Positions 1 to 64,000 of a stretch of 64,000 bases of DNA are shown here, one piece after another. The number at the start of each line of letters is the position of its first letter. Position 1 is the first letter of the stretch. The notes beneath the pieces were generated by a model. It searched no databases and was not told where the DNA came from. It saw nothing but the letters and a program-made list of their open reading frames with translations. The DNA is from Aequorivita soesokkakensis (lineage in GTDB: Bacteria > Bacteroidota > Bacteroidia > Flavobacteriales > Flavobacteriaceae), in the NCBI RefSeq assembly GCF_001641085.1, contig NZ_LXIE01000001.1, positions 372,001 to 436,000 of the forward strand, read 5' to 3'. The position numbers and the translations under genes were made by a program.

Positions 1-1
1 A

Positions 2-664
2 CTTGCTGGCTTAAAACCTGCGGGTATTTTAGTTGAAATCTTAAATGAAGATGGAACCATGGCGCGACTTCCACAATTGGTGAAGGTTGCCAAAAAGTTT
101 GATTTAAAACTAATTTCTATTGAAGATTTGGTGAAATACCGAATGGAGCACGACTCTTTGATTGAGAAAAAAGAAGATTTCAATATTAACACTAAATTCG
201 GAAATTTCAGGCTTCGCGCTTATAAGCAAACCACAAATGACCAAATTCACATCGCCCTCACAAAGGGAACTTGGAAAGAAAACGAGCCGGTAATGGTTCG
301 CGTGAATGCAACATTGGTAAACAGCGATATTTTAGGAACGCTTACCAACAATGCTGAACAGAAGCTTGATGATATGTTCAACGTTATCAATAATGAAGGT
401 AAAGGCGCGATTGTTTTCATAAACCAACAGAGTCAATCCTTAAATCTTTTATCGCGCTTAAAAGATTTAAAAGAAAACCAAAAACCAAACGAAATTGCAA
501 AAGCGCCGCGCATTGAAATGGACAGCAAGGATTTTGGTATTGGCGCTCAAATTCTCCACGATTTAGGAATTCACAAAATACGTCTTGTTTCCAATAGTGA
601 ACAGACCAAACGTGTGGGAATGATAGGTTATGGCTTGGAGATTATGGAATATGTGAATTATTAA
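2..664 (+). CDS. ribBA: RibBA, 3,4-dihydroxy-2-butanone-4-phosphate synthase / GTP cyclohydrolase II-like (3' part)
   Basis: The gene is cut by the left window edge. The reading frame is open from base 2, and its first residues ([18 protein letters not shown], then TMARLP) are the conserved end of the RibB domain that makes the four-carbon riboflavin precursor. The remaining roughly 190 residues are a GTP cyclohydrolase II-like (RibA) domain. This RibA half looks divergent: I do not find the usual zinc-binding cysteine cluster, so it may not be a functional GTP cyclohydrolase. Many Flavobacteriia have such a degenerate second half. The gene converges on the aminotransferase gene and the two stop codons overlap by 4 bases. 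Family assignment is firm; activity of the RibA half is uncertain. Confidence 0.88.
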
Positions 665-1854
665 AGCACCGAGGCGATTGCCTTTTTCATAGCTTCTGCC
701 CTATCTCTAACTTGTTTTTCGGTCCAGCCAATTTTTATTAAAGAAGAAATAGTACGCCCCATAATAGCATCACTTTTTGAAAAATCGGTATTGTTCAAAT
801 CCTGCATTTGGCTTTTTACTTCGGAAGAAAGATTGCCAAGAGATTTTAAATTTTTTAAATGTTCCCAGCCTTTAATGTAATGCCAATTGTTAGTGTACCA
901 ATAAAAACAGGCATCAACGCCAGATTCAGATATAGCTTTGTGTGCTTTTTTTGTCAATTCCTCCGTAGGTAGGAAAAAATTCAGAAACGAATAATTCTCT
1001 ACACCACCTTCGGGAACTCTTCTGAATGTAATACCTTCAATTGTTTCCAATGCTTCACGTAGAATCGTATAATTTTGTTTTTGAATATTTAAAATTCCGT
1101 CTAATTTATCCAACTGTGCTAAACCAACTGCCGCATTCAGTTCAGAAATTCTGAAATTATATCCCCAAAAGGGATGGGTTTCAGCACCGCGGTCCGTGCC
1201 AATGTGATCGTGACCGTGATCTTGGTAATGGTCTGCATTTTGCGCGTACTTTTTGTTATTGGTTATAATTGCCCCGCCTTCACCACAAGTTATGGTTTTT
1301 ACATAATCAAATGAAAAACAACCCAAATCGCCGTAGCTTCCCAGAGGTTTTCCTTCGTAAGTTCCGCCAAGAGCCTGACAGGCATCTTCTAAAAGAATTA
1401 AATTATGCTTATTACAAATTGTTTTCAAAGCTTTTAAATCTGCCATAGAACCACACATATGCACTGGCATTACGCATTTGGTTTTTGGAGTGATTGCAGC
1501 TTCCACTGCTTTTGGGTCTAGAGTCAATGTATCATCAATATCCACCAAAATTGGCACAGCGCCCAAAGCTAAAATTGATTCAAAACTCGCCACGAAAGTG
1601 AAGGTTGGCATAATAACCTCATCACCCGCTCCAATTTCAGCAGAAGCCAAAGCTACAGTTAACGCGGCAGTTCCGCTGGAAACTAATTGGCAATATTCAG
1701 AATCCATTCTTTTGGCAAAAGCGGTTTCAAACTCTTTGGCTTTCCAGTGATTGTTGCGCATTCCATCAAAACCGTAACGCATCAAAACACCAGTTTCGAG
1801 CACATCGTTTACTTGTTTGCGCTCTTCGGCGCCAAAAATTTCAAATCCAGGCAT
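661..1854 (-). CDS. DegT/DnrJ/EryC1/StrS family PLP-dependent aminotransferase
   Basis: 397 residues, the usual length for this family of sugar or amino-compound aminotransferases. Visible motifs are the substrate/cofactor loop SSGTAAL near 59-65, the PLP-pyridine Asp in LLEDACQ (Asp157), and the Schiff-base Lys186 in the stretch [16 protein letters not shown]. Such enzymes transaminate keto-sugars for surface polysaccharides or act on other small aldehydes. No sugar-nucleotide genes are adjacent, so the substrate cannot be assigned. ATG start at 1854. The 3' end overlaps ribBA by 4 bases in convergent orientation. Confidence 0.9.
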
Positions 1855-1943
1855 TTTTTTTAATGATTAAATTATAATGTAGAATGAATAATAGATGAGG
1901 ATCAAAGGTAATGGTTGTGTTGTGAAATTGAAATTCTTAAAAA

Positions 1944-2582
1944 TCAATTTATTTCAATAATAAGTTCATCCACCCCACGGCGTACTTTTTTAAGGTTTAT
2001 AAAAAAGTCTGATTCGTCGCGATAGCCTACAGGAAGAACAATTACAGATTCCAAACCTTTTTTATTCAAACCTAATAATTCATCGTATTTTTTCGGTTCA
2101 AAACCTTCAATGGGGCAGGCATCTATTTTTTCAACTGCACAAACTGTAAGCAGTGCGCCCAATGTTAAATATAATTGGTTCGCCATCCATTGACGGATTT
2201 CAGAAGTTTGTTTCTTTGAAAAGTTTTCAATCAATGCTTTTTCAAATGGCTCTAAAATGGTACGCGGCGTGTTCCGATGTCCTTCCACTCTTTTAAAATG
2301 ATCCGTAATAAAGTCTTCATTAATATTATTTTCAATACACAAAATTAAAACGTGTGAAGCATCCCGAACCTGTGGCTGATTGTAGGTAAGCGGCATTAGT
2401 TGGGTTTTCAATTCAGGATTGCTAACCACAACAAGTTTTAAGGGCTGTAGGCCATAAGAAGTTGCTGTTAAATTAAAAGTTTCCTTTAAAATTTGCAGCT
2501 TTTCTTCTGAAAGGGTTTTAGAAGAGTCAAACCGTTTGGTAGCGTAGCGCCATTGAAGTTTTTCAATTGTTTTTGAAGACAT
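1944..2582 (-). CDS. nitroreductase family NAD(P)H-dependent flavin oxidoreductase
   Basis: 212 residues, typical for single-domain FMN-dependent nitroreductases of the NfsB type. The N-terminus (LQWRYATKRFD, then KLQILKETFNLTATSYGLQP) has the FMN-phosphate-binding R-Y-A-T-K-R pattern and the S-x-x-x-Q segment of the family. The C-terminal LESVIVLPVGYRDESD is the usual final flavin-contact segment. It probably reduces nitroaromatics, quinones or flavin with NAD(P)H in the cytoplasm; the natural substrate is not shown. Monocistronic by appearance, with about 90 bases to each neighbour. Confidence 0.88.
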   Translation of the reverse strand: MSSKTIEKLQWRYATKRFDSSKTLSEEKLQILKETFNLTATSYGLQPLKLVVVSNPELKTQLMPLTYNQPQVRDASHVLILCIENNINEDFITDHFKRVEGHRNTPRTILEPFEKALIENFSKKQTSEIRQWMANQLYLTLGALLTVCAVEKIDACPIEGFEPKKYDELLGLNKKGLESVIVLPVGYRDESDFFINLKKVRRGVDELIIEIN

Positions 2583-2675
2583 TTAGAAAAATGAGTTAGT
2601 ATTGGACACAAAAATAGCGATAAAAATGTTGACCTTTTACCGCTATCCTTTTGCTACTAATTAAACAATTAAAAA

Positions 2676-3059
2676 TTACCCTCCACTTCCGTAAACTTCC
2701 TCGCAACGGTTCCATGTGCTTTCCATATCTTCTTCCAGTTCCTGCACACGATTATTGATTCGCGAATTGAGCGTGCTTTTTTCATCGGCAGTACAGCCAC
2801 CGTTGGAATTCAACCATCCCCGTCTATTTTTTAACGATTGTATATATTCTTCAGTCAATCCCTTTCTAATTAAACACGCTTCCAAAGATTGTGAGTTACC
2901 CTCACTGTCAACAGCCTCTGTCATTTGGATGTTATAGGTTGTTTGCCAACTATCCAAGGTGTCTTCAACATCAATGGCGCATTGACTTTTTCCTGCATCC
3001 TCCAAGCCACAGGATATAAAGAACGTAAATAGTCCAACTAAAAATAATTTAGATTTCAT
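2676..3059 (-). CDS. small lipoprotein of unknown function
   Basis: I do not recognise a family. I prefer the ATG at 3059 because MKSKLFLVGLFTFFISCG then forms a clean lipoprotein signal with lipobox FISC, the Cys being residue 17. An upstream ATG at 3071 would add four residues. The mature part is short (about 110 residues), charged and has several cysteines (ACLIRKGL, NGGCTADE, NRCEEVYG), so disulfides are possible after export. It lies just downstream of the DUF4870 gene on the same strand (28 bases), so the two may be cotranscribed. Confidence 0.72.
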   Translation of the reverse strand: MKSKLFLVGLFTFFISCGLEDAGKSQCAIDVEDTLDSWQTTYNIQMTEAVDSEGNSQSLEACLIRKGLTEEYIQSLKNRRGWLNSNGGCTADEKSTLNSRINNRVQELEEDMESTWNRCEEVYGSGG

Positions 3060-3086
3060 AATTCTTATCATTTATAGGGTTATCAT

Positions 3087-3449
3087 TTAGACATTTTTAA
3101 ACCACTCTTCGTATTTTTTACCCAACAGTGGAACTGGGCTTTGTTTTTCATTTACTGCGTTCATAAGACCCATTATCCACATATATATTATTACAAAAAA
3201 TCCGAGTATGTTGATAATCCAACCTAAAATGGGTATCAATCCAATAATTCCTAGTGCCAATCCCGTTGCGGCTAGGCCTAAAGATTGGCGGATGTGATAT
3301 TTGGCAAATTCGTTTTTCTTATCATTGTTCATTACAAATGCAATAATAAGTCCCACGATAGTCAGATAAGCTATAGTCGCAATGGACTTCCCTTCTGATG
3401 TTGATGTGTTTGTTTCTATTGGAGTTGTTTTGGGCTCTGTCGTTTCCAT
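3087..3449 (-). CDS. DUF4870-type small membrane protein
   Basis: 120 residues. After a hydrophilic, Thr-rich N-terminus of about 22 residues come three hydrophobic segments: about 25-40, about 57-75 (LGLAATGLALGIIGLIPI) and about 77-97 (GWIINILGFFVIIYMWIMG). Between the first two lies a conserved basic/His stretch (EFAKYHIRQSLGL) that is the mark of DUF4870/Tic20-like proteins. Inner-membrane location is inferred and the function of this family is unknown. ATG start. Confidence 0.75.
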   Translation of the reverse strand: METTEPKTTPIETNTSTSEGKSIATIAYLTIVGLIIAFVMNNDKKNEFAKYHIRQSLGLAATGLALGIIGLIPILGWIINILGFFVIIYMWIMGLMNAVNEKQSPVPLLGKKYEEWFKNV

Positions 3450-3552
3450 TTTTATTTATTTTTATTTTTTAGGTTAATTTTTATATTCACAAATCTTAAA
3501 ACGGGAAAGCTATTTTAATTTATCCTGAAGTTAATTTCTGATAAATTTTGAC

Positions 3553-3648
3553 TCATATACAGCAAACATTCAGGGGGCCATCCCCTTCTTTACCTAAGAA
3601 AAAAATGATTGCAACTATTACAAACAATAGCAATATTTTAGTTTTCAT
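3553..3648 (-). CDS. micro-ORF, 31-residue single-helix membrane peptide
   Basis: An ORF of 31 codons: a Lys-containing N-terminus (MKTK), an uninterrupted hydrophobic stretch (ILLLFVIVAIIFFLG), then a short acidic/Gly tail ending in two adjacent Cys. Its ATG overlaps the TGA of the preceding 45-residue ORF (ATGA at 3645-3648), the pattern of translational coupling. No homologue is recognised. The coupling and the clean transmembrane pattern are the reasons to call it a gene; it could still be chance. Confidence 0.42.
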   Translation of the reverse strand: MKTKILLLFVIVAIIFFLGKEGDGPLNVCCI

Positions 3649-3782
3649 TTTTTAAAAATTTTTATGGTCTTCATTACTTTGTTATTTAAAAGAATTCTCA
3701 ATTCATATTTCCCCTGCCTTAGGTGGTCAATGCTCATGTAAATAACTTCGTCCTTTTTTTCAGTACCAAGGGTGTTTTTCAT
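3645..3782 (-). CDS. micro-ORF, 45-residue protein resembling a C-terminal beta-strand module
   Basis: Encodes 45 residues. The second half (DEVIYMSIDHLRQGKYELRI followed by LLNNKVMKTIKIFKK) reads like the short beta-rich modules often found in tiny Flavobacteriia proteins: a strand, an HLxxGxYxLxI turn, then a Lys-rich strand. This resembles the core of type IX sorting domains, but no secretion signal precedes it. ATG at 3782, and a stop codon upstream in frame prevents a longer start. It occupies the otherwise empty 450-base gap between the DUF4870 gene and the regulator gene and overlaps the next micro-ORF by ATGA. Confidence 0.5.
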   Translation of the reverse strand: MKNTLGTEKKDEVIYMSIDHLRQGKYELRILLNNKVMKTIKIFKK

Positions 3783-3899
3783 TGATGAAGCCTTTTAGTT
3801 TTAACAAATTTATAATGAAAGTAAATTGAGGAATAATACAAATGTTCCAAAACATAAAAGATATGTTTCAGTAGTTAAAATACATTCTTAATGTAATGA

Positions 3900-6800
3900 T
3901 TATGGGTTATTTGAAAGGTATTCGTTGGGCGTACAATTATAAACTTCCTTAAAACATTTGCTGAAATAGGAAGGTGTATTAAAGCCAACTTGATAGGCAA
4001 TTTCTGAAATGGAAGCGTCAGATTCCTGCATTAAGCGGATTGCAAGTTTTAACCGTTGCGAACGTATAAATTCACTGGCAGACATAGCTGTAATTGCTTT
4101 TAATTTTCTATGAAGCTGCGTACGGCTCATCAGCATCAATTTACCAAAACGATCACTTGTAAATTCAGGGTCTGTTATGTGTTCGTCCAAAACCGTTTGC
4201 AAGCGTTTCAAGAATTCACTTTCAGCTGAAGTTATTGCAATCTCTGGATTAATGCTTAGGGTTTTGCTGAAATGCTTTTGCAATTGCCTCCTGTTTTCAA
4301 TAAGTTTTTCAACCCAAATTTTTAGTTTTTCACTGTTGAAAGGTTTTGTTACATACGCATCAGCGCCAGTTTTTATTCCTTCAATTTCGTTTTCCTCGCC
4401 CACTTTTGCAGTTAAGAGAATTATTGGGATGTGGCTGGTAAGTTCGTTTGTTTTTAGTGTGTTGCAAAGTTGAATGCCATCAATTTCAGGCATCATAATA
4501 TCACTGATAATCAAATCTGGTATTTCTTTAAATGCTTTTTCTATTCCTATTTCACCGTTTTCGGCTTCAATAATTTGATACTGCTTTTTAAAGATCGAAA
4601 TGATAAATGCACGAATATCTGCATCGTCCTCAACAATTAATAACAATGGTTTTTCTTTATTGGAATTGAAATTGGAAATTGTTTGTTCAGTTTCTTCTTC
4701 AAAGAATAAAATTTCTTCATCAATATTTAAAACTTCATCTTCAAAAGCATCCTTATTTATGGGAAGCGACACGGTAAACTGTATTTTGTCGTTATCAATA
4801 TTGTTCGCTATAATGGTTCCTTTTGAAAGCGTAACCAATTCCCGAACCAAGGCAAGGCCAACCCCAACGCCGTCAGACAGCTTGTTGTCCTGATAAAAAC
4901 GCTGAAAGAGTTTGCTCAAATCCTTTTTACCAACGTTATCGCTATTATTGATTATGGAAAGCACCATAACCGCTTCCTGTCTGTTTGCATCAAAAACAAT
5001 TGTACTCTTTGGCGGGGAATATTTTATGGCATTCACCAAAAGGTTTGAAACTACTTTTTCAATTATATCCTCATCAAACCACACATTTTTTAAATCCTGA
5101 ATGTTACTTAAAATAGTTATCTCCTTCTCCGCCGCTTTATACTGAAAAGCACTGATAAGCTGATTAAGCAGTATAGAAAGGTTGCCTTTTTTAATTTTCA
5201 GTTTTCGCTGACCGGAATCTATCATAGACAAATCCAGCATTTGTTCAACCAGAATTAGTAGCCTGTCTGCATTTTGTTTTACCAAAGACAGTTCTTTTTT
5301 ATCTTCTTCTGAAATTTTTTCTTTTGAAAGTTGGTTCTCAATTGGTCCCGAAATAAGCGTTAAAGGGGTTCTAAATTCGTGCGAAATATTTGTATAAAGC
5401 TTGGTTTTGAAATCATCCAACTTCTTTAGTCGCTCCGTTTCTTCGTGCTCCAATCGAAGCTGTGCCTTTATTTCCCAGCGCCATTTCAAATATCTATAAA
5501 GGTAGTAGCTAAATAGTAGAAATAACAGCGCATATATCGCCTTTGCCAAATTGGTGCCGTACCAAGGCTTGAGGATTGTGAACGAATAGGTTGCAGGTTC
5601 AGTGTTCCAAACGCCGTCATAATTGCTGGAAATGACCTGAAATTCATAATCATTTGGCGGTAAGTTTGTATAGTGCGCCACATTGCTATTTCCAGCGACA
5701 ATCCAATCTAAATCGTTGTTCAGCAGTTTATATTTATATTGGTTGCGCTCCGGTTGTGAAAAATGCAGTGAGGAAAAAGTAAACGTAACAGTATTTTCAT
5801 TATGCTTAAGATTTTGGTTGGGAATAAGCTTTCGGCTTTTATTGTAAACCTCGAAACCTGAAATTACTGTTTTCGGTTTTATAGGGTTAAACGATAATTG
5901 ATTTGGGTTAAACCAATTGATTCCTTCCAATCCACCAAAATACAGAATACCGTTTTTATCTTTGAAATAGGCGCCAGTATTGAATTCAAAGGCTTGCAGT
6001 CCATCGTAATTGCTGTAATTTTCTATAACTGAAATTGTATTGTTTTGAAATTTCAACTTTGAGATGCCTTTGTTGCTGCTTATCCATAAATAGCCATCGG
6101 AATCTGGAAGAATTCCGTAAACAACATTATTTGGCAAGCCTTCCGCCTTTGTAATTTTTTGAATGGTTTTATGGTTGGGATTGTAGATTTGCAGACCATC
6201 TCCGTTGGTTCCAATTAATAGAACAGTGCCATTAAAATATAATGATTTCACATTGCTGTTTACTGACGCAATGTTTTCAATTGTATTGTTTTGAACATTT
6301 AATTTAAAAAGGCCGTCAGTCTCCGTGCCAATCCAAAGATCTGTGTTTGCTCCCTGTTCAATAGTTCTAATATTGTTTGTGGTCAGGCTTGAATTTTCGG
6401 TTGTGTATTGCTGAATTATTCCTCGATCTTTATCAAACTGAATAAGTCCGTGATCTCTTGTTCCCAACCAAATATTGCCGCTTTTATCTTTGTAGATTTT
6501 CCAAATAGTAAACGAAGTTGTTTCTTTAAAAGAAGCAATCTTTCCCTTGGAATCCATTATTTGCAATCCATGCGCCTGGTGGCCTATATACAGATTATCA
6601 TCATCAGCCAATAAACTCATTATCCTATCTCCCAAAAGATTGGAATTTTCAGTGGTATAGGTATAAAAATCCTTTTTATCAATATTTAAACGGGTTAAAC
6701 CTTTTCCCGAAGTTCCTACCCAAATATTATTTTGGGTATCTTTTGTAATTGCCCTTATAACGTCCACATTTACATTCAATGGCACTTGATCATTAGTTAA

Positions 6801-7796
6801 TACATTGAATTTCACCAAATACTCATCGTAGTAACTCAGACCCGTACCGTCCGTTCCCAACCAAATGGTGCCGGTATTGTCTTCAAACAAACTGAGCACA
6901 TCGTTGTAGTGCAAAGCATAAGGATTGTTTTTGTTTTCTGTGAAATGTTGAATGGTTTCCCTTTCAAAATTTATTAAATAAACACCTTGCCCATAAGTTG
7001 CAACCCATAGTTGGTTTCGCTTATCAAACAAAAGATCCTGAATGATTAAATTTTTGGGCAATGAAGTCAAGGAAAAACCCGTGAATCTCGAAAACTCAGT
7101 TTCATTTTGTTGTTTTTTAAAAAGACCTTCCCCAAAGCTTCCTATATAAATCGTTCCATTTTTTGATTGTGAAAGGGCGCTGAAATTGGTTTCGGGCAGA
7201 ATTTCCCTAAACTTATAATTCCCATCTTTAATTTCGAAGAAACCATTATTTGTAGTAGCTAAAACGATATTATCATACGTTTCAAGAAAATCATAGATTG
7301 TACGGTTTGCGTCTTTTGATTTTAAAAATTGAACAGTGTCTTTGGTTTGATGATTTATTTTGTAAATCCCCTTCTCATAAGTGCCCAAATAATAATCTGA
7401 AGCTTTATCTTGAATGAGCGCGCTTATTGGGCCAATATTCAAAATGGTTTTAAAATCATCAGTTTCCTGATTATATTTTTCAAGCTTTCCTGAGTTGGAA
7501 ACAATCCACAGTTCTCCAGTTTTGCTAACATATATTTTGCCCAGCTTACTGAATTTAGGCCGTGTTACATCTTCAAATTGAATATCATAGTGAATAAAAT
7601 CGCGTCCATCATACTTATTCAATCCATCTTGGGTGGCAAACCACATAAAACCCGTACTGTCTTGGGCAATGCTAACCACACTATTTTGCGACAAGCCTTG
7701 TTCCACCGTAAGTTCCCGAAACGCTACCTGTTTGTTGCTTTGCGAAAAAACAAGGCAAGGAAACAATAGAAGAAAAAGTAGCTTTAAACGCTTCAT
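3900..7796 (-). CDS. hybrid two-component system sensor kinase/response regulator (HTCS)
   Basis: 1298 residues, full HTCS architecture. Signal peptide 1-18, then a periplasmic sensor of repeated ligand-binding propeller motifs (about 30-640, with repeats such as NIWVGTSGKGLTRL and NIWLGTRDHGLIQF). A Y_Y_Y domain follows (about 665-742) and one membrane helix (about 752-769). The cytoplasmic part has HisKA with His806 in SHEFRTPL, an HATPase with the N box near 918-928 and a Gly-rich box near 976-981, a receiver with Asp1099 in SDIMMPEIDG, and a C-terminal AraC-type double HTH. Such proteins usually sense glycans and switch on a polysaccharide utilisation locus, but no SusC/SusD or glycoside hydrolase gene is adjacent. 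The target is therefore elsewhere or different. Confidence 0.95.
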   Translation of the reverse strand: MKRLKLLFLLLFPCLVFSQSNKQVAFRELTVEQGLSQNSVVSIAQDSTGFMWFATQDGLNKYDGRDFIHYDIQFEDVTRPKFSKLGKIYVSKTGELWIVSNSGKLEKYNQETDDFKTILNIGPISALIQDKASDYYLGTYEKGIYKINHQTKDTVQFLKSKDANRTIYDFLETYDNIVLATTNNGFFEIKDGNYKFREILPETNFSALSQSKNGTIYIGSFGEGLFKKQQNETEFSRFTGFSLTSLPKNLIIQDLLFDKRNQLWVATYGQGVYLINFERETIQHFTENKNNPYALHYNDVLSLFEDNTGTIWLGTDGTGLSYYDEYLVKFNVLTNDQVPLNVNVDVIRAITKDTQNNIWVGTSGKGLTRLNIDKKDFYTYTTENSNLLGDRIMSLLADDDNLYIGHQAHGLQIMDSKGKIASFKETTSFTIWKIYKDKSGNIWLGTRDHGLIQFDKDRGIIQQYTTENSSLTTNNIRTIEQGANTDLWIGTETDGLFKLNVQNNTIENIASVNSNVKSLYFNGTVLLIGTNGDGLQIYNPNHKTIQKITKAEGLPNNVVYGILPDSDGYLWISSNKGISKLKFQNNTISVIENYSNYDGLQAFEFNTGAYFKDKNGILYFGGLEGINWFNPNQLSFNPIKPKTVISGFEVYNKSRKLIPNQNLKHNENTVTFTFSSLHFSQPERNQYKYKLLNNDLDWIVAGNSNVAHYTNLPPNDYEFQVISSNYDGVWNTEPATYSFTILKPWYGTNLAKAIYALLFLLFSYYLYRYLKWRWEIKAQLRLEHEETERLKKLDDFKTKLYTNISHEFRTPLTLISGPIENQLSKEKISEEDKKELSLVKQNADRLLILVEQMLDLSMIDSGQRKLKIKKGNLSILLNQLISAFQYKAAEKEITILSNIQDLKNVWFDEDIIEKVVSNLLVNAIKYSPPKSTIVFDANRQEAVMVLSIINNSDNVGKKDLSKLFQRFYQDNKLSDGVGVGLALVRELVTLSKGTIIANNIDNDKIQFTVSLPINKDAFEDEVLNIDEEILFFEEETEQTISNFNSNKEKPLLLIVEDDADIRAFIISIFKKQYQIIEAENGEIGIEKAFKEIPDLIISDIMMPEIDGIQLCNTLKTNELTSHIPIILLTAKVGEENEIEGIKTGADAYVTKPFNSEKLKIWVEKLIENRRQLQKHFSKTLSINPEIAITSAESEFLKRLQTVLDEHITDPEFTSDRFGKLMLMSRTQLHRKLKAITAMSASEFIRSQRLKLAIRLMQESDASISEIAYQVGFNTPSYFSKCFKEVYNCTPNEYLSNNP

Positions 7797-8012
7797 TAAG
7801 GATTTGTTAGGCTAAATAAAATTACTAAAAATATTATTGGTGAAATTATTGAAAGGTTTTGTGAGCGCCGGCCCAAATTTCACAGTACTTTTAGGGATAT
7901 TTTCTTATGATTACATTTAACAAACAAAAACATCAAAAAGAAATGGAATATTTAAAAAAGCTTTTTATATTTGCAACCTCTTAAGCAAAACGCTTAGAAA
8001 ACGCATACCACT

Positions 8013-8097
8013 GGAGAAATGGCAGAGTGGTCGAATGCGGCAGTCTTGAAAACTGTTGAGGGTCACACCTCCGGGGGTTCGAATCCCTCTTTCTCCG
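8013..8097 (+). tRNA. tRNA-Ser (anticodon UGA)
   Basis: An 85-base class II tRNA. The acceptor arm pairs GGAGAAA (8013-8019) with TTTCTCC (8090-8096), with discriminator G at 8097. The anticodon stem GCAGT/ACTGT encloses the loop CTTGAAA, giving anticodon TGA. A long variable arm and the T-loop GGTTCGAATC follow. No CCA is encoded (GCAA follows). Its 3' end is the attachment site of the genomic element that follows. Confidence 0.96.
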
Positions 8098-8103
8098 CAA
8101 AAA
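8076..8103 (+). repeat. attachment site, tRNA-proximal copy
   Basis: A 28-base segment of the tRNA-Ser T arm and acceptor plus five following bases. It matches 18005-18032 at 26 of 28 positions, with the last 18 bases identical. This copy completes the functional tRNA gene. Confidence 0.88.
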
Positions 8104-8137
8104 GCCCCGTTATCGTAATGATAACGGGGCTTTGTTT
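8100..8137 (+). terminator. rho-independent terminator after tRNA-Ser, lying inside the island
   Basis: Perfect stem AAAGCCCCGTTATC / GATAACGGGGCTTT around a short GTAAT-type loop, followed by TGTTTTG. It sits at once after the attachment core, so the DNA that now ends the tRNA transcript came with the element. The presumed original terminator lies beyond the distal repeat at 18030-18064. Confidence 0.85.
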
Positions 8138-8141
8138 TGCG

Positions 8142-8161
8142 GGGTGCCTGTATAGGTGTCA
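8142..8161 (+). repeat. terminal direct repeat of the island, left copy
   Basis: GGGTGCCTGTATAGGTGTCA. It matches 17876-17895 at 19 of 20 positions in the same orientation, each copy lying inside one end of the element. The positions fit arm-type binding sites for the N-terminal arm-binding domain of the integrase, or excisionase sites. This is inference from place and similarity. Confidence 0.7.
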
Positions 8162-8180
8162 ATTCTCGTGTTTTTATTTC

Positions 8181-9056
8181 TCAAACCAACGTTTTATCTT
8201 TTGCTATATTTTCCGTCCACTCAATATCATATTTTAAATCAGGGAACTCTTTTTCTTTTGGTAATAACCCATTTCTTACATGTACTAATTGAAATTTATC
8301 TCCTATAAAACTCTCAACATAGAAAGTCTGGATACTTTTTATATCATAATGTAAGTGAGCGTCTATAGGTCTTAATATCAAATTCATTCCGTTTAGATTG
8401 TCGGAAATACTTGGATATATCATTCCATTCATAGAAACTGGTTCTCCATTGTCGTCCATTACTTTTACAAGCATACACTCTGTAATTGCATTTGTTATTT
8501 TGTAATAATGTTCATCATCTGTAACCTTATGAGTAAATAATTTATCTAAAAAATCATCAACTTCTTTAAATTCTTTTGGTTGTTTAGACGGTTCAAAATT
8601 TTCAATACAACTATGTACTCCTTCTATTTTCTTTAAATGCTGTATTGCAATTGGCTTAATTTTGAAACTTGGGAGTTTTTCATCCACAATACGAGGTTCA
8701 AATGTGCAAACTGTAATAAATTTACCAACCTCTGGTCTTACTTCTTTTATTGCAGTTTCAAATTGTGTAGATGCGTAAAAGGTACTCTTACCCGCTCTAT
8801 TACATCTTCCATTCCAAAAGATTTTTTTTGCGGGCGGGTTCCAAAATTCATTTTCCGAAATAAAAACACTATATTCTCCTTTAAAAGAATCCCCGTTAAA
8901 GTATTGATGCTTTCTTGCCCGATAGAAACCTTTAAATTTTTGATTTTTACATAATATTGAAGAATATTTTGCTTCAGTTAACTTTTCAGCAATAATTTTC
9001 TTTATATCTTCAATAGTAGCAGTTTTAGAATACTCAATAAGTTCATCATTTTTCAT
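8181..9056 (-). CDS. RES-domain protein (predicted NAD+-targeting toxin family)
   Basis: 291 residues. The RES signature is readable: Arg46 in FYRARKH, the GRCNRAGKSTFYAS segment (83-96) that corresponds to the family's GRWNxxGxxxxYxS, Glu105 in FETAIKEVRP, and Ser216 in the late YPS motif. These give the Arg-Glu-Ser set that names the domain. Known RES proteins (MbcT, ParT/Res) degrade or transfer ADP-ribose from NAD+ and are usually paired with a Xre/DUF2384 antitoxin; none is next to this gene. About 40 residues precede the domain. The ATG overlaps the TGA of res (ATGA, 9053-9056), so it is the third gene of the mod-res operon. Domain call is strong; a toxic role in phage defence is inference. 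Confidence 0.82.
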   Translation of the reverse strand: MKNDELIEYSKTATIEDIKKIIAEKLTEAKYSSILCKNQKFKGFYRARKHQYFNGDSFKGEYSVFISENEFWNPPAKKIFWNGRCNRAGKSTFYASTQFETAIKEVRPEVGKFITVCTFEPRIVDEKLPSFKIKPIAIQHLKKIEGVHSCIENFEPSKQPKEFKEVDDFLDKLFTHKVTDDEHYYKITNAITECMLVKVMDDNGEPVSMNGMIYPSISDNLNGMNLILRPIDAHLHYDIKSIQTFYVESFIGDKFQLVHVRNGLLPKEKEFPDLKYDIEWTENIAKDKTLV

Positions 9057-11668
9057 ATTCCTTTCAACTTCAAATCAAACTCATCTTTCTTCCTTCCCAT
9101 TTCAGCCTCTTCATTATAAAAAGGCATACCAATAAGCTTAAATTCTTGGTTTTGGTATAGTTCTATTTTGGCTTCAATTTCTATTTCTAAAAGGAAATCT
9201 TCTTTCCAAATATCATTGTAAATAAGATGTTCTCCTTTGGGTTCTATGAAAAGTTGATATAATACCTCTGTATCGCCCTCCTTAGCGGTCATAAATAGCA
9301 CAAAATCGGGTTCAGTAGCTTTTGCATCACTAAACCTGTAAAGCTTAAAGAAACGCTCATTTCTCAATAAGTAAATATCTTTAAATCGTAGGCTTAGCTC
9401 ATCAATAACACCGTCAAAATATTTCACCAAAAATTTCTCTTCAGATGAACCATAATTTTCATTGTAAACATACCAATCCTTTTCTAATAGGTTAATGGCA
9501 TATTTTTGGTCTATATCTTGTCGCATTGTTGGTTTCCCCGTCTCCGCTGTTGTATTTGTATTTACAGAGAATGAAAGTTTCTTATTTCTAAAATACTTTC
9601 TTAACGGTTCTCTCTCAAAAGTCTTAGTGCCTCTATAATCTCCAAATAGGGTTGTAATTTCATTAGATATTTTATTGGCAATATCTATCACAATATCCAT
9701 TTTTTGTTTTGCGCTGAGGTCTTTAGTATCTTTTTTTAATCCTGTAACCTCAACCTTAATACCTCCAAAATATTTTTCATCAGTAACAAAGGAATCCATT
9801 GATTTTAGCTTAGGAAATAACCTTTTTAGATTGTCAAATCTATAAAATGGAATTTTATTCAATCCTTTTTTAATTAGAGTAGGATTCCAAACGCTGAAAT
9901 GATGAGTATTAGAAAAATTTGCTTCTATACGGTTCTGTCTAACAGATTCATTATCTAATAAGGTTGTTGATGCAGAACGATTTGTTTTTAAAGCATAAGT
10001 ATATCTTTTACCTATATTCGGTTCTTGGTATTCTAAGAGGGTTTTAGGATTGTTTTTTACTTTCTTATTTAGAAAAATAAAGCCATTCCTGTATAGGTTT
10101 GTAGCTTTAAATTCATCTTTTAAAATTAAATCTACCTCAACTTTCTCCTCTGGAAATAAGCCCATTTGACGTAATGCCGTATTAAGCTCTGTTATATATC
10201 TTGGATTATGGGAACAATGATAATGAAGTGTCTCACATACTCTTAAAACATTTTCAATATCATTATCATATTTCCTTTGGTCTATCTCTTGGTTTTCTTC
10301 TAATTTGAAAGGATAATACCTTGCTCCTCTCCCTATTAGCTGTGCCTCTTGAATGGTTGTTTTTCCTGGAGTTCCTCCTTTAGCGTCCCTTGTATCATAA
10401 AGCCTTACAATGTCGTAAAGGTTAAGAACGTCCCATCCCTCATTAAGTTTATCGACTGCAAAAACGGCTCTGTATTCGTTATCAAAATCTTCCAAACTAT
10501 TTATTGTAATCTGTTTTTGGTCAGTATCATTTGTTGAATTTACCGATATAATTTTATCCTCTGAAAAATCATCTTTAATTTCATCAACTAAACTCTGTAG
10601 TGATATGTCTAAGCTCTTAAAATAGTCTATTGCCTTATTTAGAATGTCGTTATCTAATTTGATGAGGTCTTTTAACTTTGCAGTATTTAACCCTCTTATA
10701 GCCTCTATAAATGCTTCTTCCATTTCGGCACTCTCAGCCGTTGTTTTGCTTTTAAACATTATAACAGGCTTTGCTAAAATACCATTTGAAGCAAATACCT
10801 TCTTTTTATACTGGCTTATAAGTATAGCGACTAAAGCACGTTGAATAGGCTCATAATCTACTTGGTTTGTCTGAACTTCTTTAGAATAACGGTCTTCTCT
10901 AAATTTAGATAATGGATAGTCATATAAAAGTTTGTCGGCATACTTTGAAGCAACGTTAGGATGGGTCAGCTCTAAGGTTGCTGTAAATTCCATCATGATA
11001 TTATTAATATTTGCTTTCATTATACGCTCTACAGTATATTCCCAACTTGTAACTGTGCTTTTTTCTGTTGCTGAAAGCTTCTTTTTAGTAAGGGTGTTTA
11101 TATGATGGGCTTCATCACTAATAAGTACTACTTCTTTATCTATAAAATCATCAAACGTAACGCTGTTTTCTCTTGGGTTGTTTAGCCTTGTATGTAAACC
11201 CTGAATAGTGGAAAAGAGCATATTAATATCATCTGGATTGGTACTTTCAAAGTTTTCAACCTCTGTAATATTTATATTTATCCCTTCAACATTAATTTCT
11301 GGATTAAATAGATACTTTGAGCTTTTTGGATTAAGAAAATTCTCTTTCGTTTTACGGATTATAGTATCTGTATTTACAAAGAATATGAAATTTCTATATC
11401 CTAATTTATATAGTTCTAAAATGGCTCCTGCCATTACCAGCGTCTTACCGCTTCCTGTAGCCATATGAAACAAAATCTGAGTAGGCTTTGCTCTTAATTT
11501 TGGATTGTTTAGATAATAATTAAAATAGGTGAAAGCTTCTATTTGATATGGTCTTGGCTCGTATCTTAAATTATTCTTTATTACAGCCGATAATGAAACT
11601 TCAATATCACCGTCCTCTACTTTTGATGCTATACGCCTGTCTAATCTTTGTATTTGCTCTGTAAACAT
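9053..11668 (-). CDS. res: type III restriction endonuclease Res subunit
   Basis: 871 residues from the ATG at 11668 (a TTG one codon earlier is also open). It is a superfamily 2 helicase: Walker A ATGSGKT near residues 70-76, DEAH box in LISDEAHH near 185-188, and motif VI QLIGRGARYYPF near 460. The C-terminal PD-(D/E)xK nuclease is visible as EPDFVLF followed by FIEPKGEH, the E-P-K pair being the catalytic end. With Mod it forms the ATP-dependent complex that cuts DNA with unmethylated sites. All key motifs are intact. It starts 4 bases after mod and overlaps the RES gene by 4 bases. Confidence 0.95.
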   Translation of the reverse strand: MFTEQIQRLDRRIASKVEDGDIEVSLSAVIKNNLRYEPRPYQIEAFTYFNYYLNNPKLRAKPTQILFHMATGSGKTLVMAGAILELYKLGYRNFIFFVNTDTIIRKTKENFLNPKSSKYLFNPEINVEGININITEVENFESTNPDDINMLFSTIQGLHTRLNNPRENSVTFDDFIDKEVVLISDEAHHINTLTKKKLSATEKSTVTSWEYTVERIMKANINNIMMEFTATLELTHPNVASKYADKLLYDYPLSKFREDRYSKEVQTNQVDYEPIQRALVAILISQYKKKVFASNGILAKPVIMFKSKTTAESAEMEEAFIEAIRGLNTAKLKDLIKLDNDILNKAIDYFKSLDISLQSLVDEIKDDFSEDKIISVNSTNDTDQKQITINSLEDFDNEYRAVFAVDKLNEGWDVLNLYDIVRLYDTRDAKGGTPGKTTIQEAQLIGRGARYYPFKLEENQEIDQRKYDNDIENVLRVCETLHYHCSHNPRYITELNTALRQMGLFPEEKVEVDLILKDEFKATNLYRNGFIFLNKKVKNNPKTLLEYQEPNIGKRYTYALKTNRSASTTLLDNESVRQNRIEANFSNTHHFSVWNPTLIKKGLNKIPFYRFDNLKRLFPKLKSMDSFVTDEKYFGGIKVEVTGLKKDTKDLSAKQKMDIVIDIANKISNEITTLFGDYRGTKTFEREPLRKYFRNKKLSFSVNTNTTAETGKPTMRQDIDQKYAINLLEKDWYVYNENYGSSEEKFLVKYFDGVIDELSLRFKDIYLLRNERFFKLYRFSDAKATEPDFVLFMTAKEGDTEVLYQLFIEPKGEHLIYNDIWKEDFLLEIEIEAKIELYQNQEFKLIGMPFYNEEAEMGRKKDEFDLKLKGI

Positions 11669-11672
11669 CAAT

Positions 11673-13631
11673 CTAAAATTTTGTATTATAGAATGATTTA
11701 TTTAGTGCTTTAACCTCATCACTAATCTCAAAGGTTTCATCTTCTATTTCGCTGAGGTTTACATAAAGTTGGTTCTTGTCTAAGATTTCATTGAGATACT
11801 TTTGCATATACTCAATTGTTGCCGTCTTAAAAGCATCTATACGGGTGTCGAATACCTCTGCATCAAATTGGTAAGACAAAAAAGCTTTATACTTCATTTC
11901 TTGCCATATTTCAACTAAACGCTCTTTGGTTTTAGCCTCCTGTATTTGTTCTATATATTTTTGATTGTATTGTAGTAACTCAGCATATACAAATGAGCCT
12001 CCACCGTTCCAATTTAAAGACTTTGAAATTCCACCATTTTCACCATTAATTACTTTCTGAAGTCTTAGAAAAGGTAACTCTTCAATATAATCCATTTGCT
12101 CTATACCAATATATCTTCTATTCATTTTATGAGCTACTGACGCAGTTGTTCCAGAACCTACAAAAAAGTCCAAAACAATTTCATTCTTGGTTGTGGCCAT
12201 ATTAATTATCCTATATAAAAGCTCTTCTGGTTTTTTTCCATTTGTAAAACTAACGCCTCCCTCGTTTTGGGTATTTTGAAAGTCAATATCATCCCAAAAA
12301 TCACAAAGCAACATTCCAAAATCATTATCAATTTTTCCATTATATATTACTTCGTGAATACTTTTTGATAGAGGTGTAAGTTGTCTCCCATTATAAAACA
12401 TTGTTTCATTTTCTAAATTTTCATTTATGACTAAAACTTTATCTTTTAATTTGCGAGATTGATTTTTTAACTCTTCATTTTTATGTGATTGTGTTTGACA
12501 TATTCTATTTGCTTCTTTTAGATAAAACTCCCTATGTTTTTTGTTGTCTATATCAAAATCTTTTAGGGATTGTTCAGCTTCCAGAATTTTATCTGCTTTT
12601 AATTTTTCTAATAACGATATTACAGTATTATCTTTTTTATTAAGATAATAATTAAAGTGTGTGTCCCACTTTTCTTTTCTTTTATATTGGGGGATAAATG
12701 AAGCTGAAGAGCTTTTTCTATAAACTAAAATAAAATCTTTTTGCTTAATTATTGTCTTATCTCTATGAGCAGTTTTTGTACCGCTTGGAGTAGATGACTT
12801 TACGGCAATTGTATTTACATAATTCTCTCTATTAAAAATTTCATCACATAAAATTTTCATGTAAGCCTCTTCAATTTGGTCTAAATGAATAAATATTAAA
12901 CCATCATCTTTCATTAATTCTTTTGCAATACTTAATCTATTACTCATAAAAGTTAACCACGTTGAATGGTTGAAACTATCGTTATATTTAAAAGAATCAT
13001 TATTAGTATTAAATGGTGGGTCTATATAAATTAATTTAATTTTCCCTCTATGCGTTTTAAGTAATGAAGCTAAACAAAGTAAATTATTACCTTTTAAAAT
13101 TAGATTGTCATTTGGAGTTATGACTTCAACCTTGTGTTCCCCATCTTTATCATATTTTTTAAAGTTGGTGAAAACTTTTGGAGATAAAAGCCTATCTACA
13201 TTATCTGGCGCTAAGGTTTCATTCCAGAAAACTTCATTGCGTTTTTGGTCTTCTTTAGTTTGCCCTCCTTCTAATATGCAATCTTTATGAGGAAAAGCCA
13301 ATACAACGTCTTTAGAGCCTGTAATATAATTATCTAAATAATCATCATTTACAACCAATCCAATTTTATTTTTAAAAACTGTATAACTGTCTGGAAGAAA
13401 AGATTTGTTATTTACGAAGCGTTGGAATTTTATTTTATCAAAAATTAAAACCTCATCGACTTTTTGAAAGAAGTGCTTTTTGAAAGTATCAGTACTTAAT
13501 AAGAGCCTTATTAACTTAGGTTCTACTTTTAGAGCTAATTCTATAATTTTATTTTTGTTGAGGTGTCCATCAACTACTAAATTCTCTTCATTTTTAAGTA
13601 GCTTTATGAGGTCTTCTTGTAAGTTTTGCAT
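11673..13631 (-). CDS. mod: type III DNA modification methylase Mod (N6-adenine)
   Basis: 652 residues from the ATG at 13631. A TTG 11 codons upstream is possible, but a TACATTTG promoter element at 13662-13669 would leave it outside the transcript. Motif IV DPPF lies near residues 204-207 ([13 protein letters not shown]) and the AdoMet motif FVGSGTTA lies near the C-terminal third. This order (catalytic motif first) is that of beta-class N6-adenine methylases. The region between them is the target-recognition domain and sets the unknown recognition site. It both protects host DNA and directs Res. First gene of the mod-res-RES operon. Confidence 0.95.
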
Positions 13632-13661
13632 TTTATAAATCGAAGTATTGATTAGTTTTCT

Positions 13662-13669
13662 CAAATGTA
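13662..13669 (-). promoter_or_regulatory. candidate -7 element for the mod-res-RES operon
   Basis: On the minus strand it reads TACATTTG, matching the Bacteroidota -7 consensus TAnnTTTG. It lies about 30 bases before the chosen mod ATG. No clear TTTG is seen at the -33 position, so confidence is modest. Confidence 0.4.
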
Positions 13670-13700
13670 CTAAACTTTATAAAATGGATTTGTATGAAAC

Positions 13701-14729
13701 CTACTTTCTAATTAAGTTAATATTATGAGTTAGTATAGCCTGTAAATGAGATGGCATTTTATAATCTGTAAGCACTTCTCCTGTAATGTTATCAATCCAA
13801 TCAGAACTCTCAGCATCATACTCCCATTCTCTATAATTAGATAATAGCTTTGCAGGTGTATATTTTGGTTTAATATTTTTAGGTGCATTAAAACCAAATC
13901 TATCAAATATGCGTTTTCCTTTCATTGCACTTAAGATTGTATCTAAAGCTTTTAAATAAATTTGAGCTGTATCTGTCTCTTTTGCTTTCTTCTTTAAATC
14001 TGGCTCAGTAAAAATTTTACTTCCATATTTTATAATTTCAATTAAACCCGTTTCTAAATTCCTTACTGGCTGTAAATTTTGAGACCATCTTAAGGTATAT
14101 CCCTTTTTACTTCTGCTTAACCATTCTTCTAAAATTACCTCAGCCATCCATTTTTCTTTAGTGATTATATGAAAATGCGGATTGTAGGTATTCTTAACGG
14201 GATTAAAATTACTTTCTAAAGATTTTACTCCTACTAATTTTTGTCCTTTGCCCCGTTGGTATTTTTTTCTATGTTTTTCAATTATTTTCTGAAAGGTTCT
14301 TAGCATAGAGTTTATATAGGCTTTTAATTGTTGAGAGGTACAGGCTTTTACAGTTAACGTTAAGAAATATGGCTCTTTCCATTCTTTCATTATTGGATAG
14401 TATTTATTTATCATTTCACCTTTACGATTGGCACAACACAAAGTGCAAAATCTATTTTTACAGTACTTACCGTATAACCTACCATCTGCTGTAATAATAT
14501 TTTGTTGGCAGTAGTAAGTATTCCAATACGATTTTTCTAATTCTGTCTCTCCGTTTTCCTGAGCTAATGAGATGAGGTTTAACATCATTATTTGAGTAAT
14601 GGTTTTTCGTTTTGCTCTTCCTTTTAAAGCCTCTTTTTTGCTGAGGTCTGAACCTTCTCCATTGACAATAACATTGTTTTGTCCTGTTTTGCTTGTCCCG
14701 TTTTGTGCTAATGTATAGATATTACCCAT
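13701..14729 (-). CDS. HUH-type rolling-circle replication initiator (Rep)
   Basis: 342 residues with the three motifs of small-plasmid Rep proteins. Motif 1 is FLTLTV (122-127). Motif 2 is the metal-binding NPHFHII, with His185 and His187 separated by one bulky residue. Motif 3 is EIIKYGSK with the likely nicking Tyr235. A cysteine-rich segment (Cys90, 95, 98, 99) before motif 1 resembles the zinc-finger region of Bacteroidota Rep proteins. Such enzymes nick a double-strand origin and start rolling-circle replication. In an integrated element the protein could replicate the excised circle or act as a relaxase-like initiator. No origin hairpin is identified with confidence. Confidence 0.85.
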   Translation of the reverse strand: MGNIYTLAQNGTSKTGQNNVIVNGEGSDLSKKEALKGRAKRKTITQIMMLNLISLAQENGETELEKSYWNTYYCQQNIITADGRLYGKYCKNRFCTLCCANRKGEMINKYYPIMKEWKEPYFLTLTVKACTSQQLKAYINSMLRTFQKIIEKHRKKYQRGKGQKLVGVKSLESNFNPVKNTYNPHFHIITKEKWMAEVILEEWLSRSKKGYTLRWSQNLQPVRNLETGLIEIIKYGSKIFTEPDLKKKAKETDTAQIYLKALDTILSAMKGKRIFDRFGFNAPKNIKPKYTPAKLLSNYREWEYDAESSDWIDNITGEVLTDYKMPSHLQAILTHNINLIRK

Positions 14730-14761
14730 TTTAGAAGTTGAGTTTAGAGATATAAAAAAGG

Positions 14762-15049
14762 CTAAGACCTTTTGTATTTAAGGGTCTTAACCTCAGTTAA
14801 TGCTTTATCTAAATCACTTCTTTTTATGAGTAGAATCCTTCCTGCTTTTTGAGCTGGAATAATCCCTCTTTTAATGTAATTGTGGATAGACTGCTCAGAT
14901 ACTTTTAATACCTCAGCAGTTTCTTTTACCGTAAGATTTTCGCTTTGTTTGGGCTGAAGATGCTGAATTAGTTTTTCTTCAATAACCTTTTCAATTATTG
15001 AAATGAACTCATTCTTAGAAACATTTTGAACTTGAATTATACTTTCCAT
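14762..15049 (-). CDS. excisionase-like helix-turn-helix DNA-binding protein
   Basis: 95 residues from the ATG at 15049; the longer frame would start with TTG three codons earlier. The C-terminal half (LTVKETAEVLKVSEQSIHNY followed by IKRGIIPAQKAGRILLI) is a MerR/Xis-like HTH_17 domain with the wing GRILLIKRSDL. Proteins of this kind sit beside integrases in Bacteroidota elements and serve as directionality factor or regulator. Position between integrase and rep supports that. Whether it controls excision, rep transcription or both is not shown. Confidence 0.82.
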   Translation of the reverse strand: MESIIQVQNVSKNEFISIIEKVIEEKLIQHLQPKQSENLTVKETAEVLKVSEQSIHNYIKRGIIPAQKAGRILLIKRSDLDKALTEVKTLKYKRS

Positions 15050-15147
15050 CGCTAACAATTTTTAACCGTTAGGACGAAAGTACAATGAACTATAAGCCTA
15101 TATATGACAACCTAATAGCAACCTATACAACGTTGCTTAGGTTGTTA

Positions 15148-16587
15148 TTATTTACAATCTGAGAGGAGGCTTTGGAATATTGAAGTATAAGAATAATTTT
15201 TAGTGTTTTTATTGTAATAATCTTCTTTAAAGTTATTTGAAGACCTACTATAAGTGCCTTTATTTATTCTTATTCCAAAGTTTTTTTCAATAAATGTGTA
15301 AATTGATTTTGGGCTAATGATAAGATAGTTTTCAGTCTCTAAGACCACAAAAAGCGCAATAATCATTTGTTTTGTTTTGAACTCTTTAGTTTCAGTAAAA
15401 ACCCATTCAAATCCCTTGCCTTTTGGACTTATAAAGTTTGCCTTTATTAAAATATCAATGACAGATTCATAATCTTCTTTATTCTTAAACAATTTATAGA
15501 GTTCAAAATTATCTTCAAAATCCTTTTTAGTACTTGAACCGCTACTCTTTGTATTAGGCTTATCTTGTATATATGGGGTTATATCTTTAATGAATTTTTT
15601 TTCGGACTTAAACCATTGTTTGAGAACCTTAATATATCCTTTCCTATCTGAATAATCAATTGAGCTAATTTCAGATAGTTCTAATTCTCTATTATTTAGT
15701 ATTAAATCCATTTTGATTTTCTCAGAATCATTTAATAAACCTTTGTCAAATAACTTCTTGGCATTTACCTCAGTAATAATTTGTTTGGTAATTTGAATTA
15801 AGGTTTTTGTCAAATTCTCTTTAGTATGAAGTCTTGTGGTTGCAACACCATTATATTTATTAATTCTCAATTTATTCTCTAATATTGGAATTGTATTTCT
15901 AAAATGCTCTTTTAATGGTTTGAAATATTCTAAATCAAATGGGAAAGTTCTATACCATTTATCATACGTAGATAAGAGTAAATTTAAATCTCTTTCACCA
16001 AAGTCGTCATCTTGTGGTTTGGTGTCTTTAAATCTCAAATCTATAAAGTTTTGAATTTTATTAATTCTTTTTTGAAATTCGTCATTTGAAATTTTGTTAG
16101 AAGACGGGGAATTATCTTTTAATAAATCACTTAAGATATCAGGATAATAATTTATCATAAATGCACATCCATATTCAGGCGGAAAACTACCAAAACTGTC
16201 AATAACATATTTTAAATAATCAGTTATTTCATTAAGCCAATCATCCCTATCAATAAAATTAATCACGTGATGATAGCTATACATTATTTTATCTGCTATT
16301 TTATCTTCTAACCCTATATAATCTTCATTTCTATATAATGAGAAGTCTAATAGCTTCCTATGAGATTCACAGCAAAAAGGAAATATTTCAGTCGCTTTCT
16401 TTAATCTTGCAATTATATCCTTGCGTGTATTTCTGCAATTTTCACAATTTGAATAATTATGAGCGCCATCAACTGCAATAATGTCAAAGGGACGTTCAAA
16501 TTCTCCAATTTTACCCGTTAGCATTTTATGACCACAATAACTAACTTCAGATAACTCATTAAAAAATAATGTTTTATGTCTATTCAT
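15148..16587 (-). CDS. unknown 479-residue island protein
   Basis: I do not recognise a family. The N-terminus has a cluster of possible metal ligands: YCGHKML, NCENCRNTRK and FPFCCESH within the first 96 residues. The middle is charged and helical, and the last 110 residues form a compact region (YESVIDILIKANFISPKGKG through the C-terminus) that could be a winged-helix-like or adaptor module. Its ATG at 16587 directly abuts the integrase stop codon at 16588, so it is almost certainly translated from the integrase transcript. A role in integration, excision control or element maintenance is a guess from position. Confidence 0.8.
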   Translation of the reverse strand: MNRHKTLFFNELSEVSYCGHKMLTGKIGEFERPFDIIAVDGAHNYSNCENCRNTRKDIIARLKKATEIFPFCCESHRKLLDFSLYRNEDYIGLEDKIADKIMYSYHHVINFIDRDDWLNEITDYLKYVIDSFGSFPPEYGCAFMINYYPDILSDLLKDNSPSSNKISNDEFQKRINKIQNFIDLRFKDTKPQDDDFGERDLNLLLSTYDKWYRTFPFDLEYFKPLKEHFRNTIPILENKLRINKYNGVATTRLHTKENLTKTLIQITKQIITEVNAKKLFDKGLLNDSEKIKMDLILNNRELELSEISSIDYSDRKGYIKVLKQWFKSEKKFIKDITPYIQDKPNTKSSGSSTKKDFEDNFELYKLFKNKEDYESVIDILIKANFISPKGKGFEWVFTETKEFKTKQMIIALFVVLETENYLIISPKSIYTFIEKNFGIRINKGTYSRSSNNFKEDYYNKNTKNYSYTSIFQSLLSDCK

Positions 16588-17862
16588 TTATTTAACCTTT
16601 TTTAATTGAGCAGTTTCCATTTTCCAAACGGTGTGCATAAAATCCTTTTTATCATCATTATTAGGTTTATAGTACTTATTGAAAACCTCCAAACTCCTAT
16701 GACCCGTATAACTCATTATTACTTTGTCAGGAATCTTTTTGTTTTTCATTATTGTAATAAAGCTTCTTCTGGCAGTATGGGACGAAATACGCTCATATAA
16801 GGGGTTAATTTGCTCAATAAGCTCCTTCCCTATCATAATAGTTTTTTTTACGTCCTGAGTATAACCAACTAACTCAAACACCTCCTTTATATAATCGTTA
16901 AACTTTTGATTTGAAAGTTTAGGCAAATTATACTCATATTTTTTTAAGATGAAATTAGAAAAATCATTTAATGGTATTTCTAAACTTTTGTCTTTATTCT
17001 TTTCATCTCTGACCTTAATGCAACCGTCATAAATATCTTTCTTAGATACTTTAGAGTAATTACTTATTCTCATTCCAGTAGCACAACCAAATACAAATAA
17101 ATCCCTTACCTTTTCTAATCTTGGATTCTTGCTCAAATCAAAATTAAAAACCTCTTGCACTTGGTCTAAATTAAGAGCAACCTCATCAGTCTGTTGAGGT
17201 TTAGGAGCCTTAAATTTTTGAAAATCTACTTTATAAGTGTAATTATTTTCTAAAGCCCAATAAAGAAATGTTTTCATCAAACCAACGTTCCTTCTAAGCG
17301 TATTTGCAGAATGCTTTTTTTTAATAATACAATATTCTATAAAGGAATTATAAAACCCTTTATTTATTTGATTGAAATGTATTATTTTATTTCTGTTGCT
17401 CTGAAAATCTAATAGCAATTTTTTATTATACTCATACCTTTTAATAGTGGTATCGGAGTTCGCTTCTTCCGTAAAATCATTTTTCTTTTCTAAAAGAAAT
17501 AGCTCATATACCTCAAAAAACTTACTTCCTAAAGATTGAGTTCTCTTAAATTCTATATCAAAATCATTTTTAAAATCTGAAATGATAATTTCCCTATTTG
17601 ATAATTTATAACTCTGGACTAAATCAGAAAAGAAATTAGAGTATCTGTCTAATTGTCTCTTAACCCCTCTTTGCTTATTGGCGTGTTCAGTTCTGCCGTT
17701 TAAATTTTTTGGTTGTCTATTTTCAAAATCCCAATCTTCAGGTTTAATATGTTCTCCAGTAGAATATACAAATTTCCGTCCCTCATTTTTAAAATATGCT
17801 TTTAAGTAAATAAGAGATAAACCTTCTGCATTAGGCTTTTTCAAATTAAATGTTTTTTTCAT
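16588..17862 (-). CDS. int: tyrosine recombinase / integrase
   Basis: 424 residues, complete. The N-terminal arm-binding domain (about 1-95) includes YSTGEHIKPEDWDFENRQP, typical of Bacteroidota element integrases. A SAM-like core-binding domain lies at about 110-215. The catalytic domain has Arg265 (ATGMRISN), His362-x-x-Arg365 (SHTARRSF), His388 (TGHRSLE) and the nucleophile Tyr397. All catalytic residues are present, so the enzyme should be active. It lies at the distal end of the island, about 150 bases from the second attachment repeat, and probably recombines within the tRNA-Ser 3' end. Confidence 0.95.
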   Translation of the reverse strand: MKKTFNLKKPNAEGLSLIYLKAYFKNEGRKFVYSTGEHIKPEDWDFENRQPKNLNGRTEHANKQRGVKRQLDRYSNFFSDLVQSYKLSNREIIISDFKNDFDIEFKRTQSLGSKFFEVYELFLLEKKNDFTEEANSDTTIKRYEYNKKLLLDFQSNRNKIIHFNQINKGFYNSFIEYCIIKKKHSANTLRRNVGLMKTFLYWALENNYTYKVDFQKFKAPKPQQTDEVALNLDQVQEVFNFDLSKNPRLEKVRDLFVFGCATGMRISNYSKVSKKDIYDGCIKVRDEKNKDKSLEIPLNDFSNFILKKYEYNLPKLSNQKFNDYIKEVFELVGYTQDVKKTIMIGKELIEQINPLYERISSHTARRSFITIMKNKKIPDKVIMSYTGHRSLEVFNKYYKPNNDDKKDFMHTVWKMETAQLKKVK

Positions 17863-17875
17863 AGTACTAAATTAC

Positions 17876-17895
17876 GGGTGCCAGTATAGGTGTCA
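17876..17895 (+). repeat. terminal direct repeat of the island, right copy
   Basis: GGGTGCCAGTATAGGTGTCA, 19 of 20 identical to 8142-8161. It lies only 14 bases before the integrase start codon, so besides a possible arm-site role it could act as an operator through which integrase or the HTH protein controls int. Confidence 0.7.
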
Positions 17896-18004
17896 GTAAA
17901 TATACTATTTAATACTATAATTGAACTATAATAAGATATAAGGTTTTCAACAAAAGCCTGTATTTGTTGACATTACATATAATAAGTTCCAATAGTCAAT
18001 AAAA

Positions 18005-18032
18005 GGTTCAAATACCTCTTTCTCCGCAAAAA
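18005..18032 (+). repeat. attachment site, distal copy (tRNA-Ser 3' fragment)
   Basis: Direct repeat of the tRNA-Ser 3' end, identical over 18015-18032 and with two mismatches in the T-loop part. It has no 5' tRNA portion and is a recombination scar, not a gene. The 140 bases between the integrase start and this site hold the right terminal repeat and A+T-rich DNA; I see no gene there. Confidence 0.9.
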
Positions 18033-18065
18033 CCTGTAAACAGTGCGTTTACAGGTTTTTTTATT
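18030..18065 (+). terminator. rho-independent terminator beyond the distal attachment site
   Basis: Stem AAACCTGTAAAC / GTTTACAGGTTT with loop AGTGC, then a run of T. It probably was the tRNA-Ser terminator before the element integrated. The remaining 170 bases before acs show no supported gene. Confidence 0.85.
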
Positions 18066-18236
18066 TTATCAAAATTGCTTTAGGCCAAAACTTAGCTTCA
18101 TCAGGTTATATTCTAAAGCTGATTTTCAAGAAAATTTCTTCACAAAATTCATCTTTTCGTTTTCAGACTCATCCAATTTAAATATATTTCTAAATCAATT
18201 CAGCAACTTCAATATTAGTCAGAAAACCAATATGTC

Positions 18237-20144
18237 ATGAGCAATTACCACATTAAGAATTTAGAAGAATATTTTCAGATTTATAGAAAATCAGTCCGAG
18301 ACCCTGAAAATTTTTGGGAAGAGATTGCTGAAGAAAATTTTATGTGGCGCAAACGCTGGGACAAAGTGCTGGAGCACGATCTTTCAAAACCTGAGGTTTC
18401 TTGGTACAAAGGCGCAAAACTAAACATCACCGAAAACTGTATAGACCGCCATTTATATACTCGCGGCGATAAAACCGCGATTATTTTTGAACCCAATGAC
18501 CCTTCCGAAAAAGCTGAGCATATAACCTACAAGCAGCTCCACGAGCGAGTTTGCAAGTTTGCAAATGTTTTGTTGAACCACGGTGTAAAAAAAGGGGACA
18601 GGGTTTGTATCTATTTACCAATGATTCCTGAACTGGCCGTATCATTATTGGCCTGTGCACGTATTGGTGCTATACACTCCGTGGTTTTTGCGGGATTTTC
18701 TTCCACAGCACTTTCCACGCGTATCAATGATTCCGATTGTAAAATGGTAATCACGAGTGACGGTTCTTACCGTGGCGGTAAAACCATAGATTTAAAAGGT
18801 ATTGTTGACGAGGCATTGGAAAGCTGTGAAGGCGTGAAAACAGTTTTGGTAGCAAAACGTATCAATTCTGAAATACCGATGAAGGAAAATCGCGACAAAT
18901 GGCTGCAACCATTGCTTGATGAAGCCTATCACGACTGTGTGCCAGTGGTTATGGACGCCGAAGATCCGTTGTTTATTTTGTACACTTCCGGTTCTACGGG
19001 AAAACCAAAAGGTATGGTTCACAGTACGGCGGGCTATATGGTTTATACAGCATACACTTTTAAAAACGTATTTCAATATCGAGAAAACGACGTGTTTTGG
19101 TGTACGGCAGATATTGGCTGGATTACCGGCCATAGTTATATAGTTTACGGTCCTTTGGCCAATGGCGCCACAACGCTTATGTTTGAAGGCGTTCCCTCCT
19201 ACCCGGATTTTGGACGCTTCTGGCAGGTAGTGGAAAAGCACAAAGTGACCCAATTTTATACAGCGCCCACAGCTATTCGTGCTTTGGCGAAGGAACGACT
19301 GGATTTTTCGGAAAACTATGACCTTTCCTCCCTTAAAATTTTGGGCAGCGTGGGCGAACCCATAAATGAAGAGGCCTGGCACTGGTATGACGAAAACATT
19401 GGGAAGAAAAACTGCCCTATTGTAGATACCTGGTGGCAGACTGAAACGGGCGGCATTATGATTTCGCCCATTCCCTACTCCACGCCCACCATTCCAACAT
19501 ACGCAACCCTGCCATTGCCTGGAGTACAACCAGCTTTGATGGACGAAAATGGCGAGGAGCTGAAAGGAAACTTAGTGAGTGGCCGATTGTGTATTAAATT
19601 CCCGTGGCCCGGAATGGCAAGAACAATTTGGGGAAACCACGAACGTTATCGCGAAACCTATTTTTCAGCTTTTGAAAACAAATACTTTACAGGCGATGGC
19701 GCTTTGCGCGATAGCACAGGGTATTACCGCATCACGGGACGTGTGGATGATGTAATTATTGTTTCTGGCCACAACTTGGGTACCGCGCCCATTGAAGACG
19801 CCATAAACGAACATCCAGCTGTTGCGGAAAGTGCTATTGTAGGATTCCCGCACGACGTTAAAGGGAATGCGCTTTATGGTTTTGTTATTTTAAAGGAAAT
19901 TGGCGAAAGCCGTCTCCACGAAAATTTGCGTAAGGAAATAAACCAAATCATTACAGAACATATTGGCCCGATAGCTAAATTGGATAAAATACAGTTTACC
20001 ACAGGCTTGCCAAAAACCCGAAGCGGAAAAATAATGCGCCGCATTCTGAGGAAGATTGCAGAAAAAGACACCAACAATATGGGCGATATCTCCACCCTGC
20101 TAAACCCAGAGGTAGTGCAGGAAATTATGGATGGGGCGTTTTAA
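18237..20144 (+). CDS. acs: acetyl-CoA synthetase (AMP-forming)
   Basis: 635 residues, normal for acetate-CoA ligase. It makes acetyl-CoA from acetate, ATP and CoA through acetyl-AMP. The adenylate loop YTSGSTGKPKG is at 249-259, the acetate-pocket and AMP motif WWQTETGG follows in the second half, and the C-terminal acylation-sensitive Lys598 sits in PKTRSGKIMRR. The N-terminal segment YFQIYRKSVRDPENFW is typical of Acs rather than of acyl-CoA ligases. First chromosomal gene after the island. Its 3' end runs close to the next gene (17 bases to the ATG at 20161). Confidence 0.97.
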   Translation: MSNYHIKNLEEYFQIYRKSVRDPENFWEEIAEENFMWRKRWDKVLEHDLSKPEVSWYKGAKLNITENCIDRHLYTRGDKTAIIFEPNDPSEKAEHITYKQLHERVCKFANVLLNHGVKKGDRVCIYLPMIPELAVSLLACARIGAIHSVVFAGFSSTALSTRINDSDCKMVITSDGSYRGGKTIDLKGIVDEALESCEGVKTVLVAKRINSEIPMKENRDKWLQPLLDEAYHDCVPVVMDAEDPLFILYTSGSTGKPKGMVHSTAGYMVYTAYTFKNVFQYRENDVFWCTADIGWITGHSYIVYGPLANGATTLMFEGVPSYPDFGRFWQVVEKHKVTQFYTAPTAIRALAKERLDFSENYDLSSLKILGSVGEPINEEAWHWYDENIGKKNCPIVDTWWQTETGGIMISPIPYSTPTIPTYATLPLPGVQPALMDENGEELKGNLVSGRLCIKFPWPGMARTIWGNHERYRETYFSAFENKYFTGDGALRDSTGYYRITGRVDDVIIVSGHNLGTAPIEDAINEHPAVAESAIVGFPHDVKGNALYGFVILKEIGESRLHENLRKEINQIITEHIGPIAKLDKIQFTTGLPKTRSGKIMRRILRKIAEKDTNNMGDISTLLNPEVVQEIMDGAF

Positions 20145-20160
20145 AAATGTATTAAATTTT

Positions 20161-20706
20161 ATGAAAGAAATCCTTTGCGTATTGCTTTTGCTCATAAGTT
20201 TGACTTCTTTTTCACAGGAATTACAAAGTCCCGATAGAATCTTAACCTATGGTTTTCCGTATGATGCCCAGCGAAAAGCTATAAAATTTGTTGGAAAAAA
20301 ATGGGGAATTGAACTCTATACAGTTGCAGATTGTGTGGTTTCAAAAAAACTAATAGATAGTGTTGAAACAATTCACACCAAACTCTGGAAAAAAATGGAC
20401 AGTATTCACGGCGTTGATTCTGAAAAAAGATTCCGAAATGAGGTTATTGCTGAAATGAAAAAAATTGAAGAAGTCAATAAAATTTTTGAAAGGGACAGAA
20501 ATATTAAAAAACTGTTACGTAAAATTGAGAGAGCCAAAAGACAAGCAAGCCCAAATTTAGAAGATGTTTCTGATGATGGAAATATTTATTATTGGACTGT
20601 CAATAGCTTTGAAATCAACTATAGTTCAGAATTTAAATGGAAACCCGAATTTATGGTTAGAATAAATTTAGCGGAAAGAAAAACGGAAATAATTGAAGCG
20701 GAATAG
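20161..20706 (+). CDS. secreted protein of unknown function
   Basis: 181 residues from the ATG at 20161, chosen because MKEILCVLLLLISLTSFSQ is a clean signal peptide; an upstream ATG at 20131 lies inside acs and would spoil it. The mature part is basic, with a helical central region (about 60-125, rich in Lys/Glu) and a last strand-rich part. Periplasmic or exported location is inferred. No family recognised. It follows acs closely and may be read from the same transcript. Confidence 0.7.
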   Translation: MKEILCVLLLLISLTSFSQELQSPDRILTYGFPYDAQRKAIKFVGKKWGIELYTVADCVVSKKLIDSVETIHTKLWKKMDSIHGVDSEKRFRNEVIAEMKKIEEVNKIFERDRNIKKLLRKIERAKRQASPNLEDVSDDGNIYYWTVNSFEINYSSEFKWKPEFMVRINLAERKTEIIEAE

Positions 20707-20811
20707 AAAAAAATCCTTTACAAACTCCATTATTGGATATTTACCATTAGTAAAAATTCCTTCCAGAACACACTCCATGTCAATTAAAAAGAAGCCCTGT
20801 AAATATTAAAG

Positions 20812-21345
20812 ATGAAGTTTGATCTTATTAAATATTTTTATCCAAAAGAAATAATTTTAATCGATTTCAATTTTGGAAATGAAACTTTCGTCAATCGATT
20901 TAGACCGTATATTGATCAGGATAGAGGATATTTATATGATGAATTTTATAAATCTAAAAAGGAATATTTAGGTGAAATAAATTCGACTAATTTTTTTATC
21001 CGAAATAAAAGAAAGTTTTTGAACTCAAATGTGTCCGCAGCCTTTGCAAAAGGAAAAATCACGCAAGTGAATAACAAAACAACTGTTGAAATTGAATTAA
21101 ATGAAAATAATGAATTCGCTGCATTTGGAAAAATCATTACACATCTTTTTTTAATAGCGTTAATCTGTCTTATTATTATAAAGGAAATATATCCACTATT
21201 AATTTTATTCATCCCATTTTCAATTGGATTTCTGGCCTTAACTAATCTTCTTCAAAAAAGAAAAAAGGAAAAATTCAAGGAAAACTTACTTAACATCATG
21301 TATGAATTACGGATTGAAAAAAACAATTTACAAAACCCTTTTTAA
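20812..21345 (+). CDS. membrane protein of unknown function
   Basis: 177 residues. A hydrophilic N-terminal region of about 100 residues is followed by two adjacent hydrophobic helices (ITHLFLIALICLIIIKEIYP and PLLILFIPFSIGFLALTNL, about 107-143) and a basic cytoplasmic tail (RKKEKFKENL). No recognised family. The base composition is visibly A+T-richer than acs or purB, as in the neighbouring hypothetical genes. Confidence 0.62.
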   Translation: MKFDLIKYFYPKEIILIDFNFGNETFVNRFRPYIDQDRGYLYDEFYKSKKEYLGEINSTNFFIRNKRKFLNSNVSAAFAKGKITQVNNKTTVEIELNENNEFAAFGKIITHLFLIALICLIIIKEIYPLLILFIPFSIGFLALTNLLQKRKKEKFKENLLNIMYELRIEKNNLQNPF

Positions 21346-21375
21346 GCTATATCCTAAATAAACAACTCCCAACAT

Positions 21376-21891
21376 TTGAAAACAAACAATTTACCATACA
21401 TAACAATAATCGGAATAGGACTAATAATAGCTCTTGTCGGTTTTCTTACCTCACAACTGACTGACAATTATGATGCTGAAAATTGGACTTATATTGGACT
21501 TTGGATTAGTGAACTTACTGGTTTTTTTATGTTATTGCTAAATGGAACATTCATCAAATCAAAATATTTTCGAATTCTAAAAGGGGTAATAGCAATAATA
21601 ATTATTGGAGCACTTTTCAGAATATTGCATTGGGAATATAACCGGTTGATTATGACAATTGGCTTCATTGGAATAATGTTGACTTATTTCTTCAGTTTTT
21701 TAAATAAAACAATAAAGAAAAGACTTGACTACTTAAAGTTAGTTTGGGTTATAGTTGCTTACACAAATGCAATCTTCACATATTTGCATATCATTGGAGA
21801 TGAATATCAAGTTTTATCAAGTGCTATAATGTGGTTAGCAATTATTGACTATATGAAAACAGAAAGAGAAAAAAGAAGGTTATTCGATTAA
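21376..21891 (+). CDS. polytopic membrane protein, GldL-like fragment
   Basis: 171 residues starting at a TTG; no upstream in-frame ATG was found. Five or six hydrophobic helices are visible (for example PYITIIGIGLIIALVGFLT, WISELTGFFMLLLNG, LKGVIAIIIIGALFRILHWE). The segment GALFRILHWEYN resembles the FKxLHWP motif of GldL-type gliding/T9SS membrane proteins and of small GldL-related proteins. It is too short to be GldL itself and no gld genes are near. Function unknown. Confidence 0.6.
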   Translation: MKTNNLPYITIIGIGLIIALVGFLTSQLTDNYDAENWTYIGLWISELTGFFMLLLNGTFIKSKYFRILKGVIAIIIIGALFRILHWEYNRLIMTIGFIGIMLTYFFSFLNKTIKKRLDYLKLVWVIVAYTNAIFTYLHIIGDEYQVLSSAIMWLAIIDYMKTEREKRRLFD

Positions 21892-22156
21892 AAACTAAAG
21901 GAAAGAAAAACCTCCTTTGATTGTGCTTGGGCAAAGCTTTATATGTGGTCCATCGACTATGCAAAGCCACTAAAAAATTATAGATTTTTCTTCTGAAATT
22001 AAACTATGTCGGTTTTTTTACCTTTATTTTTTTAATATATTTACAATTCCGCAATTCTATATCCATATCCCCACAATCAGAAACCCCTTTCTCATTGTGT
22101 TGATTAAGGGGTTTCGTCGTACCTAAAATTAGATACCCATTTTTTAAATCTACCAA
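21892..22156. other. intergenic region with an inverted repeat
   Basis: No gene is supported in these 265 bases. It contains the 9-base perfect inverted repeat AAACCCCTT (22081-22089) / AAGGGGTTT (22106-22114) with a 16-base loop. The 3' side is followed by CGTCGT instead of a T run, so a standard terminator is unlikely. Confidence 0.5.
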
Positions 22157-22276
22157 CTATTCTTCTTCCTCTTCAGGATGACGCTGGTTTTGTGGTCTGT
22201 TTTGAGGATTCCCTTGCTGATTTTGTTGTTGTTGATTTTGAGGGTTCCTTTGCTGATTTTGATTTTGTGTGCTCAT
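22157..22276 (-). CDS. micro-ORF, 39-residue Gln/Asn-rich protein
   Basis: ATG to TAG, 39 residues made almost wholly of Gln, Asn and Pro (STQNQNQQRNPQNQQQQN and so on) with an acidic end of five Glu. It contains an internal near-repeat (QNQQRNPQNQ / QNQQGNPQNR). Such low-complexity tiny proteins occur in Flavobacteriia, but I know of no function. The composition is not what random A+T-rich DNA would give. It sits alone, opposite in direction to purB. Confidence 0.5.
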   Translation of the reverse strand: MSTQNQNQQRNPQNQQQQNQQGNPQNRPQNQRHPEEEEE

Positions 22277-22504
22277 AACAATTTTTATTTAAATTAATAA
22301 TTCATTTTTCTTTTCACTATTAAAATTAGTTTTAAAAAAAACGATTTCAGTACAACAAAATCTTAAAAATGAATATGTAACATACACATTTAACTATCCA
22401 TTATCTTAAATGTGGAATTTATTGGCATTCCTTTAATAGAACCACAATTGAACCTATTCAAATTATATAATCCCTCCTTTTCCTAATAAATCGGTAGAGT
22501 TGCG

Positions 22505-22512
22505 TATCTTTG
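22505..22512 (+). promoter_or_regulatory. candidate -7 promoter element of purB
   Basis: TATCTTTG matches TAnnTTTG and lies 19 bases before the purB ATG, which gives a very short leader. The -33 element is weak (TTTT near 22478-22481). Apart from this, the 228 bases between the Gln/Asn-rich ORF and this element show nothing I can support. Confidence 0.5.
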
Positions 22513-22531
22513 CCGTTTTAAATTTTGAACC

Positions 22532-23875
22532 ATGTACACCAACGCCCTGCAAGCCATTTCGCCCATTGACGGCAGATATGCATCTAAAACCGAAAGCCTT
22601 ATTCCCTATTTTTCCGAAGAGGCGCTCATACGGTATCGTGTTCAGGTAGAAATTGAATATTTCATCGCTTTGGTGGAATTGGATCTTCCGCAGTTAGCAG
22701 ATTTTGACCGAAATCTCTTTTCGGATTTAAGGGATTTATATCTTGAATTTACCGTGCAGGACGCGGTAAAAATCAAGGAAACCGAAAAGATTACCAATCA
22801 CGATGTAAAAGCGGTTGAATATTTCATAAAAGAAAAATTTGACCATTTAAGCCTTCAAAAATTCAAGGAATTTATCCACTTTGGATTGACCTCCCAAGAC
22901 ATAAATAATACCGCCATTCCACTTTCGCTTAAAGACGCAATAAACAATGTTTATGTTCCGCTTTTAATGGAAGTGAAAAATAAACTAAAGGAACTTTCCG
23001 AAGATTGGGCACAGATATCCATGCTGGCTAGAACACACGGCCAACCTGCTTCCCCTACCCGTTTGGGAAAGGAAATTGAAGTTTTTGTGGTTCGTATTGA
23101 AGAACAGTTCGATTTAATGAACGATATAAAAAGCGCCGCAAAATTTGGTGGGGCAACCGGAAATTTCAACGCCCATAACGTTGCTTATCCAAACATAGAT
23201 TGGAGAGCTTTTGGGAAAAAATTCGTTCAAAATACTTTGGGATTGCACCACTCTTTTCCAACTACGCAGATTGAGCATTACGACCACATGGCCGCGCTTT
23301 TTGATTGTTTGAAAAGAATAAACAATATATTGATTGATTTAGACAGGGATATTTGGACCTATGTTTCAATGGACTATTTCAAACAAAAAATTAAAGCAGG
23401 TGAAGTGGGCTCCAGCGCGATGCCCCACAAAGTAAACCCTATAGATTTTGAAAACAGTGAGGGGAACTTAGGAATTGCAAATGCACTTTTTGAACATCTT
23501 TCAGCAAAACTTCCTATAAGCAGATTGCAACGCGACCTTACTGATAGTACGGTTTTACGAAATATTGGTGTTCCTATTGGGCATACGCTAATCGCTTTTT
23601 ATTCTACTTTAAAAGGTTTGAATAAATTATTGCTCAATGAAACAAAATTTGCCGAAGATCTTGAAAATAATTGGGCCGTGGTCGCTGAAGCAATCCAAAC
23701 CATTCTGCGCAGGGAAGGTTATCCAAATCCATATGAAGCTTTAAAAGGATTAACGCGCACCAACGAACGGATTAACCAAACTTCGATTGCAAATTTCATA
23801 GAAACCTTGGAAGTTCCCGAAAGCGTAAAGCAGGAAATGAGAAGCATAACGCCCGGAAACTACACTGGAATTTAA
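22532..23875 (+). CDS. purB: adenylosuccinate lyase
   Basis: 447 residues, usual length. It catalyses two fumarate-releasing steps of purine synthesis (SAICAR to AICAR, adenylosuccinate to AMP). Visible are the TSQDINNT substrate motif (120-127), ARTHGQPASPT (166-176) with the conserved His, and the superfamily signature GSSAMPHKVNP (293-303) on the flexible catalytic loop. The protein is a cytoplasmic homotetramer in known cases. Monocistronic, followed by a strong terminator. Confidence 0.97.
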   Translation: MYTNALQAISPIDGRYASKTESLIPYFSEEALIRYRVQVEIEYFIALVELDLPQLADFDRNLFSDLRDLYLEFTVQDAVKIKETEKITNHDVKAVEYFIKEKFDHLSLQKFKEFIHFGLTSQDINNTAIPLSLKDAINNVYVPLLMEVKNKLKELSEDWAQISMLARTHGQPASPTRLGKEIEVFVVRIEEQFDLMNDIKSAAKFGGATGNFNAHNVAYPNIDWRAFGKKFVQNTLGLHHSFPTTQIEHYDHMAALFDCLKRINNILIDLDRDIWTYVSMDYFKQKIKAGEVGSSAMPHKVNPIDFENSEGNLGIANALFEHLSAKLPISRLQRDLTDSTVLRNIGVPIGHTLIAFYSTLKGLNKLLLNETKFAEDLENNWAVVAEAIQTILRREGYPNPYEALKGLTRTNERINQTSIANFIETLEVPESVKQEMRSITPGNYTGI

Positions 23876-23890
23876 AAAATAGACCAATAA

Positions 23891-23925
23891 AAAAGGCTTC
23901 AATCCAAATTTGGATGAAGCCTTTT
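23891..23925. terminator. bidirectional terminator between purB and the DUF4252 operon
   Basis: A nearly perfect palindrome: AAAAGGCTTCA, inner TCCAAATTTGGA, TGAAGCCTTTT. T runs flank both strands, so it can end purB and the convergent DUF4252 transcript. Confidence 0.92.
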
Positions 23926-23945
23926 TCGACTATTAATCAACTAAT

Positions 23946-24485
23946 TTAATCTTTAAATATCTCTCCGAAGCCTTCTAATTTGGAAACATCCAAATCGCCT
24001 CTTTCAGCAGATTTCATCAATTTCAGCATTTGATCCGGGCGCATATTTTCACCCAATAATCTAAACACCGCAAACCCACGATTGTTATCGCTTGCAAAAA
24101 CAATTACCTCGTCTATTGCATCCTCTTCACCTGTATATTTTAAAGTAGCGTTCCAATCATTGCTCTTTATTCGGGTCAATTCTTTGTATTGCTCTTGGTC
24201 CAAAATATCCTTCAATTCGTTTCTTTCCTTTTCAAAATCAGCGGTATCCCCTTCTTTTATAGGGTAGGCAACCACATTTACTTTTTTGATTGTATTTAGG
24301 ATATCCTTCTCTTCCTGTGTGAAATTGTTGTTCCTGCCTTGAAGCAAACTGGCTGCAATGTCCATTTTTACAAATTTATCGTCATCTTGCTTTTCAACCA
24401 AATACTTCTGCAAGGATTTGTCGCTACAGGAAGTCAAGGCCATGGCACCCAAGATTAAGGCTATAAAATATCTTGCAAGTACCAT
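23946..24485 (-). CDS. DUF4252 lipoprotein
   Basis: 179 residues. N-terminus with lipobox LTSC and lipidated Cys20, then a DUF4252-like domain (KLVEKQDDDKFVKMDIAAS-type opening in the form KYLVEKQDDDKF, and the late stretch MRPDQMLKLMKSAERGDLD). The domain is common in Bacteroidota, usually encoded with an ECF sigma factor, and has no known activity. It follows its paralogue with 2 bases between the genes. Last gene of the sigma operon. Confidence 0.82.
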   Translation of the reverse strand: MVLARYFIALILGAMALTSCSDKSLQKYLVEKQDDDKFVKMDIAASLLQGRNNNFTQEEKDILNTIKKVNVVAYPIKEGDTADFEKERNELKDILDQEQYKELTRIKSNDWNATLKYTGEEDAIDEVIVFASDNNRGFAVFRLLGENMRPDQMLKLMKSAERGDLDVSKLEGFGEIFKD

Positions 24486-24487
24486 AA

Positions 24488-25027
24488 TTATTGCTTTTTG
24501 TTTTTGTCAATATTTTTCAATTGTTCGCTACCGGGAACTTTTAAATCTTCGGTCAATTTTGAAATTTGCTTTAGGTCAATATTTCCTGTAATGCTCATGA
24601 TTACTGTCATCGGTTTTCCGTCCACGATTCCGTCAAGGTGCATTAAAAGCTCGCTTACAAAGTTTTCATTCTTACCTTCCTTGCTGTAAAATTTGATGTT
24701 TTTTCCATCGTCCTTTACGCGCATCAATTCCCCCAAACTCTTGGAGCCAGCCACATATTTTGAAACGGCAGCATCCATTTTTTGGGCCATTGCCGGATTT
24801 TCAGTGGTGAAAATCTTGATGTTGTCCAAATCGTTTACCATTTTTAGATAGGCCTGCGCTTCCGGGTCAGAGGAATTTAGATCCATCTTGCTCAAAAGTT
24901 TGAACATATTTTTGGTAACCACTACAGAGGTTACATCTTTTTCGTCCTCAAAGGAATCGAAAGCGTTTTGTGCCAATGATGCCATCGGCATAATTGCCAG
25001 TGCTAGTATTATTGCTATTTTTTTCAT
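24488..25027 (-). CDS. DUF4252 periplasmic protein
   Basis: 179 residues with a signal peptide ending at LAQNA. The mature domain is a paralogue of the following lipoprotein: SVVVTKNMFKLLSKMDL opening, LDNIKIFTTENP middle and ITGNIDLKQISKLTEDL end. No catalytic motif is visible. The pairing of one soluble and one lipidated DUF4252 protein behind an ECF sigma factor suggests a cell-envelope stress output. The DUF4252 assignment is strong, the role unknown. Confidence 0.85.
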   Translation of the reverse strand: MKKIAIILALAIMPMASLAQNAFDSFEDEKDVTSVVVTKNMFKLLSKMDLNSSDPEAQAYLKMVNDLDNIKIFTTENPAMAQKMDAAVSKYVAGSKSLGELMRVKDDGKNIKFYSKEGKNENFVSELLMHLDGIVDGKPMTVIMSITGNIDLKQISKLTEDLKVPGSEQLKNIDKNKKQ

Positions 25028-25134
25028 TGTTTGTTATTGTTTATTGTTTATTTCTATTTTTTTATTGGTTTATTATAAATCTTTTAGCTCTCTCATTAAG
25101 GCAAGAGTTTTCCTTTGCTCTTTGCTCTTTAATA

Positions 25135-25572
25135 CTATTCAAAAATTTTATCCTTGGTTATTGCAAATTGTTCAACGAACGTTATCTGCTCTGCCCCTTT
25201 GTTTAAATTTTCGGAAAGAAGCATCATTGCTTTTTTACTCTTTTCAAAAGCTGCCAAAGCTTCCTTCTCCTCTTGTGTGTAATGTGGTTGTGAAAAATAA
25301 AAACTTCCCACACCGAAAGCCACTACAAGCATTGCCGCAACAGAATACCACCAAGTTTTATTGGTTTTTGATTTACGTTCCGGCAAATTAAATTCTCTGC
25401 TGGAGTGCTCTTCTTTAGCCACTTGAAAGCCTGCAAACATTGAGGTGTATTGCTCTAAATGTTCCGCAACATTATTACTGTTGAAATAGTCCCGCAACAA
25501 TTTTTCTTCCGCTAAACTGGTATTACCTTCAAAATAGGCTTCCAGTAATTTTTCTATTTTAACTGATTCCAT
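25135..25572 (-). CDS. anti-sigma-like single-pass membrane protein
   Basis: 145 residues. The N-terminal part (KIEKLLEAYFEGNTSLAEEK) is the short cytoplasmic helix pattern seen in Bacteroidota anti-sigma and sigma-linked proteins. One membrane helix lies at about 75-93 (WWYSVAAMLVVAFGVGSFYF), followed by a short periplasmic tail. It overlaps the sigma gene by 14 bases, which indicates coupled translation and supports a regulatory partner role. It lacks a canonical zinc anti-sigma HxxxCxxC motif. Confidence 0.75.
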   Translation of the reverse strand: MESVKIEKLLEAYFEGNTSLAEEKLLRDYFNSNNVAEHLEQYTSMFAGFQVAKEEHSSREFNLPERKSKTNKTWWYSVAAMLVVAFGVGSFYFSQPHYTQEEKEALAAFEKSKKAMMLLSENLNKGAEQITFVEQFAITKDKIFE

Positions 25573-26065
25573 AATTGTATTTTTTTATCATTTCGTCCCT
25601 AACTGTTTTGCGGGCGCGGGAAAGCGCCACTCTAATTGCCGTTTCGTTACTCTCCAGCATTTTTGCGATTTCTGAAAACTCAAATTGTTCCACATCCCGC
25701 AATTGAAGCACTAGTTTCTGTTGCTCGGGCAAGGTTTCCATTATTTGGAAAACCAGTTCAACCCCATCATTCGCTTCAATATTTCTTTCAATATTTTCTG
25801 AAGTTTGATAATTGCTGTGCACAATTTTCAAATTTGAAGCCTGTTTTGATTTTAATCGATCCAAGCAATAATTTTTGGTCATTGTAATGGCAAACGCTTC
25901 AGGGCTTTTATAATTTTCAATCTGTTGCTTTCCTTTCCATAGTTTCATAAAAATTTCCTGCACTGCATCCTCGGCTTCGTCCTTGGAAACCAAAATTCTC
26001 TTGGCCAAACGATATAGCTTATCCTTGAGCGGCATTACTATAGTTATAAATTCGTTTCTGTCCAT
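25559..26065 (-). CDS. ECF-type RNA polymerase sigma factor
   Basis: 168 residues with region 2 (YRLAKRILVSKDEAEDAVQE with the DAVQEIF -10-recognition helix) and region 4 (LPEQQKLVLQLRDVEQFEFS, then EIAKMLESNETAIRVALSRARK). No additional domains. It presumably transcribes its own operon: a candidate ECF promoter lies just upstream. Downstream, in order, are the anti-sigma-like gene and two DUF4252 genes. Confidence 0.93.
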   Translation of the reverse strand: MDRNEFITIVMPLKDKLYRLAKRILVSKDEAEDAVQEIFMKLWKGKQQIENYKSPEAFAITMTKNYCLDRLKSKQASNLKIVHSNYQTSENIERNIEANDGVELVFQIMETLPEQQKLVLQLRDVEQFEFSEIAKMLESNETAIRVALSRARKTVRDEMIKKYNYGIS

Positions 26066-26099
26066 TTGGTTTTGGTTGTGTTTTTGGCCTTCTAATTTA

Positions 26100-26127
26100 A
26101 TGACGAATCGCGCCCATTTTTGTTACA
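26100..26127 (-). promoter_or_regulatory. candidate autoregulated ECF promoter
   Basis: On the minus strand TGTAACA and CGTCAT are separated by 15 bases. This matches the GTAAC / CGTC pattern typical of ECF-dependent promoters and differs from the TTTG/TAnnTTTG housekeeping type. It lies about 35 bases before the sigma factor ATG. The match is read by eye only. Confidence 0.6.
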
Positions 26128-26263
26128 ATGAAATGTTTTCCTATTAATAAATGAAGGTATGATGCAAAGTATCAGATTAATTTCGACTAAAAAACATATT
26201 TTTACAACTGCAATATAATCCCTAATTTATCTGTTTTAAAGAATCCCTTAATAAAACCTTTTT

Positions 26264-27664
26264 ATGAAACGAAAAATTTTCATCCCTTTTTTGATTGTTT
26301 CTGCCCTATTTGTTTCCTGTTTTGAAGATGCGGACGACAACCTTCAGCCCGCCGCTACTATTGACATTCAAAACTTTATTTATCGCGGCTTGAATTATTT
26401 TTACCTTTATAAAGCTGATACGCCGGAGCTTGCCAACGACGCTTTTGCTGGCCAGGATGAACTAAATGCCTTTTTGGATAATTATGATTCTCCCGAAACT
26501 TTATTCGATTATCTAAAATCGCCACAAGATCGTTTCAGTAATCTTTACAGCGATTATACCTTAATTGAAAACGCTTTGAGCGGAATAACACTGAGCAACG
26601 GAATGGAGTTTGGTTTGGTGTATTATCCGGATGGAAGCGGAAATGTTTTTGGTTACGTCCGTTATGTTTTGCCAAATACCGATGCGCAAACGCAAGGTTT
26701 AAAACGTGGGGATCTTTTCACGACCATAAATGGGCAACAGATAAACGAAAACAATTACAATGATTTGCTGGCGCCAAATAGCTATACCATTGGTCTTGCA
26801 ACTTATAACGGTACGGATTTTACGTCCACAGGTATAACAGCTACCCTTAATAAAACCCAATACAACGAAAACCCCGTTTATAAGGCACAGACGCTGGAGA
26901 TTAATGGCGAAAAAATAGGTTATTTAATGTACAATGGTTTTATTAGAGATTATGATGCAGAGTTAAACAATGCTTTTGCACAATTTAAATCAGACGGGGT
27001 AAATAGCCTTGTCTTGGATCTTAGATATAATGGCGGAGGCTCCGTGGAAACCGCAACAGACCTTGCCAGTATGATTACGGGGCAATTTAACGGGCAGGTT
27101 TTTTACAAAGAATTCTGGAATGAAGATAGGCAGCCCGAATATGCCGAAAACGGCGTTTTTGACAACTCTATCAGCAACGGAAACGCAACGAATAGTTTAA
27201 ATCTTTCTAAAGTATATATACTTACCACAAGAAGAACAGCTTCTGCCAGTGAATTGGTTTTAAACGGACTGAGACCCTATATAGATGCCGTACAGGTTGG
27301 AGATACAACTACGGGAAAATTCCAAGCGTCTTTCTTGCTTTATGATGCACCTGCGCCACAATTCAGTAGAAATGAGGCAAATCCCAATCATACCTATGTA
27401 ATGCTTCCTTTGGTCTTTAAAACTGCGAATGCTGCTGGAAATACAAATTATAATGACGGACTCTTTCCGCAGATTCCTATGCAGGAAGATTATTTCAATC
27501 TTGGGCAATTGGGCGATGCCAACGAACCGTTTTTGGCAGCTGCTTTAAATGAGATTTTACCCAGGCCATTACCTGTTCGCCGTGATTTTAGACCTTTAAA
27601 GGAAATTTCAAACAGTAAGGCAAATTCTCCTTTGTATGAGAAAATGATTGGTGAAAAGAAATAA
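26264..27664 (+). CDS. S41 family (C-terminal processing) peptidase, lipoprotein
   Basis: 466 residues. Lipobox FVSC gives a lipidated Cys19. A PDZ-like region lies at about 115-195 (VLPNTDAQTQGLKRGDLFTT is its ligand-binding loop). The S41 catalytic part follows with LVLDLRYNGGGS (249-260) and TTRRTASASEL (321-331), where the nucleophile serine lies in the TASASE run. It should act in the periplasm or at the cell surface on unknown substrates. Monocistronic, with its own terminator. Confidence 0.92.
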   Translation: MKRKIFIPFLIVSALFVSCFEDADDNLQPAATIDIQNFIYRGLNYFYLYKADTPELANDAFAGQDELNAFLDNYDSPETLFDYLKSPQDRFSNLYSDYTLIENALSGITLSNGMEFGLVYYPDGSGNVFGYVRYVLPNTDAQTQGLKRGDLFTTINGQQINENNYNDLLAPNSYTIGLATYNGTDFTSTGITATLNKTQYNENPVYKAQTLEINGEKIGYLMYNGFIRDYDAELNNAFAQFKSDGVNSLVLDLRYNGGGSVETATDLASMITGQFNGQVFYKEFWNEDRQPEYAENGVFDNSISNGNATNSLNLSKVYILTTRRTASASELVLNGLRPYIDAVQVGDTTTGKFQASFLLYDAPAPQFSRNEANPNHTYVMLPLVFKTANAAGNTNYNDGLFPQIPMQEDYFNLGQLGDANEPFLAAALNEILPRPLPVRRDFRPLKEISNSKANSPLYEKMIGEKK

Positions 27665-27682
27665 TTTCATTCTATAAAAAAC

Positions 27683-27724
27683 AAAATCCGGATACGACCC
27701 AATGGTTATATCCGGATTTTTTTT
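27683..27724. terminator. terminator between the S41 peptidase and btuG-like genes
   Basis: AAAATCCGGATA and its complement TATCCGGATTTT around a loop, followed by a T run on the plus strand and flanked by A-rich DNA on the other. It can serve both convergent genes. Confidence 0.88.
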
Positions 27725-27736
27725 AGAATTTTAAAA

Positions 27737-28795
27737 CTAATCGTTGAAGTAAATCCCACCGGGAATTATCCCCGTTTGAAATTCCTGAATTTGTTGATTG
27801 GTTGAAAGGTCAAATATTTTCAAACTTCCGTTGCTCGCAAAATCGCCTGCATCAGTTGCATAAAGTTTTCCGTTATGTGCTTCAAGGGCATAAAAGAATC
27901 CGTTGATAATTTCAGCACCGGGCAAGCTTACTGAAGCGCTATTAACTTTATAAACCTTCCCGTCTAGATTATAATATAGATTTGCCCCATCTATTGTCAA
28001 ACCAGTTGGATGCTGGGTAATAGCCAAATTATATGTATTTGAAACCTGTCCATTTGAAAGATCAATTTTAACAAGCGAACCTGCAGTTTCATTACCCGTA
28101 TAGCTAGGATTTCCACCGCACAAAACGAATAATGAATTTCCAGAAACCACCATTGAGTTTGGAACATCGCCTACGTTTATAGTGCTTTCAACAGTATTTC
28201 CGGAAATAACAGAAATCAAATTATTCTGTCCGAAACCGCCTTGATGGGCAACGTAAATTTTATTACCGTTGGAAACCATTTTTTCAGGACCGAAAGATAC
28301 TGGAATTGTTGCTGAAACAGCATTACTGCGCAAATCTACCACCGAAACAAAATCGTCTGTGTTATCATTTGGATCACCCCAATTGGTAACATACCCCTTA
28401 TTATTATCCGTTCCCAAAAAATATCTCGGGTTATTGATTCCGGTTTTAATTGAATCCACACTTTCAAAACTGTAGCGATTTACAATTTCAATTTTTTGCG
28501 AATTGTTTACAACGATGTATGCATTTTCATCCTGAAAATTCATAGACTGAACTATGTTGCCCAAATCCTTTCCGTTTACGGTTAAAAAAATATGTTGCTG
28601 TACATCGGTAAAGTCTTCCGAAATAAAAGTAACATTCCCAGTTCCTGCACCAAAAGGGCCTTCATTGGTTACAAAAATACCTTTTTCATAAGCCTCCGGT
28701 GGGTTTGGGCCCGGTTGTGGATCATCGTCATTGCTACAGGATATAAACAGCACTGTTGCAAAAGTTAAGAACAATAGTTTTTTCATCGTTTTCAT
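27737..28795 (-). CDS. BtuG-like surface lipoprotein, beta-propeller (DUF5074/YncE type)
   Basis: 352 residues. Signal with lipobox FISC then a Ser/Asp/Pro-rich linker (CSNDDDPQPGPNPPEAYEKG), the usual sign of export to the cell surface. The rest is a propeller of repeated strands (VSVVDLRSNAVSATIPV, LISVISGNTVESTINVGDVP and so on). BtuG of Bacteroides is a surface propeller lipoprotein that captures B12 and sits on BtuB; the same gene order is present here (4 bases after btuB, both behind the cobalamin riboswitch). Function by analogy and context; sequence identity to BtuG cannot be measured here. Confidence 0.78.
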   Translation of the reverse strand: MKTMKKLLFLTFATVLFISCSNDDDPQPGPNPPEAYEKGIFVTNEGPFGAGTGNVTFISEDFTDVQQHIFLTVNGKDLGNIVQSMNFQDENAYIVVNNSQKIEIVNRYSFESVDSIKTGINNPRYFLGTDNNKGYVTNWGDPNDNTDDFVSVVDLRSNAVSATIPVSFGPEKMVSNGNKIYVAHQGGFGQNNLISVISGNTVESTINVGDVPNSMVVSGNSLFVLCGGNPSYTGNETAGSLVKIDLSNGQVSNTYNLAITQHPTGLTIDGANLYYNLDGKVYKVNSASVSLPGAEIINGFFYALEAHNGKLYATDAGDFASNGSLKIFDLSTNQQIQEFQTGIIPGGIYFND

Positions 28796-28799
28796 TTGT

Positions 28800-30632
28800 T
28801 TAAATATTAAATTTTAAGAATAATTGTAGGTTTCGGGAAGGCATTGGCCGGTAGGCAACGTTTTCATAATAAACATCAAAAACGTTTTTAAGCCTTGCTC
28901 CCAAAGTTATTTGTGGGTTTGAGCGAAAGGTAAATTCTGAACCCAAGTTGAAAATTTTATATGCCTTCACTGCGTTGGAATTATCTGTTGTAGTATATAT
29001 CCCTCCATTATAAAGTCCTTGTAAATAGACCATTAGGGTTTTAAAATCATACTGAAATGTTCCCGTAGCTTTATGAAAAGGAACATAAATAAGCTGCTTC
29101 TCCTTTTCCAAATCCTCTGCTTTGGTGTATGAATAGTTTGCAGTAAAGCCAAGTGTATGTTGGGAAAATATTTTTACAGAATAACCTACAACCACTTCCG
29201 CACCGTAATTTCTGGTTTTGTTGATGTTTACGGGCTCCCAAATTCCACCACTTCCGGGAATCCATTTTATTAAGTCTTCGGAAGAAATATAATACGTCGC
29301 AATATCTGCCTTCAGTTTTCCAAATGAAAATTCCTGACCAAGTTCCAATTGATAGGAGGTTTCGGGCTGTAAAGCAATATTTCCACCCGCATACCAATAC
29401 AAATCATTAAATGTGGGAACGCGATAATTTTTTGAACCATTCAGTCGAAGTTCATAATTTTTTGAAACGCTCCACTTCACATCCGCGGAAAAAAGGAATG
29501 GGTTGTCAAAATCATTCAAAAATTCCTTTCTGAAATTAATTCCATAACTAAATGCCGCAGAAATTTTATGGTTCAGCAACACAACGGCAGCCAATGTTTT
29601 TCGTGAATTTTTCCCCACATTATCACCTTTGGCAGTTATGTAACTATATTCCATCTTTCCATTTATGCGAAGTTTTTTCCGAAGAAAAATTTCAGTCTGC
29701 AAGGCGCCTATAAATGTATTTGCCCTGCCTTGATCAAAAAGTGGTTTTTCACTATCCGGAAAATATCTGTATTGTTCAAAAAGATGTGCCACGCTTGCTT
29801 TTGTGTCAAAAACACCTATTTTTTGTTGCAATTGCCAAAGGTTTCGAGTTGCAACATCTTTATATCCGTCCTTCCCAATTGTATTTAAACTGCCAGAAAA
29901 ATTGCGGTCGTTATAGGTGTATTCCGAATTCCAGGTAGCCACGCCACGCTTCAACCTTCTCGCTTCATTTACAGTTGCGGCAAAACGTAAAAACTGTCCG
30001 TGATTGTTTTTTCTATTCTTTCCCACAAAATCATAATCATTTTCAGAACTCACAAAATTAACGCCCAAACTTAAGTAATGATCACCCCAAGTTTGTGTGG
30101 TACTGGCATTCCCTCCTACAGTTGAAAAGCTTCCGTAATTAAGTGAAACTTGCGTAGAATCAATTTTTTTAAAAGAATAGGAATTGTTTAAATGAATACT
30201 TCCACCGACGGCTCCACTGCCATATTGCACGCCACCACCGCCACTTCTTATTGAAATTTCATTGTAATTAAAAGGTGAAATGGTGTTAAAATCCGTTTGC
30301 CCGGTAAAAATAGAATTGATGTTTATTCCGTTCCAAATCACCGCCGTTTGAGCAGCATTTGTTCCCCGGAAGCTAGGCGAAGAAACCATCCCGAAACCAT
30401 TTTCCTTAAAATAAATTGAAGAATTATAACGAAGTGTTTCTGTTAACGAGCTTGCATTTCTTTCAATAATGGAATCGCTCAGTTTTTCAAGTTTAAATCC
30501 TTTTGAAAAATGCACGAGTTTTGAGTCTGTCAACATCACTTCCGGTAACTGCTGAATACTGTCCAATTGAGCAAAAACAGAAGTAGTGCACAGAAAAAAA
30601 ATAAAAATAATATGGAAACCGTTTTGCTTCAT
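28800..30632 (-). CDS. btuB: TonB-dependent outer-membrane receptor, BtuB-like (vitamin B12)
   Basis: 610 residues. Signal peptide ending near VFAQLD, a plug domain with a TonB-box-like start (LPEVMLTDSKL) and the conserved plug stretch ISIRSGGGGVQYGSGAVGGS (about 129-148), then a 22-strand-type barrel ending in LFLKFNI with the terminal aromatic pattern. Substrate is assigned from context: a cobalamin riboswitch lies directly upstream, a BtuG-like gene follows and btuFCD is divergent. The family call is certain, the B12 substrate very likely. Confidence 0.92.
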   Translation of the reverse strand: MKQNGFHIIFIFFLCTTSVFAQLDSIQQLPEVMLTDSKLVHFSKGFKLEKLSDSIIERNASSLTETLRYNSSIYFKENGFGMVSSPSFRGTNAAQTAVIWNGININSIFTGQTDFNTISPFNYNEISIRSGGGGVQYGSGAVGGSIHLNNSYSFKKIDSTQVSLNYGSFSTVGGNASTTQTWGDHYLSLGVNFVSSENDYDFVGKNRKNNHGQFLRFAATVNEARRLKRGVATWNSEYTYNDRNFSGSLNTIGKDGYKDVATRNLWQLQQKIGVFDTKASVAHLFEQYRYFPDSEKPLFDQGRANTFIGALQTEIFLRKKLRINGKMEYSYITAKGDNVGKNSRKTLAAVVLLNHKISAAFSYGINFRKEFLNDFDNPFLFSADVKWSVSKNYELRLNGSKNYRVPTFNDLYWYAGGNIALQPETSYQLELGQEFSFGKLKADIATYYISSEDLIKWIPGSGGIWEPVNINKTRNYGAEVVVGYSVKIFSQHTLGFTANYSYTKAEDLEKEKQLIYVPFHKATGTFQYDFKTLMVYLQGLYNGGIYTTTDNSNAVKAYKIFNLGSEFTFRSNPQITLGARLKNVFDVYYENVAYRPMPSRNLQLFLKFNI

Positions 30633-30671
30633 AATTCAACCTTTATCCCGAAAGTTTGATGATTTTATGTT

Positions 30672-30908
30672 ATGAATCTGGCAGGTCTCCTGGCTTGTCT
30701 TTTGTGCCACCTTCCCATCCGCAAAAGCGAACAGTGGTTTTGAAGTATGCACGCCCGAAAATTTTCGGGACGACTTACAGTTGCGGGAACAGCATAGGAT
30801 TTATGATTTTATATTTACGATTGCTGATTTTCAGATTTCAACAAATAAATTCATTCTCATGTACCTATTTCCCTTTTAAGAGCATTTTTATTTTGAAAAT
30901 TGCTCACC
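30672..30908 (-). ncRNA. cobalamin (B12) riboswitch
   Basis: On the minus strand the parts of the cobalamin riboswitch appear in order: AAAAGGGAAATAGGT, then TTCCCGCAACTGTAA, the CCACTG core, GGATGGGAAGGTGGC, and the B12 box AGCCAGGAGACCTGCC (30680-30695). This is the only content of the 340-base gap between btuB and btuF apart from promoters. It ends about 40 bases before the btuB ATG, so it can control btuB and btuG-like expression by blocking translation initiation or by early termination. An ORF of 90 codons on the opposite strand is a shadow. Confidence 0.95.
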
Positions 30909-30919
30909 AAAATTCCTTG

Positions 30920-30952
30920 CAAAAATAGACTTTAAAAATTAGTTCGCCCAAA
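30920..30952 (-). promoter_or_regulatory. promoter of the btuB riboswitch transcript
   Basis: Minus strand TTTG (30949-30952), 21 bases, TATTTTTG (30920-30927). This matches the Bacteroidota consensus and places the transcript start just before the riboswitch. Confidence 0.75.
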
Positions 30953-30972
30953 CAAAACCATTATTTTTGGGG

Positions 30973-32118
30973 ATGCAAAAAATTGTTTTCTTCTTTAGTT
31001 TCTTCATCATTTTTACGGCGTGCAAAAACAACGGTGACACTATTAAAACTAAAAAAAGTGAAAATCCAAAACGGAAAATGATTGATATAAAATATGCCGA
31101 AGGCTTTGAAATCGAGGATTTAGGAGATCTAAAAATAATAACCTTAAAAAACCCGTGGCCAGGAACTGAAAAAACCTTTAAATATGGTATTGTTAACGAA
31201 GGCGTTATATTAGACTATCTCGGCGCGCTTGATGCTGTTGTACAAAAACCTATCAAAAAAATTGTTGTTACCTCCACAACCCATATTCCCTCTTTGGAAA
31301 TGTTGGGTGAAGCAGAACGTTTGGTCGGTTTTCCCAACCTCGATTATATTTCTTCAGAAAAAACAAGACAGCTAATTTCTGATGGAAAAATAACCGAGCT
31401 CGGCAAAAACGAAGATATAAATACTGAAATTTTAATAGATTTAGCGCCAGATGCAGTAATTGGTTTTGCTATAGATGGAAACAATTCAACCTTCGCGACT
31501 ATTGAAAAAACGGGTATTCCCGTGCTTTATAATTCAGACTGGACAGAAACTTCCCCTTTGGGAAAAGCGGAATGGATAAAATTTTTTGGTGTACTATTCA
31601 ACAAAGAGAAAGAGGCAGACAGCATTTTCAAAACAATTGAAACCGAATACCTTTCAGCAAAAAAACTTGCTTCCGAAGCAAAGGAAACACCCACTGTTAT
31701 TAGTGGCGCAATGTATAAAGATGTTTGGTATTTGCCACAGGGAGACAGTTGGGGCGCACAGTTTATAGCAGACGCTAATGGCGATTACCTTTGGAAAGAT
31801 TCAAAAGGCACTGGCGGTTTATCATTAAGTTTGGAGTCAGTTTTGGATAAAGGCCACGACGCCGAAGTTTGGATTGGTCCGGGACAATTTACTACTTTGG
31901 AAGAAATGAAAAACGCAAATAATGCTTACACACAATTTGCTGCTTTTAAAACGAACAATGTATATTCCTATAGTTTAAAAAAAGGCAAAACCGGTGGTGT
32001 AATCTATTTTGAATTGGCACCAAACAGACCGGATCTGGTTTTAAAGGATTTGATTAAAATTCTACATCCCGAATTATTAACCGAACACGAACTTTATTTT
32101 TTTGATAAACTGAAATAA
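30973..32118 (+). CDS. btuF: BtuF-like ABC transporter substrate-binding lipoprotein (B12)
   Basis: 381 residues from the ATG at 30973, giving MQKIVFFFSFFIIFTAC with lipidated Cys17; the frame also opens at a TTG two codons earlier. A class III (BtuF/FhuD/PeuA) periplasmic-binding fold is indicated by KKIVVTSTTHIPSLEMLG, then LIDLAPDAVIGFA and IEKTGIPVLYNSDWTE, and the closing ELAPNRPDLVLKDLIKILHP. It should deliver B12 to the permease BtuC. Overlaps btuC by one base (TAATG). The substrate assignment rests on the divergent riboswitch-controlled receptor. Confidence 0.88.
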   Translation: MQKIVFFFSFFIIFTACKNNGDTIKTKKSENPKRKMIDIKYAEGFEIEDLGDLKIITLKNPWPGTEKTFKYGIVNEGVILDYLGALDAVVQKPIKKIVVTSTTHIPSLEMLGEAERLVGFPNLDYISSEKTRQLISDGKITELGKNEDINTEILIDLAPDAVIGFAIDGNNSTFATIEKTGIPVLYNSDWTETSPLGKAEWIKFFGVLFNKEKEADSIFKTIETEYLSAKKLASEAKETPTVISGAMYKDVWYLPQGDSWGAQFIADANGDYLWKDSKGTGGLSLSLESVLDKGHDAEVWIGPGQFTTLEEMKNANNAYTQFAAFKTNNVYSYSLKKGKTGGVIYFELAPNRPDLVLKDLIKILHPELLTEHELYFFDKLK

Positions 32119-33149
32119 TGCAAGCCGCAAAAACATACAAGCTTCAATTCGCAGCACTTTTTGTGGTGCTAATTGTTGCTTTTTTGGTGAATTTGAGTAT
32201 GGGTTCGGTTTCAATTCCTTTAAAGGAAATAATTTCGGTTTTTACCGGGAATGGCGCATCCAAAGAAACGTGGCAGTACATTTTAATGGATTATAGACTG
32301 CCCAAAGCAATTACCGCAATGCTTGCGGGCGGCGGCTTGGCAATTTCAGGTTTACTGATGCAGACCCTTTTTAGAAATCCATTGGCGGGACCTTTTGTTT
32401 TGGGACTTAGCAGTGGTGCGAGTTTGGGAGTGGCAATTTTAATTTTGGGTGCCAGTGCTTTCGGTGGATTTTTCGGAACAATTCTGTTAAGCCAATGGAG
32501 TTTGGTCATAGCCTCGGCCTTGGGAAGTTTTTTGGTGCTGCTGGCAGTTTTGGCAGTAACTTTCAGAATAAAGGACACCATGGCAATCTTGATAATCGGA
32601 CTGATGTTCGGCAGCGTTACGACGGCCGTTGTCTCGGTTCTTTCCTATTTCAGCAACGCGGAACAATTGCAACAATACATCTTTTGGTCCTTCGGAAGTT
32701 TAGGAAACCAATCGTGGCAAGGCGTTTTGATTTTAATCCTCTGTTTTATGGTCGGTTTGGCGCTGAGTGTTTTCAGCAGTAAATCTTTAAACGCACTATT
32801 GTTGGGCGAAAACTATGCTAAAAGCATGGGGCTTCACATAAAACGAACCACATTAATAATAATTCTCGCCACCAGCATACTTGCGGGAAGTATAACAGCC
32901 TTTGTGGGGCCAATCGCTTTTATAGGTTTGGCGGTGCCGCATTTGGTACGCCAGGTTTTTAAAACCTCCAACCATTTAATTTTGCTTCCCGCGGTATTAC
33001 TTTGCGGCAGTTTGTTGATGCTAATTTGCGATACTGTGGCACAATTGCCTTTCAGTGAATTTACATTGCCAATTAACGCAATCACTTCATTAATTGGGGC
33101 TCCAGTTGTAATTTGGTTATTGGTAAGAAAACGAAAACTCTTCTTTTAA
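32118..33149 (+). CDS. btuC: BtuC-like FecCD-family ABC transporter permease
   Basis: 343 residues with about ten hydrophobic helices, normal for FecCD permeases. The family markers are the DYRLPKAITAMLAGGGLAIS entry loop, NPLAGPFVLGLSSGASLG, and GPIAFIGLAVPHLVRQVF, the coupling helix that contacts the ATPase. It forms the inner-membrane pore of the B12 importer. ATG overlaps the btuF stop, and its stop overlaps the btuD start. Confidence 0.92.
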   Translation: MQAAKTYKLQFAALFVVLIVAFLVNLSMGSVSIPLKEIISVFTGNGASKETWQYILMDYRLPKAITAMLAGGGLAISGLLMQTLFRNPLAGPFVLGLSSGASLGVAILILGASAFGGFFGTILLSQWSLVIASALGSFLVLLAVLAVTFRIKDTMAILIIGLMFGSVTTAVVSVLSYFSNAEQLQQYIFWSFGSLGNQSWQGVLILILCFMVGLALSVFSSKSLNALLLGENYAKSMGLHIKRTTLIIILATSILAGSITAFVGPIAFIGLAVPHLVRQVFKTSNHLILLPAVLLCGSLLMLICDTVAQLPFSEFTLPINAITSLIGAPVVIWLLVRKRKLFF

Positions 33150-33943
33150 TGGCTTTGGAAGAAAAACATATCATTCTGCAAACGCATAATCTGAGCGTAG
33201 GCTATTCAAAAAAAGGAAGTGATTCCATCATTGCGGAAGGAATTGATTTTTCTATTGAAAAAGGTGAACTGGTTGGAGTTGTTGGCGCGAATGGTATTGG
33301 AAAATCAACCCTTTTAAGAACTTTGACGGGAATGCAAAACGCTTTAAAAGGGTCAATTTTTTTAAACGGAAAAAGTTTAAACGAATATTCCTCCTTTCAG
33401 CTTGCAACACAGTTGAGCGTGGTTTTGACCGAAGCGCCCGCTTCTAAAAATCTTTCAGTTTTGGAAATGATTTCATTGGGAAGACAGCCCTATACAAATT
33501 GGATGGATTCACTTTCCGAAATAGATAAAAAGGCAATAAATTTCGCTTTGGAAGCTACGGAAACCACAGCACTTACCCACCGAAAATGTTATGAATTGAG
33601 CGATGGCCAAATGCAGCGCGTTGCTATTGCACGCGCATTGGCACAAGACACACCGTTAATTATTCTCGATGAACCCACAACACATTTGGATTTATATCAT
33701 CGCGCCTACGTTTTGAAACTTTTGAAAAACCTTGCGAAGGAAACAGGGAAAACCATACTTTTTTCAACCCACGAAATAGATTTGGCAATTCAGCTTACCG
33801 ACAAAATGTTGGTAATGGCAAAAGACGGAACCTATATTGATGCTCCCTGCAAATTGATTGAAGATGGACGGTTTGAAGCACTTTTCCCGAAAGAAACCAT
33901 AGATTTTGATTCAAAGACCGGAAGGTTTACCATTCGGAAATAA
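33149..33943 (+). CDS. btuD: BtuD-like ABC transporter ATP-binding protein
   Basis: 264 residues from the ATG at 33149, which overlaps the btuC stop (TAATG). The longer frame from 33113 would run into btuC. Walker A GANGIGKST, signature ELSDGQMQRVAIARAL (with D in place of the first G of LSGGQ), Walker B PLIILDEPTTHLD and the switch His in FSTHEID are all present. Energises uptake by BtuFC. Third gene of the btuFCD operon. Confidence 0.92.
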   Translation: MALEEKHIILQTHNLSVGYSKKGSDSIIAEGIDFSIEKGELVGVVGANGIGKSTLLRTLTGMQNALKGSIFLNGKSLNEYSSFQLATQLSVVLTEAPASKNLSVLEMISLGRQPYTNWMDSLSEIDKKAINFALEATETTALTHRKCYELSDGQMQRVAIARALAQDTPLIILDEPTTHLDLYHRAYVLKLLKNLAKETGKTILFSTHEIDLAIQLTDKMLVMAKDGTYIDAPCKLIEDGRFEALFPKETIDFDSKTGRFTIRK

Positions 33944-33969
33944 GTATATTTACTTTAAAATTCATTGTG

Positions 33970-35301
33970 ATGAACGAAACTTTTCTATTCCTCTTGCTCG
34001 CCGCTATCTGCTTATTGATTGGAGCGTTTATAGGTAATCTTTTTGCCCGTTTAAAAAACAAAACAGAAACCAGTAAACTGGAAGAGCGACTTCAGAATAC
34101 TTTGATGCAGGAAGAAAAGCTGAATGAACGTTTGGGTCTTTTGGCTTCGGAAAAAGATATTTTACAGAAAGAAAAGGAGCAGGCGAATGTTCAGCTTTCA
34201 AGACAGAGTGCCGAATATGAAGCACTTCGGAACGAACTTGAAAAAGAAAAAGAACGCTTCAGAAATTTTGAAAAGGATTTTGAGGATAAATTTTCCCTTT
34301 TGGCCGATAAAATCCTGATTGATAAAACAGCAAAATTCACAGAATCAAACAAAGAAAACATTGAAGGAATACTAAAACCCTTAAACCAAAAAATCAAGGA
34401 TTTTGAAGAAAAAGTAGGGAAAAACAATATAGATTTCATCAAAACCCACGCAGAATTAGGCAAACAGCTTCAGTTTTTAAATGAACAAAACATCAAAATA
34501 AGTCAGGAAGCAGACAATCTTACAAAAGCTTTAAAAGGAGATTCCAAAATTCAAGGGAATTGGGGAGAAATGATACTTTCCCGGGTTTTGGAGGAATCCG
34601 GTTTGGAAAAAGGAAGGGAATACACAATCCAGGATAGTCACGATAATCCCGATGGAGGAAGATTACAGACAGACGTAATTATACATTTACCTGATGGGAA
34701 AAAAATGATAATTGACAGTAAAGTTTCGCTCACCGATTTTGAAAGATACGTTTCGGAAGAAAACGAAGACCTTAAAAAAAGATATCTAAAAGATCATATT
34801 GATTCCATCAAACGGCATATCGTTACGTTGAGTGAGAAGAAATATTATCACGCCATTAACGAGAGCCCGGACACTATTTTTATGTTTGTCCCAATTGAGC
34901 CCGCTTTTGCAATTGCCGTTGCAAATCAAAAGAATCTGTACCAAGAGGCATTTAAAAGAAAAGTAATGATCGTGACGCCTTCCACACTTTTAGCTGCATT
35001 GCGATTAGTTGAAAATCTATGGGAAAATGATAATCAAAAAAGAAACACTTTGGAAATTGCAACGGAAGCAGGAAAATTATACGATTCGTTTGTAGGACTT
35101 TTGGACGAACTGACAAAAATTAAAAGACAGATGGGAACCGTGCAAAGTTCTTTTGATAGTGCTTTAGTGAAATTAGAAGGAAAGGGAAATTTAGTGAGAA
35201 GGGTAGAAAAATTAAGAAAACTTGGGGCTATTGCTAGTAAAAGCATCGACCAAAAAATTCTGAAAACAGAAAACACACAGGAGGAGTTGCCGGAAAATTA
35301 A
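33970..35301 (+). CDS. rmuC: DNA recombination protein RmuC
   Basis: 443 residues. An N-terminal membrane anchor (FLFLLLAAICLLIGAFIGNL), a long charged coiled coil (about 30-180), then the RmuC domain with IQGNWGEMILSRVLEESGL, DVIIHLPDGKKMIIDSKVSL and the FMFVPIEPAFAIA motif. The last third, predicted to be nuclease-like in the family, is intact. RmuC limits DNA rearrangements at inverted repeats. ATG at 33970 preferred over GTG at 33967. Follows btuD by 26 bases, possibly in the same transcript. Confidence 0.92.
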   Translation: MNETFLFLLLAAICLLIGAFIGNLFARLKNKTETSKLEERLQNTLMQEEKLNERLGLLASEKDILQKEKEQANVQLSRQSAEYEALRNELEKEKERFRNFEKDFEDKFSLLADKILIDKTAKFTESNKENIEGILKPLNQKIKDFEEKVGKNNIDFIKTHAELGKQLQFLNEQNIKISQEADNLTKALKGDSKIQGNWGEMILSRVLEESGLEKGREYTIQDSHDNPDGGRLQTDVIIHLPDGKKMIIDSKVSLTDFERYVSEENEDLKKRYLKDHIDSIKRHIVTLSEKKYYHAINESPDTIFMFVPIEPAFAIAVANQKNLYQEAFKRKVMIVTPSTLLAALRLVENLWENDNQKRNTLEIATEAGKLYDSFVGLLDELTKIKRQMGTVQSSFDSALVKLEGKGNLVRRVEKLRKLGAIASKSIDQKILKTENTQEELPEN

Positions 35302-35310
35302 TTTTTAAAA

Positions 35311-35886
35311 CTACTTTTTCGCAATCTTTAAAGTGGTTTGCATACCATTTGAAGTGACTTTTACAAAATACAAACCGCTGTTTAGCCTGCTCATATCCAC
35401 TTGTGTAAGAGTGCCGGCGCCTTTCCCTTCAGAAACAAGTGTACCCAAAACATTGTAAATTTGATAGTTATCTACTTTAAATAAAGAAGAAATGGTCAAT
35501 TCATTTCTTACTGGGTTCGGATAAAAATTTAAATTTTTGAAAAATTTGTCCTCTGTGGAAAGTTTACTAACCACAGTAACCTTTCCGTGCATAGATGGAT
35601 CTGAATCGTTTCGATATTCGGTAGTTCCGATTTTTGTGAAAGTATAAGAAAACTCACCGTTATTCCCCTTCAAAGTACCACTGTCAAAGTTCTCTGTTCC
35701 GTTTGAAACGCTTGTAACACTTTTTTGTGAAGCATCTGCCCATTTCCAAAGCACGGTATCTCCAACCTCAATAGTTGGACTTGCAACGGATTCATTAATG
35801 CCCTGTCCCCATGGAATTTCAAAAACATTCTGCGCAGTGAGAATGTTCATTGTAATAAAAAAAAGGAACAAAGTAATTTTTTTCAT
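35311..35886 (-). CDS. cupredoxin-like secreted protein with type IX sorting domain
   Basis: 191 residues. Signal peptide ending at LTAQN, a plastocyanin-like domain (about 20-107: PTIEVGDTVLWKWA, then FDSGTLKGNNGEFSYTFTKI, ending MHGKVTVV), and a C-terminal type IX sorting domain (about 115-191: NLNFYPNPVRNELTISS, then YQIYNVLGTLV, LYFVKVTSNG). Where copper proteins have His, Cys and His, this one has Lys55, Asn93 and Asp96; only Met99 remains. It is therefore probably not a copper electron carrier. Exported by T9SS and anchored or released. Converges on rmuC with 9 bases between stops. Confidence 0.85.
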   Translation of the reverse strand: MKKITLFLFFITMNILTAQNVFEIPWGQGINESVASPTIEVGDTVLWKWADASQKSVTSVSNGTENFDSGTLKGNNGEFSYTFTKIGTTEYRNDSDPSMHGKVTVVSKLSTEDKFFKNLNFYPNPVRNELTISSLFKVDNYQIYNVLGTLVSEGKGAGTLTQVDMSRLNSGLYFVKVTSNGMQTTLKIAKK

Positions 35887-35967
35887 AAATGAATGGTTAA
35901 GTAGGTTAGCAATCTAAATTTACGAAAAAATATTAACACAAAATCGTGCCACAATTAAAACATCTCA

Positions 35968-38820
35968 TTATTTGCTCAGATACATTTTTCTTCTTGCGTA
36001 AAGATCGTAAAAAGCGTCATCTTTTAAACTATCTATAAACAAGATACTTTCACCTGTACTCTTCATTTCTGGCCCCAATTGTTTGTTCACATTCGGGAAT
36101 TTGTTGAAACTGAAAACAGGTTGCTTGATTGCAAATCCTTCCAGTTTTGGATTGAAATCGAAATCGGTCACTTTATTATGGCCCAACATCACTTTTGTGG
36201 CATAATTAACATAAGGCTCCCCATACGCTTTCGCAATAAATGGAACGGTTCGCGAAGCACGCGGATTGGCTTCAATAATATAAACCATATCGTCTTTTAT
36301 GGCGAATTGGATATTTATTAATCCAACGGTTTTCAGTGCTTTTGCAATTTTAAAAGTATGGTCTTTTATTTGTTGCATCACAAATTCGCCAATATTGAAA
36401 GGTGGCAACGTAGCATTTGAATCTCCGGAATGGATTCCGCAAGGTTCAATATGTTCCATTATTCCAATGATGTAAACATTTTCACCATCGCAGATTGCAT
36501 CAGCTTCGGCTTCAATTGCGCCATCCAAATAATGATCCAGCAACAATTTGTTATTCGGAATTTTACGAAGCAAATCAACAACATGTTCTTCCAATTCCTT
36601 TTTATTGATAACAATTTTCATCCCCTGTCCGCCCAAAACATAGGAAGGACGAATTAAAAGCGGAAAATCCAATTGGTCGGCAAGTGCCAAGGCTTCTTCC
36701 GTAGTTTCAGCCACACCAAATTCTGGATAGGGAATATTGTTTTCCTTCAAAAGCGATGAAAAACTTCCGCGATCTTCGGCTAAATCCAAAGATTCATAAG
36801 TTGTTCCAATTATTTTTATACCGTATCTATCAAGCTTTTCAGCAAGTTTTAAAGCTGTTTGTCCACCCAACTGAACGATAACGCCTTCGGGCTTTTCGTG
36901 GCGAATGATGTCGTAAATATGTTCCCAAAAAACAGGTTCAAAATACAGTTTGTCCGCAACGTCAAAATCCGTGGAAACGGTTTCCGGGTTACAGTTAATC
37001 ATTATGGTTTCGTATCCACATTCCGCTGCAGCCAGAACGCCGTGAACACAGCAATAATCAAACTCGATGCCCTGCCCTATTCTATTTGGACCAGAACCGA
37101 GGACGATTATTTTTTTCTTTTCGGTAACAATACTATCGTTTTCTGAATACGGTTTTTCGCCTTCCAGTTGCATTTCGTTTTCGAAAGTAGAATAGTAATA
37201 AGGCGTCTCAGCTTTAAATTCCGCAGCACAGGTATCAACCAATTTATAAACGCGCTGAATGTTCATTTCTTCACGTTTTTTGTAAACTTGGCTTTCCAAG
37301 CATTTCAGCATATGCGCTATCTGACGGTCGCCGTAGCCTTTTTGTTTGGCTTCCAATAATAATTCCCTCGGAAGTGTTTCCAAAGTGTATTTTGAAATTT
37401 CCTTTTCCAAAAGAAATAATTCCTCATATTGGCGAAGAAACCACATATCAATTTTGGTAATTTCGTGAATTCTGCTCAGCGGAATTCCAATCTGTATCGC
37501 ATCATAAATAACGAAAACACGGTCCCAACTTGCGTTTTTCAGCTTGTCAAGAATCTGTTCGTAATTGGTATAACTTTTTCCGTCCGCGCCAATTCCATTT
37601 CGTTTAATTTCAAGAGATTGTGTGGCTTTATGTAATGCTTCTTGAAAAGAACGGCCTATGCCCATTACTTCTCCAACTGATTTCATTTGAAGTCCTAAAG
37701 TTCTATCAGACCCTTCAAATTTATCAAAATTCCAACGTGGGATTTTTACGATTACGTAATCCAAAGTTGGTTCAAACAAAGCCGAAGTTGATTTTGTTAT
37801 TTGGTTGTTCAATTCGTCCAACCTATAGCCAATAGCCAATTTCGTGGCGATTTTCGCAATTGGATAGCCAGTTGCTTTCGATGCCAAGGCTGAAGAACGT
37901 GAAACACGTGGGTTAATTTCAATAGCAATAATTTCTTCTTCCTCATCAGGGCTAACGGCAAACTGAACATTACAGCCCCCTGCAAAATCCCCAATACTGC
38001 GCATCATATGGATTGCCATATCGCGCATTTTTTGGAAAGTGCGATCGTTCAATGTCATTGCAGGCGCTACTGTAATGGAATCTCCAGTATGAATTCCCAT
38101 TGGGTCCATATTTTCAATGGTACAAATGATGACAACGTTATCGTTATTATCGCGAAGCAATTCCAGCTCATATTCCTTCCAACCCATCATCGCCTTGTCT
38201 ATCATCACCTCGTGGATGGGTGAAATTTCAAGTCCGTGGGACAATAATTCATCAAAATCCTCTTCTTTATAAACAATGGAAGCACCGGCACCTCCCAACG
38301 TATAGGACGCCCTAATAACTAAAGGAAAACCGAATTCCTGTGCTATCTCCTTTCCTTGCAGGTATGAATTTGCGGTGGCTTGGGGTGCCATTGGCACGCC
38401 AATCTTTTCCATCAATTCACGAAACTTTTCGCGGTCTTCGGTAATGTTTATGGCATCAATATCTACCCCAATTAATTTTACTCCGAAATCCTTCCAAATT
38501 CCTTTCTCATCCGCTTCAATACATAAATTTAATGCGGTTTGTCCGCCCATTGTTGGCAGCACCGCATCAATTTGCGGATGCTCTTTCAATATTTTTATGA
38601 GTGATTTTGTGGTAAGCGGCAGCAAGTAAATATGATCGGCCATGGAAGGGTCGGTCATAATGGTTGCGGGGTTGCTGTTAATCAAAATTGTTTCAATTCC
38701 GTCTTCGCGTAAAGAACGCAATGATTGTGAACCGGAATAATCAAACTCGCATGCTTGACCAATAACAATAGGGCCTGAGCCAATAATTAGAACTGATTTA
38801 ATGGATGGATTTTTAGGCAT
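35968..38820 (-). CDS. carB: carbamoyl-phosphate synthase large subunit
   Basis: 950 residues with two tandem ATP-grasp halves. The first starts KSVLIIGSGPIVIGQACEFD and the second KIIVLGSGPNRIGQGIEFDY. The ATP-binding loops RASYTLGGAGA and RPSYVLGGQGMK are intact. It makes carbamoyl phosphate for pyrimidine and arginine synthesis. The C-terminal MGS-like allosteric domain (about 120 residues) of the 1073-residue enterobacterial enzyme is missing: the protein ends at YDLYARRKMYLSK. This is usual in Flavobacteriia. carA is not adjacent. Confidence 0.97.
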   Translation of the reverse strand: MPKNPSIKSVLIIGSGPIVIGQACEFDYSGSQSLRSLREDGIETILINSNPATIMTDPSMADHIYLLPLTTKSLIKILKEHPQIDAVLPTMGGQTALNLCIEADEKGIWKDFGVKLIGVDIDAINITEDREKFRELMEKIGVPMAPQATANSYLQGKEIAQEFGFPLVIRASYTLGGAGASIVYKEEDFDELLSHGLEISPIHEVMIDKAMMGWKEYELELLRDNNDNVVIICTIENMDPMGIHTGDSITVAPAMTLNDRTFQKMRDMAIHMMRSIGDFAGGCNVQFAVSPDEEEEIIAIEINPRVSRSSALASKATGYPIAKIATKLAIGYRLDELNNQITKSTSALFEPTLDYVIVKIPRWNFDKFEGSDRTLGLQMKSVGEVMGIGRSFQEALHKATQSLEIKRNGIGADGKSYTNYEQILDKLKNASWDRVFVIYDAIQIGIPLSRIHEITKIDMWFLRQYEELFLLEKEISKYTLETLPRELLLEAKQKGYGDRQIAHMLKCLESQVYKKREEMNIQRVYKLVDTCAAEFKAETPYYYSTFENEMQLEGEKPYSENDSIVTEKKKIIVLGSGPNRIGQGIEFDYCCVHGVLAAAECGYETIMINCNPETVSTDFDVADKLYFEPVFWEHIYDIIRHEKPEGVIVQLGGQTALKLAEKLDRYGIKIIGTTYESLDLAEDRGSFSSLLKENNIPYPEFGVAETTEEALALADQLDFPLLIRPSYVLGGQGMKIVINKKELEEHVVDLLRKIPNNKLLLDHYLDGAIEAEADAICDGENVYIIGIMEHIEPCGIHSGDSNATLPPFNIGEFVMQQIKDHTFKIAKALKTVGLINIQFAIKDDMVYIIEANPRASRTVPFIAKAYGEPYVNYATKVMLGHNKVTDFDFNPKLEGFAIKQPVFSFNKFPNVNKQLGPEMKSTGESILFIDSLKDDAFYDLYARRKMYLSK

Positions 38821-38865
38821 TTTTTTTACTTTTTCGGTGTTGCAAAATTACGATGCATTCGGGTA

Positions 38866-38902
38866 TAAAAAAAAGGTGTTGCTTAGTTAAACAACACCTT
38901 TT
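38866..38902 (-). terminator. terminator after rpmH
   Basis: Stem AAAAGGTGTTG / CAACACCTTTT with a ten-base loop. On the minus strand it ends in a T run, so it terminates rpmH before carB. Confidence 0.85.
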
Positions 38903-38920
38903 ATATATAATTTATCAACA

Positions 38921-39082
38921 TTATTTTTTGTGACGGGCTTCAGAAGATACAGATAGTCTCTTTCTGCCTTTCGCTCTGCGGGCAGCCAAAACCTTTCTTC
39001 CGTTTACAGAAGCCATACGCTCTCTAAAACCGTGTTTGTTTCTTCTTTTTCTTTTTGATGGCTGAAATGTTCTTTTGCTCAT
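38921..39082 (-). CDS. rpmH: 50S ribosomal protein L34
   Basis: 53 residues: [19 protein letters not shown] followed by [20 protein letters not shown] and a basic tail ending ARHKK. This is the full L34 pattern. The leader is about 65 bases behind a consensus promoter. No rnpA or dnaA is adjacent, unlike the order in many bacteria. Confidence 0.97.
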
Positions 39083-39151
39083 TATAGTATGCTTTAACTT
39101 CTGTAATATCTTGTTTCAAAAACTTTAGAGTACTCCCTCAAAAGTCGGGTG

Positions 39152-39182
39152 CAAATATACAATCATTTTTTACTTTCCCAAA
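39152..39182 (-). promoter_or_regulatory. rpmH promoter
   Basis: Minus strand TTTG (39179-39182), exactly 19 bases, TATATTTG (39152-39159). A perfect match to the Bacteroidota housekeeping promoter. Confidence 0.82.
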
Positions 39183-39253
39183 TGTAAATATCAAATTATT
39201 TTTATTTGTTTTTTATACCTTTGTCGACCTTTCTAATTTTACACAAATATTCA

Positions 39254-40147
39254 ATGAAATCAGTAATTTACCTAATACTATTCCTAAACATTCTAGGTTT
39301 ACAAACTATAACGGCCCAAGAAAAACTTCAGTACAATCTTAAAAAAGACGATGTTTTCAGAATTGAACAAAACGCCGTTCAAAATATTGTCCAGAAAATG
39401 GATAGCATAGAACACCAAATGACCAATACCATTGGCGGAATTTTCTTAATGAAAGTTGTAAACATTATTGATGGAAAATATGTGTTTGAAGTAAATTTTG
39501 AAAAATTCAAGTTTAAAACCGAATCTGACATTTATGGTATTTTATCAGATGTTGATACTGACGTTCCACCTGCCGATGAAGAAGATATTATGGCTAAGGT
39601 TTTTCAAGGATTAATCGGCCCAAAATTCCGAATGGTTATGTTGAAAACGGGACAGATAGAATCACTTACTGGCACTGAAAATCTTATAGAAAATATGATC
39701 AAGCAAGTTGAAATGGGTGATGAAGCCACAAATTCGCTGATAAAGGAAACTTTTGAAAAGGAGTTCAACAATCAAGATATGCTTGAAAGTTTGCAACAGT
39801 TTACTTTTATCTACCCCGAAGTTAAAGTGAAAGTAAACCAAACCTGGACTAACAATTATACCGGTCCCGTAAACGCTGAGAATACTTGGAAATTAGTAAG
39901 CTACTCCAAAGATGATGCTATTGTTCTTAGCGCAAATTCAACCGTTGTGATGGAAACAAAAGATGATTCTGTTATAATGAAACTAACTGGAAATCAGCAA
40001 ACGGAAGCAACGTCTAGTGCATCTTCTGGGTTTATAAAAACTATGGAAGTAAACCAAGAAACGGAAGGAGCTACAATCGTTCCAGAAATAGACAATAATG
40101 AAATTCCAACATCACTTACATCAAAAATAACATACAAATTACTTTAA
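39254..40147 (+). CDS. secreted DUF6263-like protein
   Basis: 297 residues from the ATG at 39254, which gives a signal peptide (MKSVIYLILFLNILGLQTITA). An upstream ATG at 39206 adds 16 residues and overlaps a TACCTTTG promoter-like element (39216-39223), so it is less likely. The mature part resembles DUF6263: KDDVFRIEQNAVQNIVQKMD, IGGIFLMKVVN, a long strand-rich second half with NQTWTNNYTGPVNAENTWKL. Unknown role in the envelope. Followed after one base by the next gene. Confidence 0.72.
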   Translation: MKSVIYLILFLNILGLQTITAQEKLQYNLKKDDVFRIEQNAVQNIVQKMDSIEHQMTNTIGGIFLMKVVNIIDGKYVFEVNFEKFKFKTESDIYGILSDVDTDVPPADEEDIMAKVFQGLIGPKFRMVMLKTGQIESLTGTENLIENMIKQVEMGDEATNSLIKETFEKEFNNQDMLESLQQFTFIYPEVKVKVNQTWTNNYTGPVNAENTWKLVSYSKDDAIVLSANSTVVMETKDDSVIMKLTGNQQTEATSSASSGFIKTMEVNQETEGATIVPEIDNNEIPTSLTSKITYKLL

Positions 40148-40148
40148 A

Positions 40149-40715
40149 ATGTTCAATAAAAATATAAAATTAGTTTTAGCCGCCTTAGTGATTGGAGCTG
40201 CTGTTTGGCAGTTTACGGAAATAGAAATCGGCAACGGAATTATGCTTATTTTGCTTTCGTTGATATTCGTCTTTCTCTATTTCAAAAACGAAATCATTTT
40301 GCTTGCCTTTCTTCGCCTTCGGAAACAGGATTTTCCGGGAGCTAAAAAATGGCTCGACAAAATTGGCAATCCAAGTACCGCATTAGTACCGAAACAGGAA
40401 GGATATTATAATTATTTAAACGGTTTGATGGTTTCCCAAACCAATATGATCGAAGCTGAGAAATATTTTAAAAAAGCTGAAAAACTTGGTTTAAATATGT
40501 CTGCAGATATGGCGATGACCAAATTGAACCTGGCAGGTATTGCCATGACGAAGAATCGTAAGCGTGAGGCAGAACAGCTAATGGCCGAAGCAAAAAGCCT
40601 TGACAAACACAATATGCTGGACGACCAAATTAAAATGATGAAACAGCAAATGAAAAAAATGGGGCAACCTAAGCAGCAATTTGGGCGCGGCGGTCGTGGC
40701 GGAAGAAGGTTCTAA
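40149..40715 (+). CDS. membrane protein with TPR-like region and RGG tail
   Basis: 188 residues: two N-terminal membrane helices (about 8-25 and 29-45), then a helical region with tetratricopeptide-like repeats (GYYNYLNGLMVSQTNMIEAE, KYFKKAEKLGLN, LNLAGIAMTKNRKREAEQLM). It ends in a Met/Lys/Gln stretch and the Arg-Gly tail GRGGRGGRRF. The RG tail may bind nucleic acid or anionic surfaces. Likely in one operon with the preceding gene. No function recognised. Confidence 0.7.
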   Translation: MFNKNIKLVLAALVIGAAVWQFTEIEIGNGIMLILLSLIFVFLYFKNEIILLAFLRLRKQDFPGAKKWLDKIGNPSTALVPKQEGYYNYLNGLMVSQTNMIEAEKYFKKAEKLGLNMSADMAMTKLNLAGIAMTKNRKREAEQLMAEAKSLDKHNMLDDQIKMMKQQMKKMGQPKQQFGRGGRGGRRF

Positions 40716-40834
40716 ACAAGATTTCTTAAATAGTTTTCTACTTATTGTGCATTTCATCGAATTTTTATAACTATTTGTCGAATAGCGAGTTATAAATATT
40801 TAAACTACCTTAACTTTGCACAAAGCTTACGCTT

Positions 40835-41536
40835 ATGGGTAGAAAACTACTTTATCTCTTCTTTTTATTTTCCATAACAGTACAATCACAGATTGAACAA
40901 GGCTCCCTATTTTCCGAAGCTATTGGTAAAAATATTAAGAAGTATGTGAAAAATTCTCAAAATGCTTATGCAGACCAGGACTTTGAGCGTGCGGAATTCT
41001 TATTTGACTCCCTTATTAATAATGTTGTAAACGGAAGTTATCTCGATAATTTTAAAGTGAGAAAACTTTCAGGGAAAAAAATAGAGCTTTATAAATTTGA
41101 AAGGCCAGTTTTTTTAATGACTTATGCCTCTTGGTGTACTCCCGGCGTTGGGGAAATCCCCGCCTTAAACGAAATCGCTGAAAAGCATTATCAAGATATT
41201 GACTTTGTTGTCCTATTTTGGGATTCAAAGGAAAATGTTCGGAAATCTACCCGTGATTATTCCAGCAAAATAAACGTCGTTTATGTGGATGAAAGAGAAA
41301 ACACCAACGACCATATTGTGGAAATAATGAAACACAGTCTTGGTTTTCCAACGTCTTTCTTTATTGACGAAAACAAACGTATTGTTGATGTTAGGCGCGG
41401 TGTACTTCACCCCTACAACGAAAAATATGAAATTTCTTTTGAACTAAATTATAACTCCTTCCTTAATGGAATTTCGTTGCTCAAAAATTTGGGTAGTGAA
41501 GAAAAAGAGCATTTCGCATCAAAACAAAACCCGTAA
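40835..41536 (+). CDS. thioredoxin-like (TlpA-type) periplasmic protein lacking the second active-site Cys
   Basis: 233 residues with a signal peptide (MGRKLLYLFFLFSITVQSQ). The thioredoxin-like fold is at about 75-200: PVFLMTYASWCTPGVGEIP has the first active-site Cys97, but the resolving Cys of WCxPC is Gly. The cis-Pro segment LGFPTSFFIDENKR and the strand IVDVRRGV are present. With one Cys it could form mixed disulfides or act as a redox sensor, but not as a standard dithiol reductase. A TAACTTTG promoter element (40811-40818) precedes the ATG. Confidence 0.82.
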   Translation: MGRKLLYLFFLFSITVQSQIEQGSLFSEAIGKNIKKYVKNSQNAYADQDFERAEFLFDSLINNVVNGSYLDNFKVRKLSGKKIELYKFERPVFLMTYASWCTPGVGEIPALNEIAEKHYQDIDFVVLFWDSKENVRKSTRDYSSKINVVYVDERENTNDHIVEIMKHSLGFPTSFFIDENKRIVDVRRGVLHPYNEKYEISFELNYNSFLNGISLLKNLGSEEKEHFASKQNP

Positions 41537-41563
41537 AAAAAATATTTTTTTACGGGTTTTTTT
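41527..41563. terminator. terminator overlapping the stop of the thioredoxin-like gene
   Basis: AAAACCCGTAAAAAAA / TTTTTTTACGGGTTTT, very long A/T stem with GC-rich base, then T. It includes the stop codon of the plus-strand gene and faces the convergent transglycosylase gene. Confidence 0.85.
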
Positions 41564-41582
41564 ATTTGAATTATCCCTACTG

Positions 41583-42503
41583 TTAATTGTAATATCCTTT
41601 TTCTGGAATTTCTATAAAATATTCCTTCCCTGAAGAATTTTTCAAAAAAGTATCACGAAGCCACGGATTGTGGAGTTTTAAAATTTTATAATTAATCCCG
41701 TAAGGTTTTACCCATTCGGCCCAATCTTCAACAGGCGTATTAACCTTTACTTTAAACGTTGGGATATTTGTGTACAAATCTTTTTCCCTAAAATTAAAAC
41801 CATATTGCTGTGGATGGGTCATAATTTCCTTCAAAGCCAATATTCTGAATACATAACGGCTTGTTTCATCATTCAAAAGTAAATCGTAATAACTGGTTTC
41901 CTTTTGTCTGTTTATTTGCTTGTTCATTCCGCCAGAACCTGCATTATAAGCAGCCGCAGCCATTGTCCAACTACCGAATTTGTTTTTAGCGGCTTTTAAA
42001 TATTCTGCGGCTACCATGGTTGCTTTTTCAAGGTTATAGCGCTCGTCTACATAATCATTGATTTCCAGTCCATATTCAAGGCCTGTACCTTTCATAAAAT
42101 GCCAAATTCCTGATGCGCCAGCCGGTGAGCTAGTATATTCCAAACCGCTTTCTGCTACTGCTAAATATTTAAAATCGTCCGGCAGGCCATATTTTTTCAA
42201 TAAGGGCTCAATCTGAGGAAAATATTTATTGGCGCGTTTAAAAAGCAACAGTCCGTTGGATTGCCAATAGGTATTCACCAACAATTCCCTGTCCATTCGC
42301 TCGCGTATATCTGGATTATTTAATGGAACTGGTTCCCCGGCAAAATCCATTTTCTCTGGCAAAGGCAATGCATAAACATTATAATCGTTTACCAGTTTCT
42401 TTTCAAAATTCTCATCCGTTGGGGCATCTTGCACTGCGTGTATGCTCAATGCGCAAACTGCCAAAACTGCTATTCCCAAACCTACTTTGCCTATCGTTTT
42501 CAT
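41583..42503 (-). CDS. lytic murein transglycosylase (SLT domain, MltD-like without LysM)
   Basis: 306 residues. N-terminal export signal (GLGIAVLAVCALSIHA), a spacer, then the SLT domain at about 95-235. The catalytic Glu118 is in LAVAESGLEYTSSPAGASGI, and YNAGSGGMNK is the substrate-groove motif. It cleaves peptidoglycan with anhydro-muramic products. C-terminal extension of 70 residues without LysM repeats. Single gene, divergent from none; terminator lies between it and the previous gene. Confidence 0.92.
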   Translation of the reverse strand: MKTIGKVGLGIAVLAVCALSIHAVQDAPTDENFEKKLVNDYNVYALPLPEKMDFAGEPVPLNNPDIRERMDRELLVNTYWQSNGLLLFKRANKYFPQIEPLLKKYGLPDDFKYLAVAESGLEYTSSPAGASGIWHFMKGTGLEYGLEINDYVDERYNLEKATMVAAEYLKAAKNKFGSWTMAAAAYNAGSGGMNKQINRQKETSYYDLLLNDETSRYVFRILALKEIMTHPQQYGFNFREKDLYTNIPTFKVKVNTPVEDWAEWVKPYGINYKILKLHNPWLRDTFLKNSSGKEYFIEIPEKGYYN

Positions 42504-42637
42504 CTGTTTAAAATATTTGATAAAGTGGAAGATGGAATGCCCAAATTATTTATTTCCGGTAGAATTATAATTTTTTAGTGGGCATTTCATAAATTCATAT
42601 TTTCAATAAAGATACTTAATCTTAAAAAAAGGAAATG

Positions 42638-43297
42638 TTATTCTTCAATAATTTCTAAAAGTTTTTGCGAGATTTCCCCCCCCTTGTTCAAAATCATAAT
42701 ATGTGTTCCCCCTTTTATAACTTCACAGTCGGTAACATATTTTATGGGGAATACCATATCTTTTTCTCCGTGAATGTGAATAATGTTTTTATTTTTTTCC
42801 GTTCTGTTCCAAGTCACCATTTTTTCCAGTGCCCAGTCCAAATATTGTTTACTGCGAACGTGAAGATATTGCTGATAGAGTGCCAATCGCTTTTTTGATT
42901 TTGGCCCCACGGAAAATTTTGTCAAATCTTCCGCACTCAACACTAAACTGGTTGGTATAAGCTTGTAAGCTTTTGTCAAGCTGGCAAGTTTCATTCTGCG
43001 CGGAAGTTCTTTACGTGACTTTACGCTGGAAATTATTATCAATTTTCTCAAATTCAAAAATTTGCTCATTTCCTGCACCACTACACCTCCAAAGGAAACA
43101 CCAATTAAAATTGGATCTTTTTCTTCAACCCGAAGCGCCATGCGCTTAGCGTAGGTTTGTAGATCCTCCCCTTTTTCGGGTATTAACCATTCCAAAATAT
43201 GGATTTCATAGTTTTCGGGAAGTTTAATATTTCTGAATATCTCACTTCCAGCAGCCATCCCCGGAACAAAATATAGGTGTGTTTTTGCAGAATTCAT
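42638..43297 (-). CDS. alpha/beta hydrolase
   Basis: 219 residues. The nucleophile elbow is GVSFGG with Ser68, the acid is probably Asp in IHGEKDMVFP, and His in GGTHIMILN completes the triad near the end. The oxyanion part VPGMAAGSEIF follows the first strand. Esterase or thioesterase activity is plausible; the substrate is unknown. The promoter side carries the palindrome at 43335-43354. Confidence 0.85.
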   Translation of the reverse strand: MNSAKTHLYFVPGMAAGSEIFRNIKLPENYEIHILEWLIPEKGEDLQTYAKRMALRVEEKDPILIGVSFGGVVVQEMSKFLNLRKLIIISSVKSRKELPRRMKLASLTKAYKLIPTSLVLSAEDLTKFSVGPKSKKRLALYQQYLHVRSKQYLDWALEKMVTWNRTEKNKNIIHIHGEKDMVFPIKYVTDCEVIKGGTHIMILNKGGEISQKLLEIIEE

Positions 43298-43334
43298 AAG
43301 TCTTTTGTGAAGAAAATGGTTTAGCCCAAAGATT

Positions 43335-43354
43335 ATTCGTAAATTTACGAATAC
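43335..43354. promoter_or_regulatory. 20-base perfect palindrome (operator-like) at the alpha/beta hydrolase promoter
   Basis: TATTCGTAAATTTACGAATA is its own reverse complement. It lies directly downstream of a minus-strand -7 element TATCTTTG (43355-43362), so it covers the expected transcription start of the hydrolase gene. This fits a repressor site. The other 190 bases before the acetyltransferase gene show nothing clear. Confidence 0.6.
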
Positions 43355-43540
43355 AAAGATAGAATTATAAAACAGTTTCCTCTATACTGAAATTTCTTGC
43401 AATAATTTACTTTGAAAACAACCCAGACATCAAAAAGTAGCGTATTCGGCTTCGGATTTTTCATACAAAGCTATGTATTAAAGATACCGTCTCCTTATCA
43501 CTACATCCTTAATATGCTATAAAATTTAAAACAACTCCCA

Positions 43541-43840
43541 ATGATTGAAGATGTAGAAATTACCGACAATGAATTTTTAAGACAATTTGAGCTTGAAATT
43601 GGCGACAATATGGCTCGAATAGAATATGCGCTGCAGGATCGAAAAATTTTTCTCACAAAATATGAAATGCCCGAAGATCTTGAAGAACAGGGTTTTCGTG
43701 AAATCTTTATTAAAGCGGTCTTTGAGGAAGTGAAAAAACGCGGAATAAGCTTGGTTCCCACCAGTCCCGAAGTTGCAGGATTTATGCGTAAAAACCGTAG
43801 AAAATATAAAGATTTATTGCCTGTTGGAATTAATATTTAA
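43541..43840 (+). CDS. small GNAT-like N-acetyltransferase (YjdJ type)
   Basis: 99 residues, the length of the minimal GNAT_YjdJ family. The pattern NMARIEYALQDRKIFLTKYE followed by EMPEDLEEQGFREIFIKAVF, and the end ISLVPTSPEVAGFMRKN, match the family's strands and acetyl-CoA loop. The Gly-rich pyrophosphate loop is weak (EEQGFRE for RGxG), and the active-site Cys of the family (PLCP) is replaced by TS. Substrate and activity are unknown. 3' end overlaps mtaB by 4 bases, convergent. Confidence 0.75.
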   Translation: MIEDVEITDNEFLRQFELEIGDNMARIEYALQDRKIFLTKYEMPEDLEEQGFREIFIKAVFEEVKKRGISLVPTSPEVAGFMRKNRRKYKDLLPVGINI

Positions 43841-45168
43841 ATCGAAACCATTTCCGAAACCTTAAAACGGACCAATCCGTCTTCATCAATTTCAGTAAGT
43901 GTAATTTCCTGTAAAGTATTTACCAATTCTGGATTCCAGGGAGCTTTTACTTTCACATAATTTTCGGTGAAGCCGTGGATATAACCCTCTTTGTTTTCCC
44001 CTTCAAAAAGAACCGTTCTGGTAGTTCCCAATTGGCTTTCGTAAAAAGCCCTTCTTTTTTTTGCCGAGAGCCCTCGTAACATTTTGCTGCGCTTGTTCCG
44101 TACTTTCATTGGCACGACTCCTTCCATTTCAGCCGCTGGTGTATTGTCCCTTTCGGAATAGGTGAAAACGTGCAGATATGAAATATCCAACTCGTTTAAA
44201 AATTGGTAGGTTTCCAAAAACCGCTCGTCCGTTTCGCCCGGAAATCCAACGATAACATCAACTCCAATACAGGCGTGTGGCATTACTTCACGAATTTTCG
44301 TAACTCTTTCCGTATAAAGTTCGCGCATATAACGGCGACGCATCAATTTCAATATATCATTACTGCCGCTTTGCAACGGAATGTGGAAATGCGGCACAAA
44401 AGATCTTGATTTTGAAACGAAATCAATCGTTTCATTTTTAAGAAGATTTGGTTCTATGGAAGAAATTCGAAGCCTTTCAATGCCTTCCACTTCATCCAAA
44501 GCTTTTACCAATTCAAGAAAAGTGTGTTCGTGTTTTTTGTTTCCGAACTCCCCTTTTCCGTAATCGCCAATATTCACACCAGTTAATACAATTTCCTTAA
44601 TTCCCTGTTGCGAGATTTCAAAAGCATTATTCAATACATTTTCCAATGTATCGCTTCGCGAAATACCGCGTGCCAAAGGAATTGTGCAATAAGTACATTT
44701 ATAATCGCAGCCGTCCTGCACTTTTAAAAAAGCACGTGTTCTATCGCCAATTGAATAGGAACCTACATAAAAATCAGCTTCTTCAATTTCGCAGGAATGT
44801 ACTTCCCCAAAATCATTTTTGGAAAGGTCGTTCAAATAATCCGTGATTTTGAATTTCTCAGTTGCTCCAAGCACCAAATCCACGCCATCAACATCTGCCA
44901 ATTCCTGTGGTTTCAATTGTGCGTAACAACCAACCGCCGCTACAAAAGCGTCCGGATTTGCTTTTTGGGCATGCTTTACAATCGTTTTAAAACGCTTATC
45001 CGCATTTTCGGTAACGCTGCAGGTATTTATCACATAAATATCAGCTTTTTCAGAAAAATCTACGCGCTGAAAACCTTCTCCTTCAAAACTTCTGGCTATA
45101 GTAGAAGTTTCGCTGAAATTAAGTTTACAACCCAAAGTGTAAAAAGCGACTTTTTTTGAAGGAGACAT
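43837..45168 (-). CDS. mtaB: tRNA (N6-threonylcarbamoyladenosine37-C2)-methylthiotransferase MtaB
   Basis: 443 residues from the ATG at 45168. A longer frame to 45369 adds 67 residues unlike any MtaB, so it is rejected. The N-terminal methylthiotransferase domain has the three cluster cysteines (FYTLGCKLN, NTCSVTE, VGCYAQL). The radical-SAM motif is DGCDYKCTYCTIP. A TRAM-like domain ends the protein. It converts t6A to ms2t6A at position 37 of tRNAs decoding ANN codons. HIPLQSGSNDILKLMRRRY is the usual SAM-domain signature. Confidence 0.95.
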   Translation of the reverse strand: MSPSKKVAFYTLGCKLNFSETSTIARSFEGEGFQRVDFSEKADIYVINTCSVTENADKRFKTIVKHAQKANPDAFVAAVGCYAQLKPQELADVDGVDLVLGATEKFKITDYLNDLSKNDFGEVHSCEIEEADFYVGSYSIGDRTRAFLKVQDGCDYKCTYCTIPLARGISRSDTLENVLNNAFEISQQGIKEIVLTGVNIGDYGKGEFGNKKHEHTFLELVKALDEVEGIERLRISSIEPNLLKNETIDFVSKSRSFVPHFHIPLQSGSNDILKLMRRRYMRELYTERVTKIREVMPHACIGVDVIVGFPGETDERFLETYQFLNELDISYLHVFTYSERDNTPAAEMEGVVPMKVRNKRSKMLRGLSAKKRRAFYESQLGTTRTVLFEGENKEGYIHGFTENYVKVKAPWNPELVNTLQEITLTEIDEDGLVRFKVSEMVSI

Positions 45169-45213
45169 TGTTGTACTTTTGGCAATTAAGGCAACAAAAA
45201 TACAAACTATAAA

Positions 45214-45298
45214 CCACGAATACACGAATTTTTTATTTTGAAATTTTTGTGTTCTATAAAAAATAACCCACCAAACATATATATTCGTGAATTCGTGG
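45214..45298. repeat. intergenic inverted repeat (CACGAAT type)
   Basis: CCACGAATACACGAAT (45214-45229) is the inverse complement of ATTCGTGAATTCGTGG (45283-45298) at 15 of 16 positions, with a 53-base A+T-rich spacer. It fills the gap between mtaB and the divergent binding-protein gene. Similar CACGAATTCACGAAT-type repeats are scattered between genes of many Flavobacteriia, so it is probably a dispersed palindromic repeat. Confidence 0.75.
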
Positions 45299-45310
45299 TA
45301 ATCCGCTAGA

Positions 45311-46936
45311 ATGTCCAGATTTTTCATACTTCTCGTTACAATATTTACAATCCTTTCCTGCGGAAACAACGCAGAAACGAAAAACGAACAACTTGTTTTT
45401 CGCTACAATGAACAGGGAAATATACCCACGCTCGACCCCGCTTTTGCACGAAATCCACAGGCTATTTGGCCGGATAATCAACTTTATAATGGTTTGGTGC
45501 AATTGGATGACTCTTTAAATATTAAAGCCGATATCGCTAAAAGCTGGATAATAAATGATTCTACTCATACCTATACTTTCTTTCTGCGGAATGATGTTTT
45601 TTTCCATCAAAACAAGGCATTCGCTCAAAAAGGACTTCACAGTCCAACCCGCTATACACGAAAAGTTGTTGCACAAGATTTTGTGTACAGTTTTAATAGG
45701 TTAACCGATGAAAAAATAGCCTCATCGGGAAGTTGGGTGATGAATTATGTGGAAAGCTATAAAGCCGAAAACGATACTACTTTTGTAATTCAACTGAAGC
45801 AACCATTTCCTGCGTTTTTGGGATTGCTTTCTATGCGTTATTGCTCTGTTGTTCCAAAGGAAGCAGTAGAGTTTTACGGCAATGATTTCCGAAGAAACCC
45901 TGTGGGTACGGGACCATTTCAGTTTAAAATGTGGGAGGAAAATGTAAAGTTAGTTTTCAGAAAAAATCCGCTTTATTTTGAAAAGGATAAAAAAGGAAAC
46001 CGATTGCCTTACTTAGAGGCAGTGGCAATCACTTTTTTGCCAGATAAGCAAAGTGAATTTTTACAGTTTGCGCAGGGCAAACTAGATTTTATTTCAGGTT
46101 TAGACGGCAGTTATAAAGACGAACTGTTGACCACGCGCGGAAAATTGCAACCAAAATATAAGCACTTGGCTTATATGATTACGGGGCCGTATTTGAACAC
46201 GGAATATCTCGGTTTTTTCTTAGAAGCGCACACGCCCGAAATAAAAAACAAAGCGTTGCGAAAAGCAATAAATTACGGTTTTGACCGAGAAAAAATGGTT
46301 ACCTATCTTCGAAACGGAATGGGGATTCCTGCTGTTCACGGTTTTATTCCCAAAGGCTTACCGGGCTACGCCGAAATTGAAGGTTATAATTATAATCCCG
46401 AAAAAGCGAAGCAATTGATTGCACAGTACAAAGCTGAAACTGGCGACCAAAATCCCGAAATAACCATTGGCACAAACAGTCAATATTTGGATTTATGTGA
46501 ATATGTGCAGCGTGAACTTGAAAAATTGGGGATTGCCGTAACCATAGATGTGATGCCCCCTTCAACATTACGGCAGATGAAAAGTAGTGGTGAACTGGAC
46601 ATTTTTAGGGCAAGCTGGATTGCAGATTATCCCGATGCCGAAAATTATCTTTCGTTGTTTTACAGCCCCAATTTTACGCCGGATGGCCCAAACTATATGC
46701 ACTTCAAAAGTGAAGTTTACGACAGTCTGTATGTAAAATCACTTTCAATTTCAAATATTGAGGAACGGAAATTACTTTATGTAAAAATGGATTCAATAAT
46801 TGTTGAAGAAGCACCGGTAGTCCCTTTGTTTTATGATATGGCAGTACGTTTTGTAAATAAAAAAGTTTCCGGGTTGGGCATAAATCCACAGAATTTTTTA
46901 GTGCTGAAACGGGTTAAAAAACATAACCTACATTAA
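45311..46936 (+). CDS. ABC transporter substrate-binding lipoprotein, peptide/nickel type (SBP_bac_5)
   Basis: 541 residues. Lipobox LSCG with lipidated Cys17. The family signature is visible in FRYNEQGNIPTLDPAFARNP (start of the first lobe), YTFFLRNDVFFHQ, RNPVGTGPFQFKMWEENVKL, NKALRKAINYGFDREKMV, and the closing VVPLFYDMAVRFVNKKVSGL. It binds oligopeptides or similar ligands in the periplasm. No permease or ATPase gene is adjacent, so partners are elsewhere. Confidence 0.92.
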   Translation: MSRFFILLVTIFTILSCGNNAETKNEQLVFRYNEQGNIPTLDPAFARNPQAIWPDNQLYNGLVQLDDSLNIKADIAKSWIINDSTHTYTFFLRNDVFFHQNKAFAQKGLHSPTRYTRKVVAQDFVYSFNRLTDEKIASSGSWVMNYVESYKAENDTTFVIQLKQPFPAFLGLLSMRYCSVVPKEAVEFYGNDFRRNPVGTGPFQFKMWEENVKLVFRKNPLYFEKDKKGNRLPYLEAVAITFLPDKQSEFLQFAQGKLDFISGLDGSYKDELLTTRGKLQPKYKHLAYMITGPYLNTEYLGFFLEAHTPEIKNKALRKAINYGFDREKMVTYLRNGMGIPAVHGFIPKGLPGYAEIEGYNYNPEKAKQLIAQYKAETGDQNPEITIGTNSQYLDLCEYVQRELEKLGIAVTIDVMPPSTLRQMKSSGELDIFRASWIADYPDAENYLSLFYSPNFTPDGPNYMHFKSEVYDSLYVKSLSISNIEERKLLYVKMDSIIVEEAPVVPLFYDMAVRFVNKKVSGLGINPQNFLVLKRVKKHNLH

Positions 46937-46948
46937 CTATCAAAATAC

Positions 46949-46979
46949 TTTGAAAACCGATTGCCCCATCTTATTTTTG
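46949..46979 (+). promoter_or_regulatory. promoter of the M48 protease gene
   Basis: TTTG (46949-46952), exactly 19 bases, TATTTTTG (46972-46979). Perfect consensus, 23 bases before the TTG start codon. Confidence 0.8.
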
Positions 46980-47002
46980 CCACGCCCTATTAAAAAAACA
47001 TT

Positions 47003-48310
47003 TTGAAAAATTCATTACTATTCATTGTTCTTTTTTCGTCAGCTCTGTTTTCACAACAATTAAAACCGATTGATACTTCAGATTTTATTCAGCGGAAAAT
47101 ACTGATTGAAAACTTTAAAAATGAATTTGAAAACTTCAACCATAAAATTAGCAAAGAATACAGCGGCAGGATAAAACGAGAGCTTATTGATATTTATGAA
47201 TTTTCACAAGAGGAGTTCATTCACAATATTGAAAAAAAGGAATTTGTTTTTGACACACGTTTTACGGATTATGTAGCAGAATTGGAAAGAAAAATAAAGT
47301 CGCAGCCCAATAATAGTGGCTTATCCGATTTTAAAATCTTGGTTTCCAAATCCAATAACCCAAACGCTTTTTGTATGCCGGGAGGCATTTTGGTCATTAA
47401 TATCGGTCTCTTCCGGTTTTTCGACAATGAAGCACAGCTTCTTTCGGTTATATGCCACGAGCTTGGGCACAAACAGCTAAAACACCCCGAGAATACAGTA
47501 CTCTCCAAAGTAACTCTTAATAATTCCGATGCATTAAAAGCGAGGGTTCGCAGCATAGAAAAAAGCAAGGCTGGGCAAAATGATGAAGCTTTTTCGTTAT
47601 TGAAACACATTCTCTATTCCGAAGGTGGAAAAAGAAGAATGGAAGAACAGGCCGCAGATTCACTGGGATACCTACTTTACAAAAAAGCAGGCCCTACAAA
47701 TTCAAATTATTTAGACGCTCTCTACCGATTAAAAGAGTTTGATAGCATTCCCTCCATTTCAATTTCAAAAGAAGATTACCAAACACTTTTTGACCTTCCG
47801 GATCAAAAATTCAAGGAGGATTGGTTGCAAGTAGAGGATTTTTCAAAATACAATTATGATTTTTACAAAGAAAAAATCAGCAAGGATTCCCTGAAAACGC
47901 ATCCAGAAATTGATGCGCGGATTCTAAAACTAAAAAATGATTTCAGCGAACTGGATGTGGCATTTGATTCTGTTCCAAAAATTGACACAACGTCCAGTTT
48001 TTATCAATTGAAATTGTTGGCAAAACAGGAGGTTATCACCAATTATATTGAAAAAGGAGAATACGGAAAGGGTATTTATGTTAATATAAAACGGTTGCTA
48101 GAAACTCCGAAAAACAACTATTTAAAGTCACAGTTGGGGCAAAATTTTCTGTTGTTGTACGAAGCCAAAAAGCAATATACTTTCAACAAATTCGTGGAAT
48201 ACGTAACTCCGGAAATGGAGGACGAAAGCTATATTCGCTTTCTTTCATTTCTTTGGAATTTGAACCTTGCCGAGATAAAAATTATTTCAGAATATTACCT
48301 TCAAAATTAA
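47003..48310 (+). CDS. M48 family metalloprotease
   Basis: 435 residues from a TTG start, supported by the promoter just upstream and by a signal peptide at once after it (MKNSLLFIVLFSSALFSQ). The zinc motif is His152-Glu153-x-x-His156 in VICHELGHKQL, and the third ligand Glu is in MEEQAADSLGY. The C-terminal 250 residues are helical and unlike a TPR array. It should act in the periplasm as a BepA/LoiP-like quality-control protease. Overlaps the convergent next gene by 4 bases. Confidence 0.9.
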   Translation: MKNSLLFIVLFSSALFSQQLKPIDTSDFIQRKILIENFKNEFENFNHKISKEYSGRIKRELIDIYEFSQEEFIHNIEKKEFVFDTRFTDYVAELERKIKSQPNNSGLSDFKILVSKSNNPNAFCMPGGILVINIGLFRFFDNEAQLLSVICHELGHKQLKHPENTVLSKVTLNNSDALKARVRSIEKSKAGQNDEAFSLLKHILYSEGGKRRMEEQAADSLGYLLYKKAGPTNSNYLDALYRLKEFDSIPSISISKEDYQTLFDLPDQKFKEDWLQVEDFSKYNYDFYKEKISKDSLKTHPEIDARILKLKNDFSELDVAFDSVPKIDTTSSFYQLKLLAKQEVITNYIEKGEYGKGIYVNIKRLLETPKNNYLKSQLGQNFLLLYEAKKQYTFNKFVEYVTPEMEDESYIRFLSFLWNLNLAEIKIISEYYLQN

Positions 48311-49785
48311 AAGTTTACGCGCTCCAAGCGGATTTTATTGTGCGCTGAATCCTTGTTGTATTCGCGAAGCAATATAAACCCTTCCTTTGCAATATAGGGC
48401 TCAATATAAAAATCATCTGATGACATTGGAATCTGTTCGTAATCAAATTTTTTATCAACCAACTTCACGATTCCCAAAACCCAATCTTTATCTTTTGTGA
48501 CCTCATCCTGTTGGTAATCCCTATAAAAGAAAACAACATCGTTTCCATTATTTATAGGTTGCGAAAACAGATAATCAGAAATCGAGAATTTTGATTTGTC
48601 CTTTGCAATGGTTTCCACATTTTGGAGTGAAAAAGCATCGTCAAACTGAAACAGTACAAAATCTGTTGCCTTTGGAACATTTACGCCCAAAAGGATATTG
48701 TAACCTTCTTTGTACTTTTCAGCCAAAAAAGTGATGCGTCCATCTTCAAAAATAAAATAGTCCTGCGCCAACAATCTGTAGCCTTTTTCAAGCTTTCCGC
48801 GTTTGTTTATTTCCAAAAATGCCGCAGCTTCTTCCCAAAGAAAATATTTTTTGAAAACTTCGTCCCCATTTTCCGATAGTTTTATTTTGAAAAGCCCCAT
48901 TGCATTTTCATACTTAAATCCAAAACTGCTGTAAGAGCTTATTTTACCTGTCAACACAAGCTCGTTGCCAATTTTTTTAACTTGATAACTGTAGTTGTAT
49001 TCCGAGTCGGCATTTTCCAGTATATACGAAAACTGTTTCTGCCCCGTGAGTGGATCAAAAACGTGGAGCGTAATTTCTTTTTTATTCTTTTCTTCAACTA
49101 TCAATGTATTTTTTTCGGCATAATTGATAGAAAAATTTCGGTATTTATCCGTTCTATCGCCCGTAAGGAATGTAGTTTCCCACTTTTCCTTTTTATCTGT
49201 ACCAAAAACGGCCACGGAATTTACATCGCCAATGTTTTTTCTGTCCTTGGAAACCTGAAAGGAAAGATAGTTTTCGTCCAAACCGTATAAAAGATCTATG
49301 TTATCATATTTTTTTTGGTCCTTAAAAATGTTGTCGGCATTTCTGTAGCCGTCAATAAATTTTCCTTCCTCCAAATAAAAAGTTTCCGAAGGAGTGTTTG
49401 TTGTCAAATCAATCTCGGTGTGCGAAGTGAAGACTACATAGGTTCTTGTGTATGAAATATAAAGCCTGCTCAAAAGCAACTTATCCTTTACCTTTTCCAA
49501 TGAATAGAATTTACTTGCCACTTTCTCATATATAGGCGTTAAAAACTCTCCGTTTGCAACCTTCGCCAGCCGTGTGTCCAATATTACATATTCAAAGCGG
49601 TTTTCATTCTCGTTTGCTTTTCCCAAATCATAAACTGCCAAATAACCGTAAATAGATTTATCTTCTTCAAAAATTGGGTTGAAAAATGAAACGTTTCCAT
49701 TCGCGAGTGTTAAAAGGTCGGTCATCTGCGCACGACTTGTCTGAATGGCAAAAAAAACAAAAAGGGCGAATAAGGTTTTTTTCAT
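48307..49785 (-). CDS. secreted protein of unknown function
   Basis: 492 residues. Signal peptide (MKKTLFALFVFFAIQTSRAQ). The mature part is rich in beta strands of propeller-like spacing (GYLAVYDLGKANENENRFEY, VSKDRKNIGDVNSVAVFG, ITLHVFDPLTGQKQFSYILE), with many aromatic residues. It reads like a WD40/TolB-like or outer-membrane-associated protein, but no defined family is recognised. Only this gene is in the transcript by appearance. Confidence 0.75.
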   Translation of the reverse strand: MKKTLFALFVFFAIQTSRAQMTDLLTLANGNVSFFNPIFEEDKSIYGYLAVYDLGKANENENRFEYVILDTRLAKVANGEFLTPIYEKVASKFYSLEKVKDKLLLSRLYISYTRTYVVFTSHTEIDLTTNTPSETFYLEEGKFIDGYRNADNIFKDQKKYDNIDLLYGLDENYLSFQVSKDRKNIGDVNSVAVFGTDKKEKWETTFLTGDRTDKYRNFSINYAEKNTLIVEEKNKKEITLHVFDPLTGQKQFSYILENADSEYNYSYQVKKIGNELVLTGKISSYSSFGFKYENAMGLFKIKLSENGDEVFKKYFLWEEAAAFLEINKRGKLEKGYRLLAQDYFIFEDGRITFLAEKYKEGYNILLGVNVPKATDFVLFQFDDAFSLQNVETIAKDKSKFSISDYLFSQPINNGNDVVFFYRDYQQDEVTKDKDWVLGIVKLVDKKFDYEQIPMSSDDFYIEPYIAKEGFILLREYNKDSAHNKIRLERVNF

Positions 49786-49973
49786 AATGTGTTGCTTGGG
49801 AATTTTTCCAAAAAGGCAAATAAAACTAAATCCTGCTTATTTGAAAATGATTTTTATCAAATAAATTTCACAAGAAATCCAACTCACTCACATTCAGTTC
49901 TTTCGTGATTTCTGTGTTTTAAACAAAAAATTATATATTTGAAAATATTGAAGTTTTATAATTAAAAAAAGAA

Positions 49974-50246
49974 ATGTTCGGAGCCGGTTTTGTAATGGAT
50001 ATGATCCAAACGCTTAAAAACAATAGGCGCGACCACAAAACCCTTTTTGACAAAGATGTGGACATTCATTACCCTAAGTATGGGAAAATTGTTGACTACA
50101 AAAAAATGTCTCCCGCCCAATTTGAGGCTTTCAAGCAAAAACTGAAGGAAAACGAATTACGCCGCCAAAAACATTTAGCAGTTGTCTTCGGAAGCATAAT
50201 GCTTGTAATTATTTGCGCCCTGATTTACTTTTTATTTTACCACTAA
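49974..50246 (+). CDS. small C-tail-anchored membrane protein
   Basis: 90 residues. A hydrophilic, basic N-terminal region (KNNRRDHKTLFDKDVDIHYP) is followed by one C-terminal membrane helix (LAVVFGSIMLVIICALIYFLF, about 69-88). Unknown function; similar tail-anchored proteins occur in Flavobacteriia. ATG at 49974 preceded by a TATATTTG-like element (49934-49941). The last bases overlap the convergent GlmU-like gene. Confidence 0.68.
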   Translation: MFGAGFVMDMIQTLKNNRRDHKTLFDKDVDIHYPKYGKIVDYKKMSPAQFEAFKQKLKENELRRQKHLAVVFGSIMLVIICALIYFLFYH

Positions 50247-51418
50247 GCTTTCCGCCATTTGGCCGTTTCTTCAAAAACGTGTTCCAAAATTTTGGCGTCC
50301 ATTTCCGAAAATTCAATATTTCTGCGGCCCATCACCACTTTTGCAACTTCAAAAGCTTTATCGGTTTTATAGGTTGTGAAACCTGCACTTCCGCCCCAAC
50401 TGAAACTGGGCACAAAATTCCGTGGAAACCCACTTCCGAAGATATTCGCGCTAACGCCAACAACGGTTCCCGTATTGAACATTGTGTTTATGCCACATTT
50501 GCTATGGTCGCCCATCATCAAACCGCAGAATTGCAATCCGGTCCGGGCAAATCCTTCGGTTTCATAATCCCAAAGACGTACTTCGGCATAGTTATTTTTT
50601 AAATTTGAATTATTGGTATCGGCCCCCAAATTGCACCATTCCCCCAAAACGGAATTTCCCAAAAAACCATCGTGGCCTTTGTTAGAATACCCAAAAATAA
50701 CCGAATTGTTCACTTCTCCCCCAACCTTGCTGTGCGGGCCAATGGTGGTGTTTGTATATATTTTAGCGCCCATTTTTAAGGTAGAATGTTCGCAAAGAGC
50801 AAAAGGCCCACGAACCATGGAACCTTCCATAATTTCAGCATCCTTGCCAATATAAATTGGTCCTTCGGAAGCATTTAAGGTGCAAAATTCTAAAATTGCG
50901 CCTTCTTCAATAAAAATTTTTTCAGGATTTTTTGTCCAAATACCTTTCGGGATTGGCTGTGATTTTCTTCCTTTTGTGAGCATTTCAAAATCGCGTTTTA
51001 TCGCTTCGCCATTTTTTGAAAAGATTTCCCAAGTATGTTCAATTCTTAACACATCATCGTAAGTATATTGAATAATGTCGAAGGTTTCAAAATCTACTTC
51101 CTGTCCTTCCGTGGTGAAAAAAGCAATCGGTTCATCATCAAAAAAAATAGCTTGATTTTCTTCCAAACCTTTAATTATACTTACCAAATTTTCCGAAGGG
51201 AGAAAAGAAGCATTTATAAATACATTCCTTTCAAGTTCTAAAAAAGGATATTTTTCAGAAAGATAATCTTCGGTTACAGTAGTTGTGGTTAAGCCTAAAT
51301 AATGTTCCCACTTTTCACGAATGGTCAAAATTCCCACTCGAATTTCCGCAACGGGGCGTGTAAATGTGAAGGGCAATAATTGGTTTCTTACGTTTCCGTC
51401 GAAGAGTATGTAGTTCAT
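50243..51418 (-). CDS. GlmU-like putative UDP-N-acetylglucosamine diphosphorylase/glucosamine-1-phosphate N-acetyltransferase (Bacteroidota type)
   Basis: 391 residues. The N-terminal half (NYILFDGNVRNQLLPFTFTR, start of a nucleotidyltransferase-like fold) and the C-terminal left-handed beta helix of hexapeptides (IYIGKDAEIMEGSMVRGPFA, IYTNTTIGPHSKVGG) form the Bacteroidota variant of GlmU. It is proposed to make UDP-GlcNAc for peptidoglycan in genomes without standard GlmU. The acetyltransferase part is clear; the pyrophosphorylase half is weak and may be inactive or altered. Single gene. Confidence 0.85.
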   Translation of the reverse strand: MNYILFDGNVRNQLLPFTFTRPVAEIRVGILTIREKWEHYLGLTTTTVTEDYLSEKYPFLELERNVFINASFLPSENLVSIIKGLEENQAIFFDDEPIAFFTTEGQEVDFETFDIIQYTYDDVLRIEHTWEIFSKNGEAIKRDFEMLTKGRKSQPIPKGIWTKNPEKIFIEEGAILEFCTLNASEGPIYIGKDAEIMEGSMVRGPFALCEHSTLKMGAKIYTNTTIGPHSKVGGEVNNSVIFGYSNKGHDGFLGNSVLGEWCNLGADTNNSNLKNNYAEVRLWDYETEGFARTGLQFCGLMMGDHSKCGINTMFNTGTVVGVSANIFGSGFPRNFVPSFSWGGSAGFTTYKTDKAFEVAKVVMGRRNIEFSEMDAKILEHVFEETAKWRKA

Positions 51419-51448
51419 CTTATTTATTGCTTTTATGTTTTGAAGTTT

Positions 51449-51763
51449 TTAAAATTTTAAAAAGAATAGCACCAAAAGTAAAGCTATAGATAGCAATGAG
51501 GCACAAATACCAATAACTGCAAGTCTATAATTATTTTCGGCTTTTTTTATAAGGGTTAGGTTTTGTTGCGCCATTTGCTGGATAAGTTCTGCCTGCTTTA
51601 GCTCGTTATTTTCTAAAATCTCGATGCGGCTCAATAAACTTGCAGCATCATGGCTTGGATTATTTGCCGCTTTCGCTTTTTCCTTTTTATTGGAAGAAAG
51701 TATTCCCCCGGCCACTTCGACCAAAGAGATTGCTGTTGGTATCAACTGTGCCCAAGGAATCAT
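51449..51763 (-). CDS. small coiled-coil membrane protein
   Basis: 104 residues. N-terminal region of Ala/Lys with a glycine-rich start (PWAQLIPTAISLVEVAGGIL), a likely coiled coil (about 40-75: SLLSRIEILENNELKQAELI QQMAQ), and a C-terminal membrane helix (LAVIGICASLLSIALLLVLF). No family recognised. It lies upstream of the GlmU-like gene on the same strand with 30 bases between, so cotranscription is possible. Confidence 0.65.
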   Translation of the reverse strand: MIPWAQLIPTAISLVEVAGGILSSNKKEKAKAANNPSHDAASLLSRIEILENNELKQAELIQQMAQQNLTLIKKAENNYRLAVIGICASLLSIALLLVLFFLKF

Positions 51764-51820
51764 TTGTTTAGTTTAGATATTAAGTAATAAAGATAATAAA
51801 GGAGCGAGCAACCCCAAACA

Positions 51821-51848
51821 AAAAAGCCCCCGATTTCTCGAAGGCTTT
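51821..51848 (-). terminator. terminator after rpmE2
   Basis: AAAAGCC and GGCTTTT enclose CCCGATTTCTCGA, itself with a CGA/TCG pair. A runs precede it, giving a T run on the minus strand, so it serves rpmE2. Confidence 0.7.
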
Positions 51849-51870
51849 TAAATATTTATCAAATTGAAGA

Positions 51871-52152
51871 TTATTCTTCAGTTTTAGCTTCTTTAGCTGC
51901 AGGTTTTTTAAACTTGTCGTATTTGTTTTTGAATTTGTCAATACGTCCCGCTGTATCAATAAGTTTTGCTTTTCCGGTATAAAAAGGGTGTGAAGAACGT
52001 GAAATCTCCATCTTTACCAAAGGATACTCAACTCCATCAACTTCGATAGTTTCTCTTGTATCTGCAGTTGATTTTGTAAGGAAAACATCTTCATTACTCA
52101 TGTCCTTAAAAGCAACTAATCTATAATTTTCTGGGTGGATACCTTTTTTCAT
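51871..52152 (-). CDS. rpmE2: 50S ribosomal protein L31 type B
   Basis: 93 residues: [19 protein letters not shown], then FLTKSTADT, and [20 protein letters not shown]. No zinc Cys are present, which makes it type B (zinc-independent). An Ala/Lys/Glu tail ends the protein. Monocistronic with its own terminator. Confidence 0.96.
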
Positions 52153-52321
52153 GGCTTTATAATTTTTAAAATGCGCTCAATTTTGAGTTTGCAAATTTAA
52201 GTATTAATTGGAAATTAGCAACAAAATATTGCACTTTTTTAATTCTTTGCAAAATCATCGGCAAATGTAACGTTTTGCTATCTTTGTTTACTAACAACCC
52301 GAACCAAAAAACTTCATAAAT

Positions 52322-52864
52322 ATGGAAACCCAACCAATCTCAATTAAAAAATCCGCAGTTAATTACGGCCTCATTTTAGGTGCTGTACTTGCGCTGATGA
52401 CTACCTTAATGTATGTTTTAAATACTGAACTTTTCACAAAATGGTGGATAGGAATTTTAAGTTTTCTTGTCGTTATTGTTGTCGCAATAGTTTCTGTAGC
52501 AAAAGCAAAAGGAATACTTGGCGGTGTAATGAGTTTTAAGGAAGCATTTACGGTTTATTTTATAACTGTTGCTATTGGCTCACTAATAAGCACTTTAGTA
52601 GGAATTTTAATTTTCAACATTATTGACCCAGATTTAGCAGCATTTCTTCAAGAAAGAACTTTAGAAATGACGGCGGAATTTTTACAAAAACTGGGCACAC
52701 CTCAAGCAGAAATTGACAAACAAATGGCTAAAATGGCTGATCAGGACAATTTCGCGATTTTTTCCCAACTTAAAAATTACGTTTTCGGACTTGCTTTTAT
52801 GAGTGTTATTGGTCTGTTGGTTGCGTTGATTTTTAAAACAAAAAATCCAAATCCGTTAAACTAA
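52322..52864 (+). CDS. DUF4199 membrane protein
   Basis: 180 residues with four hydrophobic segments (about 13-30, 38-57, 78-99 and 153-172). The opening ISIKKSAVNYGLILGAVLAL and the MSFKEAFTVYFITVAIGSLI stretch are typical of DUF4199 proteins, which often precede a glycosyltransferase as here. A TATCTTTG element (52279-52286) lies about 35 bases before the ATG. Function unknown. The next gene starts 3 bases after its stop. Confidence 0.85.
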   Translation: METQPISIKKSAVNYGLILGAVLALMTTLMYVLNTELFTKWWIGILSFLVVIVVAIVSVAKAKGILGGVMSFKEAFTVYFITVAIGSLISTLVGILIFNIIDPDLAAFLQERTLEMTAEFLQKLGTPQAEIDKQMAKMADQDNFAIFSQLKNYVFGLAFMSVIGLLVALIFKTKNPNPLN

Positions 52865-52867
52865 TTA

Positions 52868-53815
52868 ATGAACATATCCATCGTCATCCCGCTTCTTAAC
52901 GAAGAAGAATCGCTTAATGAATTGTACCGTTGGATTGCATCCGTTATGCAATCCAATGGTTTTTTATACGAGCTCATTTTTATTGACGATGGCAGCACGG
53001 ACAATTCCTGGAAGTTAATTGAAAAACTTTCGCAAGAAAACGAAGAAGTAAAGGGAATTCGTTTTCAAAAGAATTACGGAAAATCACAAGCGCTGCACGC
53101 AGGTTTCGCAATGGCTAAAGGCGATGTGATTATCACCATGGACGCCGATTTACAGGACAATCCCGAAGAAATTCCAGAACTGTACAAAATGATTGCCGAG
53201 GAAGGTTTTGATCTTGTTTCCGGCTGGAAAAAGAAACGGTATGATTCTGTTCTCAGCAAAAACATGCCTTCCAAATTGTTCAATTACGCAGCGCGGAAAA
53301 CTTCCGGTGTAAAACTGCACGACTTTAATTGCGGACTGAAAGCGTATAAAAAAGATGTAGTAAAAAGTATAGAGGTAACTGGCGAAATGCACCGCTATAT
53401 TCCTGTATTGGCCAAAAATGCAGGTTTTGGCAACATTTCTGAAAAACCTGTTTTGCACCAAGCCAGAAAATATGGAACCACAAAATTTGGCGCTGAACGT
53501 TTTATCCGCGGGTTTCTGGATTTGATTACCATTTGGTTCCTTTCCAGATTTGGTAAACGGCCGATGCATCTTTTTGGCGCTTGGGGCGCGGCAATGCTTT
53601 TTGTTGGTTTCCTTTTGACACTCTATTTGGGAATTGACAAACTTTTTATAAATACCACGGGAAGACTTATTACGGAAAGGCCAGAATTTTTTATTGCGCT
53701 GACTGCGATGATTTTGGGAAGCCAACTTTTCCTTGCTGGATTTTTGGGCGAATTGATTCTCAGAAGTAAAAAAGACTCCCAAAACTACATTATCAAAGAG
53801 GTTACAAGTGCCTAA
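52868..53815 (+). CDS. family 2 glycosyltransferase (DPM1/ArnC-like)
   Basis: 315 residues. The GT-A domain begins NISIVIPLLNEEESLNELYR and contains DDGSTDNSW, the DxD-type MDADLQDNPEE and DFNCGLKAYKK. Two C-terminal membrane helices (about 236-255, 270-290) anchor it, as in polyprenyl-phosphate glycosyltransferases such as ArnC and GtrB. It probably transfers a sugar to undecaprenyl phosphate. In a DUF4199-GT2 pair that is common in Bacteroidota. The stop codon lies within the hairpin at 53806-53910. Confidence 0.92.
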   Translation: MNISIVIPLLNEEESLNELYRWIASVMQSNGFLYELIFIDDGSTDNSWKLIEKLSQENEEVKGIRFQKNYGKSQALHAGFAMAKGDVIITMDADLQDNPEEIPELYKMIAEEGFDLVSGWKKKRYDSVLSKNMPSKLFNYAARKTSGVKLHDFNCGLKAYKKDVVKSIEVTGEMHRYIPVLAKNAGFGNISEKPVLHQARKYGTTKFGAERFIRGFLDLITIWFLSRFGKRPMHLFGAWGAAMLFVGFLLTLYLGIDKLFINTTGRLITERPEFFIALTAMILGSQLFLAGFLGELILRSKKDSQNYIIKEVTSA

Positions 53816-53910
53816 AGTTGAAAGTGAGCTAAAGTTTTGAATAAACTAACTTTAAATACTTTTAACTTTAGCGCACTTTAGGCACTTCAAGTACTTTAGG
53901 CACTTTTTTT
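53806..53910 (+). terminator. repeated-arm hairpin region between the glycosyltransferase and mutase genes
   Basis: AAGTGCCTAAAG (53806-53817) can pair with either of two downstream copies of CTTTAGGCACTT: at 53876-53887, extended by AACTTTAGCGCA, or at 53894-53905, which is followed directly by a T run. The left arm also has GCTAAAGTT (53828-53836) matching AACTTTAGC (53864-53872). This gives two alternative stems, the second shaped as a terminator. It begins in the last codons of the glycosyltransferase gene. Confidence 0.65.
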
Positions 53911-53939
53911 ATACTATTTTTGCACATTAATTTAAGCGA

Positions 53940-55655
53940 ATGATTTACGTAGATCCGAAAATTTTAGCCCGCGTTAATAAGTGGCTCACCCCTTTTTTCG
54001 ACGAAAAAACCCAACACGAAATTAAAGAAATGATTGCCTACGATCCCGAGGGTCTGGAAGACAGTTTTTATAAAAACCTTGAATTCGGTACTGGCGGAAT
54101 GCGAGGCATAATGGGTCTTGGCGACAACCGAATCAATAAATATACCTTGGGGAAAAACACACAGGGACTTTCAAATTATTTAAAAAAACAGTTTCCGAAA
54201 AAAGAAATCAAGGTTGCAATTGCCTACGATTGCCGCCACAACAGCAAGAAATTTGCAAAAGTTGTGGCAGATGTTTTTTCCGCAAACGGAATAAAAGTCT
54301 TTCTTTTTTCAGAATTGCGGCCTACGCCGGAGCTTTCCTTTGCGGTAAAACAGTTGGGCTGTCAAGCTGGAATTGTTTTGACGGCATCCCACAATCCTTC
54401 AGAATACAACGGTTACAAAGTGTATTGGGAAGATGGCGGACAGCTTGTTCCGCCGCAGGATGGTGAAATTATTGCTGAAATAAATTCCCTTAATTACGAA
54501 AACATAAAATTTGAAGCGAATGAAAATTTGATTCAATTTATAGATTCCGAAGTTGATGAAGCATTTGCAAAAGCTTCGGTTGAAAACGGCACTTTTAATA
54601 CTTCAAAAGAAGCGAAAAACGATTTGAAAATTGTTTTCACTTCGCTTCACGGTACTTCAATCACAATGATTCCGAAGGTTTTGGAACAAGCCGGCTATAT
54701 AAATGTTTCAATTGTTGAAGAACAGGCTGAACCAAACGGAGATTTCCCAACCGTAAAATCGCCCAATCCCGAGGAACCCGCGGCCTTAAAAATGGCTTTG
54801 GAGCTTGCTGAAAAAGAAAATGCAGATATCGTTATTGGAACCGACCCAGATTGCGATCGTTTGGGAGTTGCCGTAAGAAATGATAAAAACGAAATGGTTT
54901 TGCTAAACGGAAACCAAACAATGGTTTTGATGACCCATTTTCTTTTGGAGCAATGGAAAAAGGCCGGGAAACTCAACGGAAAACAGTTTGTTGCATCAAC
55001 TATCGTTTCTACACCAATGGTGGCAAAGGTTACGGAATATTTCAACGTAAAATATATTGAAGGGCTTACGGGCTTTAAATGGATCGCAAAAATGATTAAG
55101 GATTTCCCCGAACTTGAATTTATTGGCGGCGGCGAGGAAAGTTTCGGTTATTTGGCGGGCGATTTCGTCCGTGATAAAGATGCTGTTACCGCTACCCTAC
55201 TTGCCTGCGAGATTGCTGCCCAGAAAAAACATGCCGGCAGCAGTATGTTTCAATATTTGAACGATGTGTACGAACAATTCGGAAACTACCGCGAACACTT
55301 GATTTCAATTACCAAAAAAGGTAAAAAAGGCGCCGAAGAAATTTCAGCAATTATGAAAACCCTTCGCGAAAATCCATTTAAGGAAATTGCAGGCAGTAAA
55401 GTGATACGAATGGACGATGTTTCAAAAAACGAAACAACGGATTTCACAAAACAGGAAACTTTGTCACTAAACCTGCCAAAATCCAACGTTTTGATTTATT
55501 ATACTGAGGATGGCAGCAAAATTGCAGCGCGACCCAGCGGCACGGAACCGAAAATAAAGTTTTACATTAGCGTGAACACTTTGGAAAAGGAAAATTTTGA
55601 AGAAATACTTCAGAAAAAAATTGACGCCATTGCCGCACAACTAAACATTAGTTAA
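53940..55655 (+). CDS. phosphohexomutase (phosphoglucomutase/phosphomannomutase family)
   Basis: 571 residues, long-form mutase. Domain I has the phosphoserine loop TASHNPSEYNGYK with Ser150, preceded by FGTGGMRGIMG. The metal loop is DPDCDRLGV, the sugar-binding loop GGGEESFGY, and the C-terminal phosphate-binding loop is RPSGTEPKIKFY. It interconverts hexose 1- and 6-phosphates in sugar-nucleotide supply. Its stop overlaps the ABC gene start by one base (TAATG). Confidence 0.94.
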   Translation: MIYVDPKILARVNKWLTPFFDEKTQHEIKEMIAYDPEGLEDSFYKNLEFGTGGMRGIMGLGDNRINKYTLGKNTQGLSNYLKKQFPKKEIKVAIAYDCRHNSKKFAKVVADVFSANGIKVFLFSELRPTPELSFAVKQLGCQAGIVLTASHNPSEYNGYKVYWEDGGQLVPPQDGEIIAEINSLNYENIKFEANENLIQFIDSEVDEAFAKASVENGTFNTSKEAKNDLKIVFTSLHGTSITMIPKVLEQAGYINVSIVEEQAEPNGDFPTVKSPNPEEPAALKMALELAEKENADIVIGTDPDCDRLGVAVRNDKNEMVLLNGNQTMVLMTHFLLEQWKKAGKLNGKQFVASTIVSTPMVAKVTEYFNVKYIEGLTGFKWIAKMIKDFPELEFIGGGEESFGYLAGDFVRDKDAVTATLLACEIAAQKKHAGSSMFQYLNDVYEQFGNYREHLISITKKGKKGAEEISAIMKTLRENPFKEIAGSKVIRMDDVSKNETTDFTKQETLSLNLPKSNVLIYYTEDGSKIAARPSGTEPKIKFYISVNTLEKENFEEILQKKIDAIAAQLNIS

Positions 55656-57481
55656 TGAGTTATTTCAGAAAAATACTGCGCTACGCCTACCCTTACAAAA
55701 AATATGCGTTTTTAAATATTTTTTTCAACATCCTGTATGCGTTGTTCAGCACACTTTCCTTTGTTGCGCTAATTCCTGTTTTGGAAATTATTTTTAGCGA
55801 TCAACGGACACTAGGCCCAAAACCAATTTATAGTGGAATTTCGGGTATAAAGGATTATTCACAGGAATACCTTAATTATTTCATCATTGACAACATCAAT
55901 AAACAAGGGGAATTTACAGTATTGATGTATATGGTCGGCATTATTGTTTCGCTCTTTTTATTGAAAAATTTGAGCAATTATCTAGCGATGTTCTATTCCA
56001 CTTTTCTTCGGAACGGAGTTTTAAAAGATCTTCGGAATGACCTTTACAGCAAGGTAATCCAGTTTCCGTTGGCTTTCTATTCTGAAAAAAGAAAAGGCGA
56101 TACAATTTCAAGATTGAGCGGCGATGTGGATGAAGTGAAAAATTCGGTGCTTTCAGTTTTGGAAATGATTGTCCGCGAACCGTTGACTATCATTTTCTCT
56201 TTGGCAACGATGCTTTTTATAAGTCCGAAACTGACACTTTTTGTTTTTCTCTTTTTGCCAATTTCAGGTTTTTTAATTTCAAAAATTGGGAAATCACTAA
56301 AAAAAGGCTCCTTAAAAGTGCAACAGGAACAAGGTGTTTTTCTTTCCATTCTGGAAGAAACAATGGGCGGATTGCGAATTATTAAAGCCTTTCACGCCGA
56401 AAACCTCTTTCAAAAGAAATTTGAGGATAGCAACGAACGTTTTTACAAATATTCCAATAAAGTGCTTAATAGACAAAATCTGGCTTCGCCCGTCAGTGAG
56501 CTTTTGGGAATCATTACCATAGGAATTCTGTTGGTTTATGGTGGCTATTTGGTTTTTGTGGACAGAACGCTGGAAGCGAGTTTCTTTATCGGCTATATAA
56601 TGTTAGCCTATAACATACTTACTCCCGCCAAAGCCATTGCAAAAGCTAGCTATTCCGTGAAACGGGCAGATGGTTCCGCTCATCGTATTTTGGAGCTTTT
56701 GGAAGCTGAAAACACGATTACTGATATTGAAAATCCTGTTCAAAAAGAAGGTTTTGATGGCGTTATTTCAATCAAAAATATTTCCTTTAAATACGAAGAT
56801 CAATATGTTTTGAAGGATTTTTCACTTGAAATTCCAAAAGGAAAAACCGTGGCACTCGTTGGCCAATCCGGTAGCGGGAAAAGTACGATCGCAAATTTAC
56901 TGACCCGTTTTTACGACGTAAATGAAGGCAGCATCGAGATTGACGGTGTGGATATAAAAGATATATCGAAAAGGTCTTTACGTGGTTTAATGGGCATAGT
57001 TTCTCAGGATTCAATTCTTTTTAATGATTCTGTGGCAAACAACTTAAAGTTGGGAAAACCTTTAGCTTCCGATTCAGAATTAAAGGAAGCCGCGGAAATA
57101 AGCAACTCATTCGAATTCATTAAAGACCTTCCGGAAGGTTTTGATACAAATATTGGCGACAGCGGGAACAAACTGAGCGGCGGCCAAAAACAACGCCTTA
57201 GCATTGCACGTGCCGTTCTGAAAAATCCACCAATCATGATTTTGGACGAAGCAACTTCAGCTTTGGATACCGAAAGCGAGCGTTTGGTGCAGGATGCGTT
57301 GGAAAAAATGATGAAAAACAGAACTTCCATTGTTATTGCGCACCGTCTTTCAACCATTCAAAATGCAGATAATATTGTGGTACTTTCCAAAGGAAAAATT
57401 GTTGAGCAAGGCAAACACCAAGAGCTTTTGGAGAAAAAAGGCGTTTACTTCAGTTTGGTGGAAATGCAATCACTTGCATAA
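55655..57481 (+). CDS. ABC transporter, fused permease and ATP-binding domains (MsbA-like exporter)
   Basis: 608 residues. Six-helix transmembrane domain at about 20-330, with IARKLRNDLYSKV-like coupling helix in the form GVLKDLRNDLYSKVIQFPLA. The nucleotide-binding domain has Walker A GQSGSGKST, signature NKLSGGQKQRLSIARA, Walker B IMILDEATSALD and the switch His in VIAHRLSTI. It probably exports a lipid or glycan. It is coupled to the mutase gene, suggesting an envelope role. Confidence 0.93.
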   Translation: MSYFRKILRYAYPYKKYAFLNIFFNILYALFSTLSFVALIPVLEIIFSDQRTLGPKPIYSGISGIKDYSQEYLNYFIIDNINKQGEFTVLMYMVGIIVSLFLLKNLSNYLAMFYSTFLRNGVLKDLRNDLYSKVIQFPLAFYSEKRKGDTISRLSGDVDEVKNSVLSVLEMIVREPLTIIFSLATMLFISPKLTLFVFLFLPISGFLISKIGKSLKKGSLKVQQEQGVFLSILEETMGGLRIIKAFHAENLFQKKFEDSNERFYKYSNKVLNRQNLASPVSELLGIITIGILLVYGGYLVFVDRTLEASFFIGYIMLAYNILTPAKAIAKASYSVKRADGSAHRILELLEAENTITDIENPVQKEGFDGVISIKNISFKYEDQYVLKDFSLEIPKGKTVALVGQSGSGKSTIANLLTRFYDVNEGSIEIDGVDIKDISKRSLRGLMGIVSQDSILFNDSVANNLKLGKPLASDSELKEAAEISNSFEFIKDLPEGFDTNIGDSGNKLSGGQKQRLSIARAVLKNPPIMILDEATSALDTESERLVQDALEKMMKNRTSIVIAHRLSTIQNADNIVVLSKGKIVEQGKHQELLEKKGVYFSLVEMQSLA

Positions 57482-57546
57482 TTATATATACTATATTAAA
57501 CCATTGTTCTGTAACTTAGTCCTATAAATAAGTTGCGCGCTTAAAA

Positions 57547-58101
57547 ATGGTTGAAGAACAAGAACTTGTAACGGCATTGCAGACCGAATCGGAAAAGGAA
57601 TCTGCCTTTCGGGAGCTTGTTACGCAGTATAAAGAACGGCTCTATTGGCAAATCCGGAATATGGTTTTGGATCACGATGATGCTGATGATGTGCTTCAAA
57701 ATACCTTTATCAAGATTTTCAGAAATATTAATTCCTTTAAAGGTGACAGTAAGTTGCACACTTGGATGTACCGAATTGCCGCCAATGAATCCATCACTTT
57801 TCTGAATAAAAAATCAAAACGCAACAATGTTTCCCTTGAAAATATGAAGGAAAACGCAATACGAAACTTGGAAAGCGATATATATTTTGAAGGCGACCAA
57901 TTGCAGCTTCAGTTTCAAAAAGCGATTGCAACGCTTCCAGACAGACAACGGCTGATCTTTACAATGAAATATTTTGAAGACCACACTTTTGAGGAGCTTT
58001 CAGAAATTTTGGAAACCTCTGTGGGCGGATTGAAAAGTAGCTATCACATTGCAGTTAAGAAAATTACAGAATTTATAAAAACGCAGGATGAAACTCTTTG
58101 A
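57547..58101 (+). CDS. ECF-type RNA polymerase sigma factor
   Basis: 184 residues. Region 2: VLDHDDADDVLQNTFIKIFR, with the DVLQNTFI -10 helix. Region 4: LPDRQRLIFTMKYFEDHTFE and ELSEILETSVGGLKSSYHIA. The upstream CTGTAACTT (57508-57516) resembles the ECF -35 box, but a good -10 is missing. Followed by a membrane protein gene and a secreted regulator-like gene, the order in which Flavobacteriia usually carry sigma factor, partner and sensor. Confidence 0.92.
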   Translation: MVEEQELVTALQTESEKESAFRELVTQYKERLYWQIRNMVLDHDDADDVLQNTFIKIFRNINSFKGDSKLHTWMYRIAANESITFLNKKSKRNNVSLENMKENAIRNLESDIYFEGDQLQLQFQKAIATLPDRQRLIFTMKYFEDHTFEELSEILETSVGGLKSSYHIAVKKITEFIKTQDETL

Positions 58102-58125
58102 CGTTTTTAAAGTCCTATTGAAACA

Positions 58126-58626
58126 ATGAAAGAAAACAAAAACATATCTGGTTTTAAAGCTCCTGAAAATTATTTCGAGGATTTTGAGGAGCGTTTGTTT
58201 GGCAAGATTTCAGAAGAAAATTTCCCGAAATCAGCTGGGCATACCGTTCCCGATGGATATTTTGAAAATTTGGAAGATCGTGTTTTAAAAACGGTAATCG
58301 CTTCAGAAAAACCTACGAAAGTCATTCCGCTTTTCGCGAAAAAATACTTTGGGTATGCCGCAGCAATCGCGGCTTGCCTGCTTCTTGGTTTTATGCTTTT
58401 TAATACCAAAACCGACAATTCAGGTTTGGATTCGCTACAATTGGCAGCAATTGATACTTATATTGAGGACGGAAATTTGAATATAGACCTTTATGATTTG
58501 ACTTCATATATAGATGATGAAGATATAACCGATTTAAATATGGACGACCACCAATTTTCAGAAACCACACTGGAAAACTATCTTTTGGAAAATGTGGATG
58601 AAGAAACTTTAATAAACGAACAATGA
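58126..58626 (+). CDS. sigma-linked single-pass membrane protein
   Basis: 166 residues. The N-terminal half contains the repeated peptides GFKAPENYFEDFEERLFGKI and TVPDGYFENLEDRVLKTVI (PxxYFExxExR, twice), a pattern of Bacteroidota anti-sigma-like proteins. One membrane helix lies at about 75-90 (YAAAIAACLLLGFMLF), followed by a strongly acidic periplasmic tail. It starts 24 bases after the sigma gene and overlaps the next by 4 bases. Anti-sigma role inferred. Confidence 0.78.
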   Translation: MKENKNISGFKAPENYFEDFEERLFGKISEENFPKSAGHTVPDGYFENLEDRVLKTVIASEKPTKVIPLFAKKYFGYAAAIAACLLLGFMLFNTKTDNSGLDSLQLAAIDTYIEDGNLNIDLYDLTSYIDDEDITDLNMDDHQFSETTLENYLLENVDEETLINEQ

Positions 58627-59096
58627 TGAAAAAGTTAATTTTTATATTCTTGCTTGCAACCATAACCATGCAAGCCCAAGACGGAAAACACGAAAAAATT
58701 AAAGCATTGAAAACTGCTTATATCACTGAAAAATTATCGCTAACATCAACTGAAGCAGAGAAATTTTGGCCTATTTATAATAAGTATGAAGACAAATTTC
58801 ATGCACTTCGGAAAAAGGAAAAAAGCGAGATCTATAAAAAACTGAGAGATGGTTTGGACAATATGAACGATGTTGAGGCCAATGCTTTAATCGATACCAG
58901 CTTATCATTGGAGAGTGAAGAGTTGGAGTTGCGCAAACAGATGATCGCAGAACTAAGAGGTGTTATTTCCCCAAAAAAAATAATTATCCTGAAAAAAACG
59001 GAAGACGATTTTAAACGAGAGCTTTTAGACCGGTACAGAAACGGTCACAGTGATAAAGGCGAAAAAGGGCCCAAGGGGCCAAAAGGTCCAAAATAA
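58623..59096 (+). CDS. secreted sensor-like protein of the ECF cluster
   Basis: 157 residues with signal peptide (MKKLIFIFLLATITMQAQ). The helical core (KIKALKTAYITEKLSLTSTE, AEKFWPIYNKYEDKFHALRK, RGVISPKKIIIL) resembles Spy/CpxP-like and 'sensor of ECF sigma factor' proteins, which have LTxxE/W and FWPIYN motifs. The tail GHSDKGEKGPKGPKGPK is a short Gly-Pro-Lys repeat. It probably senses envelope state and works with the membrane partner. Same operon by the 4-base overlap. Confidence 0.8.
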   Translation: MMKKLIFIFLLATITMQAQDGKHEKIKALKTAYITEKLSLTSTEAEKFWPIYNKYEDKFHALRKKEKSEIYKKLRDGLDNMNDVEANALIDTSLSLESEELELRKQMIAELRGVISPKKIIILKKTEDDFKRELLDRYRNGHSDKGEKGPKGPKGPK

Positions 59097-59127
59097 AAAA
59101 AGCCCCGAAAGTTCGGGGCTTTTTTTA
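59095..59127. terminator. terminator after the second ECF cluster
   Basis: AAAAAAAGCCCCGAA / TTCGGGGCTTTTTTT around the short AG loop. T runs on both strands serve the plus-strand operon and the convergent DUF2911 gene. Confidence 0.92.
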
Positions 59128-59143
59128 TTTAAGGAAGAGAGAC

Positions 59144-59989
59144 TTACATTGCTCCCCATTCTTTTAAAGATTTTTGGTTTAAAGCAACATAATCATTATT
59201 GCCAGCAGCCTTTGCAAGCTCCATAGACTTTTTGGCGGCTTCAATAGCCCCTTTTTTGTCTCCTGCTTTTGCATAGATTAAAGATTTTTGGCGTAGTTGC
59301 CAAAAAGCAGGCTCCTTGTTCATTTCAATAGATTTATCAATCCAAGTTTTGGCTTGGTTGATATCTTTTCCTGATTCTAAATAATAAACTGCCGCGGAGT
59401 AATAATCATTTGCCCCTGGGCCATTCATAACTTTTTGGATGTTATCTGTAACTGCTTTATCCGTTCCAAATTTAATCGGTACGCCTACATAGGTTTTTTC
59501 CCAAAGAATACCCAACATTGCAGAATCGTTCTTCAACTCATCAAAACTCATTGTGAAAGTTTCAATATTCATAGGCATTGGATACGCTTGTACAGAAACT
59601 TGTGCCGCTACCTTGCTGTCATCCCATTTTTCCGGAGTTCCCCAATTGTTTGTGTCGTTATAAAAATATACCTCCCAACTTGAAGCGCTTGGTTTTGTGT
59701 AAATAGCGTATGAACCTGCTTTAACAGTTTTACCACCAATTTCAACGTTTTCGCTAAAAGTGATTTTTGTATTGGCATTAGCTCCCGTGCGCCACATAGC
59801 ATCATAAGGAACCAAACCGCCAAAAATAGTTCTGCCTTTCATTGAAGGTCTTGAATATTCTAAGGTTACGTCTGTAAGACCTACTTTTTGTTCAATTTTT
59901 TGAAACGGACTGGGTTGTGGAGTTTGAATTTGCGCCTGAATGCCAACGGTTAGCATTAAAGCGGAAAAAAGTAAAATAATCTTTTTCAT
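59144..59989 (-). CDS. DUF2911 secreted protein
   Basis: 281 residues. Signal peptide ending at GIQAQIQ. DUF2911 at about 35-175: VTLEYSRPSMKGRTIFGGLV, YDAMWRTGANANTKITFSEN, VKAGSYAIYTKP and WEVYFYNDTNNWGTP. The C-terminal quarter is helical with TPR-like spacing (AKTWIDKSIEMNKEPAFWQL, AKAGDKKGAIEAAKKSMELA). Envelope protein of unknown function, common in Bacteroidota. Terminator on its left side. Confidence 0.9.
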   Translation of the reverse strand: MKKIILLFSALMLTVGIQAQIQTPQPSPFQKIEQKVGLTDVTLEYSRPSMKGRTIFGGLVPYDAMWRTGANANTKITFSENVEIGGKTVKAGSYAIYTKPSASSWEVYFYNDTNNWGTPEKWDDSKVAAQVSVQAYPMPMNIETFTMSFDELKNDSAMLGILWEKTYVGVPIKFGTDKAVTDNIQKVMNGPGANDYYSAAVYYLESGKDINQAKTWIDKSIEMNKEPAFWQLRQKSLIYAKAGDKKGAIEAAKKSMELAKAAGNNDYVALNQKSLKEWGAM

Positions 59990-60198
59990 GGTAGTGATTT
60001 TTAGTGGTTTATATCTTCACACGAAAATACAATTTGGAATGTTTTAAAAAGTTAAGAAAAGCCTAAATAAAATGTGCTAATGCAATATTACAGTGGGGAA
60101 ATTTTCATCTAGCAACAGAAAATTAGTATTATGTAAAGTAATAAAGTTGATATTTTCTTACCTCAGTCTTATTTCAAAGTCCAACAAGACTTTATTAA

Positions 60199-60217
60199 TT
60201 TGTTAATCTTTTGTTTA
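60199..60217 (+). promoter_or_regulatory. direct repeats upstream of the photolyase operon
   Basis: TTTGTTAA (60199-60206) and TTTGTTTA (60210-60217) are repeated at 11-base spacing, about one helix turn, some 50 bases before the first ORF of the operon. Such direct repeats can bind a MerR-type light or stress regulator, but the regulator is unknown. The other 210 bases after the DUF2911 start show no gene. Confidence 0.4.
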
Positions 60218-60263
60218 AACTTTTTATCATTTACTAAAACAAAGTATTTTTAAACAAAAAATT

Positions 60264-60380
60264 ATGTTGAAGCAATTACTCACACTATTCCGCACAAGGT
60301 TTTCAAGGAAAGCCGTGGAAATGAACACTTACAGATTGGTACGTATGAATAGGAAACTTTCTATCAAGCAAGATAAATAA
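60264..60380 (+). CDS. micro-ORF, 38-residue basic protein
   Basis: ATG to TAA. The sequence MLKQLLTLFRTRFSRKAVEM followed by NTYRLVRMNRKLSIKQDK is strongly basic (Arg/Lys-rich) with an amphipathic start, suggesting RNA, membrane or DNA contact. It ends 8 bases before the SRPBCC gene in the same direction, so it is probably the first gene of that operon. No family recognised. Confidence 0.5.
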   Translation: MLKQLLTLFRTRFSRKAVEMNTYRLVRMNRKLSIKQDK

Positions 60381-60388
60381 AAGCTTGA

Positions 60389-60850
60389 ATGAAAATTTAC
60401 ACGCTGCACGCAAAACAAAACCTTCCCATTACTATGGGCGAGGCTTGGAATTTTTTGTCAAATCCAGCAAACCTAAAAATTATTACCCCAGATTATATGG
60501 GCTTCCATATTCAGTCTGGTGCAGACAGGTCTATGTTTGCAGGGCAGATTATTGAATATATTGTTACGCCTATTTTCGGCCTCAAAACTAAATGGGTTAC
60601 CGAAATAACCCACGTCGTTGACAAAGAATATTTTGTGGACGAGCAACGCTTCGGGCCTTATGCATTGTGGCACCACAAACATTTTATAAAAGAAATTGAA
60701 GGCGGGGTTGAAATGGAAGATTTGCTTCATTACAAACTTCCGTTTGGGTTTCTCGGTCAGTTTGTGCATCCTTTTTTGATAAAGCCGAAGTTGGATGAAA
60801 TATTTGAATACCGAAAAAATAAATTGGTGGAACTTTTCGGCGCTATGTAA
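60389..60850 (+). CDS. SRPBCC family protein (START-like lipid or ligand-binding)
   Basis: 153 residues. The opening LPITMGEAWNFLSNPANLKI is the typical N-terminal strand and helix of SRPBCC/polyketide-cyclase-like proteins, and the repeated strand pattern (YIVTPIFGLKTKWVTEITHV, YALWHHKHFIKEIEGGVEME) builds the cavity. The long C-terminal helix ends it. Ligand unknown. Together with the following SDR and photolyase genes it forms a cluster seen in marine Flavobacteriia; 18 bases separate it from the SDR gene. Confidence 0.85.
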   Translation: MKIYTLHAKQNLPITMGEAWNFLSNPANLKIITPDYMGFHIQSGADRSMFAGQIIEYIVTPIFGLKTKWVTEITHVVDKEYFVDEQRFGPYALWHHKHFIKEIEGGVEMEDLLHYKLPFGFLGQFVHPFLIKPKLDEIFEYRKNKLVELFGAM

Positions 60851-60868
60851 TTTCAAAAATAGAAAACA

Positions 60869-61564
60869 ATGCAAAAAAATATACTTTTAATTGGTGGTTC
60901 TTACGGAATTGGAGCTGCAATTGCCGACAATCTTAAAAAAGATCACAATGTAATTATTGCCTCGCGGAGCAACGAAAATATTCCTAAAGTTATAAAACAC
61001 CATTCCTTTGATGCACTAACCGATGATATTTCAAAATTAGATTTGCCCGAAAAAATTGACGGCCTCGTCTATTGTCCAGGCAGCATCAATTTGAAACCTT
61101 TTAAAATGATGAGTCCCGAAACATTCCATGAGGATATGGAGCTAAATTTTCACTCGCTTGTTCGCATAGTTCACGGTTTGTTGCCCAAACTTAAAAATGC
61201 CGAGCAAGCAAGTATTGTTTTTTTCAGCACCGTTGCCGTAAAAGTGGGTATGCCTTTTCACACAAGTGTCGCGGCTTCAAAAGGAGCCATTGAAGGTTTT
61301 GCCAAAGCGCTGGCTGCGGAATATGCGCCCAATTTTAGGGTAAATGTAATTGCGCCTTCTTTAACAGACTCGCCTTTAGCTTCAAAACTTTTAAATAATG
61401 ATGCCAAAAAAGAAAAAATGGCGGAGCGTCACCCATTGAAAAAAGTGGGAGCTACAAAAGATATTGCAGCAATGGCGTCATTTCTTTTAAATGATGAATC
61501 TAAATGGATTACGGGTCAAGTCTTTGGGGTTGACGGCGGACTTTCAACTTTAAACGTTAATTAA
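60869..61564 (+). CDS. atypical short-chain dehydrogenase/reductase
   Basis: 231 residues with an SDR Rossmann fold: nucleotide loop GGSYGIGAAIAD (9-20), LVYCPGS (NAG-like) and a C-terminal WITGQVFGVDGG. The YxxxK active-site motif is altered: Lys138 is kept (SVAASKGAIEGF), but the Tyr four residues before is Val134. The Ser/Thr of the FFSTVA region is present. It is therefore probably catalytically changed or has another role, as in a known flavobacterial SDR group. Operon with SRPBCC and photolyase. Confidence 0.85.
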   Translation: MQKNILLIGGSYGIGAAIADNLKKDHNVIIASRSNENIPKVIKHHSFDALTDDISKLDLPEKIDGLVYCPGSINLKPFKMMSPETFHEDMELNFHSLVRIVHGLLPKLKNAEQASIVFFSTVAVKVGMPFHTSVAASKGAIEGFAKALAAEYAPNFRVNVIAPSLTDSPLASKLLNNDAKKEKMAERHPLKKVGATKDIAAMASFLLNDESKWITGQVFGVDGGLSTLNVN

Positions 61565-61565
61565 A

Positions 61566-62870
61566 TTGGCTGAAAAAGTAAACATCTTTTGGTTCCGAAG
61601 AGATCTGCGGTTGGATGACAACGTGGGATTTTACAAAGCGCTTCACGGAAAATTTCCAGTACTGCCACTTTTCATATTTGATTCTGAAATACTCAACGAG
61701 CTCTCAAAAGATGACGCCCGTGTCACTTTTATTTTTGAAATCCTCCAAAAAATGCGCAATGAATTGCAGGAAAAAGGTAGTAGTATTGCAATCTATCACG
61801 GCAAACCAATAGACGTCTTCAAAAAAGTGATTTCAGAATTTGAAGTTCAAAACGTGATAACCAATCACGATTATGAACCTTATGCAAAAAAACGCGATGA
61901 AGCTATTGAAAAGTTACTCACCGAAAAGGAAATAGGATTTTACACCTTTAAGGATCAGGTTATTTTTGAAAAGAGCGAAATAGTGAAAGATGATGGCGAT
62001 CCGTACATTGTGTACACACCGTATATGAAAAAGTGGAAGGAAAAATTCAGAAAAGAGTATACTGAAAAGATATATTACACCAATGATTTTTTAAAAAATC
62101 TATATCAAAATTCACGACTTCCGAACCTTTCGTTAGGCGATATTGGTTTTGAAAAATCTAAGGTTGAAATTCCTGAATATGATGTTACGCCAACAACCAT
62201 TCAGGAATATGAAAAGCGCCGAAATTTTCCCGCTGAGGATGCGACTTCACATCTGGGGCCACACCTTCGCTTTGGAACTGTTAGTATCCGTAAAATGATT
62301 AAGAAAGCAATTGCGGAAAAGAACGAAGTGTTTTGGCAGGAACTTATTTGGAGGGAGTTTTTTATGCAAATTCTTTGGCATTTTCCTGAAACAGTAGAAA
62401 ATGCCTTTAAAAAGAAATACGACCGAATTGAATGGCGAAACAATGAGGAAGAATTCCAAAAATGGAAAGAAGGAAAAACAGGTTATCCGTTAGTTGACGC
62501 CGGAATGCGGCAACTTAATGAAACCGGCTATATGCACAACCGGGTGCGGATGGTGGTTGCTAGCTTTCTTTGCAAACACCTTTTGATTGATTGGCGTTGG
62601 GGCGAAGCCTATTTTGCAGAGAAACTACTGGATTACGAATTGTCCAGCAACGTGGGCAACTGGCAATGGGCAGCAGGAAGCGGGGTTGATGCCGCGCCTT
62701 ATTTCAGGATTTTCAATCCCACTACACAAATTGAAAAATTTGATAAAGATTATAAATACATAAAGAAATGGGTTGCTGAATTTGAAACTGATAAGTATCC
62801 GAAAAAAATAGTTGACCATAAAGAAGCACGGGAAAGATGCTTACAAGTATATAAAAAAGCTGTTTCTTAA
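61566..62870 (+). CDS. phr: deoxyribodipyrimidine photolyase/cryptochrome family protein
   Basis: 434 residues from a TTG start one base after the SDR stop; no ATG is available nearby. N-terminal antenna domain (NIFWFRRDLRLDDNVGFYKA), then the FAD domain with HLGPHLRFGTVSIRK, WRNNEEEFQKWKEGKTGYPL and VDAGMRQLNETGYMHNRVRM. The final DYELSSNVGNWQWAAGSGVD and PYFRIFNPTTQ follow. These fit a class I CPD photolyase, the light-driven repair enzyme for UV damage. A cryptochrome-like role cannot be excluded. Confidence 0.93.
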   Translation: MAEKVNIFWFRRDLRLDDNVGFYKALHGKFPVLPLFIFDSEILNELSKDDARVTFIFEILQKMRNELQEKGSSIAIYHGKPIDVFKKVISEFEVQNVITNHDYEPYAKKRDEAIEKLLTEKEIGFYTFKDQVIFEKSEIVKDDGDPYIVYTPYMKKWKEKFRKEYTEKIYYTNDFLKNLYQNSRLPNLSLGDIGFEKSKVEIPEYDVTPTTIQEYEKRRNFPAEDATSHLGPHLRFGTVSIRKMIKKAIAEKNEVFWQELIWREFFMQILWHFPETVENAFKKKYDRIEWRNNEEEFQKWKEGKTGYPLVDAGMRQLNETGYMHNRVRMVVASFLCKHLLIDWRWGEAYFAEKLLDYELSSNVGNWQWAAGSGVDAAPYFRIFNPTTQIEKFDKDYKYIKKWVAEFETDKYPKKIVDHKEARERCLQVYKKAVS

Positions 62871-62980
62871 AATATGTTAATTTATGTACGATTATTCCTA
62901 TTTTGTGTATTATATCGATAAAATATGTAGTTTTATCGAGAATTTAACATTGGTATTTACAAAACCCAAATTGTAAACTT

Positions 62981-63229
62981 ATGGAAACCTACAAAAACGT
63001 ATACAGTAATGGTGAAGTTATAGTTACTTATGAACCAAGCCGTTGCATTCATGCCGAAGCTTGTGCTAAAGGTCTTTCTTCAGTGTTCAAAACTTCAGTC
63101 ATTCCCTGGATTGATTTAGAAGGTGCGAGCACAAAAAAAATTATTTCACAAGTAAAAAAATGCCCATCCGGGGCACTCGCATGTACGCCCGTAAAAAAGA
63201 GGGAGTTTGTTAAAGATTTTGTAATTTGA
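62981..63229 (+). CDS. (4Fe-4S) binding protein, Fer4_19 type
   Basis: 82 residues. The cluster motif is RCIHAEACAKGL (two Cys) with KKCPSGAL and a last Cys, the form of the divergent mono-cluster domain. It probably carries one 4Fe-4S cluster for electron transfer. Single gene after a 110-base gap. Redox partner not identified. Confidence 0.85.
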   Translation: METYKNVYSNGEVIVTYEPSRCIHAEACAKGLSSVFKTSVIPWIDLEGASTKKIISQVKKCPSGALACTPVKKREFVKDFVI

Positions 63230-63307
63230 AGTGAATTTTGGGTGGTTGTGCACAATTTTTTCTACTCTTGCACTGTTAAATAAAGCATTGCACACAAACC
63301 TGAAAAC

Positions 63308-63895
63308 ATGAAGAAGATTATATTTTTAACCCTTCCCCTATTTCTTTTTACCCTGAACATAACTGCGCAGGATACAATTCAAGTCAAAAAAAACACCTTA
63401 AACGAACAAATGACGGATGCTTTTGATAAAAGCAACAGTTATCAAGAATATAAGGTTGTTAAAAAAACACAGCTTGCCACTTTAAAGCGAAATATTTTAG
63501 ATTCCGTCTCTTCCTTGGAAAAAAAAATAAGTAGCCAGGATAGCGAATTGAAGCAACAAAAAAGTGAAATTGATTCGCTGCGACAGAATTTAAAAAACAC
63601 CCAACAGAGTTTAACTACCTCAAAAGAAAAAGAAGACGGAATAGCAATCTTCGGTATTTTAACATCCAAAACTACCTATAATGCCATTATGTGGAGCATT
63701 ATCGCTTTATTGCTGTTATTTGGAGGTTTTCTATTTTATAGATTTTTAAACAGTACAAAAATCACCAATGCCGCGGAGCTTAAAATGGTTGAAATGGAAA
63801 TGGAACTGGAAGATTACCGCCGAAACAGTTTGGAGCGCGAACAAAAACTTCGAAGAAAACTACAGGACGAGATCAACAAAAACCGTAAAGCCTAA
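63308..63895 (+). CDS. exported coiled-coil membrane protein
   Basis: 195 residues. Signal peptide (KIIFLTLPLFLFTLNITAQ), a periplasmic coiled coil at about 60-110 (SSLEKKISSQDSELKQQKSE), a membrane helix at about 125-148 (NAIMWSIIALLLLFGGFLFY), and a second, cytoplasmic coiled coil rich in Glu/Arg/Lys at the C-terminus. The arrangement suggests a scaffold or a spanning protein. No family recognised. Confidence 0.75.
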   Translation: MKKIIFLTLPLFLFTLNITAQDTIQVKKNTLNEQMTDAFDKSNSYQEYKVVKKTQLATLKRNILDSVSSLEKKISSQDSELKQQKSEIDSLRQNLKNTQQSLTTSKEKEDGIAIFGILTSKTTYNAIMWSIIALLLLFGGFLFYRFLNSTKITNAAELKMVEMEMELEDYRRNSLEREQKLRRKLQDEINKNRKA

Positions 63896-63901
63896 AATCT
63901 C

Positions 63902-64000
63902 TTAAGGTTCTGTTCTTGTGATTTTTGCCCCGATGGCGCGAAGCCGTTCATCAATATTTTCATAACCCCGGTCAATCTGCTCAATATTGTGGATTGTACT
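63902..64000 (-). CDS. murA: UDP-N-acetylglucosamine 1-carboxyvinyltransferase (C-terminal end)
   Basis: Partial gene cut by the right window edge; stop TAA at 63902-63904. The last 32 residues, with [19 protein letters not shown], are the conserved C-terminus of MurA, which starts peptidoglycan precursor synthesis by adding enolpyruvate to UDP-GlcNAc. No more can be said from this fragment. Confidence 0.82.

Follow-up and report, generated by a model that had tools for sequence, protein, structure and literature searches.

A predicted vitamin B12 import locus of the lidded BtuBG type in Aequorivita soesokkakensis, with a cobalamin riboswitch on one of two divergent arms

Lidded BtuBG systems for the uptake of vitamin B12 are known from B. 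theta (PMC10404256, PMC6143338, as far as the accessible parts of these papers go). The tip of loop EL8 of BtuB is described there as filling the BtuG pocket in the apo complex, swapping out this tip abolished growth on B12, and the residue at Tyr538 is said to be aromatic in each of the three B. theta BtuBs; Trp194 and Trp272 narrow the upper-ligand pocket in BtuG2 (accessible text of PMC10404256). In a survey of 313 gut strains, BtuG was reported only in Bacteroidetes, according to the available part of PMC6143338, and crowding and competition in the gut have been suggested as the reason for the BtuG lid (PMC6143338 and PMC10404256, available parts).

The window analysed here is a stretch of 64,000 nucleotides from Aequorivita soesokkakensis (contig NZ_LXIE01000001.1, positions 372,001 to 436,000). 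It very probably holds a full set of genes for vitamin B12 import through a lidded BtuBG system, in which the lipoprotein would bind B12 and act as a lid. A B12 acquisition locus of btuG, btuB, btuF, btuC and btuD had been proposed in the preliminary description for the span 27737-33943, with which the gene coordinates agree (Table 1). By eye, the btuF product carries a lipobox, TAC, without an acidic export signal. Whole-genome searches of the 3.19 Mb genome returned one cobalamin riboswitch, one BtuG match and one BtuB match, and no further B12-binding protein was recognised among the seven neighbour genes scanned.

Table 1. Features of the B12 locus, in positions of the window
Feature	Position	Strand	Description
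btuG	27737..28795	-	surface lipoprotein, 352 aa, beta-propeller (DUF5074), Cys20 lipobox followed by SNDDD
btuB	28800..30632	-	TonB-dependent transporter, 610 aa, lid-type BtuB
EL8 motif WIPGSGGIWEPVN of btuB	29226..29264	-	residues 457-469; DNA coordinates computed from residue numbers
Hairpin AACTTT(CGGGATA)AAGGTT, putative expression platform	30638..30656	-	ends 5 nt before the btuB start codon
Cobalamin riboswitch aptamer RF00174	30663..30926	-	79 bits
CCCG of loop L5	30784..30787	-	complementary to the hairpin-loop CGGG; predicted pairing
btuB -7 box TATTTTTG	30920..30927	-	TTG at 30949-30951, 21 nt upstream; predicted transcription start ~30915
btuF -7 box TATTTTTG	30962..30969	+	3 nt before the ATG; leaderless mRNA predicted
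btuF	30973..32118	+	periplasmic binding protein; first ATG 30973, mechanical ORF from TTG 30967
btuC	32118..33149	+	FecCD-type permease
btuD	33149..33943	+	ABC ATPase; start ATG 33149, mechanical ORF from TTG 33113

The genome encodes a B12-dependent MetH (an 898-aa frame, the search having covered the protein downstream of its N-terminal part), a methylmalonyl-CoA mutase, IcmF from a partial frame, and an adenosyltransferase. The MetE domain PF01717 had no match in the genome, and as MetH, which depends on B12, is the sole methionine synthase found, the cell would need to import B12. De novo synthesis looks unlikely on a search with PF07685 (CobQ/CbiA domain, GATase_3). The one partial match to that family, in a 208-aa frame, was taken as an unrelated amidotransferase.

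The placing of btuB and the BtuG-like lipoprotein behind a cobalamin riboswitch was borne out by the covariance model, in which the RF00174 aptamer reaches 79 bits (E 8.4e-18), the gathering score being 31.5. Downstream of the aptamer lies a hairpin with the loop CGGGATA, whose CGGG is complementary to the CCCG of aptamer loop L5; we take this pair to be the kissing loop of cobalamin riboswitches (L5-L13 scheme). A CGGG-loop hairpin recurs in 25 of 31 riboswitches, including 13/13 in Aequorivita and 12/18 outside it, whereas 200 letter shuffles averaged 1.6 and peaked at 6 of 31. Its stems differ, as in AACTTT/AAGGTT and TTGTCTCT/AGGGACAG, and by the rule used it is missing from 6 of the 31. 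Between the aptamer and the btuB start codon, the minus strand shows no terminator-like site, and the riboswitch therefore most likely acts on btuBG at translation. For the B. theta riboswitches, premature termination is the proposal given in the available part of PMC12751083.

A sigma-70 promoter scan showed no excess (16 versus a shuffle mean of 17.7), Bacteroidota promoters being outside its model. The promoter ahead of btuB is of the Bacteroidota type, TTG-21-TATTTTTG. In Flavobacterium psychrophilum, the box TAnnTTTG spans -12 to -5, and leaderless mRNAs make up 5.5% of those mapped (PMC9723704, in the portion available). With a box in that register and only 3 nt from the ATG, transcription of btuF would start within about one base of its ATG, and the btuF mRNA is predicted from sequence to be leaderless. 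The box stands 3-42 nt upstream of btuF in 21/21 loci and at 3-4 nt in 12 of them; it falls within 60 nt of the start in all 21, compared with a mean of 0.57 and a maximum of 4 in 500 letter shuffles. Among the 48 mechanical frames of at least 150 aa in the window, btuF is the one with such a box so close to its start.

The divergent btuFCD arm had been described as free of a riboswitch on its own strand, with an overlooked element named as the finding that would overturn this, and such an element was looked for on the btuF strand without success. A permissive RNA scan (E<=1) of both strands found no second cobalamin element within 25000-36500, and the whole-genome search returned none elsewhere. 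The predicted btuF leader is, moreover, too short for an element of about 190 nt, so that no room is left for one before the gene; a missed second riboswitch was ruled out by the local scan, the genome search and the short predicted leaders together. The btuF/btuC arm diverges from btuB in 39 of 42 related loci (those with btuF or btuC in reach, two of them counted twice), at distances of 284 bp to 6.3 kb. A B12-box pattern precedes it in 0 of the 39 divergent loci, although this crude pattern also missed any riboswitch before btuB in 2 of the 39. The pattern does precede the btuF arm in L186, a classical locus with both arms on the same strand. Control of one arm only thus seems to be usual among related loci rather than a peculiarity of the window, and the btuFCD arm would be expected to be expressed more steadily than btuBG.

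Repression of btuFCD by B12 through a route other than a riboswitch, either a regulator or coupling of the overlapping promoters, is the less likely case, although some observations lean towards it. About 59 bp separate the predicted btuB and btuF starts, and this intervening stretch is conserved across short-spacer loci. The evidence on btuF2C2D2 of B. theta is conflicting: operon 4, in which no riboswitch was found, was nevertheless repressed by cobamides in reporters, whereas BtuF2 and BtuD2 were unchanged in proteomics (PMC12751083, accessible part). Against such repression also count the want of a cobalamin element on the btuF strand and the box-predicted leaders, too short in all 21 loci. 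The two arms may respond differently to B12, as the preliminary description suggested, and the reading we prefer is a btuFCD arm that no riboswitch switches and that would be on more steadily.

The lipoprotein encoded beside btuB holds as a BtuG relative by sequence, predicted fold, lipobox with acidic export signal, and context. In a phmmer search of the PDB, it matched BtuG3 (8p97_B, E 2.9e-25), BtuG2 (8bmx_D, 1.4e-23) and BtuG1 (1.3e-7), with an identity of about 25% to the solved BtuGs. Its predicted model (pLDDT 91.8, built from 43 aligned sequences) is closest to BtuG2 8bai, with Z 40.3 and 1.8 A over 304 residues. BtuG1, BtuG2, BtuG3 or the BtuG homologue 3dsm fill the top 11 structural rows (VIA; Z 36.8-40.3), and the first row of another kind is 1l0q, an archaeal surface-layer propeller, at Z 32.4. 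The fold comparison, named beforehand as a check, thus revealed no differing fold, and the earlier assignment as BtuG-like stands. On inspection, the lipobox FISC20 followed by SNDDD gives a putative lipidated cysteine with an acidic export signal. The mature protein is acidic, with 15 K+R versus 35 D+E, which fits the negatively charged face reported for BtuG2 (PMC10404256, available text).

In an alignment at about 25% identity, Trp194, Trp272 and Tyr239 of BtuG2 fall on Gln185, His262 and Asn229 of the window protein, while Tyr316 is kept as Tyr302 and Tyr335 is replaced by Phe319. The column of Trp194 is a gap in 17 of 43 BtuG relatives, and that of His262 holds histidine in 16 of 43; the named BtuG2 pocket positions other than Tyr316 and Tyr335 vary widely across the 43 BtuG-like proteins. 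A generic YncE or quinoprotein propeller was ruled out by sequence, fold rank and context. It is very improbable that the lipoprotein is some other propeller, YncE-like or BtuK-like, which is merely linked to B12 genes and forms no lid. YncE and PQQ-type repeat models also match it, weakly, BtuK1, a different B12-binding propeller, is structurally near at Z 28.6, and the two pocket tryptophans are not kept; however, BtuG entries lead both the structural and the sequence matches by a clear margin, and its partner is a BtuB of the type that bears EL8.

The BtuB of the window matches BtuB3 and BtuB2 at about 4e-40, and its EL8 aligns ungapped to that of BtuB3, with W465 at the position of Tyr538. 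The loci compared for BtuB came from relatives and from Bacteroidota, both those that have a BtuG match and those that lack one, 80 of these loci being hand-picked from listed rows and not random. A filter of at least 500 aa and a score above 140 left 103 BtuB frames; 14 loci with no frame passing the filter stand outside the counts (L053, L115, L116, L117, L125, L131, L149, L155, L168, L172, L188, L200, L201 and L206). One type profile was built up from the BtuB of the window and the other from a single lidless BtuB, and BtuG was not used in defining the types. The window-type (lid-type) profile scored higher for 72 of the 103 frames and the classical profile for 31, among them L170, which has a low score of 170, sits before a riboswitch and may not be a BtuB.

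A BtuG gene is adjacent to 69 of the 72 lid-type BtuBs (including two loci counted twice, L113 = L046 and L126 = L033) and to none of the 31 classical ones; without the 20 main Aequorivita loci, the counts are 49/52 and 0/31, related BtuB/BtuG loci not being independent samples. The lid-type rows without a BtuG call are L140, L176 and L191 (contig end). At L140, the distribution search places BtuG just downstream, the frame finder having picked an overlapping frame, and in L174, L175, L189 and L205, picked as BtuG-less, the profile later revealed a BtuG in each. For three BtuG-adjacent BtuBs (L153, L157 and L174), the classical profile scores almost as high. The EL8 motifs W.P, P.N and [WFY].P.N are each present in 20/20 main Aequorivita loci and in 0/31 classical BtuBs; in the 49 lid-type rows outside the main Aequorivita loci, which include L114 and L127 from Aequorivita, they occur in 40, 39 and 31, W.P being missing in 9. 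With EL8 removed, a tree still separates 54 lid-type from 31 classical rows by one branch (SH-aLRT 99, by a quick method with long branches flagged; the 85 rows include two Aequorivita loci and the window and omit L145). Distances of BtuB and BtuG correlate over 50 pairs (rho 0.53), and 0 of 2000 permutations reached as high a value. The pairing of BtuG with EL8-bearing BtuBs is evolutionary evidence in favour of ejection by EL8, a mechanism whose tests have so far been in B. theta.

Some BtuGs may be held by something other than a lipid. Among 49 BtuB-adjacent BtuG frames (48 loci) outside Aequorivita, a lipobox is recognised in 35, while 6 end in a type IX sorting tail and have no recognised lipobox; 8 have neither by a crude pattern, several of these showing a lipobox by eye. 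The tail lies above the Pfam cut-off in 6/6 (L124, L139, L144, L148, L174 and L175), with uncertain N-termini in L144 and L174. DUF5074 matches five of the six, L175 matching the BtuG profile alone, and a cobalamin riboswitch is found at each of the six loci. In L115 and L116, from Aequorivita relatives, a further riboswitch-led pair with type IX tails consists of a BtuG-like propeller and a partner, without a BtuB; for the tailed partner, the model has a pLDDT of 52.8, and the PDB alignment shown and most of the listed ranges cover the sorting tail. A literature search that left subscription journals mostly uncovered, and is weak evidence of absence, returned no description of a BtuG in Flavobacteriia or of a type IX tailed BtuG.

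In the lidded import we favour, BtuG, held by its lipid on the outer face of the outer membrane, would capture corrinoids and close over BtuB, whose EL8 would push B12 out of BtuG into the barrel. TonB energy would carry B12 to the periplasm, where the lipoprotein BtuF would pass it to BtuCD. Once plentiful in the cytosol, B12 would bind the riboswitch in the btuBG leader, L5 would kiss the hairpin loop before the btuB start codon, and btuBG would be turned off, most likely at translation. Transcribed from a separate back-to-back promoter and with hardly any leader, btuFCD would stay beyond riboswitch switching.

Of 59 genomes searched, counting the source genome itself, 47 gave a BtuG match, including every one of the 28 from Aequorivita. 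A BtuG-like protein outside gut Bacteroides had been expected to extend surface capture of B12 to this group; its presence in Aequorivita stands, but it is no lone extension, since 174 of the 392 Bacteroidota genomes sampled (44%; 95/179 genera) encode BtuG-like proteins, a lower bound given the BtuGs later revealed in four loci picked as BtuG-less. Cobalamin riboswitches are present in 375 of the 392. A plasmid search gave 5 records, at 26-28% where an identity is listed, and no close relative. The conserved lidded system of a marine genus and the spread of BtuG-like proteins across the phylum argue that the gut is not needed to explain the lid, which need not be a gut adaptation. Lateral transfer of the btuBG pair from gut Bacteroides is scarcely credible. 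In its favour, the pair is not universal (12 of the 59 lack a BtuG match), and in three BtuG-less Flavobacteriaceae examined, a classical BtuB lies close to S41 peptidase and ECF sigma genes like those of the window. Against it, every Aequorivita genome searched has a BtuG match, synteny is stable, the lipoprotein shares only about 25% identity with B. theta BtuG, and BtuB and BtuG have diverged together.

We tentatively suggest, as a possibility short of an expectation, that the lid is an ancient component of B12 uptake throughout the phylum Bacteroidota, which evolved with an EL8-bearing BtuB clade and whose anchor is exchangeable, being an N-terminal lipid in most lineages, the window included, and a C-terminal type IX tail in some, with btuBG of Aequorivita switched by B12 and btuFCD unswitched and leaderless. 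If the anchor is indeed exchangeable, a lid with a C-terminal type IX tail would hinge differently. Relatives in which a lidded or a lidless BtuB lies near shared flanking genes provide a natural experiment on the purpose of the lid.

With the classical lidless BtuB (TIGR01779), the window protein shares the transporter family, and classical genes of relatives are likewise under riboswitch control, three lying close to the same S41 and ECF sigma genes; all 31 classical BtuBs lack a neighbouring BtuG and the EL8 motif, whereas the window BtuB has both. With BtuB3G3 and BtuB2G2 of B. theta, the locus shares adjacent btuB and btuG behind a cobalamin riboswitch, a propeller lipoprotein, an EL8 with an aromatic residue, and an acidic protein, but it comes from a marine genus, its BtuB has 610 aa versus about 700, and Gln and His replace the pocket residues Trp194 and Trp272 of BtuG2 (B. 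theta features from the available parts of PMC10404256 and PMC6143338). Operons 3/4 of B. theta are alike in combining, at the same locus, a riboswitched btuB3G3 with a riboswitch-less btuF2C2D2, and BtuF2 is also a predicted lipoprotein, like the btuF product of the window (PMC12751083, in the part available). In the window, unlike in these operons as that part describes them, the two arms are divergent, their promoters overlap, and the btuF mRNA is predicted to be leaderless.

In six loci from other genomes, the BtuG-like protein encoded next to BtuB ends in a type IX secretion tail at its C-terminus and has no recognised lipobox; a cobalamin riboswitch is present in all six. In two loci where no BtuB was recognised, L115 and L116, a cobalamin riboswitch precedes the genes of two proteins that both have type IX tails, a BtuG-like propeller and a partner protein of 324 aa. 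Relatives of this partner adjoin BtuB or BtuG in L132, L135, L137 and L155, and a Pfam scan of two full-length members of its family matched the type IX tail and no other domain. In L131, from genome G127, btuG immediately follows the riboswitch and no BtuB was recognised across 12 kb; L125 resembles it.

Type IX tailed and riboswitch-led BtuG loci
Locus	Position	Feature
L124	5765-7057	Tailed BtuG-like protein next to BtuB
L139	8511-9851	Same
L144	9009-10430	Same
L148	8892-10238	Same
L174	6228-7460	Same
L175	3051-4361	Same
L115	1248-4058	Riboswitch, tailed BtuG-like propeller, tailed partner
L116	7474-10365	Same
L131	5459-6815	Riboswitch, btuG

Gene order is reversed in L151, L163, L164 and L189, with btuG ahead of lid-type btuB. 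An additional region separates the BtuG propeller from its lipid anchor in L118 (6315-7721), where it is a Calx-beta domain, and in L119 (4312-5607), where it appears Ig-like by eye.

On the btuFCD arm, rmuC starts 24 nt past btuD (window 33943-33967), and the same succession occurs in the related loci with enough flank; btuFCD-rmuC may form a single transcript. The btuF reading frame looks broken in L051, a metagenome-assembled genome, reflecting either assembly error or decay.

S41 peptidase and ECF sigma genes (25559-27664 in the window) lie near the window's lidded BtuB and also near lidless BtuBs of other Flavobacteriaceae (L121, L122, L123); these common neighbours suggest that one BtuB type replaced the other at the same site.
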